The translations under genes were made by a program, and so were the position numbers. The notes below the pieces were generated by a model. It did no database searches. It was not told the origin of the DNA and worked only from the letters and a program-made list of their open reading frames with translations. DNA of 64,000 nucleotides from Bimuria novae-zelandiae CBS 107.79 (Eukaryota > Ascomycota > Dothideomycetes > Pleosporales > Didymosphaeriaceae): assembly GCA_010015655.1 (NCBI GenBank), contig ML976704.1:495954-559953 (forward strand), in the 5' to 3' direction. How positions within the stretch are numbered: the stretch's first letter is position 1; every line of letters starts with the position of its first letter. Of this stretch, positions 1-64,000 are shown in pieces.

Positions 1-755
1 GGCCTTCTCAATTGTCCATCTCCGGAGTTGGTCTTTTTGGTATATACCACTGCTTGTTTCGTGTACCTTTCTTGACTGCGATTTCCCCATGATTTCCGTT
101 ATCTGTCCATCCTGCGAGCATGTATCACTGTGGTGCGAGATCTGTCCGACGAGTATTCCTCGGGATGTTGCTCGGCATATGTTGTCCTTTATGCGGGACT
201 TGCACGCGATGGAGGTTATAGTCACCTAATTTGGTAATACACATTGTTCAAATTGTTCGACTTGATGGTTCACCGTCAAAGTTCCGTCTGATAAATCCAC
301 TGCGTTTGTGTGCTAAGGGGTAAGAGGAATCCCACCGGCCACATCTAATCGTGAGTACGTACACCCGCAACCTTTCACAATGTTGGGGTACCGCTCTGAC
401 TACCGCGCAAGTCCTAGACATTTTCGCTGTTCCAACCCCATCCCCATTTTTTTCTCACAACGCCGTGCACAATGGATCGCTCCGTCTCACTATGTGCCCC
501 CACAATCCACCATTGTTCGTACACATGCTACAGCCCTAACACGCCCTGTACACAACACTCGCTCCACTTATAACGCCTTCATTCCCTTACCCCTGTCCAC
601 CAACGTTTGCCAAGACAGAAAGCTACAAAGCTCACTTCAACTCAACCTAGCAACCACTCGCTAAAACTGAATTAAATATTAGTAACCACGCTTACAACAC
701 AACTCGGGTTCAACTGAACAGCAACACTCGTACACGCGCGCCTGCAGACTAGCGT
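1..755. other. no gene recognised
   Basis: Mixed-composition sequence with only short overlapping open frames that look random. The last 200 bases are C/A-rich and may be the promoter and leader of the gene that follows. Confidence 0.4.
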
Positions 756-782
756 GTGCCGCGACGAAGCGGAGATTCGCTC

Positions 783-1523
783 ATGCGTGACAAGATGGCG
801 TACGAGGTGGGCAAGAAAGTAGCAGAGGGGGAGAAAGAGAAGCATAGCGTGGAGTCGCTGGTGGAAGAGATCGATGCGTATCTTGCGGAGCAGGAGCGGG
901 AGAGCTTTGCGAGTGCGGGGGGAGTGAGGCGTGTGGATTCGAGGGGGACGATGTTTTTGGATATGAGTGAGGAGGGGGAGTGGGTTATTAGTTGGCGGAA
1001 TCAGACAGCTGTGCCGAGGGAGGGGGTAAGGCCTGGGAAGGAGTATGGGGAGGGTAGGGTGCGTGGTAAGGATGCCGAGAGAGGGGTTTCTGTGAAGGAT
1101 GCCTCACGCTCGCAATCGCGCTCACAGCCCCAGTCCCAGTCCCGCCATCCTCGTCCCCAAGCTGAGCAACCCTATAAGCAGACACCGGCTACGCAGCCGC
1201 GTAACCCTCGCTCCTCAGGCCTGTCAGAGGAGTACTACTACACGCCCCTGACCAACACGAACGCTGACTTTGCGCACCCGCGGCCCATGCGGCGATTCGA
1301 GTCCCCTGCACACCCAGCACATCCAGCTCCTACGGGTAATCAAAACCCGCTGCCGCGCAAGACTATCCCGCGCAAGCCTCACCCCCAACAGCGTCGGCCG
1401 CGTAAGCAGAGCGGCTTCCTCGACGCGATCAAGCACGCTGTGAAGAAAGTCTTCGGCGGAAGCCGTCGGAGAACGCGGCATGTGAGCGCGTGGGAGGCGG
1501 TGGCCGCAGGGTATGTGGTCTAA
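783..1523 (+). CDS. hypothetical basic, low-complexity protein
   Basis: Open frame of 246 codons from the ATG at 783; the frame stays open a little upstream but without an ATG. I do not recognise the family. The N-terminal third (residues 1-70) is charged and probably helical, with a lysine/glutamate-rich stretch and an acidic SLVEEIDAYLAEQERES segment. It is followed by a short ordered-looking stretch with GTMFLDMSEEGEWVISWRNQ. Residues 95-210 are rich in Ser, Pro, Gln and Arg and likely disordered. The C-terminus is strongly basic (KHAVKKVFGGSRRRTRH), which suggests nucleic-acid or membrane contact or a nuclear signal. GC content is well above that of the flanks, as expected of a real exon. 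A spliced upstream exon cannot be excluded. Confidence 0.6.
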   Translation: MRDKMAYEVGKKVAEGEKEKHSVESLVEEIDAYLAEQERESFASAGGVRRVDSRGTMFLDMSEEGEWVISWRNQTAVPREGVRPGKEYGEGRVRGKDAERGVSVKDASRSQSRSQPQSQSRHPRPQAEQPYKQTPATQPRNPRSSGLSEEYYYTPLTNTNADFAHPRPMRRFESPAHPAHPAPTGNQNPLPRKTIPRKPHPQQRRPRKQSGFLDAIKHAVKKVFGGSRRRTRHVSAWEAVAAGYVV

Positions 1524-2456
1524 ACCCCCTTCCTTGCTAGCCCCTTTTCCTTTTTCTCGCTCTTATCATTTTCCTTCTTTGCAAATAGTTTTGGGGGAGG
1601 GTGAGCGTGAAAGGGGTACGATGGTCGATCTCGCCGTTTGGTTTGAGATTCCGTTGTATCCTGGCGTGGGTAGGACAGGGGAGGTGGAGGCCGGCTTGAG
1701 ATCCTGGAGTCATTCGTCGAGAGGCGTTTTCAGGAGGATAGCTGGTTGAACACTTTTCCTGTCTTGTCTTTACCCCCTTCCTGGACTGGTAGATAATGAA
1801 ATTTTGAAAATTTTTGAAAAACGGTTTGCGGATTCTTGCTATGTGTGATTTTGTTGTACGCAGGTGCTGTTTCGTTTCTTACTAATAAGAACCACGCCTG
1901 GATTTCTTTCTAGGAGTGTCAACGCAGTAAGGGAACCCATTTGTGTATACGCAAGGCTGTTTTGTTTTTACGACACACCATGTCTTTTTGTCTTTTCTAT
2001 ACTTCTAAATGCTTCTATAGATAGTGCCTCCTCCCAAGTTATTATCTATTAAGCGGTCTACTGTTAAAACACTATTAACATAAGTAGCGACCTGAATACA
2101 CCTGTTAATAGTAGCCTAAAGAAAATTTAAATCTGTGTAATTATACATTTAGGTTATATATACTTGAATAACTTATATACATGCCACTTGTATATTTAAA
2201 AAAAAAAGCTGCCTGCGGTACCTATCTACCTTCGTAGGAGCCGCATTTTTCGCTTTGCCATTTCTAGGTAGCACAGTGGTCACGTGAATATGGACGCGCC
2301 CGCGGGACGCGCTCTTAGCTGTCCTAAAGCCTCCCAGCCACACACTGCAACGAAGCGCGACTCCTAACCAGCTAAATCGCTACAGCCACCATCCCCCCAG
2401 AACTCGCAAAGATGCATGTGGCCCGCAACATCTTAAGGCCGCTGCCTCTGCTGTAA
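1524..2456. other. AT-rich intergenic region
   Basis: AT content rises sharply from about 1790, with A/T runs near 2195-2205. No frame is convincing. Composition resembles mild RIP or an old repeat remnant, but no element ends were found. Confidence 0.4.
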
Positions 2457-2785
2457 TTGAGCCAAGTTGCCGTGTGCCAGCGGTCTTTCGCCAGTCTTGG
2501 CGCAGATGCACACGCCTTTGGCGCTCAAGCGCGTCCTCTCAACAATTCCGACGCTTCAAGCTCACCGGTTATCAAGGATCCTGTCGTCAACCATGTCCAC
2601 CCGGATTGGTCTAAAACATGGCACGGTGCCATCATGCAGTAACTCGACGTAGAAGAGCTCCCCAGAGTGCTTTGCCTCTTCCACGTCCCCAGATCGCACT
2701 CAAGTGCGACGTGGACCAGATCTTGAGTGACCATGACATCAAAATGTAAGAAGAGGACTATCACAAACCAAGTTAAAATCTAAAA

Positions 2786-3157
2786 ATGTGTAGTGACAAA
2801 ATTATCATGTATTTCAGGCGGTACCGAAGCAATTGGAACTTCACCGTTGCAACCGTTGTTTGCCGCACTTTGGAGATGCAGCAGGCAGCCTTACAACTCC
2901 ATGAGATTCCTCTATTTAGATACACAATAAAAATTACTGCGTGGGATGGAAGAGCAATTCGGAAACGACCGTATTTCCCAGATCTGAATAATGGCTGGTA
3001 TCCCTCCGAGACCGCGGATGTATGGAATATAAAGCCCAAGGAATACCTTGCATCCCATGGACAAAACCTCCACGACATCTATCATGAGAGCAGGGGAAGA
3101 AACACGTCCAGCACAATGGAGGGCGAGATCGTGATAGCGCTAAAGGGACCAACTTAG
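2786..3157 (+). CDS. doubtful small ORF
   Basis: A 123-codon open frame with fairly natural amino-acid use (YRSNWNFTVATVVCRTLEMQ near the start) but no recognised domain. It may be one exon or a fragment of a longer decayed gene, since open stretches with other frames precede it at 2457-2764. No splice sites link them convincingly. Confidence 0.2.
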   Translation: MCSDKIIMYFRRYRSNWNFTVATVVCRTLEMQQAALQLHEIPLFRYTIKITAWDGRAIRKRPYFPDLNNGWYPSETADVWNIKPKEYLASHGQNLHDIYHESRGRNTSSTMEGEIVIALKGPT

Positions 3158-3249
3158 AGTTCCAATAGGAGGAAGAGTTACGGAAGTGGATCTTGGGCAA
3201 ATTTGACCGTAGATTGTGGATCCCGGATTCTCCTGTCTGATCAGACTAC

Positions 3250-4401
3250 CTATTTCATCCTGTACACCAACTTCACACCACTTACTCTTCCCCCTTTCAG
3301 ATCCTCTATACCCTGCGGAATGGCCTCCAGTCCACCCTCTCGCACCTCCGTAGGGTGCGTCTTGATCTTACCGCTATTGATCAAGTCCTCGCTCAAGCGC
3401 CAGAATCTAACCTCAAAATCGAAGTCGTTTTGGTTCGCTGGAAACCGCTCGCTGAACTTCTCTCCCAGTGCCGTATAAGCCAGGGTTGCCACATTGCGCA
3501 CATCGTCCCTAGGGAAGTCGCTCACAGGCAGCAAAGACGTATACAGCCCGCCTTTCGAAGAGATGGCTGCACAGCACACCGCTGGAGATCCTTTTTCGGA
3601 GATCGTGTCGAACGCCAGCTTTAAGCTATCTTTGGTCGCCTCTCTGATTTTGGCACCACACTCCGGATCTTTGTAGTCGAAGACCTGATCCGCGCCCAGG
3701 AACTTGACTAGTTCGAAGTTGTGCGGCGAGGCGGTGGCGATGACGGTCAGACCGGAGAGCTTCGCGTATTGCACTGCAAGGGTTCCGGTTGCGGTTGAGG
3801 CGCCGTAAATCAGCACCGTAGTGGGCTCGCGCACTTTTGCGGGTGGCAGAGGAAGACCAAGCGATTGGGTAAAGGGCTTGGCCGACAGTCGTAATGCCCA
3901 CCCCTAGGGTTGCGGCGTCTTCGAACGAGACGTTGTCCGAGATGCGGATTTGCAGGTCACCCTTCGCTGTGATATAGTCTGCGAAGGCACCGTCGTCGTG
4001 GTTGTCGGGGTTGGCTGTTTGCGGTCAGCTGTCTTACTATCGCAAATATTTTACATCTTCCTGAGGTTGTGTTCGATATGTGGCACTGAACGTCCTAGGT
4101 CCCCTTTCTACCACCCTCGACGTGGATTCTTACCTCCATAAATAAACCCCGCGACCTTCTCTCCCTTCTTGAAAGGCGTCGTCACCGTCTTGCCAACTTC
4201 CTCAACGATACCAGAATAATCGCATCCGACAATGGCGCCTGGGGACGTCCTGCTATATAGACTACGCCAATCCGTTGGGTTCAAAGCGACTGCCTTGGTC
4301 TTCACAATGACGTAGTCATCTCGGAGCTTGGGCAGAGGAACGTCGCTTCGAATTTCGGCGACGCCTTCTGACTTGTGCACGACGGCTTTGCGTGTGGACA
4401 T
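3250..4401 (-). pseudogene. zinc-type enoyl reductase / quinone oxidoreductase (MDR family), one-base frameshift
   Basis: NAD(P)H-dependent oxidoreductase of the medium-chain dehydrogenase superfamily, resembling fungal ToxD-like trans-enoyl reductases. Exon 1 runs 4401-4134. The ATG at 4401 gives MSTRKAVVHKSEG; an in-frame ATG at 4479 adds 26 less typical residues. Intron 4133-4015 has a GTAAG donor and CAG acceptor. Exon 2 runs 4014-3250. The N-terminal GroES-like half has ALNPTDW, GAIVGCDYSG and, across the splice, [19 protein letters not shown]. The Rossmann half has [20 protein letters not shown] and GADQVFDY. No structural zinc site is seen, as in the quinone-reductase/ER branch. The reading frame breaks inside GQALY / [15 protein letters not shown]: the genome has GGG at 3867-3869 (plus strand) where two G would keep the protein intact. 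No polyketide synthase lies nearby. This is either a recent pseudogene or an assembly insertion. Confidence 0.85.
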
Positions 4402-4479
4402 GTTGGCTCGATGGAAAGTTATGGCCGACTGGATGCGCAACGAATTAGAAGAGAAGTGGAATTTACTGTAGCTCTTCAT

Positions 4480-6481
4480 ATTGCGAGATCAACACCAGCA
4501 TTTATACCAGCCAGTGTAGCTGGAGAGTAGCCACATAGTGACGTCTTCGAAGTTCGAAGTCTGCTCTGCTTGAGGTATTGGTAATGAACACCTCTGACAA
4601 ATGCAAATTGTTAGCGCCGTAGGTCGCAACCAGACTGCCTGTTATAGCGTACAAGCTTCGAGATACTGCACGGGATTACGAAGATATCTTGTGTTTCAGG
4701 AATATTTCCGATTCGAGGGGGTGGCATGGTGTGCTATCCTTCGTCAGAGTGACGCTAGGATTGTAAGCCTTCGGGCCTCGGCGATAACTCGGAGACAGTG
4801 TAGCCTCTGCAGTATACTACTGTGATGCGTACTACTGATGCCCTATGAAGGGGATTCTACGATTTTCTAGCCACTGCACGACTCTTGTTTTCTGGACAGG
4901 TCATCTAACCAGTCGAATCGGGTCAGCTGCGTTTCTATCACACCGGCAGTGCGAGCGCAGGAAGATTGCAAAAACCTTCGACCCCGATGTTGTGTTTCTA
5001 GTTTAACACTCCGTTTGGAAGGATTCATTTGAATTATTCGGGTCACTTTTGCGTATACACCTTCCATTCGATGAATTGTCTCGTGTCTTGAACCTAGCCC
5101 AGGAGGTCTTATGCTATCTAGGTCCAACCAGAGTGTGTCAAAATCCTCCAACCTTCCCTATCTCCGTACATCTCCACAAACTCCGGGAGCCTCGATATCC
5201 ACTTCTCTAAAATATATCTCCTTTAATTATGCCCGGATCATCACCCCGTCTCTTGGTCACAGACAACATAAAATATTACCCACATAATGCCTTGGCTCAA
5301 ACACTTCACCCTCCCTTCCATGAAGCATTATAAATAACGACCTCCGCATCGATCGTGAAGCATCCATACTCCTTTCCGGAACCAGCAGTGATGTCCTCGA
5401 GTACCCAAATACAATAATAACCTGTCGCTTAGTCGCGATTTTGTCTTGAATTCCTTATCTGTTCGATTTAAAGATGGCAGCAGATCGGCCACTCAGTCAT
5501 TAGATTTTAATATCCCTTTCCTAACAATTATCCCCAAGACGGAAGACAGAGCATATGGGAACATGGTTGCATCCGTGACCGGAAATATTCTTGAAGTCTC
5601 TGTATTCTAAGTAACCGACGTGAGCAAAGTGGCCGCGATATATTACACCGCACGCGACCCCAGCTCTTCCCATAAATGCCATTTTCTCTGCATTTCAGGG
5701 CGTGTGAGCGGATGTCCCTATCCCCTTGCTCCACCACCCTTAAGGAAATGCATAATGAGCGAGCCACCGGAGGACAACTATACTGATCCCCCTACGACGA
5801 GGTAGACTTCGACTACTACACGTTCCCAGCCGTATCTTTAACTATAATATACCCTAACAACCTTACTCCCTAGCCTCTCTTCCCTTCGATGCTCGCCTCG
5901 GGTCATGAATCCACTCGATGCGGCAAGCTACACCACAATCATGCACGCGCCCTTGAAAACAAGTGTGAAAACATAGTCGAACCCCCACCCGCACATTCCA
6001 GGCTCGGCGCTAACCTGACCGGGGTAAGGCCTCGAAGAGCTCAAAAAGGAATTCGAACCCGTTGCCTGACTTATCGAGATCTATAGCCTCGCAAAGAGAT
6101 ATACGAGAAGAGACTTAGTTGTAGGTTGTCACACGGACTGTATCGCCCAGATAGGTGGCCATACTTAGATGCGGATGGCCTTGCCCATCGTGCCTTCGGG
6201 GAGGGCAGAATGCCTACTGAGCGATTGTTCCGCATGACTAACTTCATTGTCCTTAATACGAGGTGGCACACATCCGACAGGAAAGGGAGACAGAAATTTC
6301 TAGACTGGTTAGTCTTGGATTACATGATGTTGAGGTATGATGTATCATATAGGATTTCATATCTCTCATCGACCTCTCAAGGTTTTCGCGCCAATATTCC
6401 TACCTCTACACATCCATACCACACTCAAATAGATGCCAGAAACCTTGGGTACTAAATCCTATCTCCACACACCGGCCTTCT
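4480..6481. other. intergenic, nothing recognised
   Basis: Two kilobases with only short unconvincing frames on both strands. No repeat ends, RNA gene or domain seen. Confidence 0.4.
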
Positions 6482-7922
6482 CTAGCTCAGAACGTCGAAC
6501 GCATTCTTAAACTTCTTCTTCTCCTTCTCCTTGATCTCTTTGACCCTCCTCTTCACATTCTCCAGCTCCTTCGTAATCGCCGCATCGCCTGGCGCATACT
6601 TGCTCGCCGTCTCCAGATCCTTGACCGCCTCCGCTTCGTTCTTCCGTCCGATTCTCGCCTGGGCGCGCCTAAAGTACGCCTTCGCCGTGTCTTTTTCGCT
6701 GATGCCCTCGATCTCCAGCGCCTTGCTCGCGCTCTCGGCTGCCTCGGCATGCTGTCCGACCTTGTTCTGCAGCAGCGCGGAATTGAGGTAGAGCGAGATC
6801 TTGAGGGCGTTGAGCTGGGTGCCTAGCTCCGCGGGGTCGCTGTCGAGCGGCGTGGGGTACTCGTGCAGGTAGCGGAGACCTTTCTGGTATTTCGCGATGC
6901 CGAGCTGCAGCGCGCCGTCCTTGAACGCCTTGTTGCCTAGGTCTTTGAGGGCGGTAGCGACGGAGAGGATTTCGGTGCCTTTCCACTCTTCTTCGGCGGG
7001 CTTCTGGTCTTCGGGGAAGTCTTCGTAGGGGTCGCCGGTCTGGTCGGGAATTTTGTCGGAGGCCTTGTCGTAGTCCTCGCCGGTGAGTTCGCCGCAGTCT
7101 ACAAACATCGCGTCAGCGTTGGCTGGAATAGAAAATCGTGCAAGACATACCAATGATGGTGGCATCGTGCCACGGCTTGTCACCGCTCTTTGTCTTGAGA
7201 TTCTCGATTTCCCGAACAATGCTCTTGCCATTGATCACCTCACCAAACACTACGTGCTTTTTGTCAAGGTGCGGCGTCGGTACCGTTGTGATGAAGAACT
7301 GGGAGCCGTTCGTTCCAGGCCCCGCATTCGCCATGCTTAGCAAAAACGGCTTGTCATGAACTTTTTCAAAGTTCTCGTCCTCGAACTTCTCCCCGTATAT
7401 GCTCTCGCCGCCCGTGCCATTGCCAGCTGTGAAGTCTCCGCCCTGGATCATGAATTGCTTGATGACGCGGTGGAAGCCCGAGCCCTTGTAGTGAAGCGGC
7501 TTTCCCATGGTGCCTTCGCCTTTCTCGCCGGTGCAGAGAGCGCGAAAGTTCTCGGCCGTTTTGGGTACGACTGTGGAGGTCAGCTTTGGATGCGACGTAG
7601 TGGATGGAAACACTAGGACATACTGTCATTGTACTAGATTTTGTTAGCTCACCTTCTAGGTGTATAGCGACGAATGTCCTTACCAGCTCAAAGGCAATTC
7701 TGCCCTTCTTTACGCCCCCAATGGCAATGTCGAAGAAGACCCTCGATCGCTCTGCCAGATGTCAGCATAGCCCCAATCTCGTAGCCTACAGCTCGTAGAG
7801 AGAAGTGCAAGCACGCTGTGTACTCCAGTCGAGAACACAGACCAATCGCGCTCGAACAATTTCCCTGAGCCTGCAGTGTTCAATTGCAATGCGTGTAGCG
7901 ACTTACGGGTGCCTTCCGCCAT
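6482..7922 (-). CDS. CPR6: peptidyl-prolyl cis-trans isomerase D (cyclophilin 40)
   Basis: Cyclophilin-40 co-chaperone: an N-terminal PPIase domain plus C-terminal TPR repeats that bind the Hsp90 MEEVD tail. Five exons: 7922-7907 (16 nt), 7751-7684, 7633-7624 (10 nt), 7570-7151 and 7098-6482, giving 376 residues, the usual family length. Introns are 155, 50, 53 and 52 bp, all GT-AG. The spliced N-terminus reads [20 protein letters not shown]. PPIase core residues are present in [20 protein letters not shown] and [20 protein letters not shown]. The TPR half (about 220-350) has [33 protein letters not shown] and [14 protein letters not shown] lysine-rich tail follows. The 10-nt exon encodes YND and one base of the next codon; it is needed to join FEL to [13 protein letters not shown]. 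Confidence 0.95.
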
Positions 7923-8710
7923 GTTTACTCGAATCGTGTAGTTTCCGCGGGGTCGCCGAGAACAAAGATCAGCAGTCCAGGAGTTCTATGCAAGAGGAAA
8001 CAAGTATAGAGAAGTAAGTGAACAGTTGACCTCTGGAGGCTTGAGAACTTGTGAGGGACGCGTGAGGCTGAAGAAGAAGCTGCAAGAGCTCCAGAACTTT
8101 CTACAGCTACACCCTACGTCTGTGCGTTTGCGAAGCCATCCCCGCAGCACCTCCCCGAGGCGGCAGCGCTAGACGCACGCCGCACATGCAAACAGAGAAT
8201 ATCAGCCGGTGCAGGAGAATAGGCTTTCACTTGTTCAAGTGAGATGCACTGCGCGAGACGCCAGTCCCGCGGCTGAGAAGCAAAAATAATATTCGCATGC
8301 CAATGAGGGGCATGGCGGGGCAGTTCACGAGGCTAATCGAGATTATCGTCCGAGTCGTTACCTCAGAATGCCATGGCACAGAAAAATTTAGCTGCGTTAA
8401 CAAACACCATGAGCTGAATATCTCAAAATTGACATTGTCGTATTATGAAATGCCGATGAGTGAAAATGCAAAAGCAAGCATGGCCTAACCGCCCGTCTCT
8501 ACCGAGTATACCTTCCCTCTCTCTCCCAAAATGCTAAATATGCTGGGTATTGAATGACAACTGACTAACACTAAAGATAAACTAGACCGTCATACAACAC
8601 CATAGACAGGACTCCAAGCTCATCTATGCGAGCATCCTGCCGAAATCCTAAAAGCGACTTAGGAATGTGCTGTTGCACGCGCTCGTTGCGCTGGGCAGCA
8701 TGCCTCCCTC
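7923..8710. other. intergenic between two minus-strand genes
   Basis: Contains the presumed promoter of the cyclophilin gene near 7923-8200. No other gene recognised. Confidence 0.4.
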
Positions 8711-8745
8711 TTAGTCGAATGTCATCTTCGTGCTCGCGATCCTGG

Positions 8746-10231
8746 CTAACGCTCGCTCATCGAGAAAGGCAAGCACCTGCTGACGGCCTCGTTCTCATCG
8801 AAGTGATGCGTGAACCCAGCCTGTAGGACCCTCCTCAGGGCGTTCAACCGCTGCAGCTTCCACCACTTGTCAACCTTGACTTCGCAACTGCGGTTAATCT
8901 TGACCTTCATCCTGCCACCACCATATACTCTGCCAGTCTCCTGATCTATCGCCGTCGAGTACTTCGGCCCACGTGTGGGCTTTTCGACCGAATTGCGGAT
9001 GTCGGCGAAGTTGGAGTGCAGCACTTTGCGGTCCTTCTTGGAGATGCGGCGACTAGACGCGTTGGCGAGCGCGTCGAGCGTGTGCAGGAGCTGATCCTGG
9101 CGACGGTACACGTTGTATCGCTTCACCATCTTCTCGCCGCGGCGGGGCTGGTCTGAGTCTTCGTCGTCGTCGGACGCAACTTCTTCATCGTCCTCGAGCG
9201 GGGTGTACGACTTCTCGTAAAGTAGGGCGATATCCTCGCCTGCAGCAGTTTGCACGCCGGCGTCGGCGCTGTCGAGTTGCTCGACAAAGGCTTCCATGGC
9301 GGCTTCTGTGGCCTCTTCTAGATCGTCCACACCGGTAGCGAGCAGACCCCATTCTTCCAGTGCGGCGATGACCACAGACCCTTCGTCATGTGCGTCTACC
9401 GATAAGCCGTCTGACTCAACGATCTCCAAGAAGAAGGCCATTGTATCCTGGAGCTCCTCGTCGGAGGTCCCGCCAAAGAAGGCTGCCGTGCCGAGCGCAT
9501 GGATGGCGCTGATTTTGGTCTGTACCGACTTAGAATTTGAAATAGTACGGCGAAGCAAATCGGAGGCAGAGTCGTAGACGTCGTCGGAGTCGAGCGTCAC
9601 TATGGTGACGGCGAGAGCTGACTAGAGTTAGCTGTGCCGCATGCATCGGGTATCGATTTCAGGCGCCTACCTCTCAAAGCAGAGACCGTCTCGCGCTCAC
9701 TTGTCTCGGACTTGATGCTTCGTAGGATCGAAGGCAGCAACTCGCCTATGCGGCTCTCGATGTCGTCTTTGGCGAAGCGCGCCATGAGGATGTGGGCGTA
9801 GGCATTTAGGCTATCGGCACGGCCCTCGGTGCTGCTGCGCTTACGGTCGACGATCTGCTCGACGCGGTTGTGGAGCTCGGCTTTCCACGCATCGGCGGGG
9901 ATGTCGGCATCTTCGTTATTGAGGATGTCGTCGATGGAATTCGTGCTGTTGAGGGGTCAGCGCACTAGTCACGTTGTGTTGTAGACGAGGATCATGATGT
10001 CACAGGGCACACTGAAGAGCCCACAAAAAAGTTGAATAAAACTCACCTCCAGGCGGTGCCATCGCTTAGGTAGTCCTCATCGTCAGAGGGGTTGCGCGAA
10101 GCTGCGCGCGATTGTGCGGGAGAGTTGAGCGCCGAATTCGATTTCGAGTTGGCACCAGAGGCGATGCGCGAGCGGGCCTTTCGCGACACAGTCTTGCCGC
10201 TCTCGAGGGCTTGCCGCCGGAGATCGTGCAT
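8746..10231 (-). CDS. interferon-related developmental regulator (IFRD) family protein
   Basis: IFRD-like HEAT-repeat protein, a conserved eukaryotic family linked to transcription and ribosome-related regulation. Exons 10231-10047, 9945-9671 and 9617-8746; introns 101 and 53 bp. The start MHDLRRQALESGKTVSRKAR is typical. The middle (about residues 65-310) is helical, with repeated acidic stretches (EDDEEVASDDDEDSDQPRRG), then the C-terminal IFRD region with FADIRNSVEKPTRGPKYS and WWKLQRLNALRRVLQAGF. As sequenced the protein ends SRCLPFSMSER at the stop at 8746. A plus-one shift near 8779-8784 would instead read QQVLAFLDERALARIASTKM and end at 8711, so the true C-terminus is uncertain. Confidence 0.85.
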
Positions 10232-10901
10232 GTTGAATATTTGTATGGAGCCTAGAGTGCTCCTCTCGGAAAGGCACTAGGTGGAGATTCGTATAAAGTT
10301 GTAGGTGATTGAGCTGGCGGGGCTGCACTTGTGTGTGAATGCGGGGGCCTGGAAAGTGTAGAGTTGGATTATTGCAGTGGAAGGGAGTCTTGGTAGGCCG
10401 TTGTATGTGAGTGAAGGTAGAGTGGAAGAGACATGGATTTATCAGCCGGTGGCAGCGGGTTCAACGGGCGAGGGAAAAAGCGAATAACAATAGGAACGTG
10501 GTTGAGAATGAGGACAACCTCGGGCGCGGACGGCAGCAGAACACGGATACAGAGCCCAAAGGCGCTAGCCTAGAGTGGAGCATGTGATCAACCATAGATC
10601 ATTTTACATTTAGTGTATATTCTATAGATCGAACATGATCAAATTCCAGTTGTTGCCTGGCTGCCGGATGATTTTTTGGTTCGACTGTGGGCGTCTGTAC
10701 GTTCATTTGGGGTATCGCGTTGAGGAACCACAGTAGCACTAGCAGGCAGGACAGCTCATCGATATAATTACACTTTGCAACCTACGTACGGCGCTAAGGT
10801 GCTTAACTAACCTACCTTCCCTATTATATACTAACTTAAGAACGCTTAACTAAACATAGCTTAAAAGCTAATTATAATATATAAATATTAATAAATTCTT
10901 A
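10232..10901. other. promoter region grading into AT-rich DNA
   Basis: The first 350 bases upstream of the IFRD-like gene are of normal composition and probably promoter. From about 10760 the DNA becomes AT-rich with TA-ending trinucleotides, like an older RIP-affected repeat into which the hAT element inserted. No coding remnant recognised. Confidence 0.4.
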
Positions 10902-10909
10902 TATTATAC
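10902..10909. repeat. 8-bp target-site duplication of the hAT element, left copy
   Basis: TATTATAC immediately left of the CAGTAAT end; the identical octamer lies at 21220-21227. Confidence 0.9.
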
Positions 10910-10935
10910 CAGTAATATCCATAGATGGATTGGAT
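10910..10935 (+). repeat. hAT left terminal inverted repeat
   Basis: 26 bases beginning CAGTAATATCCATAG. They pair with 21194-21219 at 22 of 26 positions; all four mismatches are transitions. Additional ATGGATTGGAT/ATCCAATC-like subterminal motifs follow within 90 bp. Confidence 0.88.
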
Positions 10936-11689
10936 TAACAAATCTATCTATATCCATCTAATCTAAACAGCCTATGGAAATCCAATCTATCTACGTAGAT
11001 TGTTCTATACCTAATCAGGCGTCGTCTAGACCTAATTAAGGTATTAAATCAGTGGTTTTATTATCTAATAGTTTTTTTATAGCTATTAAAGCAAGCGATC
11101 TAAAATATCGTAATATTAAACTTAACCTTATTTAGTTTAATAAAACTTTTATAATACTTATTTAATAGCTCTAAAATAGTTAAAGCTACTTTTATTTAGT
11201 ATTTCTTTAAATCCTATAACTTATCTTTACTAATTATCTAATTATTTATTAAAATATAATTTTAGTTAAATAATAAGCGCCTATAGCACTAACGCATAAG
11301 GATCTTTTTAGAGCTACCTAGTATCTCCTTACCTACGCTAATAATTATGGAAGCTTTAGAAGCTATTAAGACGCCTATTAAAAGGGTAAAATAATAGATT
11401 ACGTTAAATTCTACGTTATTATAAACCTATAAGCGTATTTAGGCACTAAAAGTAGTGTTAGTACTAGACTTATAAGGCTCTCCGTAATTATTTATTCTAT
11501 TAACTTAAAATAGCTAGTAGAGTAGTAGTACGTATAGTATAAACTTATAGTTACTTAGTATATCTATTAACGATATTAGTAGCCCTATTACTAACCTTGT
11601 TACTATAGATACTAGTGTTAATAATTAGCTAAATTTTTAATTAGAGGCATTAGAATTAACTTTATAATATACCACTCTAATTTAATTAG

Positions 11690-13093
11690 TATTAGCTAGA
11701 GACTTTATATATACTATAAAACGCTATAAGATTAAGATATTAAGCTTTAATTACTTTTAGATTAACCTTACTAATAACTAGGCGTTTAATACTTATACTA
11801 AAGTATATAATCCTAAAGGGAGGCTTAACTTATAGATCTAAAAGCATAGCATCCTACTTAAAAGTATAAATAAAAAGACATTTACTTACTTCTTCTTATA
11901 TAAACTATACTATATTAACTGCTTTAAGGCGAAGATTCATAACATAAAAAAAGGGTGTAGGTTAGTTACTAGCTATTTTAAAAAATATAAAATCTTTAAT
12001 CTAAATTATTAGCCCTCTATAGGATAGGATAAGGTAAATTAGTTTATACTTAATATATCTTTTTTAAAAAGTTTAGCTACTATTAATACTATAGCGTCTT
12101 CTTTTAACGTTAATAAGTTCTATTAATTTTTAATTAGATAGATCGTTAAGAGCAGGATCCCCTTTATTAAACTAGATACTAAGGAGCTTTATAAGCTATT
12201 TTAGTACCTTAATTTAGCTACAAAGATGCCTCGCGCAATTCCATCTTATAATATAATAAGGCGTAGGATCTTCGTGGAGTACGCACGTTCGAAGGATATA
12301 GTTACTATTTACCTAGACTAAGCTATCACGAAGATTTACCTAGCCTTTAACTTATAGACTTCTAGTAATAATAAGTCGTATAATAGTATTATTAAATAGT
12401 TTCTTAATAAAAAAGGTAATCTACGAAACTTTCCCCTTACTCTTAAAGCTATAAAGAATATCTATACTAGTAGAAATATCGTAGCATTACTATAGGAGAT
12501 TATTTCTTACTAGGGACTTTAAGACCGCATAGGATATCTTACCTCTAATAACACTATAGCTAATAATATAATAATAAATACTCCAGGGAAGATTTTTAAA
12601 AAGAATTAGCTTAACTTTAACCCTAAGTAGTATCGTATAAGGTGTATAGGGCATATCTTTAACCTTATTATAAAAGCGCTAATATTTAGAGCTAATATTA
12701 GTAGCCTAAGTTAGGTAAAGGAGGTGGCATTTTTTAAGTAATATAAAACCTATAGGACTATTAGAAAGCTTTACAATAATATTAAATAGATCAAAAAAAT
12801 ACCTTAAAAAACGCTAGGTTTATTACTACTTGGAAAGTTTATCTTAAATAGGTGTAATTAAATAGTCTTATAAGACCTTTATAGTTAATACTTAATAACG
12901 CTACTTACTAGAATTCTATATACTTAATAATTAAGCAAGATATAGTGCTTAAAGAGGTACTTAATAACTTTTATAAAAATAAATTATAGTCTTTTAATAA
13001 TACTAAATCGTAACGGTAAAGTAGTAGTTAGTAAAGTTAATTTATTAGCTACTATTAACTAGATCTCTATCTTTTTATAGCTAAGTAGTAGTA
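11690..13093 (+). pseudogene. hAT transposase, 5' part
   Basis: Plus-strand frame with many stops. Recognisable blocks are a Cys-rich N-terminal region near 11890-11990 (CFKAKIHNIKKGC, possibly a decayed BED-type finger), the block from about 12170 to 12400 with RAIPSYNIIRRRIFVEYARS and NNKSYN, and the block near 12630-12720 with RCIGHIFNLI. Interrupted at 13093 by the retrotransposon. The precise start cannot be fixed because of RIP damage. Confidence 0.8.
13089..13093. repeat. 5-bp target-site duplication of the Gypsy element, left copy
   Basis: TAGTA directly before the LTR; repeated at 19949-19953. Confidence 0.9.
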
Positions 13094-13550
13094 TGTTAGG
13101 TCCCAAAAGGATAGCTAATCCCAATAGGGCTAAGGTTGGTTCTCGGGCAGGAGTACTGGTAGGACGGGAGAGGTTGTAGTAATAGCTTGCGCTTGTCACT
13201 AGGGCGTTAGTATCGAAGGTGTGTACAGCATAATCAAATCAACAAGATTGCTTACTCAGATCCAAATAATAGATTAATAAACAAGATTAAACACGAATGC
13301 CATAAGGGTATTCGTGTCGGGTTATATACAAGAGGTTTATTAGTTACCGTCTACCTATCTTTCTGCCATCCTATCTTTCTGGTGGATGGTCGTGTCATCC
13401 ATGGATGGTATACCGTCCATAATCTTGGCTAGATAGTATGTCTTAGCTGGATAGTACATCACGTGATCTCGGTTGCGCAACCCCACCAAGTGTCACCCCC
13501 GCTAAGGGCCCGTTGGTCCTCCGCGTCCCATACATGTTCAGATCCTAACA
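13094..13550 (-). repeat. left LTR (3' LTR relative to gag-pol)
   Basis: 457 bp, same length as the right copy. About sixteen differences from the right copy were seen by eye, all transitions, most of them A in the left copy where the right copy has G. The short inverted ends TGTTAGG/CCTAACA are intact. Confidence 0.95.
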
Positions 13551-13553
13551 TTA

Positions 13554-13566
13554 CCTCCCCTCTTCC
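13554..13566 (-). promoter_or_regulatory. polypurine tract of the Gypsy element
   Basis: On the minus strand GGAAGAGGGGAGG followed by TAA and the LTR start TGTTAGG. Position and composition match a plus-strand priming site and confirm the minus orientation of gag-pol. Confidence 0.8.
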
Positions 13567-13681
13567 AGATAGCGTCCTCGGTATCCTCGTTCCGCGCCCC
13601 CTGGCTACAGATACGGTCGTCGCATATAAATACTCGCGTGAGTCGCTGTTTTCGCGTTCTGGTCTTAATGCCTTCCTGACC

Positions 13682-14299
13682 ATGCCTAAGGATCCTAAGC
13701 CCCGTAAAGCGCGCGCGCCTCGCAAGAAGACTTCGACCTAAGAGCGGCGTGATCGCATTCGTCGTGTTGAAGGGAGTAGTAGGGAGATGCCTTTCCGCTA
13801 CAACCGCTGCGAAAAGCTGAACATTCGTTGTTTCGTGGATACTACGTCTGGTCGTTGTGCTGGTTGTATCGCTGCAAGGAGCGAGTGTGAGCTGTTTGTT
13901 CCTAAAGAGGAGTAGGAGAAGGTAGAGGATGAAGAGCGTGAAAAGCGGCTAGAGCTAGCTCGCGCTAAGGAAGAGACGTTGCGTAGTTAATAAGAACTTG
14001 CTTAGCATAAGCGTAAGTTATTAGAGATTAAAAGTCGTAAGAGGTTATTCGCGCGTTAGGATAGGAAGTTACTAGATGCTTAGGATAAGGTGCAAGAGAC
14101 GGAGAGCTCGAGTGCAGACGCTCCGTTCCAAGACAATTTCCTCGCTGATCCGGGCTGGTCACAGGCCAACAATCTCCTTCCTGATCTACTAATAGATCTT
14201 CTTCTTAACGAGTTCCTATCTAGTTCTCCTTCGATCGTTCCGGATTCCTTCTCGTGGTCTGACGATAGTATTGTGCTAACATTTAGCGATAGTTATTAA
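13682..14299 (+). pseudogene. extra opposite-strand ORF of the Gypsy element, zinc-cluster-like
   Basis: From the ATG at 13682 to the TAA ending at 14299 there are 205 codons broken by several stops (13739, 13913, 13988, 13991, 14003 and two more). All are TAA/TAG that a single C-to-T change from CAA/CAG would explain. The start is very basic (MPKDPKPRKARAPRKKTST). About residues 38-66 have cysteine spacing C-x6-C-x8-C-x2-C-x6-C (CEKLNIRC, GRCAGCIAARSEC). Three residues before the first Cys stands Tyr, encoded TAC; one G-to-A change from TGC would complete the canonical Zn2Cys6 pattern C-x2-C-x6-C-x8-C-x2-C-x6-C. Next comes a long charged segment, likely coiled coil, then an acidic, hydrophobic tail (NNLLPDLLIDLLLNEFLSSS) like an activation domain. 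The frame ends where pol ends on the other strand. GC content is higher than in the rest of the element. Function inferred only. Confidence 0.75.
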
Positions 14300-14324
14300 G
14301 GTTTACTTCTAGTTCCTATGTGTC

Positions 14325-14415
14325 TTCTAAGTGTAGATATCCTTTCCACTTAATTAAGTAGGTTCGTGGCTAATCCGTGTGTTGTAGTATCTTCTCGACT
14401 TCGAATTCGGTTTCC
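14325..14415 (-). other. chromodomain at the C-terminus of pol
   Basis: EFEVEKILQHTD, one stop, then PRTYLIKWKGYLHLEDT: the aromatic/WKG pattern of chromodomains that direct integration to heterochromatin. Confidence 0.85.
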
Positions 14416-17400
14416 TCCTCTGGTTGGTGATAGAAGGTGGTTTCGATTAGTGTTTCAAAGTCTGCTGGTTCCAATCGGTCTATGTAGAATACTAGGTGTA
14501 TTTTGGCGTCTGGTGGTAATTCCAATTAGTAGTTAACTGGTGATACTTGTTCAGAAATAAAAAATAGTCCAACCTTAACATGATCTAGTTTCTTGTGCTT
14601 TTTCTTCTAGGTTCGAAGATTTTTCGTAAGTAGATATGCTTTATCCCCCTTCTTCAGCTGAGGTGCCGTTTTTCTTTTTTGGTTTGTATAGGAAATGCTT
14701 TGCTATTGAGCTTTCTCGAGGTTCTCTCAAAGTTGTTAATATATTTCTTTTATTTTTGTAGCCGTGTTGATGGCTTCTTCCGTTCTAATAGTAGTAGGAA
14801 ATGTCTAATTAAAGAGATATAGATGTCTTTCGTAGTTCGCATAGAACGGTGTATATCCAGTTGCTACTAATATCTTGTTGTTATATGCTAATTGTGCCAT
14901 TAGTAATAAAGAAATTTAGTTATTCTTCTAGTTGTTGCAGTAGATGCGTAGGTACGTTTCTATTATTTAATTTGTACGTTCTGTTTGTCCATCCGTCTGT
15001 GGGTGGTAGGCTGTTAATAGTTTTCGTTTTATTCTAATAAGTGCCATAAGTGTTGTCTAGTAGTTTAAAGTGAAGAGTTTGTCTCTGTCGCTAATAATTA
15101 TCTTAGGGATGCCATAATGTCGTATAAGTCAATCTAGGATAAGGAACGCTAGTTCCATTATTATTATTGCCTTTTTACACGATAGTAATTCCACGTATTT
15201 AGTGAATCTGCATACGATTACTAGTATTGCGTTATAACTTACTCCGTTTGTGGGATCTTTCAACTTTGGCAATCCTGTAATAAAGTCTATTACGATGTCT
15301 TCCCAAGGTGCTGTGGGTATCTAGATGGCTTGCATTTCTCCGTACTTAAGATATGTTGCGTGTTTGTTGCGTTAGCATTCTGCACATTTGCGTATATAGG
15401 TTACTATTACTTCCTTAATTCCTTTAAAGCTATAGTTCCTCTGAATTAGTTCCACTATCTTTTTAATTCTAGGGTGTCCGTATACAGGGTCGTCGTGGTA
15501 TTATCGTATAACCTCTATCTATTGTTCCTTGGGTACTTCTTGTGTGAGTACAAGGAGTTAATTAAGTTCCACTATAGGTTCTAAAGAACTATCGGGATTT
15601 TGTTTTAGTATTGCGGAGTAGGTTTTAACTTTATCCCCTATAAGATCGTGTTATTAGCTAAGTGCGTCTACTTATCTATTTTCTTTACTAGGTGTGTATA
15701 CGATCTTAAATTTATATTGTCTAAGCGTTTCTAACTATCTTGCCTATCTTAGCGTAAGTTCCTTCGTAGTCGTGAAGCGTGTGAGGTTCTTATAGTCTAT
15801 AAAGATCTTAAGTGTAGAGTAGCTAAGAGCGTAGATTCTTTAGTGCTTTAGTATTTTAACAATTACGTATAGTTCCTTGTCGTGTACGTCATATCGTGCT
15901 TCCGTGTCGGTAAACTTGCATAAGTAATATGCAATAGGGTGCTATTTGCCATCTTTTTCTTATTTCGCGCAGGCGCCTATTGCGAGGTCGCTTACGTCCG
16001 TTTCAATTCGTAGTGGTTTTCTATCCCTAAAGTAGATAAGTACTGGTGGCATAATGCATGTAGTTTTTAAGAGTTAGAACGACATTCCACATTCTGCGGT
16101 CTATACAAATAGTGTGTCCTTTCTCGTAAGGTTTATAAGTAGTATCGTGATCTTTGCATAGTCCTTAATAAATTGTTAATTAAATCTATAGAATCTTAAG
16201 AATTCTTGGATGTTCTTCGCTGTCTTTAGTATTAGCTAGTTCTTAATACATTTAATCTTATTAAATGCGACTTCAATTCCTTTTGTGCTAATAACGTGTC
16301 CTAGGAATTTAAGTTATGTTACGTGCTACTTGCACTTCTTTAGCTTAATTCTAAGGTATGCCTTGTCTAATGCTATTAACACTGTCTATACATGCGGAAC
16401 ATAATCTAAATCGTTCTCGGAGTAAACAAGTATATTGTCCATGTATGCGATAACAAATATGTCTAGGTAGTTATAAAGTACGTAATTAACTAGTGCTTAG
16501 AAGTTTGCTAGTACATTAGTAAGTCTAAAAGGTATAACTGCGTATTTAAATAGTCTATAGCGTAACCTAAACGCTATCTTCCACTCGTTACCTTCCTTAA
16601 TTCGTATAAGGTGGTATTTATCTCGTAAATTTATTAGTGTAAAGCGTTTAGCTCTTGAGAGTTAGTCTCTTAATTCTAAGATATTTAGTAGTAGGTATCG
16701 ATTTTTAATCGTCATGTCGTTAATCTTCTAATAGTTAATATATAGTCGTGGTGTGCCGTCTTTCTTTATAATAAACATAAAAGGGCTGGCTGCTAGTGAC
16801 TTCGATGGTCGTATGTATCCTTTCGCGAGATTTGTCTCGATGAATTCTTTCTCTTATTGGAGTTCTTTTCCAGTCTTGCCATATAGTGGTCCAAAGGGTG
16901 GCGTTTTCCCTTCTACTAGGTCTATCGCTAGATCCCAGGGCTGATGTTCTGGAAGGTTTGCTTTTCCCTCTCTCTCGGTGAACATATGATTCCATGCTCG
17001 ATAGCATTCCGGAATTTCATGGTTTGTGCTTTCATCCATCTTCTTGCGCTCTGTGACCTGGTGGTTCCTGCCAGCGTCTGCCAAGGGTTTCTTCCGTTTT
17101 TCGACTGTTTGTCGCAAGACTATAGTGTTAATAGCTCTCTTATCTACTATTATACTCTATTAATGCGTAGGCTTTGCTTACAATGCACAGTTACAGCGCT
17201 TAAAGGATAGCTTCTTTCTTTTCTAGTTAATCGTAGGATTGTGCTTCCTTAACTAGGGTATTCCTAAAATCACGTCGTAATTAGCTTCCTTAATAATGTC
17301 AAGGGTAATTAATTCCTAGTATCTATAGATTATAAGGGTAGTTTCGACCTCGTATTTAATCGTTGCTTTGCCAGGCATTAGTTGTCCATTCGCGACATGG

Positions 17401-18568
17401 ATAGCATAGGGTATAGCCTTCTTGCGCTTATAGAGTCCTGCTCTATTAAGTGCTTTTCTTAACACATAGCTTTCCTGTGCTCCTAAGTCCAGCATGGCTT
17501 TTATCTATATTTCTTTAAGCTGTACTGGTAGCTTGATTAATGCCTAACTGTTTATGGTATTTAGTTCTCTGAAGGCGTCTTCCCTCCTGAGCCTAGGTCT
17601 AAAAAAGACATCTTTTCTATAGGTGGCTTTGTGGGATTAAGGTATCCTTCCTTCTTCTTCTCTTAAGGCTGCTACTAGCCCTTTTCTAAGAGAGCTTCAC
17701 CGTCTTCTTCCTTTGTTACCGTTTCAATCCTGAGGGTTGTAGTCCCTTTCAGTATGCGATTGAACCTATGCTTTCCCTTTTACTCTTTGTGTTCCTCACA
17801 ATTAGGGTGTAAGCATGTTTGCCATTTGTTAGATGCGTATTTTCTATTAACTAGTAGCAACATTGCTTAGTTTAGCGCTTAGTTAAGGTGTGGAAAGTAT
17901 CGCGTTTCACGTTTATCCTAAAGGTAAACGTTATAATAGGCGATAGGGTAGTTAAACCACTCCTATCTACATTGTTGGTACGTTTGGGGAAAGTAGCTAT
18001 ATTCCTTAGCTTAGTAATAAATAGTATATTAATCTTCTCCGCAAAGGGTCTATTGTATAGTCTTATGCGTAGGGTTGCGGTGGTCCAGGTCGTACTATGG
18101 TTTGTAGTTCGGTCTTTCGTTTGGGTACTTCTTCTTGGGGTCTTCATGGGCGTAACGGTGGTCTGCCATTTCTCTTGCTGCTTTACTAACCAGGTCGGGT
18201 TAGTAAGCATGAAAAAATGCTTCTGCGTAGTCTTGTTGTTCCATCGCTGTAAACCCAAAATCTCCTTCTCGAGGTTAGTGTTTTTCTAAGAAGTCGAAAA
18301 CATTCGTCGTCTTGCTAGTAATAGGTTTGTTCTAGCTAGGGTAAGGTGTAGGTAATCGAGGCATTAGTTCCTTCTCTTTTTCGTTTTCGTCCGAACTTTC
18401 GTTTGCATCCTTATAGAGTTGTAAGTCAGGCGATTCTGATCGCTCCAAGTCTTTATTTTAGATATTAAGTTACTTAACAGCGTTTATTACTTGCTATTCC
18501 TCGTCGGTTGCGTCTGCATCTGCGACGGATAGTACGTTTAACTGTTTAATAACCTTGTTCTTAGATCT

Positions 18569-18610
18569 GCAGTTCCTGGCGATGTGGCCTGGTTTGCCAC
18601 ATGTAAAGCA
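18569..18610 (-). other. Gag zinc knuckle (CCHC)
   Basis: Intact C-x2-C-x4-H-x4-C in CFTCGKPGHIARNC, the RNA-binding knuckle typical of Gag. Confidence 0.9.
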
Positions 18611-19491
18611 TTTACGCGTCTCGGTCCCCTGTCGTCAGGTTCTATCTAAGATACGTTGGTTAGGCTTTTAGAAGCCTATAGCCTTTCCTATTCCCTTTTC
18701 TAGGTTGTTAAACTGGACATCTTCCATAGGTTAGGGTCCGTAGTAGTTGCGTTGCTGGCGTCGAGGTGTTTTCGGCGGCGCTCTATAGACTATAGGTGCC
18801 TATTATCTGAAACTAACGTTCCTCGGGTTCTTGCGTAGCTCTTCTTGCAATGCAAACCATTCCCCATTAATGCGGATAGTCTCTTTATATAGTTCTTCTA
18901 AGGTCTCTATTTTTGCACCACTACGCAGGAGTTCTTCGCGCATATTACGTTTAAGGCCTTATTTATATATTATCTTAAGAGATTTATCCTCCTAGTCGAG
19001 TTGTACGGCGTACTTGCGGAATTTAGCTACATACTTAGCTACGAATTATTGCTATTGGATTGTCTGGATTGCTTGCTTAGTGATAGCGGTTTTATTAGCA
19101 ATTCTAAATATTTGTTAGAGGTATTTCTTAAAGTTAGCGTAGTCCTTAATAATGTCGATAGCATCTTCGTTGTGGTTAATGTAGTCTTTATCCTCGTTGT
19201 CGTGATCTATGTCTAGGTACTTAACTAAGTAGGGATAGATCTATTCTTTAGCGCTTCCTCGCATGTAGGTCACGGCGAAGATGACCTTCTTTTTGTCTTT
19301 AAGGTCTTGGTTCTGGTCGAAGAAATAGAGGTCTAGCTATAAGAGCCAGGTATCGAGGAGGGTATAATTACTATTATACAAGTCGGGTTTATGCGCCTTG
19401 TTCTTGCCATCCCCTATAGGGGTAACATGGTTGTCCGAAGCCATGGAAGAGTTAGGGGTCCTGTTAGTACTCATGTTAAGGGTGTTTAAAA

Positions 19492-19948
19492 TGTTAGGTC
19501 CCAAAAGGATAGCTAATCCCAATAGGGCTAAGGTTGGTTCTCGGGCAGGAGTACTGGTAGGACGGGAGAGGTTGTAGTAATAGCTTGCGCTTGTCACTGG
19601 GGCGTTAGTATTGAAGGTGTGTACAGCATAATTAAATCAACAAGGTTGCTTACTCAGATCCAAACGATAGATTGATAAACAAGATTGAACACGAATGCCA
19701 TAAGGGTATTCGTGTCGGGTTATATACAAGAGGTTTATTGGTTACCGTCCACCTATCTTTCTGCCATCCTATCTTTCTGGTGGATAGTCGTGTCATCCAT
19801 GGATGGTATACCGTCCATGATCTTGGCTGGATGGTATGTCTTGGCTGGATGGTACATCACGTGATCTCGGTTGCGCAACCCCACCAAGTGTCACCCCCGC
19901 TAAGGGCCCGTTGGTCCTCCGCGTCCCATACATGTTCAGATCCTAACA
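19492..19948 (-). repeat. right LTR (5' LTR relative to gag-pol)
   Basis: 457 bp, less RIP-changed than the left copy. Only 17 bp separate it from the gag ATG, so the leader is extremely short and I see no standard tRNA primer-binding site beginning TGG. Confidence 0.95.
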
Positions 19949-19953
19949 TAGTA
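19949..19953. repeat. 5-bp target-site duplication of the Gypsy element, right copy
   Basis: TAGTA, identical to 13089-13093. Confidence 0.9.
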
Positions 19954-20870
19954 CTTAAAGGAGAATCTTAAGCTTTTTAAATGTTTAAATAAGCTTACTT
20001 TGTACATCTAAAATTATCTTAGTAATAATAATAATAATCTTTAAAAGTATAGTAATATTAAAAAATTATACACTTTGCTAAATAATCTCCTAATAGATCT
20101 TAAAGCTTAAGAACTTTAAGCACGAATAAATAAAGATATTTAGCTTAAATAGCGTCTTTATAAAAGCTAGGAAACGGCATTAAAGTACTACACCTTGTTT
20201 ATAGAGTCTCTGGCCTACACGGTGGCAATTGTCTTAGATTCTACCTGGGGCATAGATTATATCCGTTCTCAACAGGCAATAGAGCATCTAACTTGGCCAG
20301 ATATTATATAAGGAAAGATCGAAGAGCAATACAACCATAATTATAAGAATAAAATAACACTTAACTAATAAGAAATAAACCTATTTTCTTCTAAAACTAT
20401 CTAAGTACTCTTAAGATAGGAGCTCTTTACGTAAAAAGGTTAAGTAAAAGTAAATAAAAAATAATAAGTAAATAATAATAAGTTAATAAAGTATTTTAAA
20501 CTTTTTTAGTTCGCTATTAATGTTCCTCCTCTTTTTTAGTAGTAATAGGATAAGTAATAATAACGCCAGCTAGGAGTATATTAGATAGCTCTTAACGTAC
20601 TTTCTACTATGCCTATAAGTAAAAAACCTAAGAGAGCTTTCAGCGGCACAGGTAACTTTATTATAAAGCCCCATAATTATCTTAGTAATATTATTATAGG
20701 GTATCACGAGTGTAGGGTTTTATAGGAGAGGGTAGGATTAATTAAAATTAATAATAACTATATAGATAACTTAGATAAATTAGATAATATAGATAAATTA
20801 GAAGATATAAATAAAGAGATATTAGACTAGAACTTTACGTGCTATTTTTTTTAGTACTCTTTTTTCTTAT
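19954..20870 (+). pseudogene. hAT transposase, 3' part with dimerisation domain
   Basis: Continues the frame interrupted at 13093. Contains LFIESLAYTVAIVLDS, DYIRSQQAIEHLTWPD and, near 20575-20760, the hAT C-terminal block VLSTMPISKKPKRAFSGTGN followed by IIGYHECR. Ends in an acidic Asn/Asp-rich tail and several stops. Confidence 0.85.
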
Positions 20871-21193
20871 ATTAAATGTGACGGTTAAGTTCATTCTACT
20901 CCAACAGGAGCAGAAGGTTAGCCTTTTGCTCCGCGACATGAAAATACTAAGGCACTTTATTAATCTATTTTTACTATATTATTAATAAAGTATTAATATA
21001 TTATCTAGTTTAAGCGCCTGCGTGGCTAAAGTAATAATTCTTAATACTAAAATAGCTATTAAGATAGATATACTTAATACTAAACGTTAAAATAAGCTTT
21101 TGCGATATCTATAGCGTCTAATAGTAGAATATAATAAGCTTAAGACGGATAGATTAGATTTCTATAGATTTTGTGGATTTTGCATGGATGGAT

Positions 21194-21219
21194 ATCCAAT
21201 CCATCCGTGAACATTACTG
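21194..21219 (-). repeat. hAT right terminal inverted repeat
   Basis: Reverse complement starts CAGTAATGTTCACGG; pairs with 10910-10935. Confidence 0.88.
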
Positions 21220-21227
21220 TATTATAC
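21220..21227. repeat. 8-bp target-site duplication of the hAT element, right copy
   Basis: TATTATAC, identical to 10902-10909. Confidence 0.9.
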
Positions 21228-23292
21228 TATTATACTTAGAAATTACAGCTTAATATTCTTACTATTAATTCTTAGATTATACACGAGATTAATAAGATAT
21301 ATTTTTATCTTTTTATCTTTTATTAATTTTGTGCTATAAAATATGCTAACTTTTTACATACTTAAACTATTTTAAAAACTGTAAATATACTTTATACTAA
21401 TATCTTTATATGTTCTAAAATAAATCTTATCTATATAATTAACCTCTACCACTACTATTTTACACTATTTATTACTACTACTAACGTTAACTTGTATATA
21501 GCTAAGAATACTCTAGTTAATCTAATTATAATTTTAAAACTAAACAATATTATAAAAAAAGCGTATAGCAAATAATTTTTTTATTTTTATAATACAGTTC
21601 GGTTCCTTTAGTTTACTATAATTAGCTAAAAAATCAATACACTACGTCTCCGTTATCATATCCCTGCGAAGTCATGAGCCGCAGTTGCCACACGTCACCA
21701 GTCCGTTAGAGTCAGAGCCCCCACTTTCTAGCAACCATATCCCGACTTCATCTCTAGACTCATACTAACCAACTTCCCTCTCGCACGAGCTTCGTTTCCT
21801 GATCTCCTCTGCCACCAACAGCTCACCCTTTCAGGCCCGCATACAATCCACATCGCCTCCTTCGGCCCCAGTCCTTGGACCAAACACCTCACACCTTGCC
21901 TCCTCTCCTCTATGATTGGCCAGCCTATTTGGATACTTCCATTGAGCCGGGCGGCGGGTTCTGGCACAGCTATGCGCCTCTGAACCCAGAGACCCGACCC
22001 AACTCGGCTTCAGAAGCGCCCGCCGAACCTTATGCTGACGTCTAGGCTCCAGGCCCAGCCAGCGTATGTACATACGGCATCCGTGTGTGCATCCTACGCG
22101 ACCAATATCAGGCACGTACAATTAGCGAGCGTGTGCACGGCCAGACGGCCACCTATGGCATAGTGTACGAAGTATTGTATGGGTCCTATGTTGAGGGAAG
22201 ACAGGATCGCCTCGCCTCGTTTCAATGGCCTAGTCGCCTAATCTTCCCGCGTGCTTCGAATCCTTTTCCAGGGAGGCGGCGCACGTGCGCGTAGGCATCA
22301 GTGCAGAAGGAGTAGGTGATTCGTAGAGCGTTTGGTGTTGTGACTCGTAGAGGAGTGCATATACACGCATATGCAGCCAGGTGCACCGTATGTGCCGCAA
22401 AACGTGGTGCTCGACCCGGATTTAAGAGCGCTCACATATATGGCCCGAACGTATTGGAAGAGCTAAAATAAACATATGCTTGAAATGTGTGCTAGAACGC
22501 TCCGAAAAGGATGCAAACCGATACAGAACAAACAAACAAAATCTAAAATGCCCAAATGTCCATGCTTGTCCCCAGCGCTATGCAGTGAAAGAAAACGGAA
22601 AAGTCTAGATAGTGTACAACAAGGAAAAAAAAAAACGAGCATCACCACCGCTTCTATACCTGGAGATATTCCCCACGCCGACACTTCCTGCGATGCGCCT
22701 CGCGCAAGAGCCTCCGACTCCGAGTTCCGCGCTGTCTGCGATGTGTAAGCCAAGGCGAGCGCTCAGGTCTCGCATCCAATACCCGCGAACGATGCTGGCT
22801 CAGATCGCAATAAACCCGGGCGCACGTCCAAGCTCGCGACAAAGCACAAAAGTGCCTTACCGCAACCCTAGCCGCGCCCACCCCAGGCTTACTCTTGCCA
22901 ACAACAGAAACCGATGCAAATCCCAGACCGCGGGCCGCAAGCAACGCTAACCACGCGTAGCCCAAATCTAATGCCCACGACGCCCGCTAGACCATCGATG
23001 CCGACGAATCTGCCTTCTCGGTCCTATTTTGCCATCCCCACGGTATTCCAAAATAACTGCTCGGATCTCTTGCATGTGCTTACTCGTGCACTCCCCTCCC
23101 TGACCATCGGGACTTTTTTGTTTTCGGAAACCCTTTCGTTATCTTGCAAGCCTAGCCATCTCCTCTCCTCCTCCTGCGCGCCCCACCCCTCCCCCTCGTC
23201 CGCTTCGAGACCCGGTGTTCCGTCCTTTGTGTTTCAGGAGGTGAATTTTATTTTACTTTGCGAGGAGCGGACGAGGCAAGGAAAGGTGGGAT
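21228..23292. other. AT-rich flank, then intergenic DNA
   Basis: 21228-21640 is strongly AT-rich like 10760-10901, so the hAT element probably sits in an older repeat that I cannot identify. After 21640 composition returns to normal abruptly. Small frames up to 23290 look random. Confidence 0.4.
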
Positions 23293-24098
23293 TTACTCGT
23301 AGTTTGGTAGGCCTAGCGGATAGGCGCTGCGCTCGCCCGGTCGGCGCTTCGGGATGTCGATGTGGTGGAAGTTGCGCAGATGCTCGACGAGATGGTCCCT
23401 TCGTGTGAACCCCTTATCGCCCACGCGCGAGCAGTCCTTCACCGTACAAGGAAAATCTGGCGTTCCCACGCCGTGGACGGTAGATTGGTGCCGTTGCAGA
23501 TCTGCGAGCCGCGTGAAGTTCGCCGTCGATGTGCAGTTTGGAAGCTCGCATTTCCATGTCCTGATACCATGTTAGCCTTGGGGTTGAGTGTGGGGTCTAA
23601 GTGCGACATCATAGGTATTGCGAGGCGGAAACCAGGTTCTTAGGGCGAAGGATCACATACCGAGGGCTTCTAGGCCTAGAAGAAGTTAGTCAACTGGATC
23701 ATTTCTACGCTTGTTCATCAAACGTCAAACATGGCTTCACTTACTGTGCGACGCCTGGGGCGGTAGTTAGGTACCCGCTGTGATCGTATGCGGGCAAAGT
23801 AATCGGCTGCTGTTGCGGATAGGCGATACCCGTAGGCTGACCGTACGGAGAAGAAGCTACGCCGTGTGGTTGTTGTGATTGATGCGGCGGCTGCTGCTGC
23901 GGGTAGTAGCCGGATGGATAGTAGCCATACTGTTGATAGTAGGCATTTAACTGGGCTTGTGTGTATTGTGGCATCGTGTAATTTGAACCAGCGTAGTAGC
24001 CAGACTGATCTGATGGGTACTGGAGAAGCAAACACATCAGCGACTTGAGAAATAATAAGAATGGAGGCCAGCGAACCACTTACGCTGTAGCCGCTCAT
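23293..24098 (-). CDS. C2H2 zinc-finger protein with QY-rich N-terminus
   Basis: A four-exon gene: 24098-24084 (15 nt), 24019-23745, 23675-23661 (15 nt) and 23560-23293, giving 190 residues. Introns of 64, 69 and 100 bp have GTAAGT/GTATGT donors and good branch sites. The N-terminal half is Tyr/Gln/Pro/Gly-rich and prion-like (NAYYQQYGYYPSGYYPQQQP). The last exon encodes two C2H2 fingers: WKCELPNCTSTANFTRLADL followed by QRHQSTVH, and FPCTVKDCSRVGDKGFTRRD followed by HLVEHLRNFHH. It ends IPKRRPGERSAYPLGLPNYE. The gene is easily missed because the finger exon has no start codon. Exon 3 has a second in-phase acceptor 6 nt downstream. Probable nuclear DNA- or RNA-binding protein; the exact role is unknown. 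Confidence 0.85.
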
Positions 24099-25977
24099 GA
24101 TGACAACGAGCCCAGGTCCGAGGTAATGGATTGGTGAGGCACGGCAGAAGGCCTGCCGCGGTGGGTTCACGTGTTGATGAGGCACGGTAAGGCGTGGGCC
24201 GGCGGGCGAGTGTGGGCGTGGTTGGGGAAGGCACGTGACGGGTTGATGTGGTGTCCTCGTGGGAGCGCAGCAGATGGTATTATATCTCTTGACTGTAGTG
24301 CCGATGTAGAGCCTTGGTGTATTAATCTTTCCAACCTATACAGTTTCTCGTACGGAGTGTACTGTCTGCTACTTAAATATCAGACTCCTTTACTGGCCCC
24401 AAAGTCACAATACCAATGCACTGCACTGCTGCTACTTACTGGAGAATAGATTTCCCAAAAGGTAACGGTTCCCTAGTGTTGCAAGGCGAGGAGACTAAGC
24501 CGATCCTTCTCAGTGAAACGACTTCAGAATGTAGTGTTACCCTAAGTTGAGCAGGCACTTACTAACGCAGAATCCACAACAAGCTCAGCCGTGCCGTAGG
24601 TATGTGAACCAAAAGGATGCGAGTGGCTATGCTGGTAATTCCAAGTTGAATTATTTCCGAAAGCTCAGATACCCGATAAGGCTGAATATGCGGACAATTG
24701 ATCGGTGCTGGGAATAATACCGTTATGGAAGGGCTAAGCTCAAGACGAGGCGGTGGGAGCTTCCTCAGCAACGAGGCTGACGCTCCCGCGGGGGGGTTCG
24801 GGACGGTAAGTAGATCTTTCAGTGCATTGCTGATCATCTTATGTTCCGCATGGTGATCAGTCCCAGATATGCGTTCAAACAAATATCTTCATTGTCTACT
24901 ATCGGCAACCAGATACTTCCATTGCGGAGTGTTACCGGTCGATATATCTTCATGATCATTACTCACCGCCAAGTAGGCACACAACGCTCTCCTATTTCGT
25001 TCAATTCGCATGCCACTTACCGCTCGCAGAGCAAATACCGCCTTGGCTCTTGGTCCGGCCACTCAGGACCGGCAAGGCTTCGAGATTGAGGGCTCCAGAA
25101 AGTGGAGCTACCACTAAGAGGCCCTCGCTTCTACGGGCCGTTGCGTTCGTGCATCTACAGCCAGCTCAGTGGAGGTTTCCATCTTCGGATTCGATGCCGA
25201 AACCAACTACTGAAGGGGCTGAGAAACGCCGGCTTCAGCTGAAATGTCCAGGGGGATGAATATTCAATCGTTAATGTGTCCATGCAAATCCTGAGGTCAT
25301 CAAACGCCCGGTTAACACCTATGATTGCTCGCGTCCCCTAAATACGTTGATGCGGACCGTGCGTTATACCCAGAGCGGCGGCACTTCGCCCTGTCATGCC
25401 TTGATTCGGATTGAAATTTGGACCTGCGGACTGGTCATGATGGTTATGGCGCAAGATGCTCGGAACCGGAAACCGTTCGTGCGAGTGACATCTGGCTCGT
25501 TTGCGTGTCCGTGTCCGTGTGTAACTTTAATGTGGGAGGGCTGTGGTTGTTGTGGGGGCCAAAGCCAAGACAACCTGGATGCTGTTAGCCAATAAGATGA
25601 GGAGCCAAAAATTGCAATTATGTCAGAGATCGCCCGGCGACAAAGATCGATCGCGGCCCACGCAGCTGAGCTAGATGCTTGTTCGTGATTTGATATGCGA
25701 AGACGACGCATAAAGGCAGCCCTACGAACTTGGGCACTTTTGCGAAGCATGATTGCCCGTGCATCGTTGATGACTGAGTCGCTGCCCGCACCTCTTTACC
25801 TCGTGATGATTGTTTGAGGCTCGTCGAATTCATTAGTGAACAGCGGATGGTGAGAATTGCTTCGATTGTTCTGGACCGAGAACTACCCATTTGGGTCCCA
25901 TTGACTACTACCTAATATTTCATACAAACGCACAACCGTTAGCCGGACCAAAGCTGCAGAAGATGTGACTGGAACGT
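24099..25977. other. intergenic, nothing firmly recognised
   Basis: Includes the promoter of the zinc-finger gene and the 3' flank of the NOT3/5 gene. Minus-strand open frames at 25394-25890 have no recognisable domain. Confidence 0.4.
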
Positions 25978-28043
25978 TCACAATTCGTCCTCCAGGAACT
26001 TGTAAGCGAAGCGGAAGTCAGCTTTCCTTCGGTTCATCCTAGTACACGTCAGTAGAGCTCTGGACTGAATTTTGAGATGAGGGCAGGCCGAGGTGGCGCA
26101 GCTCTATGGTCCATGGTAGACACATGTGTGAAGCAGGAAGATGAGTAAGTGCTTACCACGTGCTCTCATAGTCGAAGAACCTGTACGTCCCCTGCTCGTA
26201 GTCTTCCGTTATGGCTTTGGGTTCCTCATGACGCTGAAACCATGTCTGATACTGCTTGTGGAACCGCCAGCTTTGAGACTTCAGCGCCTTGGCAGCAAGA
26301 TACTGCTGATAGGTCCCTTGACGGTAGTAGAAGGCATAGAATAAAGCATCCGTCTCTATGCGCGAATACAGACGAGGGTCGTCGAATACTGGCAGTGGTT
26401 CCTGTGGGTAATGCGCAGGCGTGTACGGATACGGATTCTGAGGGCGATAGTGACGTGGGGCTTCTGTGTCTGCTGAATCTGGAGCTGTCGCCATGCTAGC
26501 AGCGAGCATTCGCTCATCCGGAGGTTTTGATGACGAGGCGTTGATGTCGTTCTTGGTCGCCTCTAACGACTCGAAGAGATCCTGCAAGGTTGACGGGAGA
26601 TGGAATATGGATTCCTCATCTTCGTCCTCGGCATGCGATTCGCCATTGGTCAACGGCGGTGTCGCTGACTGAGTGTCCTCGTCATCTATACGGTCGGGGG
26701 CCGGTGTCTTGCTGCTGTCAGATGATGGCGCACGTGACACTGGATCCCTCTCTGGGGCAGCGGTGGCTGGCGTCGGCGCTGGAGATTTTGTCGGCTGGGT
26801 CTGCGGTGCCGTTTCGGGTGTGGCAGTTGTAGGTTGTGATGCCAATTGAGGATGCGAAGGGGCCGGGGATGTGGTAGCGCTTGTCCGTGCGCCACCAGTG
26901 GGTGCGAGGCCTCCCTGAGCCGCAGTGGTACCCGGTGGTGGTGGCAACGGTGCAATGCCGACTCCATTCTTGTCACTTGCGGCTGCGGCTGCGGCCGCCG
27001 AGGCATATTTCAGAGGCTCTCCGGGCGTTCGTGTTGGAAGTGGAGCAGGTTTCATCGAACTGGCAGCTGCACTCGCCGCACCAGGCAAAGGCGTATGTAT
27101 CGTGGCCAACCCGGGAAGCGGTGATTTCATCTGTGTGGACGGCCGTCTTGCACCTGTCTGTGCCGTGTCCGCAGGCTTCCCTTTTGCGCCAATGCTAGCT
27201 GACCTTGTTTCGGGTTCTGGGACCTCGTCCTGTATCGACTGCGTGTCTTGTGACGACACGCGATCCACCTCCTGGGCCAAGCCGTAGGCAGCTTCCTCCT
27301 CGTCCAAGTTGAACTCGTCGTATATTGTGTCGTCCTCCATGAAGTCGGGCTCTTGATTGCTCTCCACGTAGTACCGGATGCCCTCCTCGACCTCTTTGAC
27401 CTGCTCCGTCTCGACATTGCCATTCTGTAGCGCTCGTTGTAGCAATTCCAGCTTGCCCATGTGCCACTTGTGCCGTTCTACTGTCTCTTCGAGCTCTGAT
27501 ATCCGCTCCGCACTCGTAGCGCCCTTCTTCCCCTTCTTCGTCGTAGCTTGCATCGTCTCCACCTCGGCTTCTATCCGCTCCACCTGCTGGTCCAGCTCCT
27601 CGTTCATGTGCTGCAGGAACTCGACTGTTTCTGCCTTCTCCTTGTCTTTTGGATCCAGTTTGGATGCTAACTGGAGGCCTTCCTTGGAATATGCTTTCGT
27701 CTTCATTTCCTTCTCGACCGCCTTGAACTTCTCCATTTGCTGCGAAGCGTCAGTATGCGCGTGACGGGGAGGACCGGGGCCCGCGTACAGTCTCAATCAG
27801 CTTCCGGTGGTCGAGTAGCGGCTTCTTGTCCTTGATGTCGCTCATGGTGGCCCATGTCTTGATCTGGTCGCGCGACCGCTGCAGCTTCTTAATCTCCTTC
27901 TTCAGCGAGTCCTCCAGCTTCGCCTTCTGCGACTGGTTCGTCGTCACTTGTATCTGCTCGTGGATGCCCTCGAAGGTCGCGACGCCCTCGGCGACCTTCT
28001 TGAAGCATTTGTCGATCTCCTGTTGGAGCTTGCGTTGTGCCAT
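25978..28043 (-). CDS. NOT3: CCR4-NOT complex subunit NOT3/NOT5
   Basis: Subunit of the CCR4-NOT deadenylase complex that controls mRNA decay and transcription. Exons 28043-27789, 27739-26157 and 26038-25978, introns 49 and 118 bp, giving 632 residues. Start [20 protein letters not shown] is canonical. The N-terminal Not3/5 coiled-coil domain spans roughly 1-230 ([20 protein letters not shown] crosses the first splice). A long Ala/Pro/Thr-rich disordered linker fills about 260-440. The C-terminal NOT2/3/5 box reads [40 protein letters not shown] and [20 protein letters not shown]. The last 19 residues, ending KFLEDEL, come from the short third exon; reading through the intron would stop just after ESTW. 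Adjacent DTD gene is divergently transcribed 450 bp away. Confidence 0.95.
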
Positions 28044-28495
28044 CGTGTCGGCGTAGCCTCGTGCGTGAGGGGCGTTGGCGGCCTATCGGGACACTTGTTC
28101 CTGCTCGTCGGGAGGTGAATGGCTCGGCCGGACGTCAAGCACGCGATCGATTGCCGTGAGAGCGCGGGTCGGCCTGTTTGTCGTCTGTTTGGCGTGCACG
28201 GAGGTGGTATTGACATAGGTAGCCCCAAAGCGTGCTAGCGTTCGTGGATCGCTCTTGCCAAGCTGTACCAGCGAGCCTTCCCCGCGTCACGTCAACAAAA
28301 CGCGCCGTGAGCTATCGTGTTGTATCACCCTTGAGCCATGGATGCTTCAGGAATCCTCTGCGGCTGCTAGCATTCACTGTCGTTTGAGTTCTACAGCTGC
28401 TGCAGTTGCTGCTTTCCTTTACTAGCTGGTCGGGAAACTGCGTCCAGTCCTGCGCCTTCCTCAACACTCTGTGCGGAAAGCACTACCCCGCCATC
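28044..28495. promoter_or_regulatory. shared divergent promoter region, NOT3/5 and DTD
   Basis: 452 bp between the start codons of two divergent genes. No specific element is assigned; bidirectional use is inferred from the arrangement only. Confidence 0.45.
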
Positions 28496-29351
28496 ATGAG
28501 GAGTATGTCGACATCATCAATGCTACATGATGACTCTGACGGTTGCATTCAGCTGTCCTCCAGCGGGTCAAGTCCGCCTCGGTGACCGTGGACGGCCAGC
28601 TCGTCTCTTCCATTGGCAATGGCCTTCTTGTCCTCGCCGCAATCTCCAAAGATGACACCGAGAAAGATGTCGATTCAATGCCGGGCAAGATACTGAAAGC
28701 GAAGCTCTGGGATGACGAAGCTACCGATCCGCCAGGCAAGGTAGGTTGCGGACGGCAGGAGACGCACAAAGGCTGATTGGGAGCACAGTGGAAGAAAAAC
28801 GTCATGGAGATCGAGGGCGAGGTCCTTTGTGGTATGATAAGCCCGACAGCTTGGGCCGACGCACTGCTCATCCGCTCTGCCAGTCTCCCAATTCACGCTT
28901 CTCGCTTCTGTGAAGAAGGGTAATAAGCCCAGCTTTCACCAATCCGCAAGCGGAGTCAAGGCCAAGGAGCTCTACCAGGCTTTCTTCAAGAACGTACAGA
29001 ATTCCTACAAGCCAGAAAAAGTCAAAGACGGCTTATTCGCAGCCATGATGGACGTTGCGCTTGTGAACGATGGGCCGGTAGGTATAGACTATCAGTGTCT
29101 GGACAATGAGGTAAACCCTCAGCATCCTTAGCGCTCTGGTCGTTCCTTCACTATGTGCTGAACATACATAGGTCACCATCCAGATCGACACCGACCCTCC
29201 AAAAATGGACGATCCTACTTCTCTCGGTCCAAGTGGTATCGGGACACCGAGTGGCAGCACCACATCCACTGCAGTCGACATCAATGATCTAGTCAACAAT
29301 ATGACCAGGATCCAAAAAGAATTCAAGATTCCGGCCGAATTACTCGAATAG
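28496..29351 (+). CDS. DTD1: D-aminoacyl-tRNA deacylase (DTD)
   Basis: Removes D-amino acids mischarged on tRNA. Five exons: 28496-28502 (7 nt, ATGAGGA), 28553-28740, 28789-28831, 28884-29077 and 29172-29351, giving 203 residues; introns 50, 48, 52 and 94 bp. The spliced start MRTVLQRVKSASVTVDGQLV is typical. Key motifs are SQFTLLASVKKG (the SQxT motif, formed across intron 3) and NDGPVT (the Gly-cisPro motif, formed exactly at intron 4). The C-terminal tail of about 50 residues after VTIQIDT is Ser/Thr/Gly-rich, longer than in bacterial DTD. Without the 7-nt exon the protein would lack its start, so the tiny exon is well supported. Confidence 0.93.
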
Positions 29352-30963
29352 AGTCCTATGATGCGTACCAATTCGATCCGCCACGTCGTGCTTGCGATGG
29401 CGAGTGTTCTCGCTAGACATGTAAAGCGTTACATTTGATTAACTGCGTAGCTGATCCGGGTTGCCAAGTAACCATTGTGGAACGATAAATGCCCTAACGT
29501 GGTTTGCAGTTGCACGAAGTTTAATTTCCAGGACGACCATTTCCATCTGCAACTTAGCAATTGTCATAGACAGGCACCATTTGGAGCCAGGACAGCAGGC
29601 AGCTCTCATAACCCTGGCCCCCTTAATCTGATCATGTACTAGTACACGCTCGATCGTTTCAACAAGTCAGCGACCTAGCTCATTTTGGCACGTATATATG
29701 TACAATATAAAGGATTACAGTAAACATTTTCAATATCAGCCTACGTTACCTCAGATGTTCCGGCGACCCGAACTTTTCACCGACAATACTGTTGCGGTGC
29801 GGAGCCCTTGACAATGAGAGAGTGATCTTGTTTCGACCAGATCTACTGTGGCTACCCGGCATCGAGGGTTGAGACTAACATGCGGAAAGCTACGTTTTTG
29901 CAGAGACTACTGGCTAGAGGATCGCAATTCCTTTCGAAGACATAAGATAGGTATCGCCTAAAAAGCATTCTGGTATGCGAAGCTTCCTGTTTCGTGGTAG
30001 AATCCAATTCGACTCGATTTAGCAGGCGCCTGTTAGCATTAGACTGAGGAGCCGATGCTATATTAGTAAAGGCTCCCTTCATAACCTGACTTGATCGTTA
30101 ACAGCCTGAAAAATTATATTTCACACTTCAGCACCGCACATGTCCTACCTCTACCGCAGCCAACCCGCATCCACAATCCCGCATTCCATCCACGAGAGAC
30201 TAAGAGCAAAGCTCCCAAAAAAGCTACCTCCCAATTTGCACGACTTTGCACAATCTGCCTTTCCGCACGAGCATTCCGCCCGACTCGGGGTCCCGTAGTC
30301 GCTTCATACTGTCACCTGTGAATTGCGATCCGGTCATCGACTCAGGGGATCTACGCCAACGACTCGTGGTTTTGAAAATAGAATGCGGGGGATGGGGCAT
30401 CCCGCGTGGCTGTACAGCATATAACACCGTTTCAGGTTTGCGGACTTCATCTCGCCTACTGCGACACGATTGGCCTGGGGCTGCGCACAGTAATGATCTG
30501 CAGCATCAGAACTTAAACCTCAAGCTTCACTCATGCGAGAATAATACTGTCCCGCATCAAGTCTCTGGAGAGCAAATTACTAATGTTCCTACACAGCGCA
30601 GGACAGCTTTGCTTGAAAATAGTCGCGCGGCAATGGTACTACTGTACCGCGAACCTGCGACCTCGTGATTAGACCCCATCCAAAACACCAATGACATATG
30701 CGTTGTAGTTGTGCCCTCACGACGCCTGACATCATCTCCCAGCGCCGGTAGACTATACGCCCCGTAGGCATCAGGAACGTGACTGGGGCCGTCTATGGCC
30801 CTACCATCTGAGGCGGTACCGCTCAAAATCCTCCCAGGCGACCATCTCATCACCAGCGCCACCACACACACCCACAACCTCAACTACTCGCCTACCGCCT
30901 CAGTCTTAAACATGTGTCTGCTCACACACTCAGCGTCGATGCGCTGCCCGCTCCTCGAACACA
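29352..30963. other. intergenic, nothing recognised
   Basis: Short random-looking frames only. A C/A-rich, T-poor stretch at 30840-30960 probably is the leader of the next gene. Confidence 0.4.
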
Positions 30964-32009
30964 ATGCGCCGTCACGAGTTTCCGCTCACATGTGCGCCGC
31001 ATACCATCCTCATCTTCGTTGCCTCGTCGGCTTTGCTGGCACTTGGGATCGCGCTGCTGGTTCTGCAGGTCAGAGTGCAAGATGCGTTTCGCGATGAGCG
31101 GCTTCAGTATCCCTCGTCGAGCCTGGCTGAGTTCATGTTTGTCCCGCTGAGCCCGGTGAACATCGATTTGGGACCGACCATGGTGAAATACGCTGTTGGA
31201 GGGTGTGCTTTGGCTGTTTCGATCCTGGGGCTTGTATGGCCGGTACTTCACTGGTGCAGGGTGAACATTGTACATGTGAGTAGCATACTTTCTCCACATA
31301 CTGTCACTCCTGGGTTATCACGCTGTTGTTGCCGGTGCTAGAGCCCACCTCTGTACCCAACCTATAACATAATATGACGTTGGGAGAAAATCACATGAAG
31401 GAATCACTAACGTTGCAACAGATCCGCATGCTCGGTAGCGCAGTCTGTATCGCGGCTGTAACCAACACGGTGGCAGTCATTGGATTCACAGTCTACCTTT
31501 TCGTCAGAGAGGCGCGAGGACGGCTTCCGGATTACTTCAAACAGTGGGGCGACAAGAGCTTTACGCAGGAGTTTTACGTATGTGAGGCGGTTCCGAGTGT
31601 GTTCCCTAACATCGACGCCGTGTATGGGTTTCCTGCTTGTGAGAAGTCTGTAAGTGTGCTCAATGTTCCAAAAATGTGTTGAGGTAGAGGCTAACGAGCG
31701 TAGCGAACGGCAAAATATGCGATGTTGGCTGTATGCTGCGTGTCTGCGATACTTGCGGGGCTCAGCTTACTGCAGGCGGATAGGGATGGGGTGTTTGCTG
31801 TATTCAAGCAGACCAAGAGAAGAGGTCCTGACGTAGAACAAGCACGGCCGAGGGCGGCGCACAGTCATCGCACTGGTCTTCCAAAGAAGCCAGAAATGGC
31901 CCACGTACCAGAAAAAGCGCACTTCAAAACTCCCGGAAAGGTACACGCCCTATCAGGGTACGTGTCACGGTCGTACACATCCTTACATGGATATTACGCG
32001 AAGCTATGA
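30964..32009 (+). CDS. four-transmembrane hypothetical protein
   Basis: Three exons, 30964-31275, 31422-31649 and 31704-32009 (281 residues); introns 146 and 54 bp. Four hydrophobic helices are clear: ILIFVASSALLALGIALLVL (about 17-37), KYAVGGCALAVSILGLVWPV (about 77-98), LGSAVCIAAVTNTVAVIGFT (about 108-130) and AMLAVCCVSAILAGLSLLQ (about 187-206). A loop with conserved-looking cysteines lies between helices 3 and 4 (FYVCEAVPSVFPNI, GFPACEKS). The cytosolic tail is basic and proline-rich. The arrangement (two helices, short link, helix, loop, helix, long tail) is common in small fungal membrane proteins of unknown function. No transporter or receptor motif is seen. All splices preserve phase 0. 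Confidence 0.75.
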
Positions 32010-32095
32010 AGAGATCATGTCATTTACGATTGATACCGTTATGAGTACGAATACACTATCATTACACTTCGTAAGGTGATCCCGTCTGTCCGTGT

Positions 32096-33191
32096 TTACT
32101 TCGCAGCCGGCTGCACAAGCGTGTTTCCACCGTCGGGGAAGAGTATCTGCTCGTTGTAGAACACGCCACCTGGTCCAGCCAGGAACAGGATAGAAGCAGC
32201 CATGTCGGCATCAGCGCCGGGGCGGCCTGCGGGATTTGACATCTTCATGTCGAGCTCGGACTTGTTGTCGTCGCGGGAGTCACCGGCGGTCATCTAAATG
32301 CAATTAGCACCACAAAGAAGCCTATTCGTTTTTTTTTTAAGATTACTTACCTCGCTAGGGAACACGCCAGGAGCGATGGCGTTCACGCGAACCTTGGCCT
32401 GCACAAAGGTAGAGGCGAGCATACGGGTAAGGTGGTTCGCAGCCGCCTTGGAAGAGGCGTACGCGAACTGGCCCGAGGAGGAGCCCTTCATGACTCCACT
32501 GATAGAGGTAATATTCACTACACTGGACGTGTAGCCGGGGATGACTTCGCGGCCCTTCGCAAGAAGAGGAAGGAACGTCATGGACAAATAATAGATAGCG
32601 GTGGTGTTAGTACGGAAAGTGTCTGCCCAGGACTCCTCGGGCGTCTTCAAGAAGTGGTCGGCAATAGCCTGTGGGTCGGTCATATCAGGTTGTCCGTTGG
32701 ATGAGAACCTGTAATGATTAGCATGCGTTGTCAAAATCATTTGAAGAGGCCCATTACTTCGTGGCATCATCGCGCGCAATGCCGGCGTTGTTGACAAGCA
32801 ATTGGATACCCTTCGGCTCCTTCTGGCACAAGTCGTCGTAGAGCTTCTTAACCTCATTCTTGTCGCTGACATCGGCCACAAGCGGGATGATCTTTCCAGG
32901 TCCAGTGCTGTATAGTTCCTCCGTCTTCTTGAGCACCTCGTCTCGTCGCGAGGTAATATACACCTTTGCACCGTTTGCAACGAGAGCCTGTGTGATCATC
33001 AGACCGATGCCGGTTCCACTGCCGGTGACGAGCGCCGTGACGTGAGATACGTCGAAGAGCTTGGAGCCCTTGAGCTGCTCGTTGTCTGCCTTGCCGCTCA
33101 TGTTTTTGATCTGGAAGTAGGAGGCTTTAGGAACTTGGTAGTATAAAGTGTTGCGATTTGTGGGTAGATTGCGTGCAAAGAGGCGTAGCAT
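32096..33191 (-). CDS. short-chain dehydrogenase/reductase, possibly mitochondrial
   Basis: Classical SDR oxidoreductase. Exons 33191-32758, 32708-32351 and 32293-32096 (329 residues); introns 49 and 57 bp. Cofactor motif TGSGTGIG, structural motif NNAG, and the catalytic Ser, Tyr and Lys in NITSISG and YASSKAAA. The C-terminal part has GRPGADADMAASILFLAGPG and FPDGG. The first 30 residues (MLRLFARNLPTNRNTLYYQV...) are basic, without acidic residues and with Ser/Thr/Tyr, and could be a mitochondrial presequence; an internal ATG at residue 31 (MSGKADNEQL) would give a cytosolic form. A Rossmann segment containing TSRRDE just after beta-2 hints at NADP(H). Substrate unknown. Confidence 0.92.
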
Positions 33192-34108
33192 GTTGATGTT
33201 TATAAAGAAAGAGAGCGTCTGACGAACTGAGGAATATGCATGAGTGTTTCATCATGACGTCGAGATATATGGAGAGACTAGCGAAAGGGTCCAGGGGGCG
33301 TGGCACTGGTACAGCCGTATTTCGTAGGGTTTTTGCATTGGATTGATATACTGCTCCGCTTCTTGTCTTCGCGATGGGCCAAGTGGAGTTCTTGTGCAAA
33401 GTGATGGCACAGCTGTTACCCATGGTCCATCTCCTCGATCGAAATGGTGGCTCAACGTCTTCGAAAGATCATGATCATGAGCTTGGTTTTGCCTACACTG
33501 AATTGGGTACTACTGATGATGTCCTTGCCTGCTCCTGCGTAGATGTTGATCCTGCAATGGTTATGGTAACGTGACGATGGAGGACAGCCCTGCCAAGACC
33601 CGGGACATCACCGAGATCAACCGAAGATGATCCGGCCTCGGTACCGAGGCGTGCCCCAACAGCACCACCTCCTCGAACATGCGACCCTCAGTATGATAGC
33701 TACCGAAGCTTCAATGTTACTTCGGCTCACGTACATTTCACTCAAAGCACGCAATCGATTGTTTGTCAGCGTGTGGTGCACTGATTGGTGAGCTACGCAT
33801 TAGTAACCTCGGGAATAGGGAGCGATGATGCCATCACCACATCTCCCCGCGTCCATGTATGCTCAAAGGGAAGCTGCACGAAGGCGCATTACAGTTGAAG
33901 ATTTCTAATCTCAACGGTGTGTATTCTAATCCCGTCGGTATATATAAACGAACACTTAATTAAGCTATTCTTCATCTCCATCCTACCTATGACCTGCTCT
34001 ACTCAACGTTGATATCTAGCTTAGCACTTCAAAACACTTCATCCACCACTACTACACTACGACCTCCACATATCCGACGTTTTCGAATCAATCGCGATAA
34101 CCGTCGCC
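33192..34108. other. divergent intergenic region, SDR and CmcJ/AsaB-like gene
   Basis: 917 bp between divergent start codons. TATATAAA at 33941-33948 serves as a plausible TATA box for the right-hand gene. Remaining sequence shows no feature. Confidence 0.45.
33941..33948 (+). promoter_or_regulatory. TATA box
   Basis: TATATAAA 161 bp before the ATG at 34109, followed by a C/T- and A-rich leader. Confidence 0.5.
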
Positions 34109-35020
34109 ATGGCAACAGCTGCATCTCGGCCTACCCCCGCACACGAGCTATCGGGCACCGCACCTGCCATTTCGGCGCCCAGAAACGACGATGTAAATTT
34201 CCAAGGTCTTCCCATCCCCCGTGGCCCCGTCACAGCCCACCTCTCCTTCTACAAAGCTCCCGAAGACGGCTCGAAACCTCACAACTGGGTTGAGCCACAG
34301 CAGGGAAGACCACAGCGCAACTTCGGAGAATCATGGCACGATGTCGTCCTCGATGATCTACGCGGACAGGAGCACAAGTTCTCACTGGACAACAATGCCT
34401 TCGAGACGATCCAGAATGTGCCCTCAGAGGAATATGAGTTCAAGGATGACGAGCAGATTAAGAGGGTGTATTACCCTGAGGTCGAGAAGTTGCTGCTCGA
34501 GACTGTACCGGGGGCGAACAGGGTTCTGTTGTTCGATCACACGATCAGGAGGTCTCATCCGGGTGCGGCCCGTGAGCCAGTCGTTCGGGTACACATTGAT
34601 CAGACACCATCTTCAGCGGCACAGCGCGTACGATTCCACCTCCCCGAAGAAGCAGACCAACTGCTGCAGGGCCGCTATCGAATCATCAACGTATGGCGAC
34701 CGCTGAACGGGCCCGTCATGGCGCACCCTCTTGCCGTAGCCGACAGCGCGACCGTACAGGACGAAGACTTGATTCCTGTAGAACATAGGTACCCAGACCG
34801 CACCGGAGAGACAGCAGGAGTACGCTACAATCCATCGCAGAAGTGGTATTACTTTTCTGGAATGAAGAATGAGGATCGCCTCCTGCTCAAGTGCTTCGAC
34901 AGCGATGAGACGGTCGGTCAGTGGGGTCGTGTCCCGCACTCTGCTTTCGTGCATCCCAGGACACCAGAGGGTGCGATTGGGCGCGAGAGCATTGAAGTGA
35001 GGGCTCTGGTCTTCGGCTAA
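34109..35020 (+). CDS. CmcJ/AsaB-like (GA4-desaturase-family) oxygenase-like protein
   Basis: Intronless, 303 residues. Belongs by sequence to the fungal family variously annotated as GA4 desaturase, AsaB or CmcJ/NvfI-like; characterised members are oxidoreductases of secondary metabolism, at least some being Fe(II)/2-oxoglutarate dependent. Typical blocks: GPVTAHLSFYKAPEDGSKPH near the start, EVEKLLLETVPGANRVLLFD, VVRVHIDQTPSSAAQRVRFH (HxD, likely metal site), NVWRPLNGPVMAHPLAVADS, EHRYPDRTGETAGVRYNPSQ and KWYYFSGMKNEDRLLLKCFD. The ATG lies in a good fungal context (CGCCATGGC). No synthase gene is nearby, so a role in a cluster is not supported; the divergent SDR is the only neighbouring redox enzyme. 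Confidence 0.88.
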   Translation: MATAASRPTPAHELSGTAPAISAPRNDDVNFQGLPIPRGPVTAHLSFYKAPEDGSKPHNWVEPQQGRPQRNFGESWHDVVLDDLRGQEHKFSLDNNAFETIQNVPSEEYEFKDDEQIKRVYYPEVEKLLLETVPGANRVLLFDHTIRRSHPGAAREPVVRVHIDQTPSSAAQRVRFHLPEEADQLLQGRYRIINVWRPLNGPVMAHPLAVADSATVQDEDLIPVEHRYPDRTGETAGVRYNPSQKWYYFSGMKNEDRLLLKCFDSDETVGQWGRVPHSAFVHPRTPEGAIGRESIEVRALVFG

Positions 35021-36858
35021 GCGCTTTGGTTGGCATTTTTATGTATGTGTTCATCATTTTTAGCGTTGGTTATTGGGCATTCTTCGTCGTTCGGTTGGTA
35101 ATGTGATACACGATAGCGATGCTTAATTAATCCACCTTCTTTTCCGTCGTTAACAACAAGCCGGGCAACTGCAAACATGTGCATCTTGTTTTACATCAAG
35201 ACGAGCAACACGAAGCCGTGAATCCGAGTGACCTGACGAGTTTACCTTTCCACTGCGCCTATGGCGTTGCAAGACCTTACCAAGCAGCTCCCTATTGGTA
35301 CTCCATGCATCTATGTTGCCCTCCTCGTCGTCGACCCACATCATACGTAGCCAACGCACTCTCCAGGTTCAGCACTGCAGGTGTTTATTGAAATACGCAT
35401 TGCCAGCGATGCTTTCCAAAGCTAACTACTCCACAGGACTTGCTTCGCACTTGGCTGAGGGGCATCAGCAACAACTGCATCTCTACTGCCTTTCCATGAT
35501 CAGACGGACGATTCGTCCAACGCTATCCGTTTCCTCGTATTCAGTGATAAGTCTATGGACTATCTGCTCCCATCCTGTGTACAAAGTTTCAACCAGAGCC
35601 GCGGTGTCAAGGGAAGTCGCTTCATGACGCACCCCGCCTGCAGCCGACGCCATATTTGACCCTCGGGGAGAAAGATCAACCGACATCATCGCCATCGAGC
35701 TCAGCTGGGTGGTTCGATAGATTCTCACGAACAACCTTCAAGGCCGGTTTCTCGCCGTCCACTGCTCACAGTCTACTTGACAAGAAATAGACAAATTTCC
35801 AAAACAGGAGGCGCCCTTCGGACTCTGCACCTTTCATGACAATTTCACTGTTGCAAGAGTGGAGTGCATTGGTCGCTTCGTAGCTCTATCAGTAGCTCAC
35901 ACCGCCACATTGTACGGTACTTGACCTTACCTTTCTCGTCTAGAGCCCCGTACACCACTAGGGTCGTGCCGGTTCCGATGCATCGCTTCTTACTTGGCTC
36001 CCATCGGGCCACCGGTGATCGGCGGATTCTCCACGATTACCGAAGCGGTAGAATCCACACATTGTGCATAAACCGGACAACAGTTCAATATTGGATACAC
36101 CAAAGTGGACATAACTGTCCCACATACTCGAGGGGATACGAGCCCGAAATTGCGAGCAAAGACCATATGAGTGTTATTGTTTTTTGGAACCGTGCTGCCC
36201 ACCAAAAACAAATCTCGGAGGAGAGCCAGGTCAGCCCAACTTTGCCACCAATTCGATCTTGCTATTGAACGCACTGTGGACGGTACACCCTGGTGTAGGT
36301 ACATTCCAGTGGAGCAGTTCACATCGGGCTATCGAAATCACAAACAACGGACAAAACGACCATCCCGATGGTCGTTTAGAATCTTCCGAGATAGGATAAA
36401 AATACTCGCAGTGATAAACCTAAGTGGACTTAGTCTGCCGCTAGCTGTCGCTCTGCCGAACGCGATCGCCACGCTAGATCGACCACGGTCCAGAACTGTC
36501 CTAAACAGTATGTCAGCCTCTCGTTTAGTCCACAATCTAAGTTTTCGGCAATGTACCTGCAGTAGTCACTCACGTGGGCTATTGCTTCCTCGACCGCTCT
36601 AGGGATCGTACTATATCGACTATTGAATGCTTCACGATACGAGTCGTCAGCCCCAGCTCAACTTCCTCAATGTATCATGACGTCGAATTCGGAATGGTCG
36701 ACCTCTGAGCATCTCGAGAGGAGAGATTCTGGACATGGCAAGCAGATCTATAAAGGGTCGATGAAGTCGTTTCACTTCCATCAGCAGCCTCTTCAGCTCA
36801 GTCCTTCGCCCAACAGTTCCTCGCTACTCCTATTCTCGTCTCTCAAGTCATAACCACA
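35021..36858. other. intergenic with promoter of the secreted-protein gene
   Basis: No gene recognised. 35950-36350 contains mixed frames (LAPIGPPVIGGF is reminiscent of an MFS signature) that could be a relic, but nothing continuous supports this. Confidence 0.35.
36749..36755 (+). promoter_or_regulatory. TATA box
   Basis: CTATAAAGG about 105 bp before the ATG at 36859, followed by a pyrimidine-rich leader. Confidence 0.5.
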
Positions 36859-38187
36859 ATGCGTTCCTTCGCTTTCATCGGGGCCGCTGCCCTCGTTGCG
36901 GCCAACCCTGCGCCTGCTCCTCAGAACTTCGACGCTGCCCAGGTTGCCGCCATCCCGGTTACCATCACCCGTGGTGCACCTGTTGGTGTTGGCCCTGCTA
37001 CCGTCACCGGTGCCTACGACAAAGCTGTGGCTGTTGCTACAGCAGAGGCCGCGGTAGCTGGAGCCACCCAAGCTGCTGCCAACAGCAAGCGCAGTGTCGA
37101 GGAGAAGCGCACTCTGTGCCTCCTCCTCCCCATCCTCTGCAAAAACAACGTAAAGGACCCGTACAAGCCCTCGTACACGCCTGTCACGACCCAGGCTCCT
37201 ACCACCGTCGTCCCGGCGCCCACTTCCACTCCATCCAATGTTGTGCCTACTTCCTGCACTCCCGTTGGCTGGACCAACACCTGGGCCTTCACCAGCGACC
37301 CCGCCTGCCCGACTGCCATCGAAGTAGGAACCTACTGCGGCTTCATCAACCCTCTCGACCCCTGCGCCCCTCAGCCCGCCGCCTACGGACCCCCCACCAC
37401 CCCCGACACCCCCGAGGCCTTCAAGAGCAACCAAGTCTACCACAACATGGCCCTCAACGCCAAAACGCCCACAGGCTACACGCAAACCTTCAAGGACCTC
37501 TCCGCTTCGGTCAACGCAAACTCCTACCTCGCCTACAAGCTCCTCACCAGCTACGACGTCGCCGGCTGCGCGGCCTACTGCGACTCCGACGACGTCTGCG
37601 AGGGCTTCAACATCTACATCGAGCGCGACCCCGCGTGGAACCCGGACCAGTGTTCGTGCCAGAACCCGTCGTCTATCGCGCAGTACAAGTGCAGCATCTT
37701 CGGGTCGGGCGTTTCAAAGGAAGCAGCCACCAACTATGGGCAGACCCGCAACGACTTTGAAATTGTCATCGTCGGGTCAAACGGGTATGAGAAGACGCGC
37801 ACGCCGCCCCCACCGCCGGGCTGGAATAATCCCCAGGACTGTGGTGTTAAGTTGCACGATCAGCCGAGGTATTGCCTGGGTCAGAAGAGCTTCCCTGGTC
37901 CGTTTGATGCGGGCGTGTGCGCGGCGTATGCGGCAAAGCAGAATGCTGTGAATCTGAAAGCGGGACTTATTCAGTCGGTCATTGGGTTTATTGGCAGCTT
38001 GTTTGGGTATAGTCCGGCGAAGTGCGTGCAGTTTCAGGCGGCGGAGTTGACGCATGAGGGTGCGGCTTGGGGCACGCACTGCAGGCTTTTTACGAAGCAG
38101 TTTGATAAGGCGATGGCGGGGCTGGATATTAGTGTGAATGAGGGATGGGGGTGCAAGAAGAGCTTTACTTTTGATTTGAAGTACTAG
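36859..38187 (+). CDS. secreted cysteine-rich protein with PAN/apple-like region
   Basis: Intronless, 442 residues. A signal peptide (MRSFAFIGAAALVAANPAPA) is followed by an Ala/Val-rich propeptide-like segment and the dibasic site KRSVEEKR, a candidate Kex2 cut near residues 77-84. A Thr/Pro-rich stretch (about 103-133) suits O-glycosylation. Residues 215-305 have CAAYCDSDDVCEGFNIYIE, CSCQNPS and KCSIFGSGV, a pattern common in fungal secreted proteins with PAN/apple-like cysteine folds. A second cysteine region (ARYCLG-like YCLGQKSFPGPFDAGVCAAY to GAAWGTHCRLF) forms the C-terminal third. About 20 cysteines are present in the mature part. The gene is GC-rich with few rare codons, consistent with strong expression. 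Role likely at the wall or cell surface; no catalytic motif seen. Confidence 0.85.
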   Translation: MRSFAFIGAAALVAANPAPAPQNFDAAQVAAIPVTITRGAPVGVGPATVTGAYDKAVAVATAEAAVAGATQAAANSKRSVEEKRTLCLLLPILCKNNVKDPYKPSYTPVTTQAPTTVVPAPTSTPSNVVPTSCTPVGWTNTWAFTSDPACPTAIEVGTYCGFINPLDPCAPQPAAYGPPTTPDTPEAFKSNQVYHNMALNAKTPTGYTQTFKDLSASVNANSYLAYKLLTSYDVAGCAAYCDSDDVCEGFNIYIERDPAWNPDQCSCQNPSSIAQYKCSIFGSGVSKEAATNYGQTRNDFEIVIVGSNGYEKTRTPPPPPGWNNPQDCGVKLHDQPRYCLGQKSFPGPFDAGVCAAYAAKQNAVNLKAGLIQSVIGFIGSLFGYSPAKCVQFQAAELTHEGAAWGTHCRLFTKQFDKAMAGLDISVNEGWGCKKSFTFDLKY

Positions 38188-38806
38188 AGGGGCGAAGAGG
38201 AGTAGATCGGGAAGAGGTTGTAGGTGGACAAGTGGATGCGCAGCCGACATCGAGTCAATAATGTGTAACTCGTAGTATATTATCAGTAAGATTTGATCTT
38301 TAACATCGTCATTTTCCTATATCACTTGCTTGTTGACATTGGCGTGTGGAATCAAGCTCACACCTCCGAATGGCCCCGTCGGCACAGTTCTACCACAAAT
38401 AAATAAGGAACTTTGCACAATAACGAATGACAACTCACCTTTCAGCTCTACTACCTTGGCATCGTCCGGCGGAACACGTACACCCGCCATAACCTCGTCG
38501 TTTCTCTAGCAGAGCAGCGTTAGTACCAAGTGACGATTTGGAACAGGACAACAAAGGCCGTTACAACGGGTGCGGTCACGAACGCCAGCGTAGTACCGAG
38601 ATACTGTAGAATCGTCATGATCGCGGGTCGTATAGTTATTGAAGATGCAAAGCCAAAGAATGTTCGTCACTTCAAGTACGACCTACCAACCGTGCCGCAA
38701 ACCTCATATCGCATTCTCGGCACTACTTCCATCTTCCTCCCCACCCAGCATCATTCAAGCCCAAACCCCTTCATCTTTCCAGCGCACCACACTTCCAACA
38801 CCGCCA
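38188..38806. other. intergenic, convergent
   Basis: Lies between the ends of two convergent genes; no feature seen apart from random frames. Confidence 0.4.
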
Positions 38807-39115
38807 TCACACATCCCCACCAACAGCCGCCCGATACGACGGCGGCCTTCCCTCTCCCCCCGCACCACCCTCGAACCTCACATACGACGGAGGCAAAACC
38901 TGCAGCTCCACCTCTTCCGACTGATACACCGGCAGCGGTCCCGCCTCCCCATTCTGGCTTCCATCGTCTTGTTGAAGGCGAACTCGCGCCGCGCGTCGAG
39001 CGTGGTATTTTCGCACCAGCGGACCGACGACGAATTTCCAGGCAAAGAGAAGGCCTCCGATAGCGAAGAAGGCGAAGATGATGGCTACGAAGATGGTGGT
39101 TGGTGAGGCGGACAT
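38807..39115 (-). CDS. small single-pass membrane protein with PPxY motifs
   Basis: 102 residues, no intron. A short N-terminus, one transmembrane helix (FVAIIFAFFAIGGLLFAWKF, about 9-28), a basic stop-transfer cluster (RKYHARRAARVR) and a cytosolic tail with two PPSY motifs (PPSYVRF near 76 and PPSYRAA near 91). PPxY binds WW domains of Nedd4/Rsp5-type ubiquitin ligases, and small membrane proteins with PPxY are known ligase adaptors, so an adaptor role is a reasonable inference. The ATG context is good. The frame upstream (to 39356) is Pro/Ser-rich but in another frame and may be leader. Confidence 0.7.
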   Translation of the reverse strand: MSASPTTIFVAIIFAFFAIGGLLFAWKFVVGPLVRKYHARRAARVRLQQDDGSQNGEAGPLPVYQSEEVELQVLPPSYVRFEGGAGGEGRPPSYRAAVGGDV

Positions 39116-39608
39116 CTTGGTTGTTGATGTTAATAGGGTGAGATGTATATAGTCCTGGGAAGGGGGATGTTACCTTGTTTGAGGAGGAGTAATTGTGAAC
39201 TTGTATATAGGTAGGTGTAGATCGACTTAGGGCGGGATACGGTGCCTGTTTGGGAGTTGCTTGCTGCTGCGCAGGTAAACTGGTCATGGTAGAGGGTGAA
39301 TTGGGCGACGCCGTCGCATCGCTATAGCCGCCGTGGGGAGGGGTGGTTGAGTACAACCGGGATACTTACAGAGAGGTTTATAGTTGTGAGAGGGTGAGGG
39401 AGCAAGTATCACGAGGCCGCGTTAGAAAAGTTTTTATATGTTTACATGCAAACGCTCCTCTTGGCGCCCGTGGCGCGCCTTCCGCTTGTACAATCAACTA
39501 TGGGAAGGTGTGGAAGTCAAACCAAGGTCCCCTCCCGAACTTTTACATAAGTATCGTACACAGTTCCGGGTTTCATTCATCACATGTCACACTGTATTCG
39601 TCTGTCCA
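39116..39608. other. upstream region, possible leader ORF
   Basis: A minus-strand Pro/Ser/Thr-rich frame begins at 39356 and overlaps the small membrane gene in a different frame. It could be an upstream exon or leader ORF; no acceptable splice joins them. Confidence 0.3.
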
Positions 39609-42131
39609 TCACTCATCCTCCTCAACCAACCCCTCACTCCTCCGCTTCGCTGCGATCAGATCGCTAATACGCTGTCCGCTCGGTGTAAATACCCGTCCTT
39701 GCCGCTTCTGTTCCGCAAGGTGCTTGTCGATTGCCTCATCCAGCTTGCTCGCCGTCTCTTTGCTGGGTGTTCGAAATGCCCCCGGATCGCTGACTTTGTT
39801 GCGAGGCAACGGCGTGCCGGGTTTGGCGAGAGCACGGATCTTGGGGTCCTTGAGAGAAGAGAGCGCCTTCTTGGGTGCGGTCCGGCCGGCCCGGGTTTTG
39901 GTAGGAGGTAAGACATCCGTCTTGCGAGCGGAGCGCAGGAACAGGTTGGGTTTTGCAGGTGAACCGGGAGGCGTGTAAGACGGCTCATCCGTCCGAAGAT
40001 TCTGTTTCTTGATGCCGGTGGCGGTAGGGGACATGAAGATGGGTTTTGAACGAGGTTTCGTGGTCGCCTTGGCCGGCGATTTTGCCTCAGGGAATTCCTG
40101 CTCGTGCCACTCTCGAACTTGTGCCGCGATTTCTTCTGCGCTTGCAAAGCCCATTGTCTCGTCTGCTTCCAGGGATTCGCGCTCATACCGGGCCCGATGC
40201 GCGGCCATGGATGGGAGACCGCCATGTAACAGCATGTCGAATGGAGATTCGCGTGGAGCCTTAGGAATGGTGCTAGGCATCTGCATCTGTGGCGGTGGTG
40301 ACCTCAATTTCGTAGGTGAGAGCCGAGGCAAGCGCGATCGAAATGGTGTTTGGGCTTCTGCCAACGCTTTGCCATTCGTTCGGACGGCAAGCGCTGGCAG
40401 TGCTGCTTTCCTAGCACGTACTGTCCCGTTCGTCTTCGTTCCGCTGTTATCCCTCACTGCAGCCATGCGCTGATGCAGATTCAGGCGAGGAGTGTTTTCG
40501 AAATTTGGGCTCTGGCCGTTCGTACTGGAGCCGAGCCAGCGCGTAGAGTCCGGGGTTTGAGCTGATTTCTTGTACCCGTCGCCCAAGGATCGTCTAAGGG
40601 TGGTACGTATATCGCCCATTTCTGCATACATTGCAGCCATGAGAGCCGGTGGAGTGCCGGTGGGTGTTCGTGGCGAGTTGTCCGACGGTAGACTTCTATT
40701 CTTTGAGTTGCGAGCTTCAGCACTTGAACCTTGCGCGACTGCATTGGTACCAGCAGATCCCGCTCTATAGGCAAAGTCTTTGACAATTGGTGCGATCACA
40801 TCCTCCACCGGCGAGCTGTCATTCAACGACGTTTTCACCACGTCGCGAAAGGAAACAGTTTTGATATCAGACTTCCGCTTTGCCTTCTCCAGAATCGTAG
40901 GACTAGAGAACATGTGCTTTGCTGAGAAATCGTTGTTGGGACTCGCGCGAGTTTGCAGTACCTCCTGACTCGAGTTCCTCAGCATCTCGCCAAAGTTCGT
41001 GGGTATTGACGTGTTCCTGCTGCTGGGATTTTCGACCTTCTCTTCGTTTTCTACTCGAATTTCGGTAGGTAGCTCTTTAGAGAATCGGGCATTCGACTCA
41101 TTCACGCCCTCCTCTTTATTAGTCTTCTCTGCCTCCTTCTCCTTCTCGATACTCCCATTGGAAGGCGTCGACGGTCCACGAAGCTGTACATCCGTCCACA
41201 CATCGCCCTTCGTCACTTCGACAGTTGGAGGCCCAGCATGTGTACCATCTGTCTTGGTCAACTTCACCGAGTTGCGCTTCCGAGGGCTCGAGGTTTTTGG
41301 AGGTGAGGTTTTCGGAGACGGCGCCGAACCGTCGAGATCACCGAGTTTCTTGTCCGGACTCGGTGCGCCCTTCAACACCATTTTGCGTGGGCTCTGCGAC
41401 CGAGACTTCGAAGGAATGCCACCGCGTCGAGAACCAACTGATGTGGTGGGACTCTCTGCCGTCATGACAGAGAACGTGTTCTTCACCGGTGTAATGGTGG
41501 CCTTATTGGGGCTTGCACTGCTCTTCTTCTTCGGCGCAATCTTGCTCTCAGGGAGCTCAATAGTGTAGCGGAAACCCGTTGGCGTTTTTTCGAAATGTTC
41601 GTTCTTTCCTGGCGCGGGCGTCCACTTAAGCGGGCTGTTAGGTCGGCTCGACGGTCGGCTCGACGGTCGGCTTCCTGCAAGTTTGACGGGACTTAAGGGT
41701 CGGCTTCTAGATTCCTTTACAGGACTTGACCGGCGGGTCGGAGACTGACTTTCTGCTGCTACTTTGTTAGCATTCGCTGGAGTCGTTGTATGCGCGGTGG
41801 CTGAACGGAGAGGCAGGTTCCTCGCGGGCAGAGACTGTAGCTTCGAAGACGGCGTTGACATCTTCGCTGGACTGCGGGGTAACTGTTGATGTTTAGCATC
41901 CGGCGACATGACAGTGGGTGTATCGCATTGAGTGATCGCAGCAGCGGTGTTCGCTTTATCGTGCCCGTCCATGCTCGCGACTCTTGCCAAGTGAGGTTGA
42001 AATGGTTTGACGGTAATTGGCGGCGAGAGTGACAGTGCTGAAGACTCGAGTGACGTGGGTCGCACAACCAGCCCAGCGCTGTCAGTCTCGATATGGAGAG
42101 TGCGGAAGCGGGAGCCGTGCTCGGGCCCCAT
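39609..42131 (-). CDS. large intrinsically disordered Ser/Pro/Lys-rich protein
   Basis: A single open frame; the ATG at 42131 (MGPEHGSRFRTL) gives 840 residues, while an upstream ATG at 42209 adds 26. Almost the whole protein is low complexity, with many SP/TP sites and basic residues (SPTRRSSPVKESRSRPLSPV, RPSSRPSSRP, KSRSQSPRKM), typical of proteins phosphorylated by proline-directed kinases and bound to microtubules or chromatin. More ordered-looking short blocks are EHFEKTPTGFRYTIELPESK (about 205), ESPFDMLLHGGLPSMAAHRA to EEIAAQVREWHEQEFPEAKS (about 655-710) and the C-terminal helix KLDEAIDKHLAEQKRQGRVF followed by ISDLIAAKRRSEGL. I do not recognise a named family. Long, uninterrupted and stop-free, so coding is secure. 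Confidence 0.8.
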   Translation of the reverse strand: MGPEHGSRFRTLHIETDSAGLVVRPTSLESSALSLSPPITVKPFQPHLARVASMDGHDKANTAAAITQCDTPTVMSPDAKHQQLPRSPAKMSTPSSKLQSLPARNLPLRSATAHTTTPANANKVAAESQSPTRRSSPVKESRSRPLSPVKLAGSRPSSRPSSRPNSPLKWTPAPGKNEHFEKTPTGFRYTIELPESKIAPKKKSSASPNKATITPVKNTFSVMTAESPTTSVGSRRGGIPSKSRSQSPRKMVLKGAPSPDKKLGDLDGSAPSPKTSPPKTSSPRKRNSVKLTKTDGTHAGPPTVEVTKGDVWTDVQLRGPSTPSNGSIEKEKEAEKTNKEEGVNESNARFSKELPTEIRVENEEKVENPSSRNTSIPTNFGEMLRNSSQEVLQTRASPNNDFSAKHMFSSPTILEKAKRKSDIKTVSFRDVVKTSLNDSSPVEDVIAPIVKDFAYRAGSAGTNAVAQGSSAEARNSKNRSLPSDNSPRTPTGTPPALMAAMYAEMGDIRTTLRRSLGDGYKKSAQTPDSTRWLGSSTNGQSPNFENTPRLNLHQRMAAVRDNSGTKTNGTVRARKAALPALAVRTNGKALAEAQTPFRSRLPRLSPTKLRSPPPQMQMPSTIPKAPRESPFDMLLHGGLPSMAAHRARYERESLEADETMGFASAEEIAAQVREWHEQEFPEAKSPAKATTKPRSKPIFMSPTATGIKKQNLRTDEPSYTPPGSPAKPNLFLRSARKTDVLPPTKTRAGRTAPKKALSSLKDPKIRALAKPGTPLPRNKVSDPGAFRTPSKETASKLDEAIDKHLAEQKRQGRVFTPSGQRISDLIAAKRRSEGLVEEDE

Positions 42132-42209
42132 GGCGTCACGCGGAGAGCGGCAGCTAAGCGTTAGTGAATAGACGACGTCATGTGACAATGAAGCCGTTGA
42201 TAAGGGCAC

Positions 42210-42636
42210 TCGAGTTGGTTAACCAAGATCAGCAAGAATCGTTCCGGGCTTCTTGATGGGTCGTCAGGGAGAGGCCTACTTTTCAACCTCGAAGGTCGCG
42301 ATGAGGAATCAGTGCGGGGGACGAGCGCGACGGACTTGTGTTACAAACAATACCGTGGGACAGAGACAGAACGGATCGCATGCAGCTACCCGCTCCGACG
42401 ACATGTACTATACGTGGTACCAATATTAGAGAATTGCGCTATCAAAATGTTGTTTGCGATGCTATCTATCTCACAACGCAGGAAATGCTAGCATCGCCTC
42501 GATATCTCATGCCTAGAGACCTGGTAAGCAAGATGTGCAGGCTCATATCAGAGTAATCGAGACAAGAAAATGGCCAGTATCTACTTCGCATCACATATAC
42601 AAATCACAATGTCAGTCCAAATCGAACACGTTATGC
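42210..42636. other. intergenic
   Basis: Promoter of the disordered-protein gene and 3' flank of the isocitrate dehydrogenase gene; nothing else seen. Confidence 0.4.
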
Positions 42637-44242
42637 CTATAGCTTCTCCTTCAAGCTCGACTTTAGCCTCCGCTCAACGGCATCCAAGTACTCGTTCGTC
42701 GTGACGTATGCGCTCCTGTCCTTCTTGCCGCACGCAAGCGCCAAGTCCTTGGTCATGATGCCGTCAATGTTGACAGTGTCCACACACGCCTTCTCAAGCT
42801 GCTCGGCGAAGGTTACGAGCTCCGGTGTGCCATCGAGTTCGCCACGCTTGGAGAGACCCTGTGTCCAGGCGTAAATGGAAGCGATGGGGTTGGTAGAGGT
42901 CTCGCGACCCTTCTGATGTTCGCGGTAGTGGCGGGTGACGGTGCCGTGGGCGGCTTCAGCCTCAAAGGTCTTGCCGTCGGGGGTGATGAGAACGGAGGTC
43001 ATGAGGCCGAGCGAGCCGAAGCCTTGGGCGACGATGTCAGACTGGACGTCTCCGTCGTAGTCTGCACTGGTTAGCGCGGTGCTTTCCATTAGGGATTGGC
43101 AGGGTCTCACTCTTCATAGCAATGATGTAGCCACCCTCGCTCTTGATCATCTGGGCGACCATGTCGTCAATCAGACGGTGCTCGTACCAGATGCCCTTTG
43201 CATCGAACTCCTTCTTGTATTGTTTGTCGTATATTTCTTGGAAGATGTCCTTGAAGCGACCGTCGTACGCCTTCAGGATGGTGTTCTTGGTGCTCATGTA
43301 CAGCGGCAACTTCTTGTCCAGCGCGAGCTTGAACGAAGCGTGAGCGAATCCCGAAATGGAATCGGCCGTGTTGTACTGGGTCTGAGCGACGCCTCCACCC
43401 TCGGGGAAGTCGTAGACCTTAATGACCTCCGGCTTGCCGCCCTTGGGTGTGTATACCATCTCGAGTGTGCCTTCGCCGGGAATAACGCGGTCCTTTGCGC
43501 GGTACTGGTCGCCGAAAGCGTGGCGACCGATGATGATGGGCTGCTTCCAGCCAGGTACGAGACGCGGGATGGCGGGAATGACGATGGGCGCACGAAAGAC
43601 GGTTCCTCCTCTGCTTGCGTTCAGTATGCTGCTCTCGCCGGGAATGGATGCATGTCTCACAGGTGGTTTCGGATGGTGCCGTTAGGTGACAGCCACACTG
43701 TATCTTCGTGAGCAAGTTTTGCGCGATCAAAGCCCAATTGCGCACATACTCTTCTTGAGCTTGAATTCCTCCACGCGCTGCTCATCGGGCGTGATGGTCG
43801 CGCACTTGACGCCGACCGAGTACTTTTTGATCGCCTCTGCAGCGTCGAGCGTGACCTTGTCGTCGGTCTCGTCACGGTAGGGTAGGCCCAGGTCGTAGTA
43901 CTTGAGATCGATGTCCAGGTACGGGTGAATGAAGCGGTCCTTGATCTCCTGCCAGATGATCCTCGTCATCTCATCGCCGTCCAGCTCGACGACGGGATTC
44001 TTAACCTTGATCTTCTTAGAGCCAGTGGACGCCATCCTGCGCTGCTGTGCGATGTCGAAGCTGCGCGCTGCAACAATGGGTGTGAACTGGGAAAGCCTCG
44101 AGCTCGCAGTAGTAGTTCGGAGAGCGGAGGCCGGTTTCGCAGCTTGTTGGAAGGCTAGACTGCGGGTCGCAAAGCCACGAGAAATGCGCGGAAGCGGAGC
44201 TGCAGTGCGCAGAGCTGGCGTGGAAGCTCTCATAGCTGCCAT
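42637..44242 (-). CDS. IDP1: NADP-dependent isocitrate dehydrogenase
   Basis: Oxidative decarboxylation of isocitrate to 2-oxoglutarate with production of NADPH. Exons 44242-43750, 43697-43661 (37 nt), 43610-43111 and 43061-42637; introns 52, 50 and 49 bp; 484 residues. The first 70 residues ([20 protein letters not shown]...) are rich in Ala, Arg, Ser and Thr and form a mitochondrial presequence. An internal ATG at residue 71 ([20 protein letters not shown]) would make a cytosolic form. Core motifs: [36 protein letters not shown] (assembled over two introns), [15 protein letters not shown] and [20 protein letters not shown]. The C-terminus SSLKEKL resembles but is not a canonical peroxisomal SKL signal. 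Confidence 0.96.
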
Positions 44243-45249
44243 TTTTTCGAACAGACGCGCTGTTGGATAATCTCGGAAGCTTGGAAGTCCACCGAGGCGT
44301 GATTCCGCAATCCGTCAGAAGAGCTCTCGGCCGCGCAACCGCTAGTAGGCTCGGTCAGGGTCAATCCAGATGGGTATTGTAGGGCAGCGGGGTAAATAAA
44401 TCCGAGGTAAGAGGAAGCGCTCCTTTAGTTCGACACAGAAAGCTGCAAACGAGTGACCTCAGGATGCACTGAGATGAAGGATGCTCGGCTAATACCCCAC
44501 ACTCAAGAACGGGCAGGGCCGACAAGACAGGCAGGTCGCAAGCTGCAGCTGTTTTGATTGAAGCTTTATTATGCGACGTCGGGGCGTGGCACGCTTCTCC
44601 GAGCTGCAATTTCGTCACGCGACGGCTGCTCGCGGGGCCATCGAAGGGGGCAGGGTCGCGCAAGGATCCGAGCGTGGACGGCAGCGACGGCGACACATCT
44701 CGACCGCTTCACAAGACATGCGATGGTACATTGGACTTCGAGTCGTAGTAATGGGGACGTCTGAGATGGGGAATGCTGACTTCTTAAGCCAGACACCAAC
44801 AGCTTTCCCCTGTATGCTGCCTCGGAACCGAGAGTGTAACATAAATCTTCTCGACTGCCCATTCGGCCAAATAACTCAAAAATGGTGGTTTGTAAAGGTC
44901 TATAGTCGAGCTTCGAAACTAAGATGCACCCGCCTCCTTGGCCATGCACTTTCTCTGAACACTCACACACTCGTTCTATGCACTTACCTCTTGCGCCCTC
45001 ACCGCACGCATCTTCCCATTTATTTTACATATCGTTCTAGTGCACCCTTCTATTACTATAATTATTGTCGCGTTTCTTAGTCACTCTATGTCGCATGAAC
45101 GAATACACTATATTTGTCCTTGGTTACCAGGACGCTAGTCCAGCTTTAGCTTAGCCTTTTGTTTTGCTCTGCACCCTTGTTCTAGTGTTTAGTTATTTAA
45201 TCATATTTTGGTGGAGAGAAGTTACACCGTTTCTGCTCTTCCCTGCGCA
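44243..45249. other. intergenic
   Basis: No gene recognised. Contains the IDP promoter; 44900-45190 is pyrimidine-rich. Confidence 0.4.
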
Positions 45250-45903
45250 ATGAACAGCAACCACACCTACACCATGAGCACGAGCGCTGTCCACGCGGGC
45301 AACGGGACCACCCCGTGTGGGTGCCCGAGAGCTCGTTCCGCAGAACTTTCTCCATCGTCTATCCGTGCCTACAGACACTGATGCTCTGCGTCTGGACCGT
45401 CCTTCACTTGAATGTGCCACCAGATGGCTCTACTGCTGGCCATGTATGCCGTCAACTGCAGCACATGACCTTTGGACTATTGGCACCAGACGTACTGGCA
45501 ACGTACGCGTGGAGACAGCTTAGCGAAGCCCGGAAACTTTGTGGAATCATGCAAACCAAATTCGGCCGGTCGCAGATTGTCTCAAACAGACAACATCGCT
45601 GGACACTTACTCACTCTTTCTACACGCTCATGGGCGGATTTACGTTCGAAATAAGGCCATCTTCGAGTTTTCTGTTCCCTGGGAACCGCCGAAGGATAAC
45701 GCTCACGGCTGAACGCCTTATTCTTGTTGCTCGGAATTTCCCGGACATCCGTCATCCACTCCGCCTACACGCTTGGAATGTCACTGTTCTGGTACCACAA
45801 ACCTGCCAACGTCATACAACCAACTTTGATTCTGGGCGACGATGCAGATCGCCTCGCGTCGATTTTGGCTTTTCTTGACTTCAACGCATTGAAGAAGGAC
45901 CCT

Positions 45904-45993
45904 GCCGCTGAGATGGTGGAGACCAACTACCCACATTTTTGTCTTGCCGATGATGATGACGATGGTGAAGGTCTGGAGACCGCACACGAGCCC
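45904..45993. repeat. 90-bp direct repeat, copy 1
   Basis: Encodes AAEMVETNYPHFCLADDDDD then GEGLETAHEP; copy 2 at 46146-46235 encodes AIEFAETGYPHFRLAGDGDD then VEGLETAHEP. Diverged mostly by substitutions, with the last 30 bases nearly identical. Confidence 0.8.
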
Positions 45994-46145
45994 TACCTCT
46001 CGCGTAAAGGTAGAAGTAAGCCACAAAGGACTGGAGTTTGTAGTAGGAAAGGTGGTAAGTAACCCCAGGATGGACAATACAAGAGCCAAACTGTGATTAC
46101 GAACGTGTTAGTGTATAGCCAGCATACAGCTTTACGCGACAGCCT

Positions 46146-46235
46146 GCCATTGAGTTTGCGGAGACAGGCTACCCACATTTCCGTCTCGCCGGCGACGGAG
46201 ACGATGTTGAAGGTCTGGAGACCGCACACGAGCCC
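46146..46235. repeat. 90-bp direct repeat, copy 2
   Basis: Second copy of the unit at 45904, 242 bp downstream; equal length, same protein frame. Confidence 0.8.
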
Positions 46236-46683
46236 AGAACTCCTATCCGCATCAGCACGGGACAAAGACTGTACGGATTCGTGTTCTGCGGGTGGAGAGC
46301 ACCCCTACAGGGAAGCCCGTATTCGATCAACCTCAGCGGCGAAGAGGTCATCTGTATCAAAGTCGCAAGCGAGTCCCTCGCCGAGTTTCATGGAGAGGAG
46401 CTTCCGAACAGTGGTCGGGAAAATTGTACGTTGTTGAACACCGGCCCCTAACGGCTAAACACAAAGTAGGTGTAGTCGGCCACTGTATTGCTCATCCTGG
46501 GGTAACACACAGGACTAAGGCAATACTAAATAGAAATGTCTTACCCGGGCTTGTACCTTCACGACTGAGTCTTTTCATTTCATTGACGGTAGCAGCCGAA
46601 CGTAGCCCTCTACTTGGCCATCTTGTAAAGGTGAATGTGGGCAACAAGGCCCCTAATTAATCGCTTGTATGCTACTCCATGTG

Positions 46684-47868
46684 CTATACATCAACAGGCG
46701 GCTCTTCACACGCTGGTGGCGCCTCGCTGGGCTCCTTGGGCGGCTTCTTCCTCTCTCCTTCCACCCTTCTCGCTTTCACAAGCACCGGAATTACACCTCC
46801 CGTCTGTAGCGCGAAATCTCTGTGTCCAAACGCTGTCAGGATGCTCCTGATAGCACCCGAGTGGCTCGTCAGTGATAGAAAGACGTTATCGTCGTTTGCA
46901 AAGATATCGTCAAGCAACTGAGCCAGACGGTACCGGCGAGCTGCCCGCGGTTCGCGGTAGTTCGCTTGCCACAGAACGTCGGGCTCGGAGAAGTTTGGCT
47001 CGAGCGTGATATGCGGGAATTCTTTCAGGATGTGTGAGGCTGTGCTTCGGCGGTCACATGTATGCACACCCAAGGCTTCTCTCAGGAGCTGTGCAATAGT
47101 TAGTGCCGTCACATGTTCTCGGTAGGCGATCCAACCTCTTTGATGTAGGGTCGATATAGTTTATCGTCGGGTAGTGCTAGCCCTTTGAAACTCAAGTCTG
47201 CCGTTTGAATCGTTCTCGTCAAAGGACTAACGTAGTACGTCTCCGGTGCTGGAATTCCCTCAGGCAACAACTTTTGCCACAGGCCATGGACGTCTTTGGC
47301 TTGGCCCTGACCAACCTCAGTGAGGACCGCGTCGGACCACGTCATTCCGTCTGCTCCGTCTAGCATTGAGTAATAGCACTATTAGGTCAGCTTATTCACA
47401 GGTTAGACAAGAACGTGTAACGTACGTCCCAGTTCTTCGTGCCGTACTTGCTTTCCGCGACATTGTGCCACCCTTGCCCATGCCTTCCCAAAAAGAGGAC
47501 TTTGATGCTTTCTCCTTCACCGCTCCTCTCGTTCAGATTGCGAACGAACTTCTCAAACCTAGGCCATTGCCCTTGCTCTTTCTCATCGTCGTCATCAGTG
47601 TCATACACTCGATTCAAAAGCCCAAATCCCTCTTTGAGCTAGATCTAATCAGTCACGCCTCACCCCGAACGGCGTTGAATCTTACGAAATCAAACTGGGA
47701 ATCATCGGTCTCGTCCTCGCTCTGTGCGAAGTACCCCTTCAGCGTCTCGAACTTGAAGTGGAAGCTCTTCGGCGACTCGGGTAGCGGCGCGCTCATCTTA
47801 TGGGTCCAGAAGAACAAGAGAGCGAGAGCGGCGGAAACAAGCAAGCACAGTCGACCAAATGGATGCAT
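46684..47868 (-). CDS. phosphoglycerate-mutase-like histidine phosphatase, membrane anchored
   Basis: Histidine phosphatase superfamily protein. Exons 47868-47686, 47638-47426, 47378-47136 and 47088-46684; introns 47, 47 and 47 bp; 347 residues. An N-terminal hydrophobic helix (LCLLVSAALALLFFW) anchors it or acts as a signal sequence. The catalytic motif is VLFLGRHGQGWHNVAE (RHG). Splicing yields FDFLKEGFGLLNRVYD, KNWDCYYSMLDGADGMTWSD and YIKELLREALGVHTCDRRST, all typical of the fungal PGM-like family. TYYVSPLTRTIQTADLSF holds the SPLxRTxxTA motif, and FLSLTSHSGAIRSILTAFGH holds the second catalytic His. The C-terminal 30 residues are Lys/Pro/Glu-rich. The third intron uses a GTTGGA donor, which is less common but is demanded by phase. 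Substrate unknown. Confidence 0.92.
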
Positions 47869-48636
47869 AGGTTTTCAGGCTACTGAGGTGTGAATGCGCG
47901 CAACGGTAAGGCTGGCGCTTGTATAGACCTCGTTCTCGAAGGCTGCCTCATGGAGGTGGCCAGGAGAGGATTAGTCACTAACTTATAGTGGCCTAGCTCG
48001 GTGGAGATGCCGAGCTCCTTGGCGGATTTCTAGGAGCTTGATCGCCATGACGGGATCTGGATTTCCACCACCGTCGACATCAATATCCTACGACTGCACA
48101 AAATGAGTGCCAAAGAGCCGCTGGAGTTAACTTGGAAGCTTCGCAAGCTTCGTTAAGCCGCGGGAGCCGGTTGAGTAGCTGTATGGAGCGCGCTCGCAAG
48201 CGCTCTGCGCGACCTCGGGAGGAAAATGATCACGTCAACACTTCGACTCCGGCTCCAGGCCTGCGCCTGTTCAGGACCTACACCAACTGCACAAAGGCAT
48301 TTCAAATAGAGCGTTTTCACTTTGCAAAAGAACGATTTGCGTCAACAACACAAAGTTACCGGCGAGCCCAGTCATGTGGAAAAAGAACAACATATGATTA
48401 TCTACCTGCTCCCAAGCGTTCCAGTCGGACAGAATACGCTATGTGTCTCCGGCCTATCCCCGGGCCCCAAACCGTTCACATGAATTTCGACTTGCACATC
48501 ATGCGTCTAGTGCGTGATATTCTACACACCACCAACACATTCTTGTAGAGGATCCACAAAGACGAACTCATCGCGGGCTCCAGGGCTGCCTCTGTTGAGG
48601 ATGTACACCGAGGGCGAGAACACGAAGTCACTAGCA
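47869..48636. other. intergenic with a partial copy of the next gene's tail
   Basis: No intact gene. Positions about 48373-48443 resemble 48649-48733, the 3' end of the SGNH hydrolase gene. Confidence 0.5.
48373..48443. repeat. diverged partial duplicate of the SGNH gene 3' end
   Basis: Starts CATGTGGAAAAAGAACAACA and ends in GCGTTCCAGTCGGACAGAAT; matches 48649-48733 with substitutions and a gap of about 14 bases. Confidence 0.7.
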
Positions 48637-49769
48637 CTAGGGCTCACTCATGTGGAAGAAGTACAACATATGACTGTCTACGGGCCTTAATCTACCTGCG
48701 ACCAGGCGTTCCAGTCGGACAAAATGCGCTTTGCCAGCTGCTGATGTACAATACTCTTGGGATGCATGGCCTGGTAGGGCTGCGTAGATGGCGCGTTCCC
48801 ACACCGCGGCCATCTTACGGCAGCCCTCCTCGGTGGGGTGCGTCTTGTCTTGCAGATCTGCTTCGGTAAGCCATCCCGTATTCATGTCGGCCAGCACCAC
48901 GTGATCGTTGTTCATGGATTTGACAATATCGCGGTAACGTTGGTTCAAAATATTCACGCGTTCGTTGGCATCTGGCTATCGGTGAGGAACAAGGGTACTC
49001 AGTACCACAGTGGTGCCGGGGATCTTGCTTAGTAGCTTCTCGACGAGGGCCCGCGTGCGCAGGTGGGCGATGTCGAAATCAATATTGCGCTCGCAATAGT
49101 TGGTGCCGGCATTGCGCAGCACGATGCTGGAAAGATATGGAATTGAGAGGTCAGCCGCAGCGTTGACCTCGGAGATGAAGAAGCCGGACGTGTCCTCGTG
49201 GTTGTTATCATGCATGTTTCCATCATGCTTGGTTCCGACCTTGGAGTAGAAAAGTCAGCAAGCCATGGCCATCACAGAGGGTTCGTGTGAAGGATGAGTT
49301 CTTGGGTCCTTCATAACTTTTTCAAGCCACGGCATAACGCAGTACAAGAATGCCGTATGGGAAAACGCAATGTTCTTGTGAAGGATGTCACCATGTTCAC
49401 TGGCCACCCAGTGAAGCGAAGAGCATCGCGTAGCGGCTTGTGGTAGCCATTTCCTCTGAAGGACTCAGACAAGAGGCCCTTCATAATGGACGCACCGAAC
49501 GGCAAGATACGCAGGTAGAAAGGGTCGTTTGGTGGTTTGACAGGATCGGACCCATCCCCACCGCCACCTCCTCCTCCACCCCCTCCCCAACCAGGCGGCA
49601 TCTCGTCGTCGCCCTGGTCATCGATGTCGTCGAAAAAGCCGCTCATCGGGCACGAGTCTTGGCGTCCGCTGAGCACCTCGCGGATGGCAAGACTAGCCGG
49701 CGTTGGGGCTGCTCTTGCACCCCCCTCAAGGAGTGTCAGAGCAGCGCCAACGTGAAAGCTTAGCCTCAT
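48637..49769 (-). pseudogene. secreted SGNH/GDSL-type hydrolase with in-frame stop
   Basis: Esterase of the SGNH fold (carbohydrate-esterase/lipase-like). Exon 1 runs 49769-49392 (an upstream ATG at 49835 is possible) and exon 2 runs 49239-48637; intron 152 bp. Signal peptide MRLSFHVGAALTLLEGGARA. A Gly-rich run near residue 50 is followed by FYLRILPFGASIMKGLLSES (block I, nucleophile Ser in GASI). Splicing gives FTGWPVNMVGTKHDGNMHDN. Block III-like VLRNAGTNYC and the catalytic Asp/His block in LQDKTHPTEEGCRKMA are present. A TAG at 48976-48978 interrupts between STLVPHR and PDANERVNILNQRYRDIV in the same frame, upstream of the catalytic His. Either a recent nonsense mutation or a sequencing error; no intron of workable size removes it. 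Confidence 0.85.
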
Positions 49770-49835
49770 AGGAAAGAAACAGAAGAGGAAAAAGGAAACT
49801 AAATAAAGGGACGAGTTCAACTCTACGGACTGCAA

Positions 49836-51729
49836 AAGAGTGCGATAGCTCAGAGATCATAGGTAGGGATTCAAACTAAAGGAGAACGTTGACTGTCTGA
49901 TCGGTATCGATGAAGACATAGATGGGCACAGGTAACTTTTAAATCTCATACTACTTCACGATAGCACAGTCCCTAATCTGAGACCTGGGAGAACCAGAGG
50001 TAGTCCTGCTGTCCGTCTCCACTCAGAGTACAAGGTTCTCCTTTGCAAATCACAGCGCGATGGTACCATGGTGTTGATCCGCTTTGTGTAGGAGTGCTCG
50101 CGCCAATATAGCTCGCTTCCTCCTTGGCTGCAGCCGGGTATATTCCTCTGCGCGGTTTCGCTGACGCGGTGACTCGCTTATTTGAGCCGCATCTCTAGTA
50201 CTGTAGTGTCATGACAAGTTTCCCGCAGGGTCCTTCTAGGATACTATACTCCGTTGCAATTCGAGTTCGCTTCCGTAATTCGCTTTCTACCCGTCGTCCC
50301 GTTGCCCATTCCGTCGGAAATCTGAAAGAAGGACCAGCCTTGATGCCCATCCTGGCGAAGTCATTTGCAGGACCCTCGCCAGTTTCCTTTTTCTCCTCCT
50401 CTGGGACAGTGCTGTTCGCTTAGGCCCTTGAAGAATCGCTCCATGCACAGCTGGTGCCGCCCATCTCCGCGACTGCTCGCCCTCTCCAGTTGCTGTTACA
50501 TCAGCTTAGTCTGGGCCTAGGCCGTTCGACACGGTTACTTCAATCCCAGTCATCGGGCGCTACCCGTACCTACTATAGATATGGTACGGTACACATGCAG
50601 CCATCCCCACCGTCGGGTACATTCCAGGGGCAGAAGCTCACTCCTTTGGCTCCTAGAAAACGCTAGACGGACTAATTGTTCCCTCCTCGGCCATTAAGAT
50701 TTCATTTGCCGCGACCACGTGGGTGCATAGGTACCTGGGCACTAATTCCGCGGGCATCCTATCGCAACATTAGTTACTACGTCCCACACCTAGTGCCTAG
50801 TCGAATATCTCGCTCAGAGCACTCCTGGGTGCGAAGTTGGCCTAGACCTGTTCTTCTTCACTGGCTTGAACTGATGGGCTGCTTAGGATGAGCTACTAAC
50901 GGCCGCCGGAACTGCATTGCGGCGGCCGAAGTCGAGTTGATTTGAGGTTTGAGCTGAATTGCGGTTTGTTCCTGGGCTAATAAGACTGACTTTTTTACAT
51001 TGACTACATGACTGGTGCCTAGGTGTCATTGAATCCATGCATCTGGATTTGGATGCTGCAGGCGAATCTAGCTAATTACCATCACGGATCGCTGATTCAA
51101 TCGCAAGGTACTCTCGCAATGAGGTACGGGAACCTCACCGGCTAGATCCGTTGAGTGCATACATGTGCGGTAAACTACCGAAATTCCCTGACTCGCGAAT
51201 GAGGAGCGCAGTGTGGCTCGTTCTTTCGAGGAATGAACCTGGCGATTATCGACCATCGCGAGCAATCTTACCGACAGCGCACGAACTATACAATGCGCTA
51301 TCGTTCACACTAAAAAATTCTTTTCCATTTGCTTGGCCCATTGATGCTGTTTAAGAATCAGAGTTTAGTCGGTAACGTTTGAACGTGCATTACAAGCGAG
51401 CTGCAGTACCAAATTTTAGTCTTCCTGAGGTCCACAGCAAGGGAAAGTCTGATCACCGATCAGGCAACATTAGGGAGAGCCAAAAACTATGCATTCTAGC
51501 CTAGTCGAAAATGAGCACAACGTTCGCCGTCTCCTGGTGTTAATATTCTCATGCGTTGCCGCCATTTTGTCGATTTTCTCACGGCGGTCGAGCTTGAATC
51601 CAGTTACTCCTTTTGATTCCCCAGCTCACTCTTGCTGGTCGACGCTCTTTCTTCCAATCACTCATTTCTTTACCCACCCTCCGCTATTCGTTCACTTGTT
51701 TTACAATTCCGCCTTTGTTAATCGCCGCC
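49836..51729. other. intergenic, nothing recognised
   Basis: Only short frames; no domain, repeat end or RNA gene visible. Confidence 0.4.
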
Positions 51730-52532
51730 ATGAAACAACGTCCTATCAACTTCCACCGCTGAGTTACGGCCCCGGAAGATGACTATGAGAATGCGCCACT
51801 GTACACCGACGATATCGATGATGCTTCGAAGGGCCTTGGGGCCAAACCTACCCTCTGGGCGAAGATAACTAATTCCCACGACAGCACCTGGGTGTATAAT
51901 GGCGTGGAGTACGAACCCACTGGGGCCACTTACACACAAGTCGTTTACCCGAGCGGGGGCGGTACGTCAATCATGCAATCCACATCAACCACCCTCTTTC
52001 CTTACTGACCTACCAAATTTTCTGAGATCTTTTTCCAAGCTAACTCTGTACAGTCCTCGCCGCCGACGAGAATTGGTCCCCTCAGGCCGCTGCTGACCGC
52101 ACCGGCGATAGACTGCCGCTAGAGCGCTGGTCCGACGTAGCCTTCTTGCAGTGGCATCAGATGTGTCGAGAGTACAGGCACGACGTCCGCGACCTAAACG
52201 CAATCCTTCGCGTGCACATTGTAAACGAGGTGACGGCCGCGTGGATCATTGCCGCGGTGAAGCATCCTGACGAGCCGTGGGAGCTGCACCGCGCACTAAC
52301 ATGCCAAATTGGGACGAACGCATCACCTTACCCATCTAGAGTGAGGAGACGCGAGTGATCCTAGGCACCCCCAACGGAGCCGGCATTTGGCTTCCTTCTG
52401 AGTAATCACAAGGACCAATTGGGGCTAAAGCGGGTGAGCCACGTAGTTGTGTGGGATTATGAAGGCAAGCCCATTGACGCACACCGCGGCGACATAGGGC
52501 TGTGCCTGGCGTTTATAGTTGCAGACGTTTAG
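51730..52532 (+). pseudogene. decayed hypothetical gene
   Basis: From the ATG at 51730 the frame reads MKQRPINFHR, then TGA at 51760-51762, then continues in the same frame with VTAPEDDYENAPLYTDDIDD and NSHDSTWVYNGVEYEPTGAT. A GTACGT donor at 51962 and a CAG acceptor ending at 52053 join it to VLAADENWSPQAAADRTGDR, WSDVAFLQWHQMCREYRHDV and WIIAAVKHPDEPWELHRALT. Two frameshifts (near 52335 and 52390) are then needed to reach ILGTPNGAG and GFLLSNHKDQLGLKRVSHVV, ending at TAG 52530-52532. The TGA could derive from CGA by a C-to-T change. The modular pattern recalls an uncharacterised Dothideomycete family with a GTPNGxG...NHKDxLGxK block; no function known. Confidence 0.7.
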
Positions 52533-54535
52533 TTCCGTGGCCATTGTACAGCTTCGAAATTTTCTTGAAGCCGCGGCATGTTGTGTAGCAGGAATTCAAT
52601 CCGTCCCCGTGCTCACTGGATCTTCTTCCTGCATTTTAACCGTAGCTTCTAGCAGCTTAAGTGAGTCTTAATCGTGATTGTGTAAATCCGACGTACCCTG
52701 ACGGGCAAGCGATTTTGCCTGGATTGCGTTTGCTAGGACTGTGGATCGGTGTTGGTAGTAGAGCGAGCATATGGGCCAAAGATAATAGCTCATAGTCACG
52801 GGAGTCGATGAAGAGAGGTGTGTGCGGCGTGTAGACGATGCAGAGACGTGGATCGACCGAATATTGTCAAAGATAACCGCTGTTCACCGATACCCATCAA
52901 ACGTAGAGGCATCCTGTCCAATCCGGAACGGCATTTCTTCTTGAATTACCTTCTAAGTTTCTCTGCACACACCCTAGCTCTTTGATAAGACGTAAAGGTA
53001 AGTTCGGGGTCGCCCCCATGCACAATGGTGGTATCACTAGGTATATTAAATAAATCACATGCAGCCAGTACCAAAGCTCTCATAAGTCTCGGAGCCACAG
53101 TGGCCCTTATCGATGGTGGATCCCTTGTAATGCCTGCTGGTCTGTAACAGTTGGTGTGTTTTCTTATGCTGAACTAAAGTTGTGGTGCGAGTCGTCGTGT
53201 TGGTTTCTATTGTGGGCGCGTTTATTGAGTTCCCTGGGTGGGGGCGTACCGAAGAAGCAGGTGTGCTTTCTTGTGGTCGCCACATCAGCTCTATCACTGT
53301 TAAGGCCCCACACTCTTGGGGGAACACCTTCTTCTGGCTTGGGCGTCAGATACTTAAGATATGCTCATCATGACCAACGTGACCTTGGGAGCAATGACCT
53401 TGGTCAGAGCCCCATAAAATATGCAGTCTAACGTTATTGACGAGCACTGCGGCCGCGACGCCCACGGCAATTAATCGCGTCTGGGTATCAGTTCAACTTC
53501 AAAGAAGATCCGTGAGCATGTTTGCAACCATGAGAGGCTTGAAATCCTTGTAACCACTAAAGTGGCGTCCAAATCATCAGGGGTGTTGCATCATTTGTTG
53601 TCAGATTTTAGTTGTGCCCTTCAACAGGGTAGCGCTTGACACCATAGGTATAGGATCCCTCGTATCGTTAATTGAAGTCGAAAAAAGTGATACATTGGTT
53701 GCAGAACAGCGCTCTTGAACATCTGCAGTCATCTGGAATGGTCTGAAGGTGTGGGAATAGTATTGAACGGTTTTTCTCTCTAAGTGTTGAACCAAATTCT
53801 GTAAACGTCCTTTATATATGATCAAATTTCGCTCCCTATGCGCAGTGAGAACAGCTGCGCCGCCCTCTGCTCAGAGCTACGCCGCCCGCTCAATATCTAC
53901 GGATATTTAATTCCTCCAACGGTTGGTTGGCAACGCTGCGATTGTCTGGTGGCCATACCACGTTGGCGTTGGTGGGAGAGGGCATTAGTATCTTGGAAGC
54001 GGTCCTATTTGCGGGAGATTAACTGGTGTTGCGGCCGTCGTAGGGGGATTTTAGTGGCTGACTTTCGGCCCTCTTCGCCTTGTCAGCATTTATCGCCGCC
54101 ACCAAAGCGGGCTTACGCTGTTAGCAGGCCGCTTCAATTAAAAACAAACACATAGAAGGTCGGAATAGCGCTTACATTTTCAGCCTTCAGCTAACTATAA
54201 ACTCATAGCCAGACCTGGACAGTACGTAGTACATCCCTACCAATCTCTGCTTATTGCACAAGGATAATGGGTCGTAGCTAGCCTTCCTTTCCAAAGGTAA
54301 GTGGCGGAAACCAGTAAGGAACTCATCTCTCATCTTCAGATTATTGGTCGAGGTCGTTGACATGCTATTCCTTATCGTAGAGAGTGGATCTGTGCGAGGG
54401 CCATGCCATGTTTAACCGGTAGGCTGAGCGCGGGACATGCAATTAAATAATCAATGGAACCTCTTGTTTCCTGTGCAGTTTCAGCTTCCAACTCAGCTTT
54501 GCTCTTCAAAATTCAAACATCCCAACCATTCAGAC
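52533..54535. other. intergenic, nothing recognised
   Basis: Two kilobases without a convincing gene on either strand. Confidence 0.4.
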
Positions 54536-55410
54536 ATGAGCAAATCGTGGGCAGAACAACCCTACACTCTCCTACCATTGCCAGGGCAGCCAGGCCAACC
54601 GACGGTAAGACAGGTGCCGGTATCATGTTTATCGAAATTGCTAACGAATCCAAGAGCAAAGATGCGAACATCCTCGCCATAGCCGTGGAAATGGCCCAGG
54701 CCCACAACATAATCCTCCGGGGAATGAGCTCAATCTACCACCAATGTGAGCACGTTAAAGCCCCCGCCGATATCACAGACTTTACCACGTATATCCGATC
54801 GTGGGGCGACATGGTGTATCACCACCACTCCACCGAAGAACTAGAGGCATTTCCGAAGTGGGATGAGATTACCAGGGCGGCAGGTGCCCAGGGGAGCGTC
54901 ACGAGCAGGAACGTGGAGCAGCACCATGCCTTTGAGCTAGGCTTCGAGGAGCTTAGAACGTATGCGGCAGAAGTACAAGAAGAGAGGGCTGTGTATGACG
55001 GAAAGAAATTGAAGGCGCTTTTGGAGGATTTTGCGCCTATTTTCAACGAGCATTTGCACGACGAAGTTAAGATGATTCTAGACCTGGACGGCTATGATGG
55101 TGCGGCGCTCAAGAAGGTGATGGATGATACCGCGCAGAAGAGTATAAGCACTGCAGATCCGGTACGTACGCGTTAGGAACTGTGACTGAATGACTGCTGA
55201 CGTTGCGTAGAATGTGGTCATTCCGTTGATCTTTGGGTGTTGCGATAAGACTGCGCCAGGAGCGGCTAATTTCCACCTGTCCCGTTTTTTTTACCGTATC
55301 TAAACCACCTGTGGTTCACCAGGAAACATAAGTCGGTTTGGAGGTTCAATACTAGCGATAACTGGGGAAGGCCACGACCATTGCCTTTCTTAGGTTCTGC
55401 ACAAGTGTGA
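54536..55410 (+). pseudogene. hemerythrin-like (HHE) protein with C-terminal frameshift
   Basis: Exons 54536-54604, 54655-55161 and 55211 onward; introns 50 and 49 bp. Start MSKSWAEQPYTLLPLPGQPG. Histidine/glutamate positions of a hemerythrin-like four-helix bundle are visible: VYHHHSTEELEAFPKWDE, NVEQHHAFELGFEELR and FNEHLHDEVKMILDL. These would bind a di-iron centre; fungal members are uncharacterised or linked to oxygen/redox sensing. In exon 3 NVVIPLIFGCCDKTAPGAAN is followed by a run of eight T at 55285-55292. As sequenced the protein ends quickly at 55303. With nine T it would continue FFLPYLNHLWFTRKHKSVWR then FNTSDNWGRPRPLPF and end at 55410, which matches the usual tail with a WRFN motif. 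A single missing T is the simplest explanation. Confidence 0.85.
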
Positions 55411-56078
55411 AATAAGTCCTTCCCCTTAGTTACATGGGCATTTTCTTGTTCAGAAGCGTCGCTTTTATCTCATAAAAAACCCAAAAGGTCAATTCAACCT
55501 AATTGACGAGAAGTCACTATCTCGCTTTCATATCTGAAGGGTAATCTGCTTTTTCGTCTCAAATCTAAAAGATACCGCCAATTTAACCAATAGCGGATGA
55601 TATAATTTCAGTTTGCGCCTCGCAGCTCATGGACCGCGCAAGTTACGCTTCAAAGAACACCCTGTAACTCTCCGGTAGCCGTACTTCATCAGAAAGGAGA
55701 GGGGCGCTCGTACTATAAGCTACATAATCCAACTCTTCTTTGTGTTCTCAGGTAATGATGACTTTTCGCCGCTGCCCTTATCTCTGCAAATGTACATTGC
55801 GATAAAATGTTACCGAATGGCGGCCAAGGAACCAATATGGAGACCCTCGGCATTTTCAGCCTGAGCGCAGCGTTTTCAAGAGCGCCTACTTCGAGGGGCG
55901 AGGGTATGAGCTTGTTGGGGGATCAGTGGTGATGGGCGGAGCCGGCCGTCACTGCCCATTGGACCCCCAACGATCTGCACGCTTACTCAGCGGCTATGAA
56001 CACGTAAGGCATGTTTATCTTGGTGAAAGCGAGCTTCGCTGAACATCCACTATTGCGCTGCGACTCCTGATCGTCACA
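55411..56078. other. intergenic
   Basis: Promoter region of the MFS transporter; no other feature. Confidence 0.4.
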
Positions 56079-58448
56079 ATGTCCACATCCGTGCCCACAG
56101 CTCCTCAGCTGCGCGACTCTCACGTGCTGCAACCTCGCTCATTAGACAGTGACAACAAAAGAACGATGAACGATATAGATGAGGCAGCCGCAAGCAATGC
56201 GATGAACGTACCTGCGTCATCTACGGGGAACGATGAAGCTAAGCCATCTGTGTCAATTCAGTTGGAGGATAATCCCGCTGAGACCAGAGCGAAAGTCTAC
56301 CACACTGGCTGGAGACTCTATGTCTTGACCGCGAGGTGAGTCTCAAGTATCTCATTCATGGGTATTCTCTCCATGAGTTGTTGTCCATTAACTGACGGTG
56401 ACGTAGTTTGTGCGTGAGCCTGCTTCTCTCCACGTTAGAGACCACCATCGTCAGCACATCGCTCGTGTCCATTGTCAGTGCTCTAAATGGTTTCAATCAA
56501 AGCGGATGGGTTGTGACCAGCTATTTCCTAACTTATACGGGTATGTTCATTACGCATCTCGTGAGAAGTCTCAATGAGGCCCTAACACATGATGGTACAA
56601 TCATAGGCTTCCTCATTATCTACGCTAAGCTCAGCGACATCTTCGGATGTAAGCTCATGTTGCTATGTGCGATCACATTATTCACCATCTTCTCCATCGC
56701 CTGCGGGCTTGCCGACTCCATGTTGCTCCTGTACGCCCAACCCTCAACTCTATCCCCTCTCACATCACAGTGTCCTGACCATGATGCTATTCATCAGGAT
56801 CATCTTCCGTGCCTTCCAAGGAGCAGGTGGCTCCGGCATCTACGCGTTATCTACGATCATGGTACCTCTAATGGTTCCGCCCGACAAATTCGCCACCTAT
56901 ATTGCGATTGTCACGTCCGTTTTCGCCTTTTCTAGCGTACTCGGTCCGCTCTTGGGAGGAGCCATCACCGACAATACAACCTGGCGCTGGGTTTTCTTTC
57001 TCAAGTGAGTTGCCCTATGATATACACAACCATCGCGTGACATCTTGCTAACGAGACTTCCCTCTTACAGTGGACCCGGCGGAGCACTAGCGGCCACGTT
57101 ACTATACGTTTCGATACCCTTTGGCTTTCCTTATGGAAAGTCCACTCGATTCTTTCGGAGCATGATCTCAGAGCAAGCGTGGAAACGTGTTGATTTCTTC
57201 GGAGCTTTTGTATCTTTGGCTGCCTCCATTCTTCTTGTGTTTGCTTTGCAACAAGGCGGCGTCATATACCCCTGGAGGAGCGGTACTATCGTGTCGGTAT
57301 TCACTCTGTCTGCTATACTTTGGGCGGTTTTCGTTGTCTGGGAGAGACAATTGTCCGCACGCAACGTTACTAGCGAGCCCATCTTTCCATGGAGACTTGC
57401 ATGTAACAGATTTGTCCTGGGTTTACTACTGTAAGTCGTTGACATTCAGGCAAGCATCTTTCATCATTTATCATTTGCTGACTATCTGCAAAGGAACGGG
57501 TTCTTAACAGGGTTCCCATTCATGGCTGCCATTATCTGTAGCCACGTGACTTATGTCAGAGGTTGTGTGTGTAGAAGGTTCCATCTACGCGCACGGACCA
57601 CTTACTTCAAGATAAAGCTCTCGCCCTCTCCTTTCTTCCTCGACAGACTCCTCACTCTTCTTTTCGCAGATAGCAATACAGCTTGTTGTCCTTATTTGCC
57701 CGCCCACATTATCAACATTCCTCAAAGGTTGCAGACAGTCAACGGTACATCAGCCATCGGTGCTGGTATCCGACTCTTGCCTCTTCTGCTACTGTCTCCA
57801 GTTGCCAGCACTGCTGCGGGATTCTTTGTTTCGAAGCTAAGAGTCCCTCCACTCTACTTGCTCATTTTCGGCGCTAGCCTTCAGGCGATTGGAGTGGGCT
57901 TATTTAGCAGCATTGACTCTACGGATCTCAGCATTCCAAAGACCCAGTATGGGTATCAAGTCATCATGGGGTTTGGATTTGGGCTTAATCTCAGTACCAT
58001 CTTGATGATGACGCCTTTGGTGGTAGAACAGAAAGACATGGGTAAGTGACACTGCATTTGCGTCTAGGACATAAGCAACAAACACTGACACCGAGTAGCT
58101 GTTACGATTGGGTCCGTTACACAGGTCCGTGTCCTTGGAGGTACAATAGGCCTTGCGATCTGCTCGGCTCTTCTGAACAACCACATCAAAGCAGAAACGT
58201 CTGAGTTTCTGACCGGAGACCAAGTCACAGCTTTGCTGGATTCTTTTCGCGCTATTGACACGCTACCTGTAGGCAAGCAGTTGGCAGTCCGCAGGGTGTA
58301 TGCGGCGGCATACAGCCAGCAGATGAGAGTAATGCTGTACTTCTGCATTGTTTCATTGGTGTCTCTGCTTCTTCTCTGCGAGAAGAAGCCAAGGAGGCTG
58401 ACCACAACGGCAGATGGTGAGCTTGCAGCCCCACGGGAGCGGGAATAA
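56079..58448 (+). CDS. MFS transporter, DHA2 (14-TM) drug:H+ antiporter type
   Basis: Probable efflux pump of the plasma membrane. Exons 56079-56335, 56407-56540, 56607-56730, 56798-57004, 57071-57430, 57494-58041 and 58099-58448, all GT-AG and phase-consistent. A hydrophilic N-terminus of about 80 residues precedes the membrane part. Signatures: SLLLSTLETTIVSTSLVSIV (helix 1), NGFNQSGWVVTSYFLTYTGF across a splice, motif A AKLSDIFGCK, FRAFQGAGGSGIYALSTIMV and SVLGPLLGGAITDNTTWRWV (motif C type), then NGPGGALAATLLY, FLTGFPFMAAII and IPQRLQTVNGTSAIGAGIRL. Exon 6 is longer than expected: between AAII and INIPQRL lie about 58 extra residues in an open frame. A 132-bp in-frame intron (57538-57669) would remove most of it. 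Confidence 0.9.
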
Positions 58449-58651
58449 GTTTAGCCTTAGCCACTCACAGGGACTGAAGCCTAGAGCTCGGTGATCCAGG
58501 CTAGAGACCTATTGATATGTACATGCAAGAGATACAACCCCCCCCCCAACTGTACTCGCATGTTCTTGCGCGAGCTTCGGGTTGGAGTATGAATATTCAT
58601 TCAATCAGATAGGATAGCATACTCATGGATTATCGAATGATCCGCCACTGA
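58449..58651. other. short convergent gap with a run of C
   Basis: Between convergent gene ends; contains a C homopolymer of about ten bases at 58538-58547. Confidence 0.5.
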
Positions 58652-59488
58652 TCACTGAGCATGACTGGCCAGATGCAACACCTCCTCGACCACCGAGATC
58701 ATCCTTCTAACACCTTGAACGTCTCTTGGTACATCATGTCCACCCGCATGCATGTACACCCTGTGATTACGAGGGTCGCATTGCTCTACCAATGCAAGAC
58801 TGGCCGCTAATGCATCATCCTTCTCGCCCACTACATGCGCGGTTGCCACACGGATACTAGGTGCATCGGGCTTGGCCTCTAGCAGTACTGCCTTGCCCTG
58901 ATCCAAGGCCACCGGGTCGTACGGCGCGCCGGCGCATAAGAAGATGGCGCACTGGAACAGCGGATGTACTGTGCTGTAATCGTTTCGACCTTGTTTGATC
59001 ATAAGCGTTGCAGCGAGGGCCGCACCTTGCGAGAAACCGATAACGCCTTGATACGGGCCCTCGGAGGCTATGTACCACGCTAGGTCTGCAAGGGCCGTGA
59101 GGATGCTGTTGGCTGAGTTAGGTTCGTAGAAGCAGAAGGTCTCAGCCTCCTCTCCGACTGTAAGAAACTGGGCGATTCCTCGGGATCATCAGCGGGTATT
59201 TTCGTGTGTGGGATGGCAGTGAAGCTACCTGGGGCTGGCGAGCAGGGAATGTTCCCCTCAACAAAGTCGTACTCATGATGATCTCCGAGGGCATGACAAA
59301 GAGAAGCTGGTGGATTTTCAGCTCGTCAGCGTTCAATGCTCATTGAGCCGGTTCGATTGAATGACGAACCTATTTGCATCTTCATCACCTGTACTTTGAG
59401 TTAGTCATGAGTCTTGTGTGATATGTAGTATATTTGGAGTCCTTACCCTCTCATTGGTACCCATTCCATGGAGGCAAAGGAATCGCAT
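58652..59488 (-). CDS. FSH1-family serine hydrolase
   Basis: Alpha/beta hydrolase of the FSH1 (family of serine hydrolases) group, found in primary metabolism and also in many fungal biosynthetic clusters. Exons 59488-59447, 59388-59370 (19 nt), 59306-59229 and 59157-58652; introns 58, 63 and 71 bp; 214 residues. Spliced N-terminus: MRFLCLHGMGTNERVMKMQI then ASLCHALGDHHEYDFVEG, matching the family pattern closely. The nucleophile elbow is GVIGFSQGAALAATLM; the catalytic His lies in MHAGGHDVPRD. SILTALADLAWYIASEGPYQ is the usual helix before the elbow. Without the second intron the frame would meet a TGA, so the 19-nt exon and its GTTCGT donor are supported by phase and sequence. Confidence 0.88.
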
Positions 59489-60133
59489 CCTTACGGTCTT
59501 GATTTGAACCAGGATTGGTTTGACTACCCTTTTGGGACGTCTATAGACGTCAAACCATATCAAACCAGGGCTCAGACGGTGTCCAATATCGACTAGACAT
59601 GCTCCAATTTATAGATACCTAGTTCTATAAGGCATCAAGGCCTATGCAGATCGTCGTAGGTCTTAGTTCTACAGGTGGCCGTCAGCTGAGGCGTATCCAA
59701 CAATCTCAACCATAGTGTTGAGATAGATTTGAGCTCTCTAATTGGTCCGCTCTAGCTGTACCCATCGCCTATTACCTCCTTTAGGTCGCTTAAACAGTTC
59801 GTTAACGGATTAATTTAACTAATCAGGCTCAATACTGGGTTCAAACTACGTCGGACTACGCCACCGAGTAGTTCAAATGGGCTTAACCACGTCTATCAAC
59901 CACCCTGCCTGAATGAACCCTTTGTTCCTGTCTGACAGGCTCATGCATGCCGGCAGGGCTCCGTTTTTCTAAGTCTCCGCTCTGTACAGTGGGCCGTGCG
60001 CGTAAGCCGACGTCTTGCGTGATCTCCAGTTGCTTTGCGTAACAAGCCTAAAGCTGAATGAGGTACAGGCTTAAGGATGCATCGGCTCTCGAGCGTTTAT
60101 GTCTGTCAAAGCAAGAATACGTAGCAAATAATC
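59489..60133. other. intergenic
   Basis: Promoters of two divergent genes; no repeat or gene recognised. Confidence 0.4.
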
Positions 60134-61315
60134 TTGATGACTACCTCACCATTGTGCAGTGGGAGCACCACACCCCTTGAAGAGCACCACCACTCTTTTC
60201 GCTTTGGCATCATTGGCGGCGGTTGGTACGGTTGTCATATTGCCACATCTCTCCGCGCCCTAGGCTTTCGGGTAAAGCTATTCGAGCAGCATGACCGCCT
60301 GCTGCATGAGGCTTCAGGCAACAATCAGTTCCGGCTGCACATGGGCTTCCATTACGCCAGGCATAGCGATACTCGGACTCAGTCGCACGATGGCTTCCAA
60401 CGCTTTCTTGAACGATACCCAAGTCTGAGCCGCAGCGTTCAGGATAACATTTACGCCGTGCCGCTATGCGACTCGCTGATCGATTATGGCACCTACCGTA
60501 CCATCATGGTCTCAAGTGGTATCCATTTTACGGAGGGCGCGCCGCTGGGTGTCGAGCTGACCAATGTAGCGGGTACCATATATACCGCCGAGCGTGTGCT
60601 ATTGCTTTCGAAGGCACGCGCCTACTTCGAAGCAGAGCTGAAGGAGGTACTCGCACTTGGCCATCGCGTTTCGCACATTGAGAATATGGACGACGGCGTT
60701 CCCATTGACGGTGAGCGTTTCGATTTCGTAGTGGATGCCACCTGGGGTCACTACGCCAGGCCTCCGGATGTTCAAGTGATCTATGAGCCGACGCTGCTGC
60801 TCTATTATGAAGGGCCACCCGATTTCCCGGCTGTTACACTCGTCGATGGTCCACTCTGCTCCGTCTATCCGACTGAGGAACCAGGCTTATTCACACTCTC
60901 AAGCGTTCCTCATACACCACTTGGTCAATTCGACACGCCTGTTGAAGCGCGTGCAGTCCGCGATAGTGTGGACCCTCAGGTCGTCGCTGCAAAGCGTGCC
61001 CTAATGGAAGAGCAAATCGAGCTCTACCTGCCAGCTTTTCCAACACTCTTCCGATATGTTGGACCGCAGCTTGCCATCAAAACTAAGCTTATTGGTGCGC
61101 ACGACGACCGCACATGCCAGGTGACGAGGCGAGGACGCATATTTTCGGTCATGTCAGGGAAGATCGACACTGTTTTCTTCGCGACCGAACGTATCCTTTC
61201 GATGATAGAAGGCTCCGGGGCGCTGAGTGTAAACGATGTGATGTCATCGTTGCGCGACGATATCAGAGTGGTCAACAACCAGACGAAGAAGAGGGCCGCG
61301 GGAGCGAGGCTATGA
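60134..61315 (+). CDS. FAD-dependent oxidoreductase, bacterial-like
   Basis: Intronless, 393 residues. An N-terminal FAD-binding Rossmann motif lies in FRFGIIGGGWYGCHIATSLR (residues 22-41), followed by the end of beta-2 in VKLFEQHDRLLHEASGNNQF and then RLHMGFHYARHSDTRTQ. Later FDFVVDATWGHYAR supplies the second dinucleotide-proximal strand. The DAO-like fold is expected. The GGGWYGCHI...SGNNQFRLHxGFHYxR pattern is one I associate with bacterial FAD oxidoreductases found near sugar-modification genes, rather than with common fungal amine oxidases. Absence of introns in a window where most genes have several, plus the location beside a gene-poor region, make horizontal acquisition plausible. 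The first ATG (60134) gives a 20-residue extension before the motif; a second ATG is at 60137. Substrate unknown. Confidence 0.85.
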   Translation: MMTTSPLCSGSTTPLEEHHHSFRFGIIGGGWYGCHIATSLRALGFRVKLFEQHDRLLHEASGNNQFRLHMGFHYARHSDTRTQSHDGFQRFLERYPSLSRSVQDNIYAVPLCDSLIDYGTYRTIMVSSGIHFTEGAPLGVELTNVAGTIYTAERVLLLSKARAYFEAELKEVLALGHRVSHIENMDDGVPIDGERFDFVVDATWGHYARPPDVQVIYEPTLLLYYEGPPDFPAVTLVDGPLCSVYPTEEPGLFTLSSVPHTPLGQFDTPVEARAVRDSVDPQVVAAKRALMEEQIELYLPAFPTLFRYVGPQLAIKTKLIGAHDDRTCQVTRRGRIFSVMSGKIDTVFFATERILSMIEGSGALSVNDVMSSLRDDIRVVNNQTKKRAAGARL

Positions 61316-61528
61316 GGCTGCGAGTTAAGTAAACATGATCGTGTAAATTGCCATAAGAAGCTCAAATAATCATCTATCGGTGAAAGACTGTGAAACTTCT
61401 TGCAGCCCGTGTTGACTCAACCCTCATATGATGTATATTGCTGGAACCTGCTGGGGCTGTGGACAGCAGATCATAGTTCGGTTCCGTACACGGCGAGATC
61501 TCCATCAGTCTACCAGTCATCATCACTC
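61316..61528. other. convergent gap
   Basis: Lies between convergent gene ends; probably holds both 3' untranslated regions. Confidence 0.5.
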
Positions 61529-62890
61529 TTATCTCCTACCCGTGTTAAGCGAACTCAGGCGATCGTAGATGTCTGTCGTGATAGGCTGCGGATATTCAAC
61601 ACCACCCTGTCTCAGTGTCGACTCCATCACTTCCATGACGACGATGCTCTCTTCTAGGGGCAACGTATCGCTCTCTAGCTTTCCATCCCTTAAACAACGC
61701 GCGCACTCGTCTGCTTCCCAGTACATTCCATGGCCCCAGTTATCCCGGTTTTGATCTTTGGGGATAGGACAATGGACCGTTTCGATGTGGCCGCCGCCAT
61801 CTTTCATGATGACACGATATGCACTAGGTTTGAATGCTGGGCCCATGACTTGGATCTCCCCGGCTGAGCCCTGAATCTTGATGGGCGGGCCACCAGTGAA
61901 GTCATAATCAACACCTGAGCCAATGCGAAGTGCAGTCATACCTATTCCCATGCTCTTATGTTTGGCGAACTGGAGGATGAAGCTAGTCATCTCATCAGCA
62001 CCGGTGTGGTATTTGTTGATGGCGGCCACTACATTAGGCGGCTCCTTTTTCTCGTCGGACTGCAAATGATAGAGGATCTGCATGAGCCATGTGAGTGAAT
62101 AGATGCCTAGATCGAGCATTGCGCCGCCAGCAAGGTCAAGATTGACCATTCGATGGCTGTCTTGAAAGTCAAGGTCGCCTTCTGGGAGGACTCGGTTCAA
62201 TGAGTTATCAGCTAGTTTAGGGGATAAGTCAGCAAAAGGGAAGGTAGGTGCAGATAAGCGTGGCTGCTATGATTTGTCTTACCGATGACTCGATATACGG
62301 CCCCTATGACTCCTGACGCCACCAGTTCACGTACTTTGATGCTCAGAGGGAAAAACCGCGTCCAAACGGCCTCCATCAGGAACAGCTGCTTAGTCCGAGC
62401 AGTCTCGACTAGCTTTCTCGCTTGTGAGGATGTGACAGTGAATGCCTTCTCACAGAGAATAGGCTTTCCTGCTTCAAGGGCTAACATAGCGTTCTGGAAG
62501 TGGTGACTGTGAGGTGTAGCGATGTAGACAATGTCTATCTCTCCGTCTGCGACGAGCTCAGCGTAGGATCCGTACACTTTAGTCTTGGTGGATGCGTTCA
62601 CTTTTGCGCAAAAATCGACAGCTTTTTGTACAGACGAAGAGGAAGCCACAGCCACAACTTCATGGCAAACATCGTGAACGTCGCGGATCGCAGGGTCCGT
62701 CAACAGGTCCTTGACAAAGTCTAGAATTTGTTACACCTGAGCTGCTTGGTGTCATTGGCGCTACTGTGCGAAGCTTACTCTTAGCAATGTGGCCAGTAGC
62801 CATGATGCCCCATTTAAGGGTAAATGGGGTTTTCGATCCCATAACGAAAGGTGCGCAGATATTTTCGCTTGAAATGGCGTCTAAGATCAA
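61529..62890 (-). CDS. Gfo/Idh/MocA oxidoreductase (dihydrodiol/xylose dehydrogenase-like)
   Basis: NADP-dependent dehydrogenase resembling dimeric dihydrodiol dehydrogenase / D-xylose dehydrogenase. Exons 62890-62779, 62720-62283 and 62211-61529, introns 58 and 71 bp; 410 residues, or 394 from the second ATG (MGSKTPFTLKWGIMATGHIA). The start of the Rossmann fold is WGIMATGHIAKNFVKDLL, which crosses intron 1. Typical motifs: DIVYIATPHSHHFQNAMLAL, AGKPILCEKAFTVTSSQARK (the catalytic EKP-type Lys, here CEKAF) and LMEAVWTRFFPLSIKVRELV. The C-terminal half has LDLAGGAMLDLGIYSLTWLM and YEYP-like GVEYPQPITTD near the end. Convergent with the FAD oxidoreductase gene. Confidence 0.92.
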
Positions 62891-63133
62891 GCATTGGAGA
62901 ATGCGTAAGGTTTGTGACCTTATTAAAGAGTAAGCGGCCCATGCTTACCTACCCACCTGCTAAATCCAGCCACAATCCCCGCACCCAGAGATGCCAACAA
63001 TCAATTCAATTCAGATTGAACTCGGACCATGGCCTGTGCCCTTACCGTGCCCGTGCACCCAACGCGCGCCGTCGGCCAACGCGCGGAACACCATCCACAT
63101 AACACTTTTTCATCCCAACACAGCACAACAACA
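62891..63133. other. intergenic up to the transposon remnant
   Basis: Ordinary composition up to about 63130, C/A-rich in the last 150 bases; then AT content rises. Confidence 0.4.
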
Positions 63134-64000
63134 ATGACAGGTATTAACGAAGCAGTTACAGAAGCAAAAAGTACACCTCTAGGAGAGAAAATCCTATAAA
63201 TAAAAATAGCTTAAAGGCATAGCGTTATTTGCTTAACTTTAACGCGTAAAGTAGAGCTTAGTGCGCGTTCTTACTAAAAGGATATAATAACGCGTTAGAA
63301 CCTTAGCCTACAAGAGGAGGCAGAGCTTATAAAGTACATAGACAAGCTTATAAAAGAATACCTCCTACCTATAAGAGAAATAGTTTAAGATTTTGCCTTA
63401 AATATCGCTAGGCATTAGGTCTCTAAGAGCTAGGTATCGCGCTTCCTAGATTATTACAACGATAAGCTTACGTCTTAATTTACTATATCTATAGACCAGC
63501 AACGCCACATCGCTAACTTTAGTAATAAGTACAAGCTATACTATAACGCGCTACGCGATAAAATTAAATTCTATAAAATAGAGCCTGCGCATATATATAA
63601 TATAGATAAGAAAGGCTTTATAATTAAAGCTATTAGCAGATAGAAGAGAATCTTTAGCAAGCGTTAATTTAAGAAGAAACCCTTTAGGCAGATGCTGCAG
63701 AATAGCAATCGTGAGTAGGTAAGCCTTATAGCATATATGTGCGCGGATGGATCTGCTCTTCCTCTAGGCCTTATATATCCAGCTAAATCTCAGAATATTC
63801 AGAGCACCTGGGTGGAGGATGTGAAGGTAGGAGAACATATAGCCTTCTTTAGAGTATTACCTAGTGGCTGGAGCAACGACGGCCTAGGCCTTGCTTAGCT
63901 ATAACAGGTGTTCTAGCGCTTTACTATATCTAAAGCTTAAAGAAAGTACCGCCTATTGCTCGTGGATAGCTATAGGAGTTACCTAACTAAAGAGTTTTTA
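63134..64000 (+). mobile_element. pogo/Fot1-like (Tc1/mariner superfamily) transposon, partial, RIP-damaged
   Basis: From an ATG at 63134 the translation shows the pattern of Fot1/pogo transposases: an N-terminal helix-turn-helix region with LSLQEEAELIKYIDKLIKEY, then the DDE catalytic region with YNIDKKGFIIKAISR, ALPLGLIYPAKSQNIQSTWV, EDVKVGEHIAFFRVLPSGWS and KYRLLLVDSYRSYLTKEF. The first catalytic Asp (NIDKKGF; usually MDEKGF) and the second (LLLVD) are present. About nine TAA/TAG stops explainable by C-to-T or G-to-A changes break the frame. The element continues beyond the window; its left inverted repeat was not identified. Confidence 0.88.

What the first reader, a model, noticed from the sequence alone, without database searches (positions are those of the whole stretch)
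13682..14299. Gypsy element carries an opposite-strand ORF with a hidden Zn2Cys6-like zinc cluster
Between the left LTR and the end of pol lies a plus-strand frame, GC-richer than the rest, with a basic N-terminus, cysteine spacing C-x6-C-x8-C-x2-C-x6-C, a charged coiled-coil-like segment and an acidic hydrophobic tail. A tyrosine codon TAC sits exactly where the missing first Cys (TGC) of a fungal Zn2Cys6 cluster would be, one G-to-A change away, the RIP-type change seen all over this element. All seven internal stops are likewise explained by C-to-T. A retrotransposon encoding its own Gal4-like regulator antisense to gag-pol would be unusual: it could activate the LTR, target integration or counter silencing. 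I know of similar cysteine-rich hypothetical proteins in Dothideomycetes but no described function.
Basis: partly seen in the sequence, partly recalled or inferred. Interest (0 to 1): 0.9.

Follow-up and report, generated by a model that had tools for sequence, protein, structure and literature searches.

The report
Antisense zinc-cluster gene in fungal retrotransposon
Many copies of a family of jumping elements in this fungus carry, on the strand opposite their usual genes, a small extra gene that looks like a fungal gene-switch protein and bears the marks of having been kept by natural selection, so these elements may have carried their own regulator.

Summary
The window has a RIP-damaged chromodomain Gypsy element (13094-19948) with gag-pol on the minus strand and a plus-strand frame with seven internal stops between 3' LTR and pol. 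Relatives have the predicted first cysteine: 118 of 122 show exactly C-x2-C-x6-C-x8-C-x2-C-x6-C, and 59 own-genome copies show only Cys or Tyr at the six places. The arrangement recurs in 37 of 40 close copies and in a diverged element with an unbroken ORF (25-35% identical). pN/pS is lowest of six frames in 555 of 570 pairs. A TATA-like box lies 54-71 bp before the ATG in 59 of 63 loci. The model shows a Zn2Cys6-like cluster, long helix and tail; 8 of 9 PDB matches are Zn2Cys6 domains, each weak. Most members fall below the Pfam cut-off; two checked singly pass. Best reading: an antisense accessory gene with its own promoter, encoding a dimeric Zn2Cys6-like regulator of the element, comparable to HTLV-1 HBZ. 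Antisense genes here are known (Botrytis brtn, plant Grande/Retand); the zinc-cluster identity appears new. Function untested.

The parts
13089..13093 (.). left target-site duplication TAGTA
   Evidence: identical to 19949-19953 (flanks printed)
13094..13550 (-). 3' LTR of the element (457 bp, TGTTAGG...CCTAACA)
   Evidence: direct repeat of the right LTR; 16 differences, all transitions, 14 in RIP context
13553..13566 (-). polypurine tract (sense GGAAGAGGGGAGGT) next to the 3' LTR
   Evidence: sequence
13625..13632 (+). TATA-like box TATAAATA, 57 bp before the antisense ATG
   Evidence: TATAWR within -80..-45 in 59 of 63 loci, at -54 to -71
13682..14299 (+). antisense accessory ORF (broken copy: seven internal stops)
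13799..13888 (+). Zn2Cys6-like cluster (Tyr in place of the first Cys in this copy)
   Evidence: hexad spacing in 118 of 122 relatives; Cys or Tyr only in 59 copies
13901..14095 (+). predicted long helix / coiled coil; limits approximate
   Evidence: H75-136 of the model of P0003, carried over by position
14147..14218 (+). conserved tail segment beginning DPGWSQA; short predicted helix follows; end approximate
   Evidence: D[LPS]G[WG][LS]QA motif in 79 of 87 relatives of 175 aa or more; H163-174
14220..17600 (-). pol (protease to chromodomain), broken; its end runs into the 3' end of the antisense ORF; limits approximate
   Evidence: landmarks (RT YMDN 16445, H2C2 about 15386, chromodomain motif about 14360-14286); of four window pol pieces given to Pfam one passed (Integrase_H2C2 1.9e-8), one was weak (RVT_1 0.093), two gave nothing
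18400..19474 (-). gag, ATG at 19474, CCHC knuckle at 18610; inner limit approximate
   Evidence: zf-CCHC 4e-8
19492..19948 (-). 5' LTR
19949..19953 (.). right target-site duplication TAGTA

Best explanation
The frame is a RIP-killed copy of a real antisense accessory gene carried by a group of fungal chromodomain Gypsy (chromovirus) elements. In undamaged relatives it encodes a protein of about 200 residues with a basic N-terminus, a Zn2Cys6-like zinc cluster, a long coiled coil and a conserved acidic/hydrophobic tail. It is probably transcribed from its own TATA promoter in the roughly 130-bp spacer between the 3' LTR and the ORF. I propose that it acts as a dimeric nuclear DNA-binding regulator of the element's own transcription, as HBZ does from the antisense strand of HTLV-1. 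Shown: position, antisense orientation, recurrence in this genome, conservation of the cysteines, purifying selection, recurrent TATA-like box. Predicted: zinc-cluster fold and coiled coil. Inferred: zinc binding, dimerisation, nuclear and DNA-binding activity, regulation of the element.
For: Same arrangement (LTR 132-134 bp before the ATG, pol end after it) in 37 of 40 close copies and in a diverged element with an unbroken ORF, 25-35% identical to the other proteins. 150 protein-level matches in the genome, 150 of 343 candidates scored. Homologues in Pyrenophora, Bipolaris, Exserohilum, Alternaria, Sporormia, Ophiobolus and others. Exact hexad in 118 of 122. RIP-masked pN below pS in 119 of 120 pairs of 16 hand-picked copies over the whole ORF, and in 97 of 105 over the cluster alone; lowest pN/pS of six frames in 555 of 570 pairs. 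TATA-like box in 59 of 63. Profile-profile match to 18 host Zn2Cys6 domains, probability 84.5%, E 6.9e-6. AlphaFold model: a short helix after each CxxC pair, then a 62-residue helix; 8 of 9 Foldseek PDB matches are HAP1, GAL4, Pho7 or AlcR DNA-binding domains. P0102 (27.5 bits) and P0073 (22.1) pass Pfam Zn_clus.
Confidence: 0.55

Rival explanations
1. It is a real antisense zinc-cluster protein, but it serves integration-site choice or tethering to chromatin, or counters host silencing or RIP, rather than transcription of the element.
For: Same anatomy as the best explanation. A DNA-binding dimer with an acidic tail could bridge to host chromatin. No excess of CGG/CCG triplets in the LTR or spacer.
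Against: The elements already carry a chromodomain, known from other chromoviruses as a targeting module (L043; role recalled). All 40 close copies carry in-frame stops, so there is no sign that it prevents RIP.
Confidence: 0.22
2. A cysteine-hexad module of another kind (RNA-binding or protein-interaction) that resembles Zn2Cys6 by convergence.
For: Sub-threshold Pfam scores in most members; acidic residues after Cys2 and only 1 of 122 fitting the basic pattern.
Against: Six-cysteine spacing, profile-profile match, and a fold search in which 8 of 9 matches are Zn2Cys6 DNA-binding domains. P0102 passes Zn_clus at 27.5 bits.
Confidence: 0.13
3. Chance open frame, or a shadow of selection on a protein coded by the other strand.
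For: The window copy has seven internal stops. The mirrored minus frame also has a low median pN/pS of 0.59.
Against: The ORF frame is lower (0.50) and lowest in 555 of 570 pairs. In L043 pol overlaps only about 125 nt of the ORF's end. Homologues of about 200 residues exist in other fungi.
Confidence: 0.02
4. A captured host transcription-factor gene carried as a passenger, kept only because copies are young.
For: Host Zn2Cys6 domains are abundant in this genome (86 matches over the cut-off, 150 of 235 candidates scored).
Against: Diverged members (25-35% identical) keep the cysteines, the start, the tail motif and, in L043, the position, and pN/pS is below 1. That points to long-term selection inside the element.
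Confidence: 0.05

Closest known systems
brtn of Boty-like retrotransposons, Botrytis cinerea (Zhao et al. 2011, Virology 417:248; title seen in reference lists only, paper not held)
   Same: A fungal Gypsy-type element with gag-pol and chromodomain carrying an additional antisense gene; a review places it between pol and 3' LTR
   Different: BRTN's sequence could not be compared here. No zinc cluster is mentioned in the passages I read.
Plant antisense accessory ORFs: maize Grande gene23, rice RIRE2, Retand TRP28 ORFs
   Same: Between pol and 3' LTR, antisense, in most copies. Grande gene23 has its own promoter and a nuclear product (PMC7264820, parts 1 and 2 of 3 read; PMC11963269, passages read)
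   Different: Other proteins (TRP28, Smc and others) and plant hosts; no Zn2Cys6 cluster in what I read
HTLV-1 HBZ
   Same: Regulatory protein on the antisense strand at the 3' end of an LTR element (abstract starts and passages)
   Different: bZIP, not zinc cluster; promoter in the 3' LTR rather than in a spacer inside it; a human retrovirus
Fungal Zn2Cys6 transcription factors (GAL4, HAP1, PUT3, PPR1)
   Same: Six-cysteine spacing, predicted cluster-then-coiled-coil order, acidic tail
   Different: Short, element-encoded, mostly below the Pfam cut-off, acidic residues after Cys2; no further Pfam domain passed its cut-off in the ten proteins or the ten

Membership tests
Fungal Zn2Cys6 (Pfam Zn_clus PF00172) | six cysteines with C-x2-C-x6-C-x5-12-C-x2-C-x6-8-C spacing (recalled) | tested here: met
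   118 of 122 relatives with one exact spacing; the window copy has Tyr for the first Cys
Fungal Zn2Cys6 (Pfam Zn_clus PF00172) | score above the curated cut-off (21 bits) | tested here: inconclusive
   Window copy 11.5 bits. Of ten proteins, P0102 (27.5) and P0073 (22.1) pass, P0035 (20.6) and P0067 (20.0) just miss, six are lower or absent. None of the ten passes. 49 of 122 reach E 0.1
Fungal Zn2Cys6 (Pfam Zn_clus PF00172) | basic residues between Cys2 and Cys3 (PROSITE-type pattern, recalled) | tested here: not met
   1 of 122 fits; Lys at the third (105 of 118) and Arg at the sixth place (112 of 118) of this loop are nevertheless common
Fungal Zn2Cys6 (Pfam Zn_clus PF00172) | binuclear cluster fold followed by a coiled coil | tested here: inconclusive
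Fungal Zn2Cys6 (Pfam Zn_clus PF00172) | binds two zinc ions and DNA | not testable with these tools
   none
Antisense additional ORF of LTR retrotransposons (aORF-3R) | antisense to gag-pol, between pol and 3' LTR | tested here: met
   window, 37 of 40 close copies, L043
Antisense additional ORF of LTR retrotransposons (aORF-3R) | present in many copies and conserved as a protein | tested here: met
   copies lacking the ORF were not searched for
Antisense additional ORF of LTR retrotransposons (aORF-3R) | transcribed, from its own promoter | not testable with these tools
   only a recurrent TATA-like box
brtn of Boty-like elements | sequence homology to BRTN | not testable with these tools
Chromovirus (chromodomain Ty3/Gypsy) | chromodomain at the C-terminus of pol | tested here: met
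   L043 Chromo 2.5e-14; in the window by matching motif at 14360-14286 only

The most novel reading that the evidence does not exclude
A widespread group of chromoviruses of Dothideomycetes carries its own Gal4-type transcription factor on the antisense strand under a separate promoter. It forms a two-promoter regulatory circuit like that of HTLV-1 with HBZ, evolved independently in fungi. Many proteins now filed as Zn(2)-C6 proteins of these fungi would then be retrotransposon genes.
Probability: 0.42. Interest if true: 0.85.

Novelty: new variant of a known kind. Interest (0 to 1): 0.66.

Why it matters
The function of antisense accessory genes in LTR retrotransposons is described as unknown (PMC7264820). 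Here such a gene has a recognisable domain, so a concrete function can be proposed and tested: DNA binding by a zinc-cluster dimer. It also bears on annotation. Relatives are deposited as hypothetical, 'GAL4 domain' or 'Zn(2)-C6 fungal-type domain' proteins. If these too lie in elements, which I could not see, counts of transcription factors in these fungi include retrotransposon genes. A survey of Gypsy families in Cochliobolus heterostrophus describes each potentially active element as having two ORFs, gag and pol (PMC4112212, passages). The same fungus (as Bipolaris maydis; synonymy recalled) gives 11 of the 120 listed homologues, so the gene may have been overlooked there.

Full report
What is there. 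The window lies in a 77.4-Mb genome in 191 contigs. The homologues point to a fungus of or near the Pleosporales; I did not identify the species. Between 13094 and 19948 sits one LTR element. It has 457-bp LTRs with 16 differences, all transitions and 14 of them in RIP context, and TAGTA duplications on both sides. RIP makes the LTRs a poor clock, but only two differences are not RIP-type, so the insertion looks young. gag (ATG 19474, CCHC knuckle) and pol (RT, integrase and chromodomain motifs) are on the minus strand and full of stops.

Is it a gene? Three lines say yes. First, copies: a DNA search gave 40 copies (40 of 150 candidates scored); two protein searches gave 150 matches each (150 of 343 and of 366 candidates scored). 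In 37 of the 40 close copies an LTR ends 132-134 bp before the ATG and the pol end follows in antisense; L026, L032 and L033 show no LTR there. All 40 carry 5 to 18 stop codons in the frame, counting the terminal one; the two highest counts are in frameshifted copies. Among the 150 matches three have no stop. Second, proteins from elsewhere: ten homologues in the first search, 153 with a profile (120 listed) and four with a diverged member, from Pyrenophora, Bipolaris, Exserohilum, Alternaria, Sporormia, Ophiobolus, Decorospora and unnamed sources. I did not see their genomic surroundings. Third, selection: among 16 hand-picked copies, most of them with few stops, pN is below pS in 119 of 120 pairs after codons with RIP-type differences are left out (medians 0.185 and 0.428); over the cluster alone this holds in 97 of 105. 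Over 570 pairs that are 50-80% identical the ORF frame has a median pN/pS of 0.50, against 0.59 for the mirrored frame and 0.89-1.14 for the other four, and is lowest in 555. These pairs are not independent. A cruder count of transversions by codon position gave mixed ratios.

The cysteines. In 122 sequences (120 listed homologues and two unbroken ORFs of this genome) 118 have exactly C-x2-C-x6-C-x8-C-x2-C-x6-C. The four exceptions are one with an altered cluster (P0084), one truncated before it (P0116), and two (P0088, P0120) with Tyr at the first Cys, as in the window. A fifth relative outside this set, P0123, has seven instead of eight residues in the middle. In 59 copies of this genome (four frameshifted and one duplicate dropped) the six positions hold Cys in 303 cells and Tyr in 51, and nothing else; 32 copies have all six.

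A diverged element with the same plan. L043 has LTRs at 602-1074 and 7252-7724 (97.5% identical), gag and pol on its plus strand with a chromodomain (E 2.5e-14) and some stops, and an unbroken antisense ORF at 6496-7113 beside the 3' LTR. That ORF is 25-35% identical to the other proteins yet keeps the cysteine spacing, the MPK start and the GWSQA tail. It overlaps the end of pol by about 125 nt, so the zinc-cluster part lies outside pol. L064, with a repeat of 533 bp (91.7%) on each side, is a related copy.

Promoter. In 59 of 63 loci a TATAWR box lies within 45-80 bp before the ATG. The four without are L026, L033, L054 and L057. It is at -57 in 47 loci, at -54 to -56 in eight, at -65 in L043, and at -69 to -71 in the three loci L059-L061, in spacers that otherwise look different between families. 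For six representatives the chance by first-order resampling is 0.03 to 0.30 each. The LTR has its own sense TATA-like sequence (read). A separate antisense promoter is therefore likely but not shown.

How it may work. I think it most likely that the protein is a dimeric nuclear regulator of its own element, by analogy with HBZ. This step is inferred. CGG/CCG triplets are not in excess in the LTR or spacer, and the acidic residues after Cys2 suggest an altered DNA preference or none. Targeting or anti-silencing roles stay open.

Against what is known. [quoted passage not shown] PMC8365987, PMC4227169 and PMC11963269, passages). Their functions are described as unknown. I found no report of a zinc-cluster protein there in the searches listed under Tried and rejected. 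The primary brtn paper is not held, so a relationship to BRTN cannot be excluded. A Gypsy survey in Cochliobolus heterostrophus reports two ORFs for each potentially active element (PMC4112212, passages), while 11 of the 120 listed homologues are named from Bipolaris maydis.

Verdict. New variant of a known kind.

Noticed in passing
window 19474-19491: gag starts only 17 nt after the 5' LTR, leaving little room for an ordinary tRNA primer-binding site; in L043 the first gag ATG lies about 22 nt after the LTR. Self-priming is possible.
   Followed up: no
window 11000-13090 and 19954-21600: The element is inserted in AT-rich sequence; the left flank 11000-13090 has GC 0.26 and TA/AT 1.74, and GC is 0.27 at 20001-21000.
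   Followed up: no
P0088 (Alternaria gaisen) and P0120 (Exserohilum turcicum): Two database proteins carry the same Tyr at the first Cys position as the window copy, perhaps annotated from RIP-touched copies.
   Followed up: partly
P0121 and P0122: Two diverged homologues are both listed from a contig of 21,475 bases, perhaps the same one.
   Followed up: no
L042:216-633 and 3192-3608: One copy has an unbroken antisense ORF with one of its cluster cysteines as Tyr, and its second LTR-like repeat lies only about 3 kb away, so it looks internally deleted.
   Followed up: partly
L059 and L061: A further subfamily (42-45% identical to P0009) carries the same ORF with a TATA-like box at -71; its elements were not read in full.
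   Followed up: no
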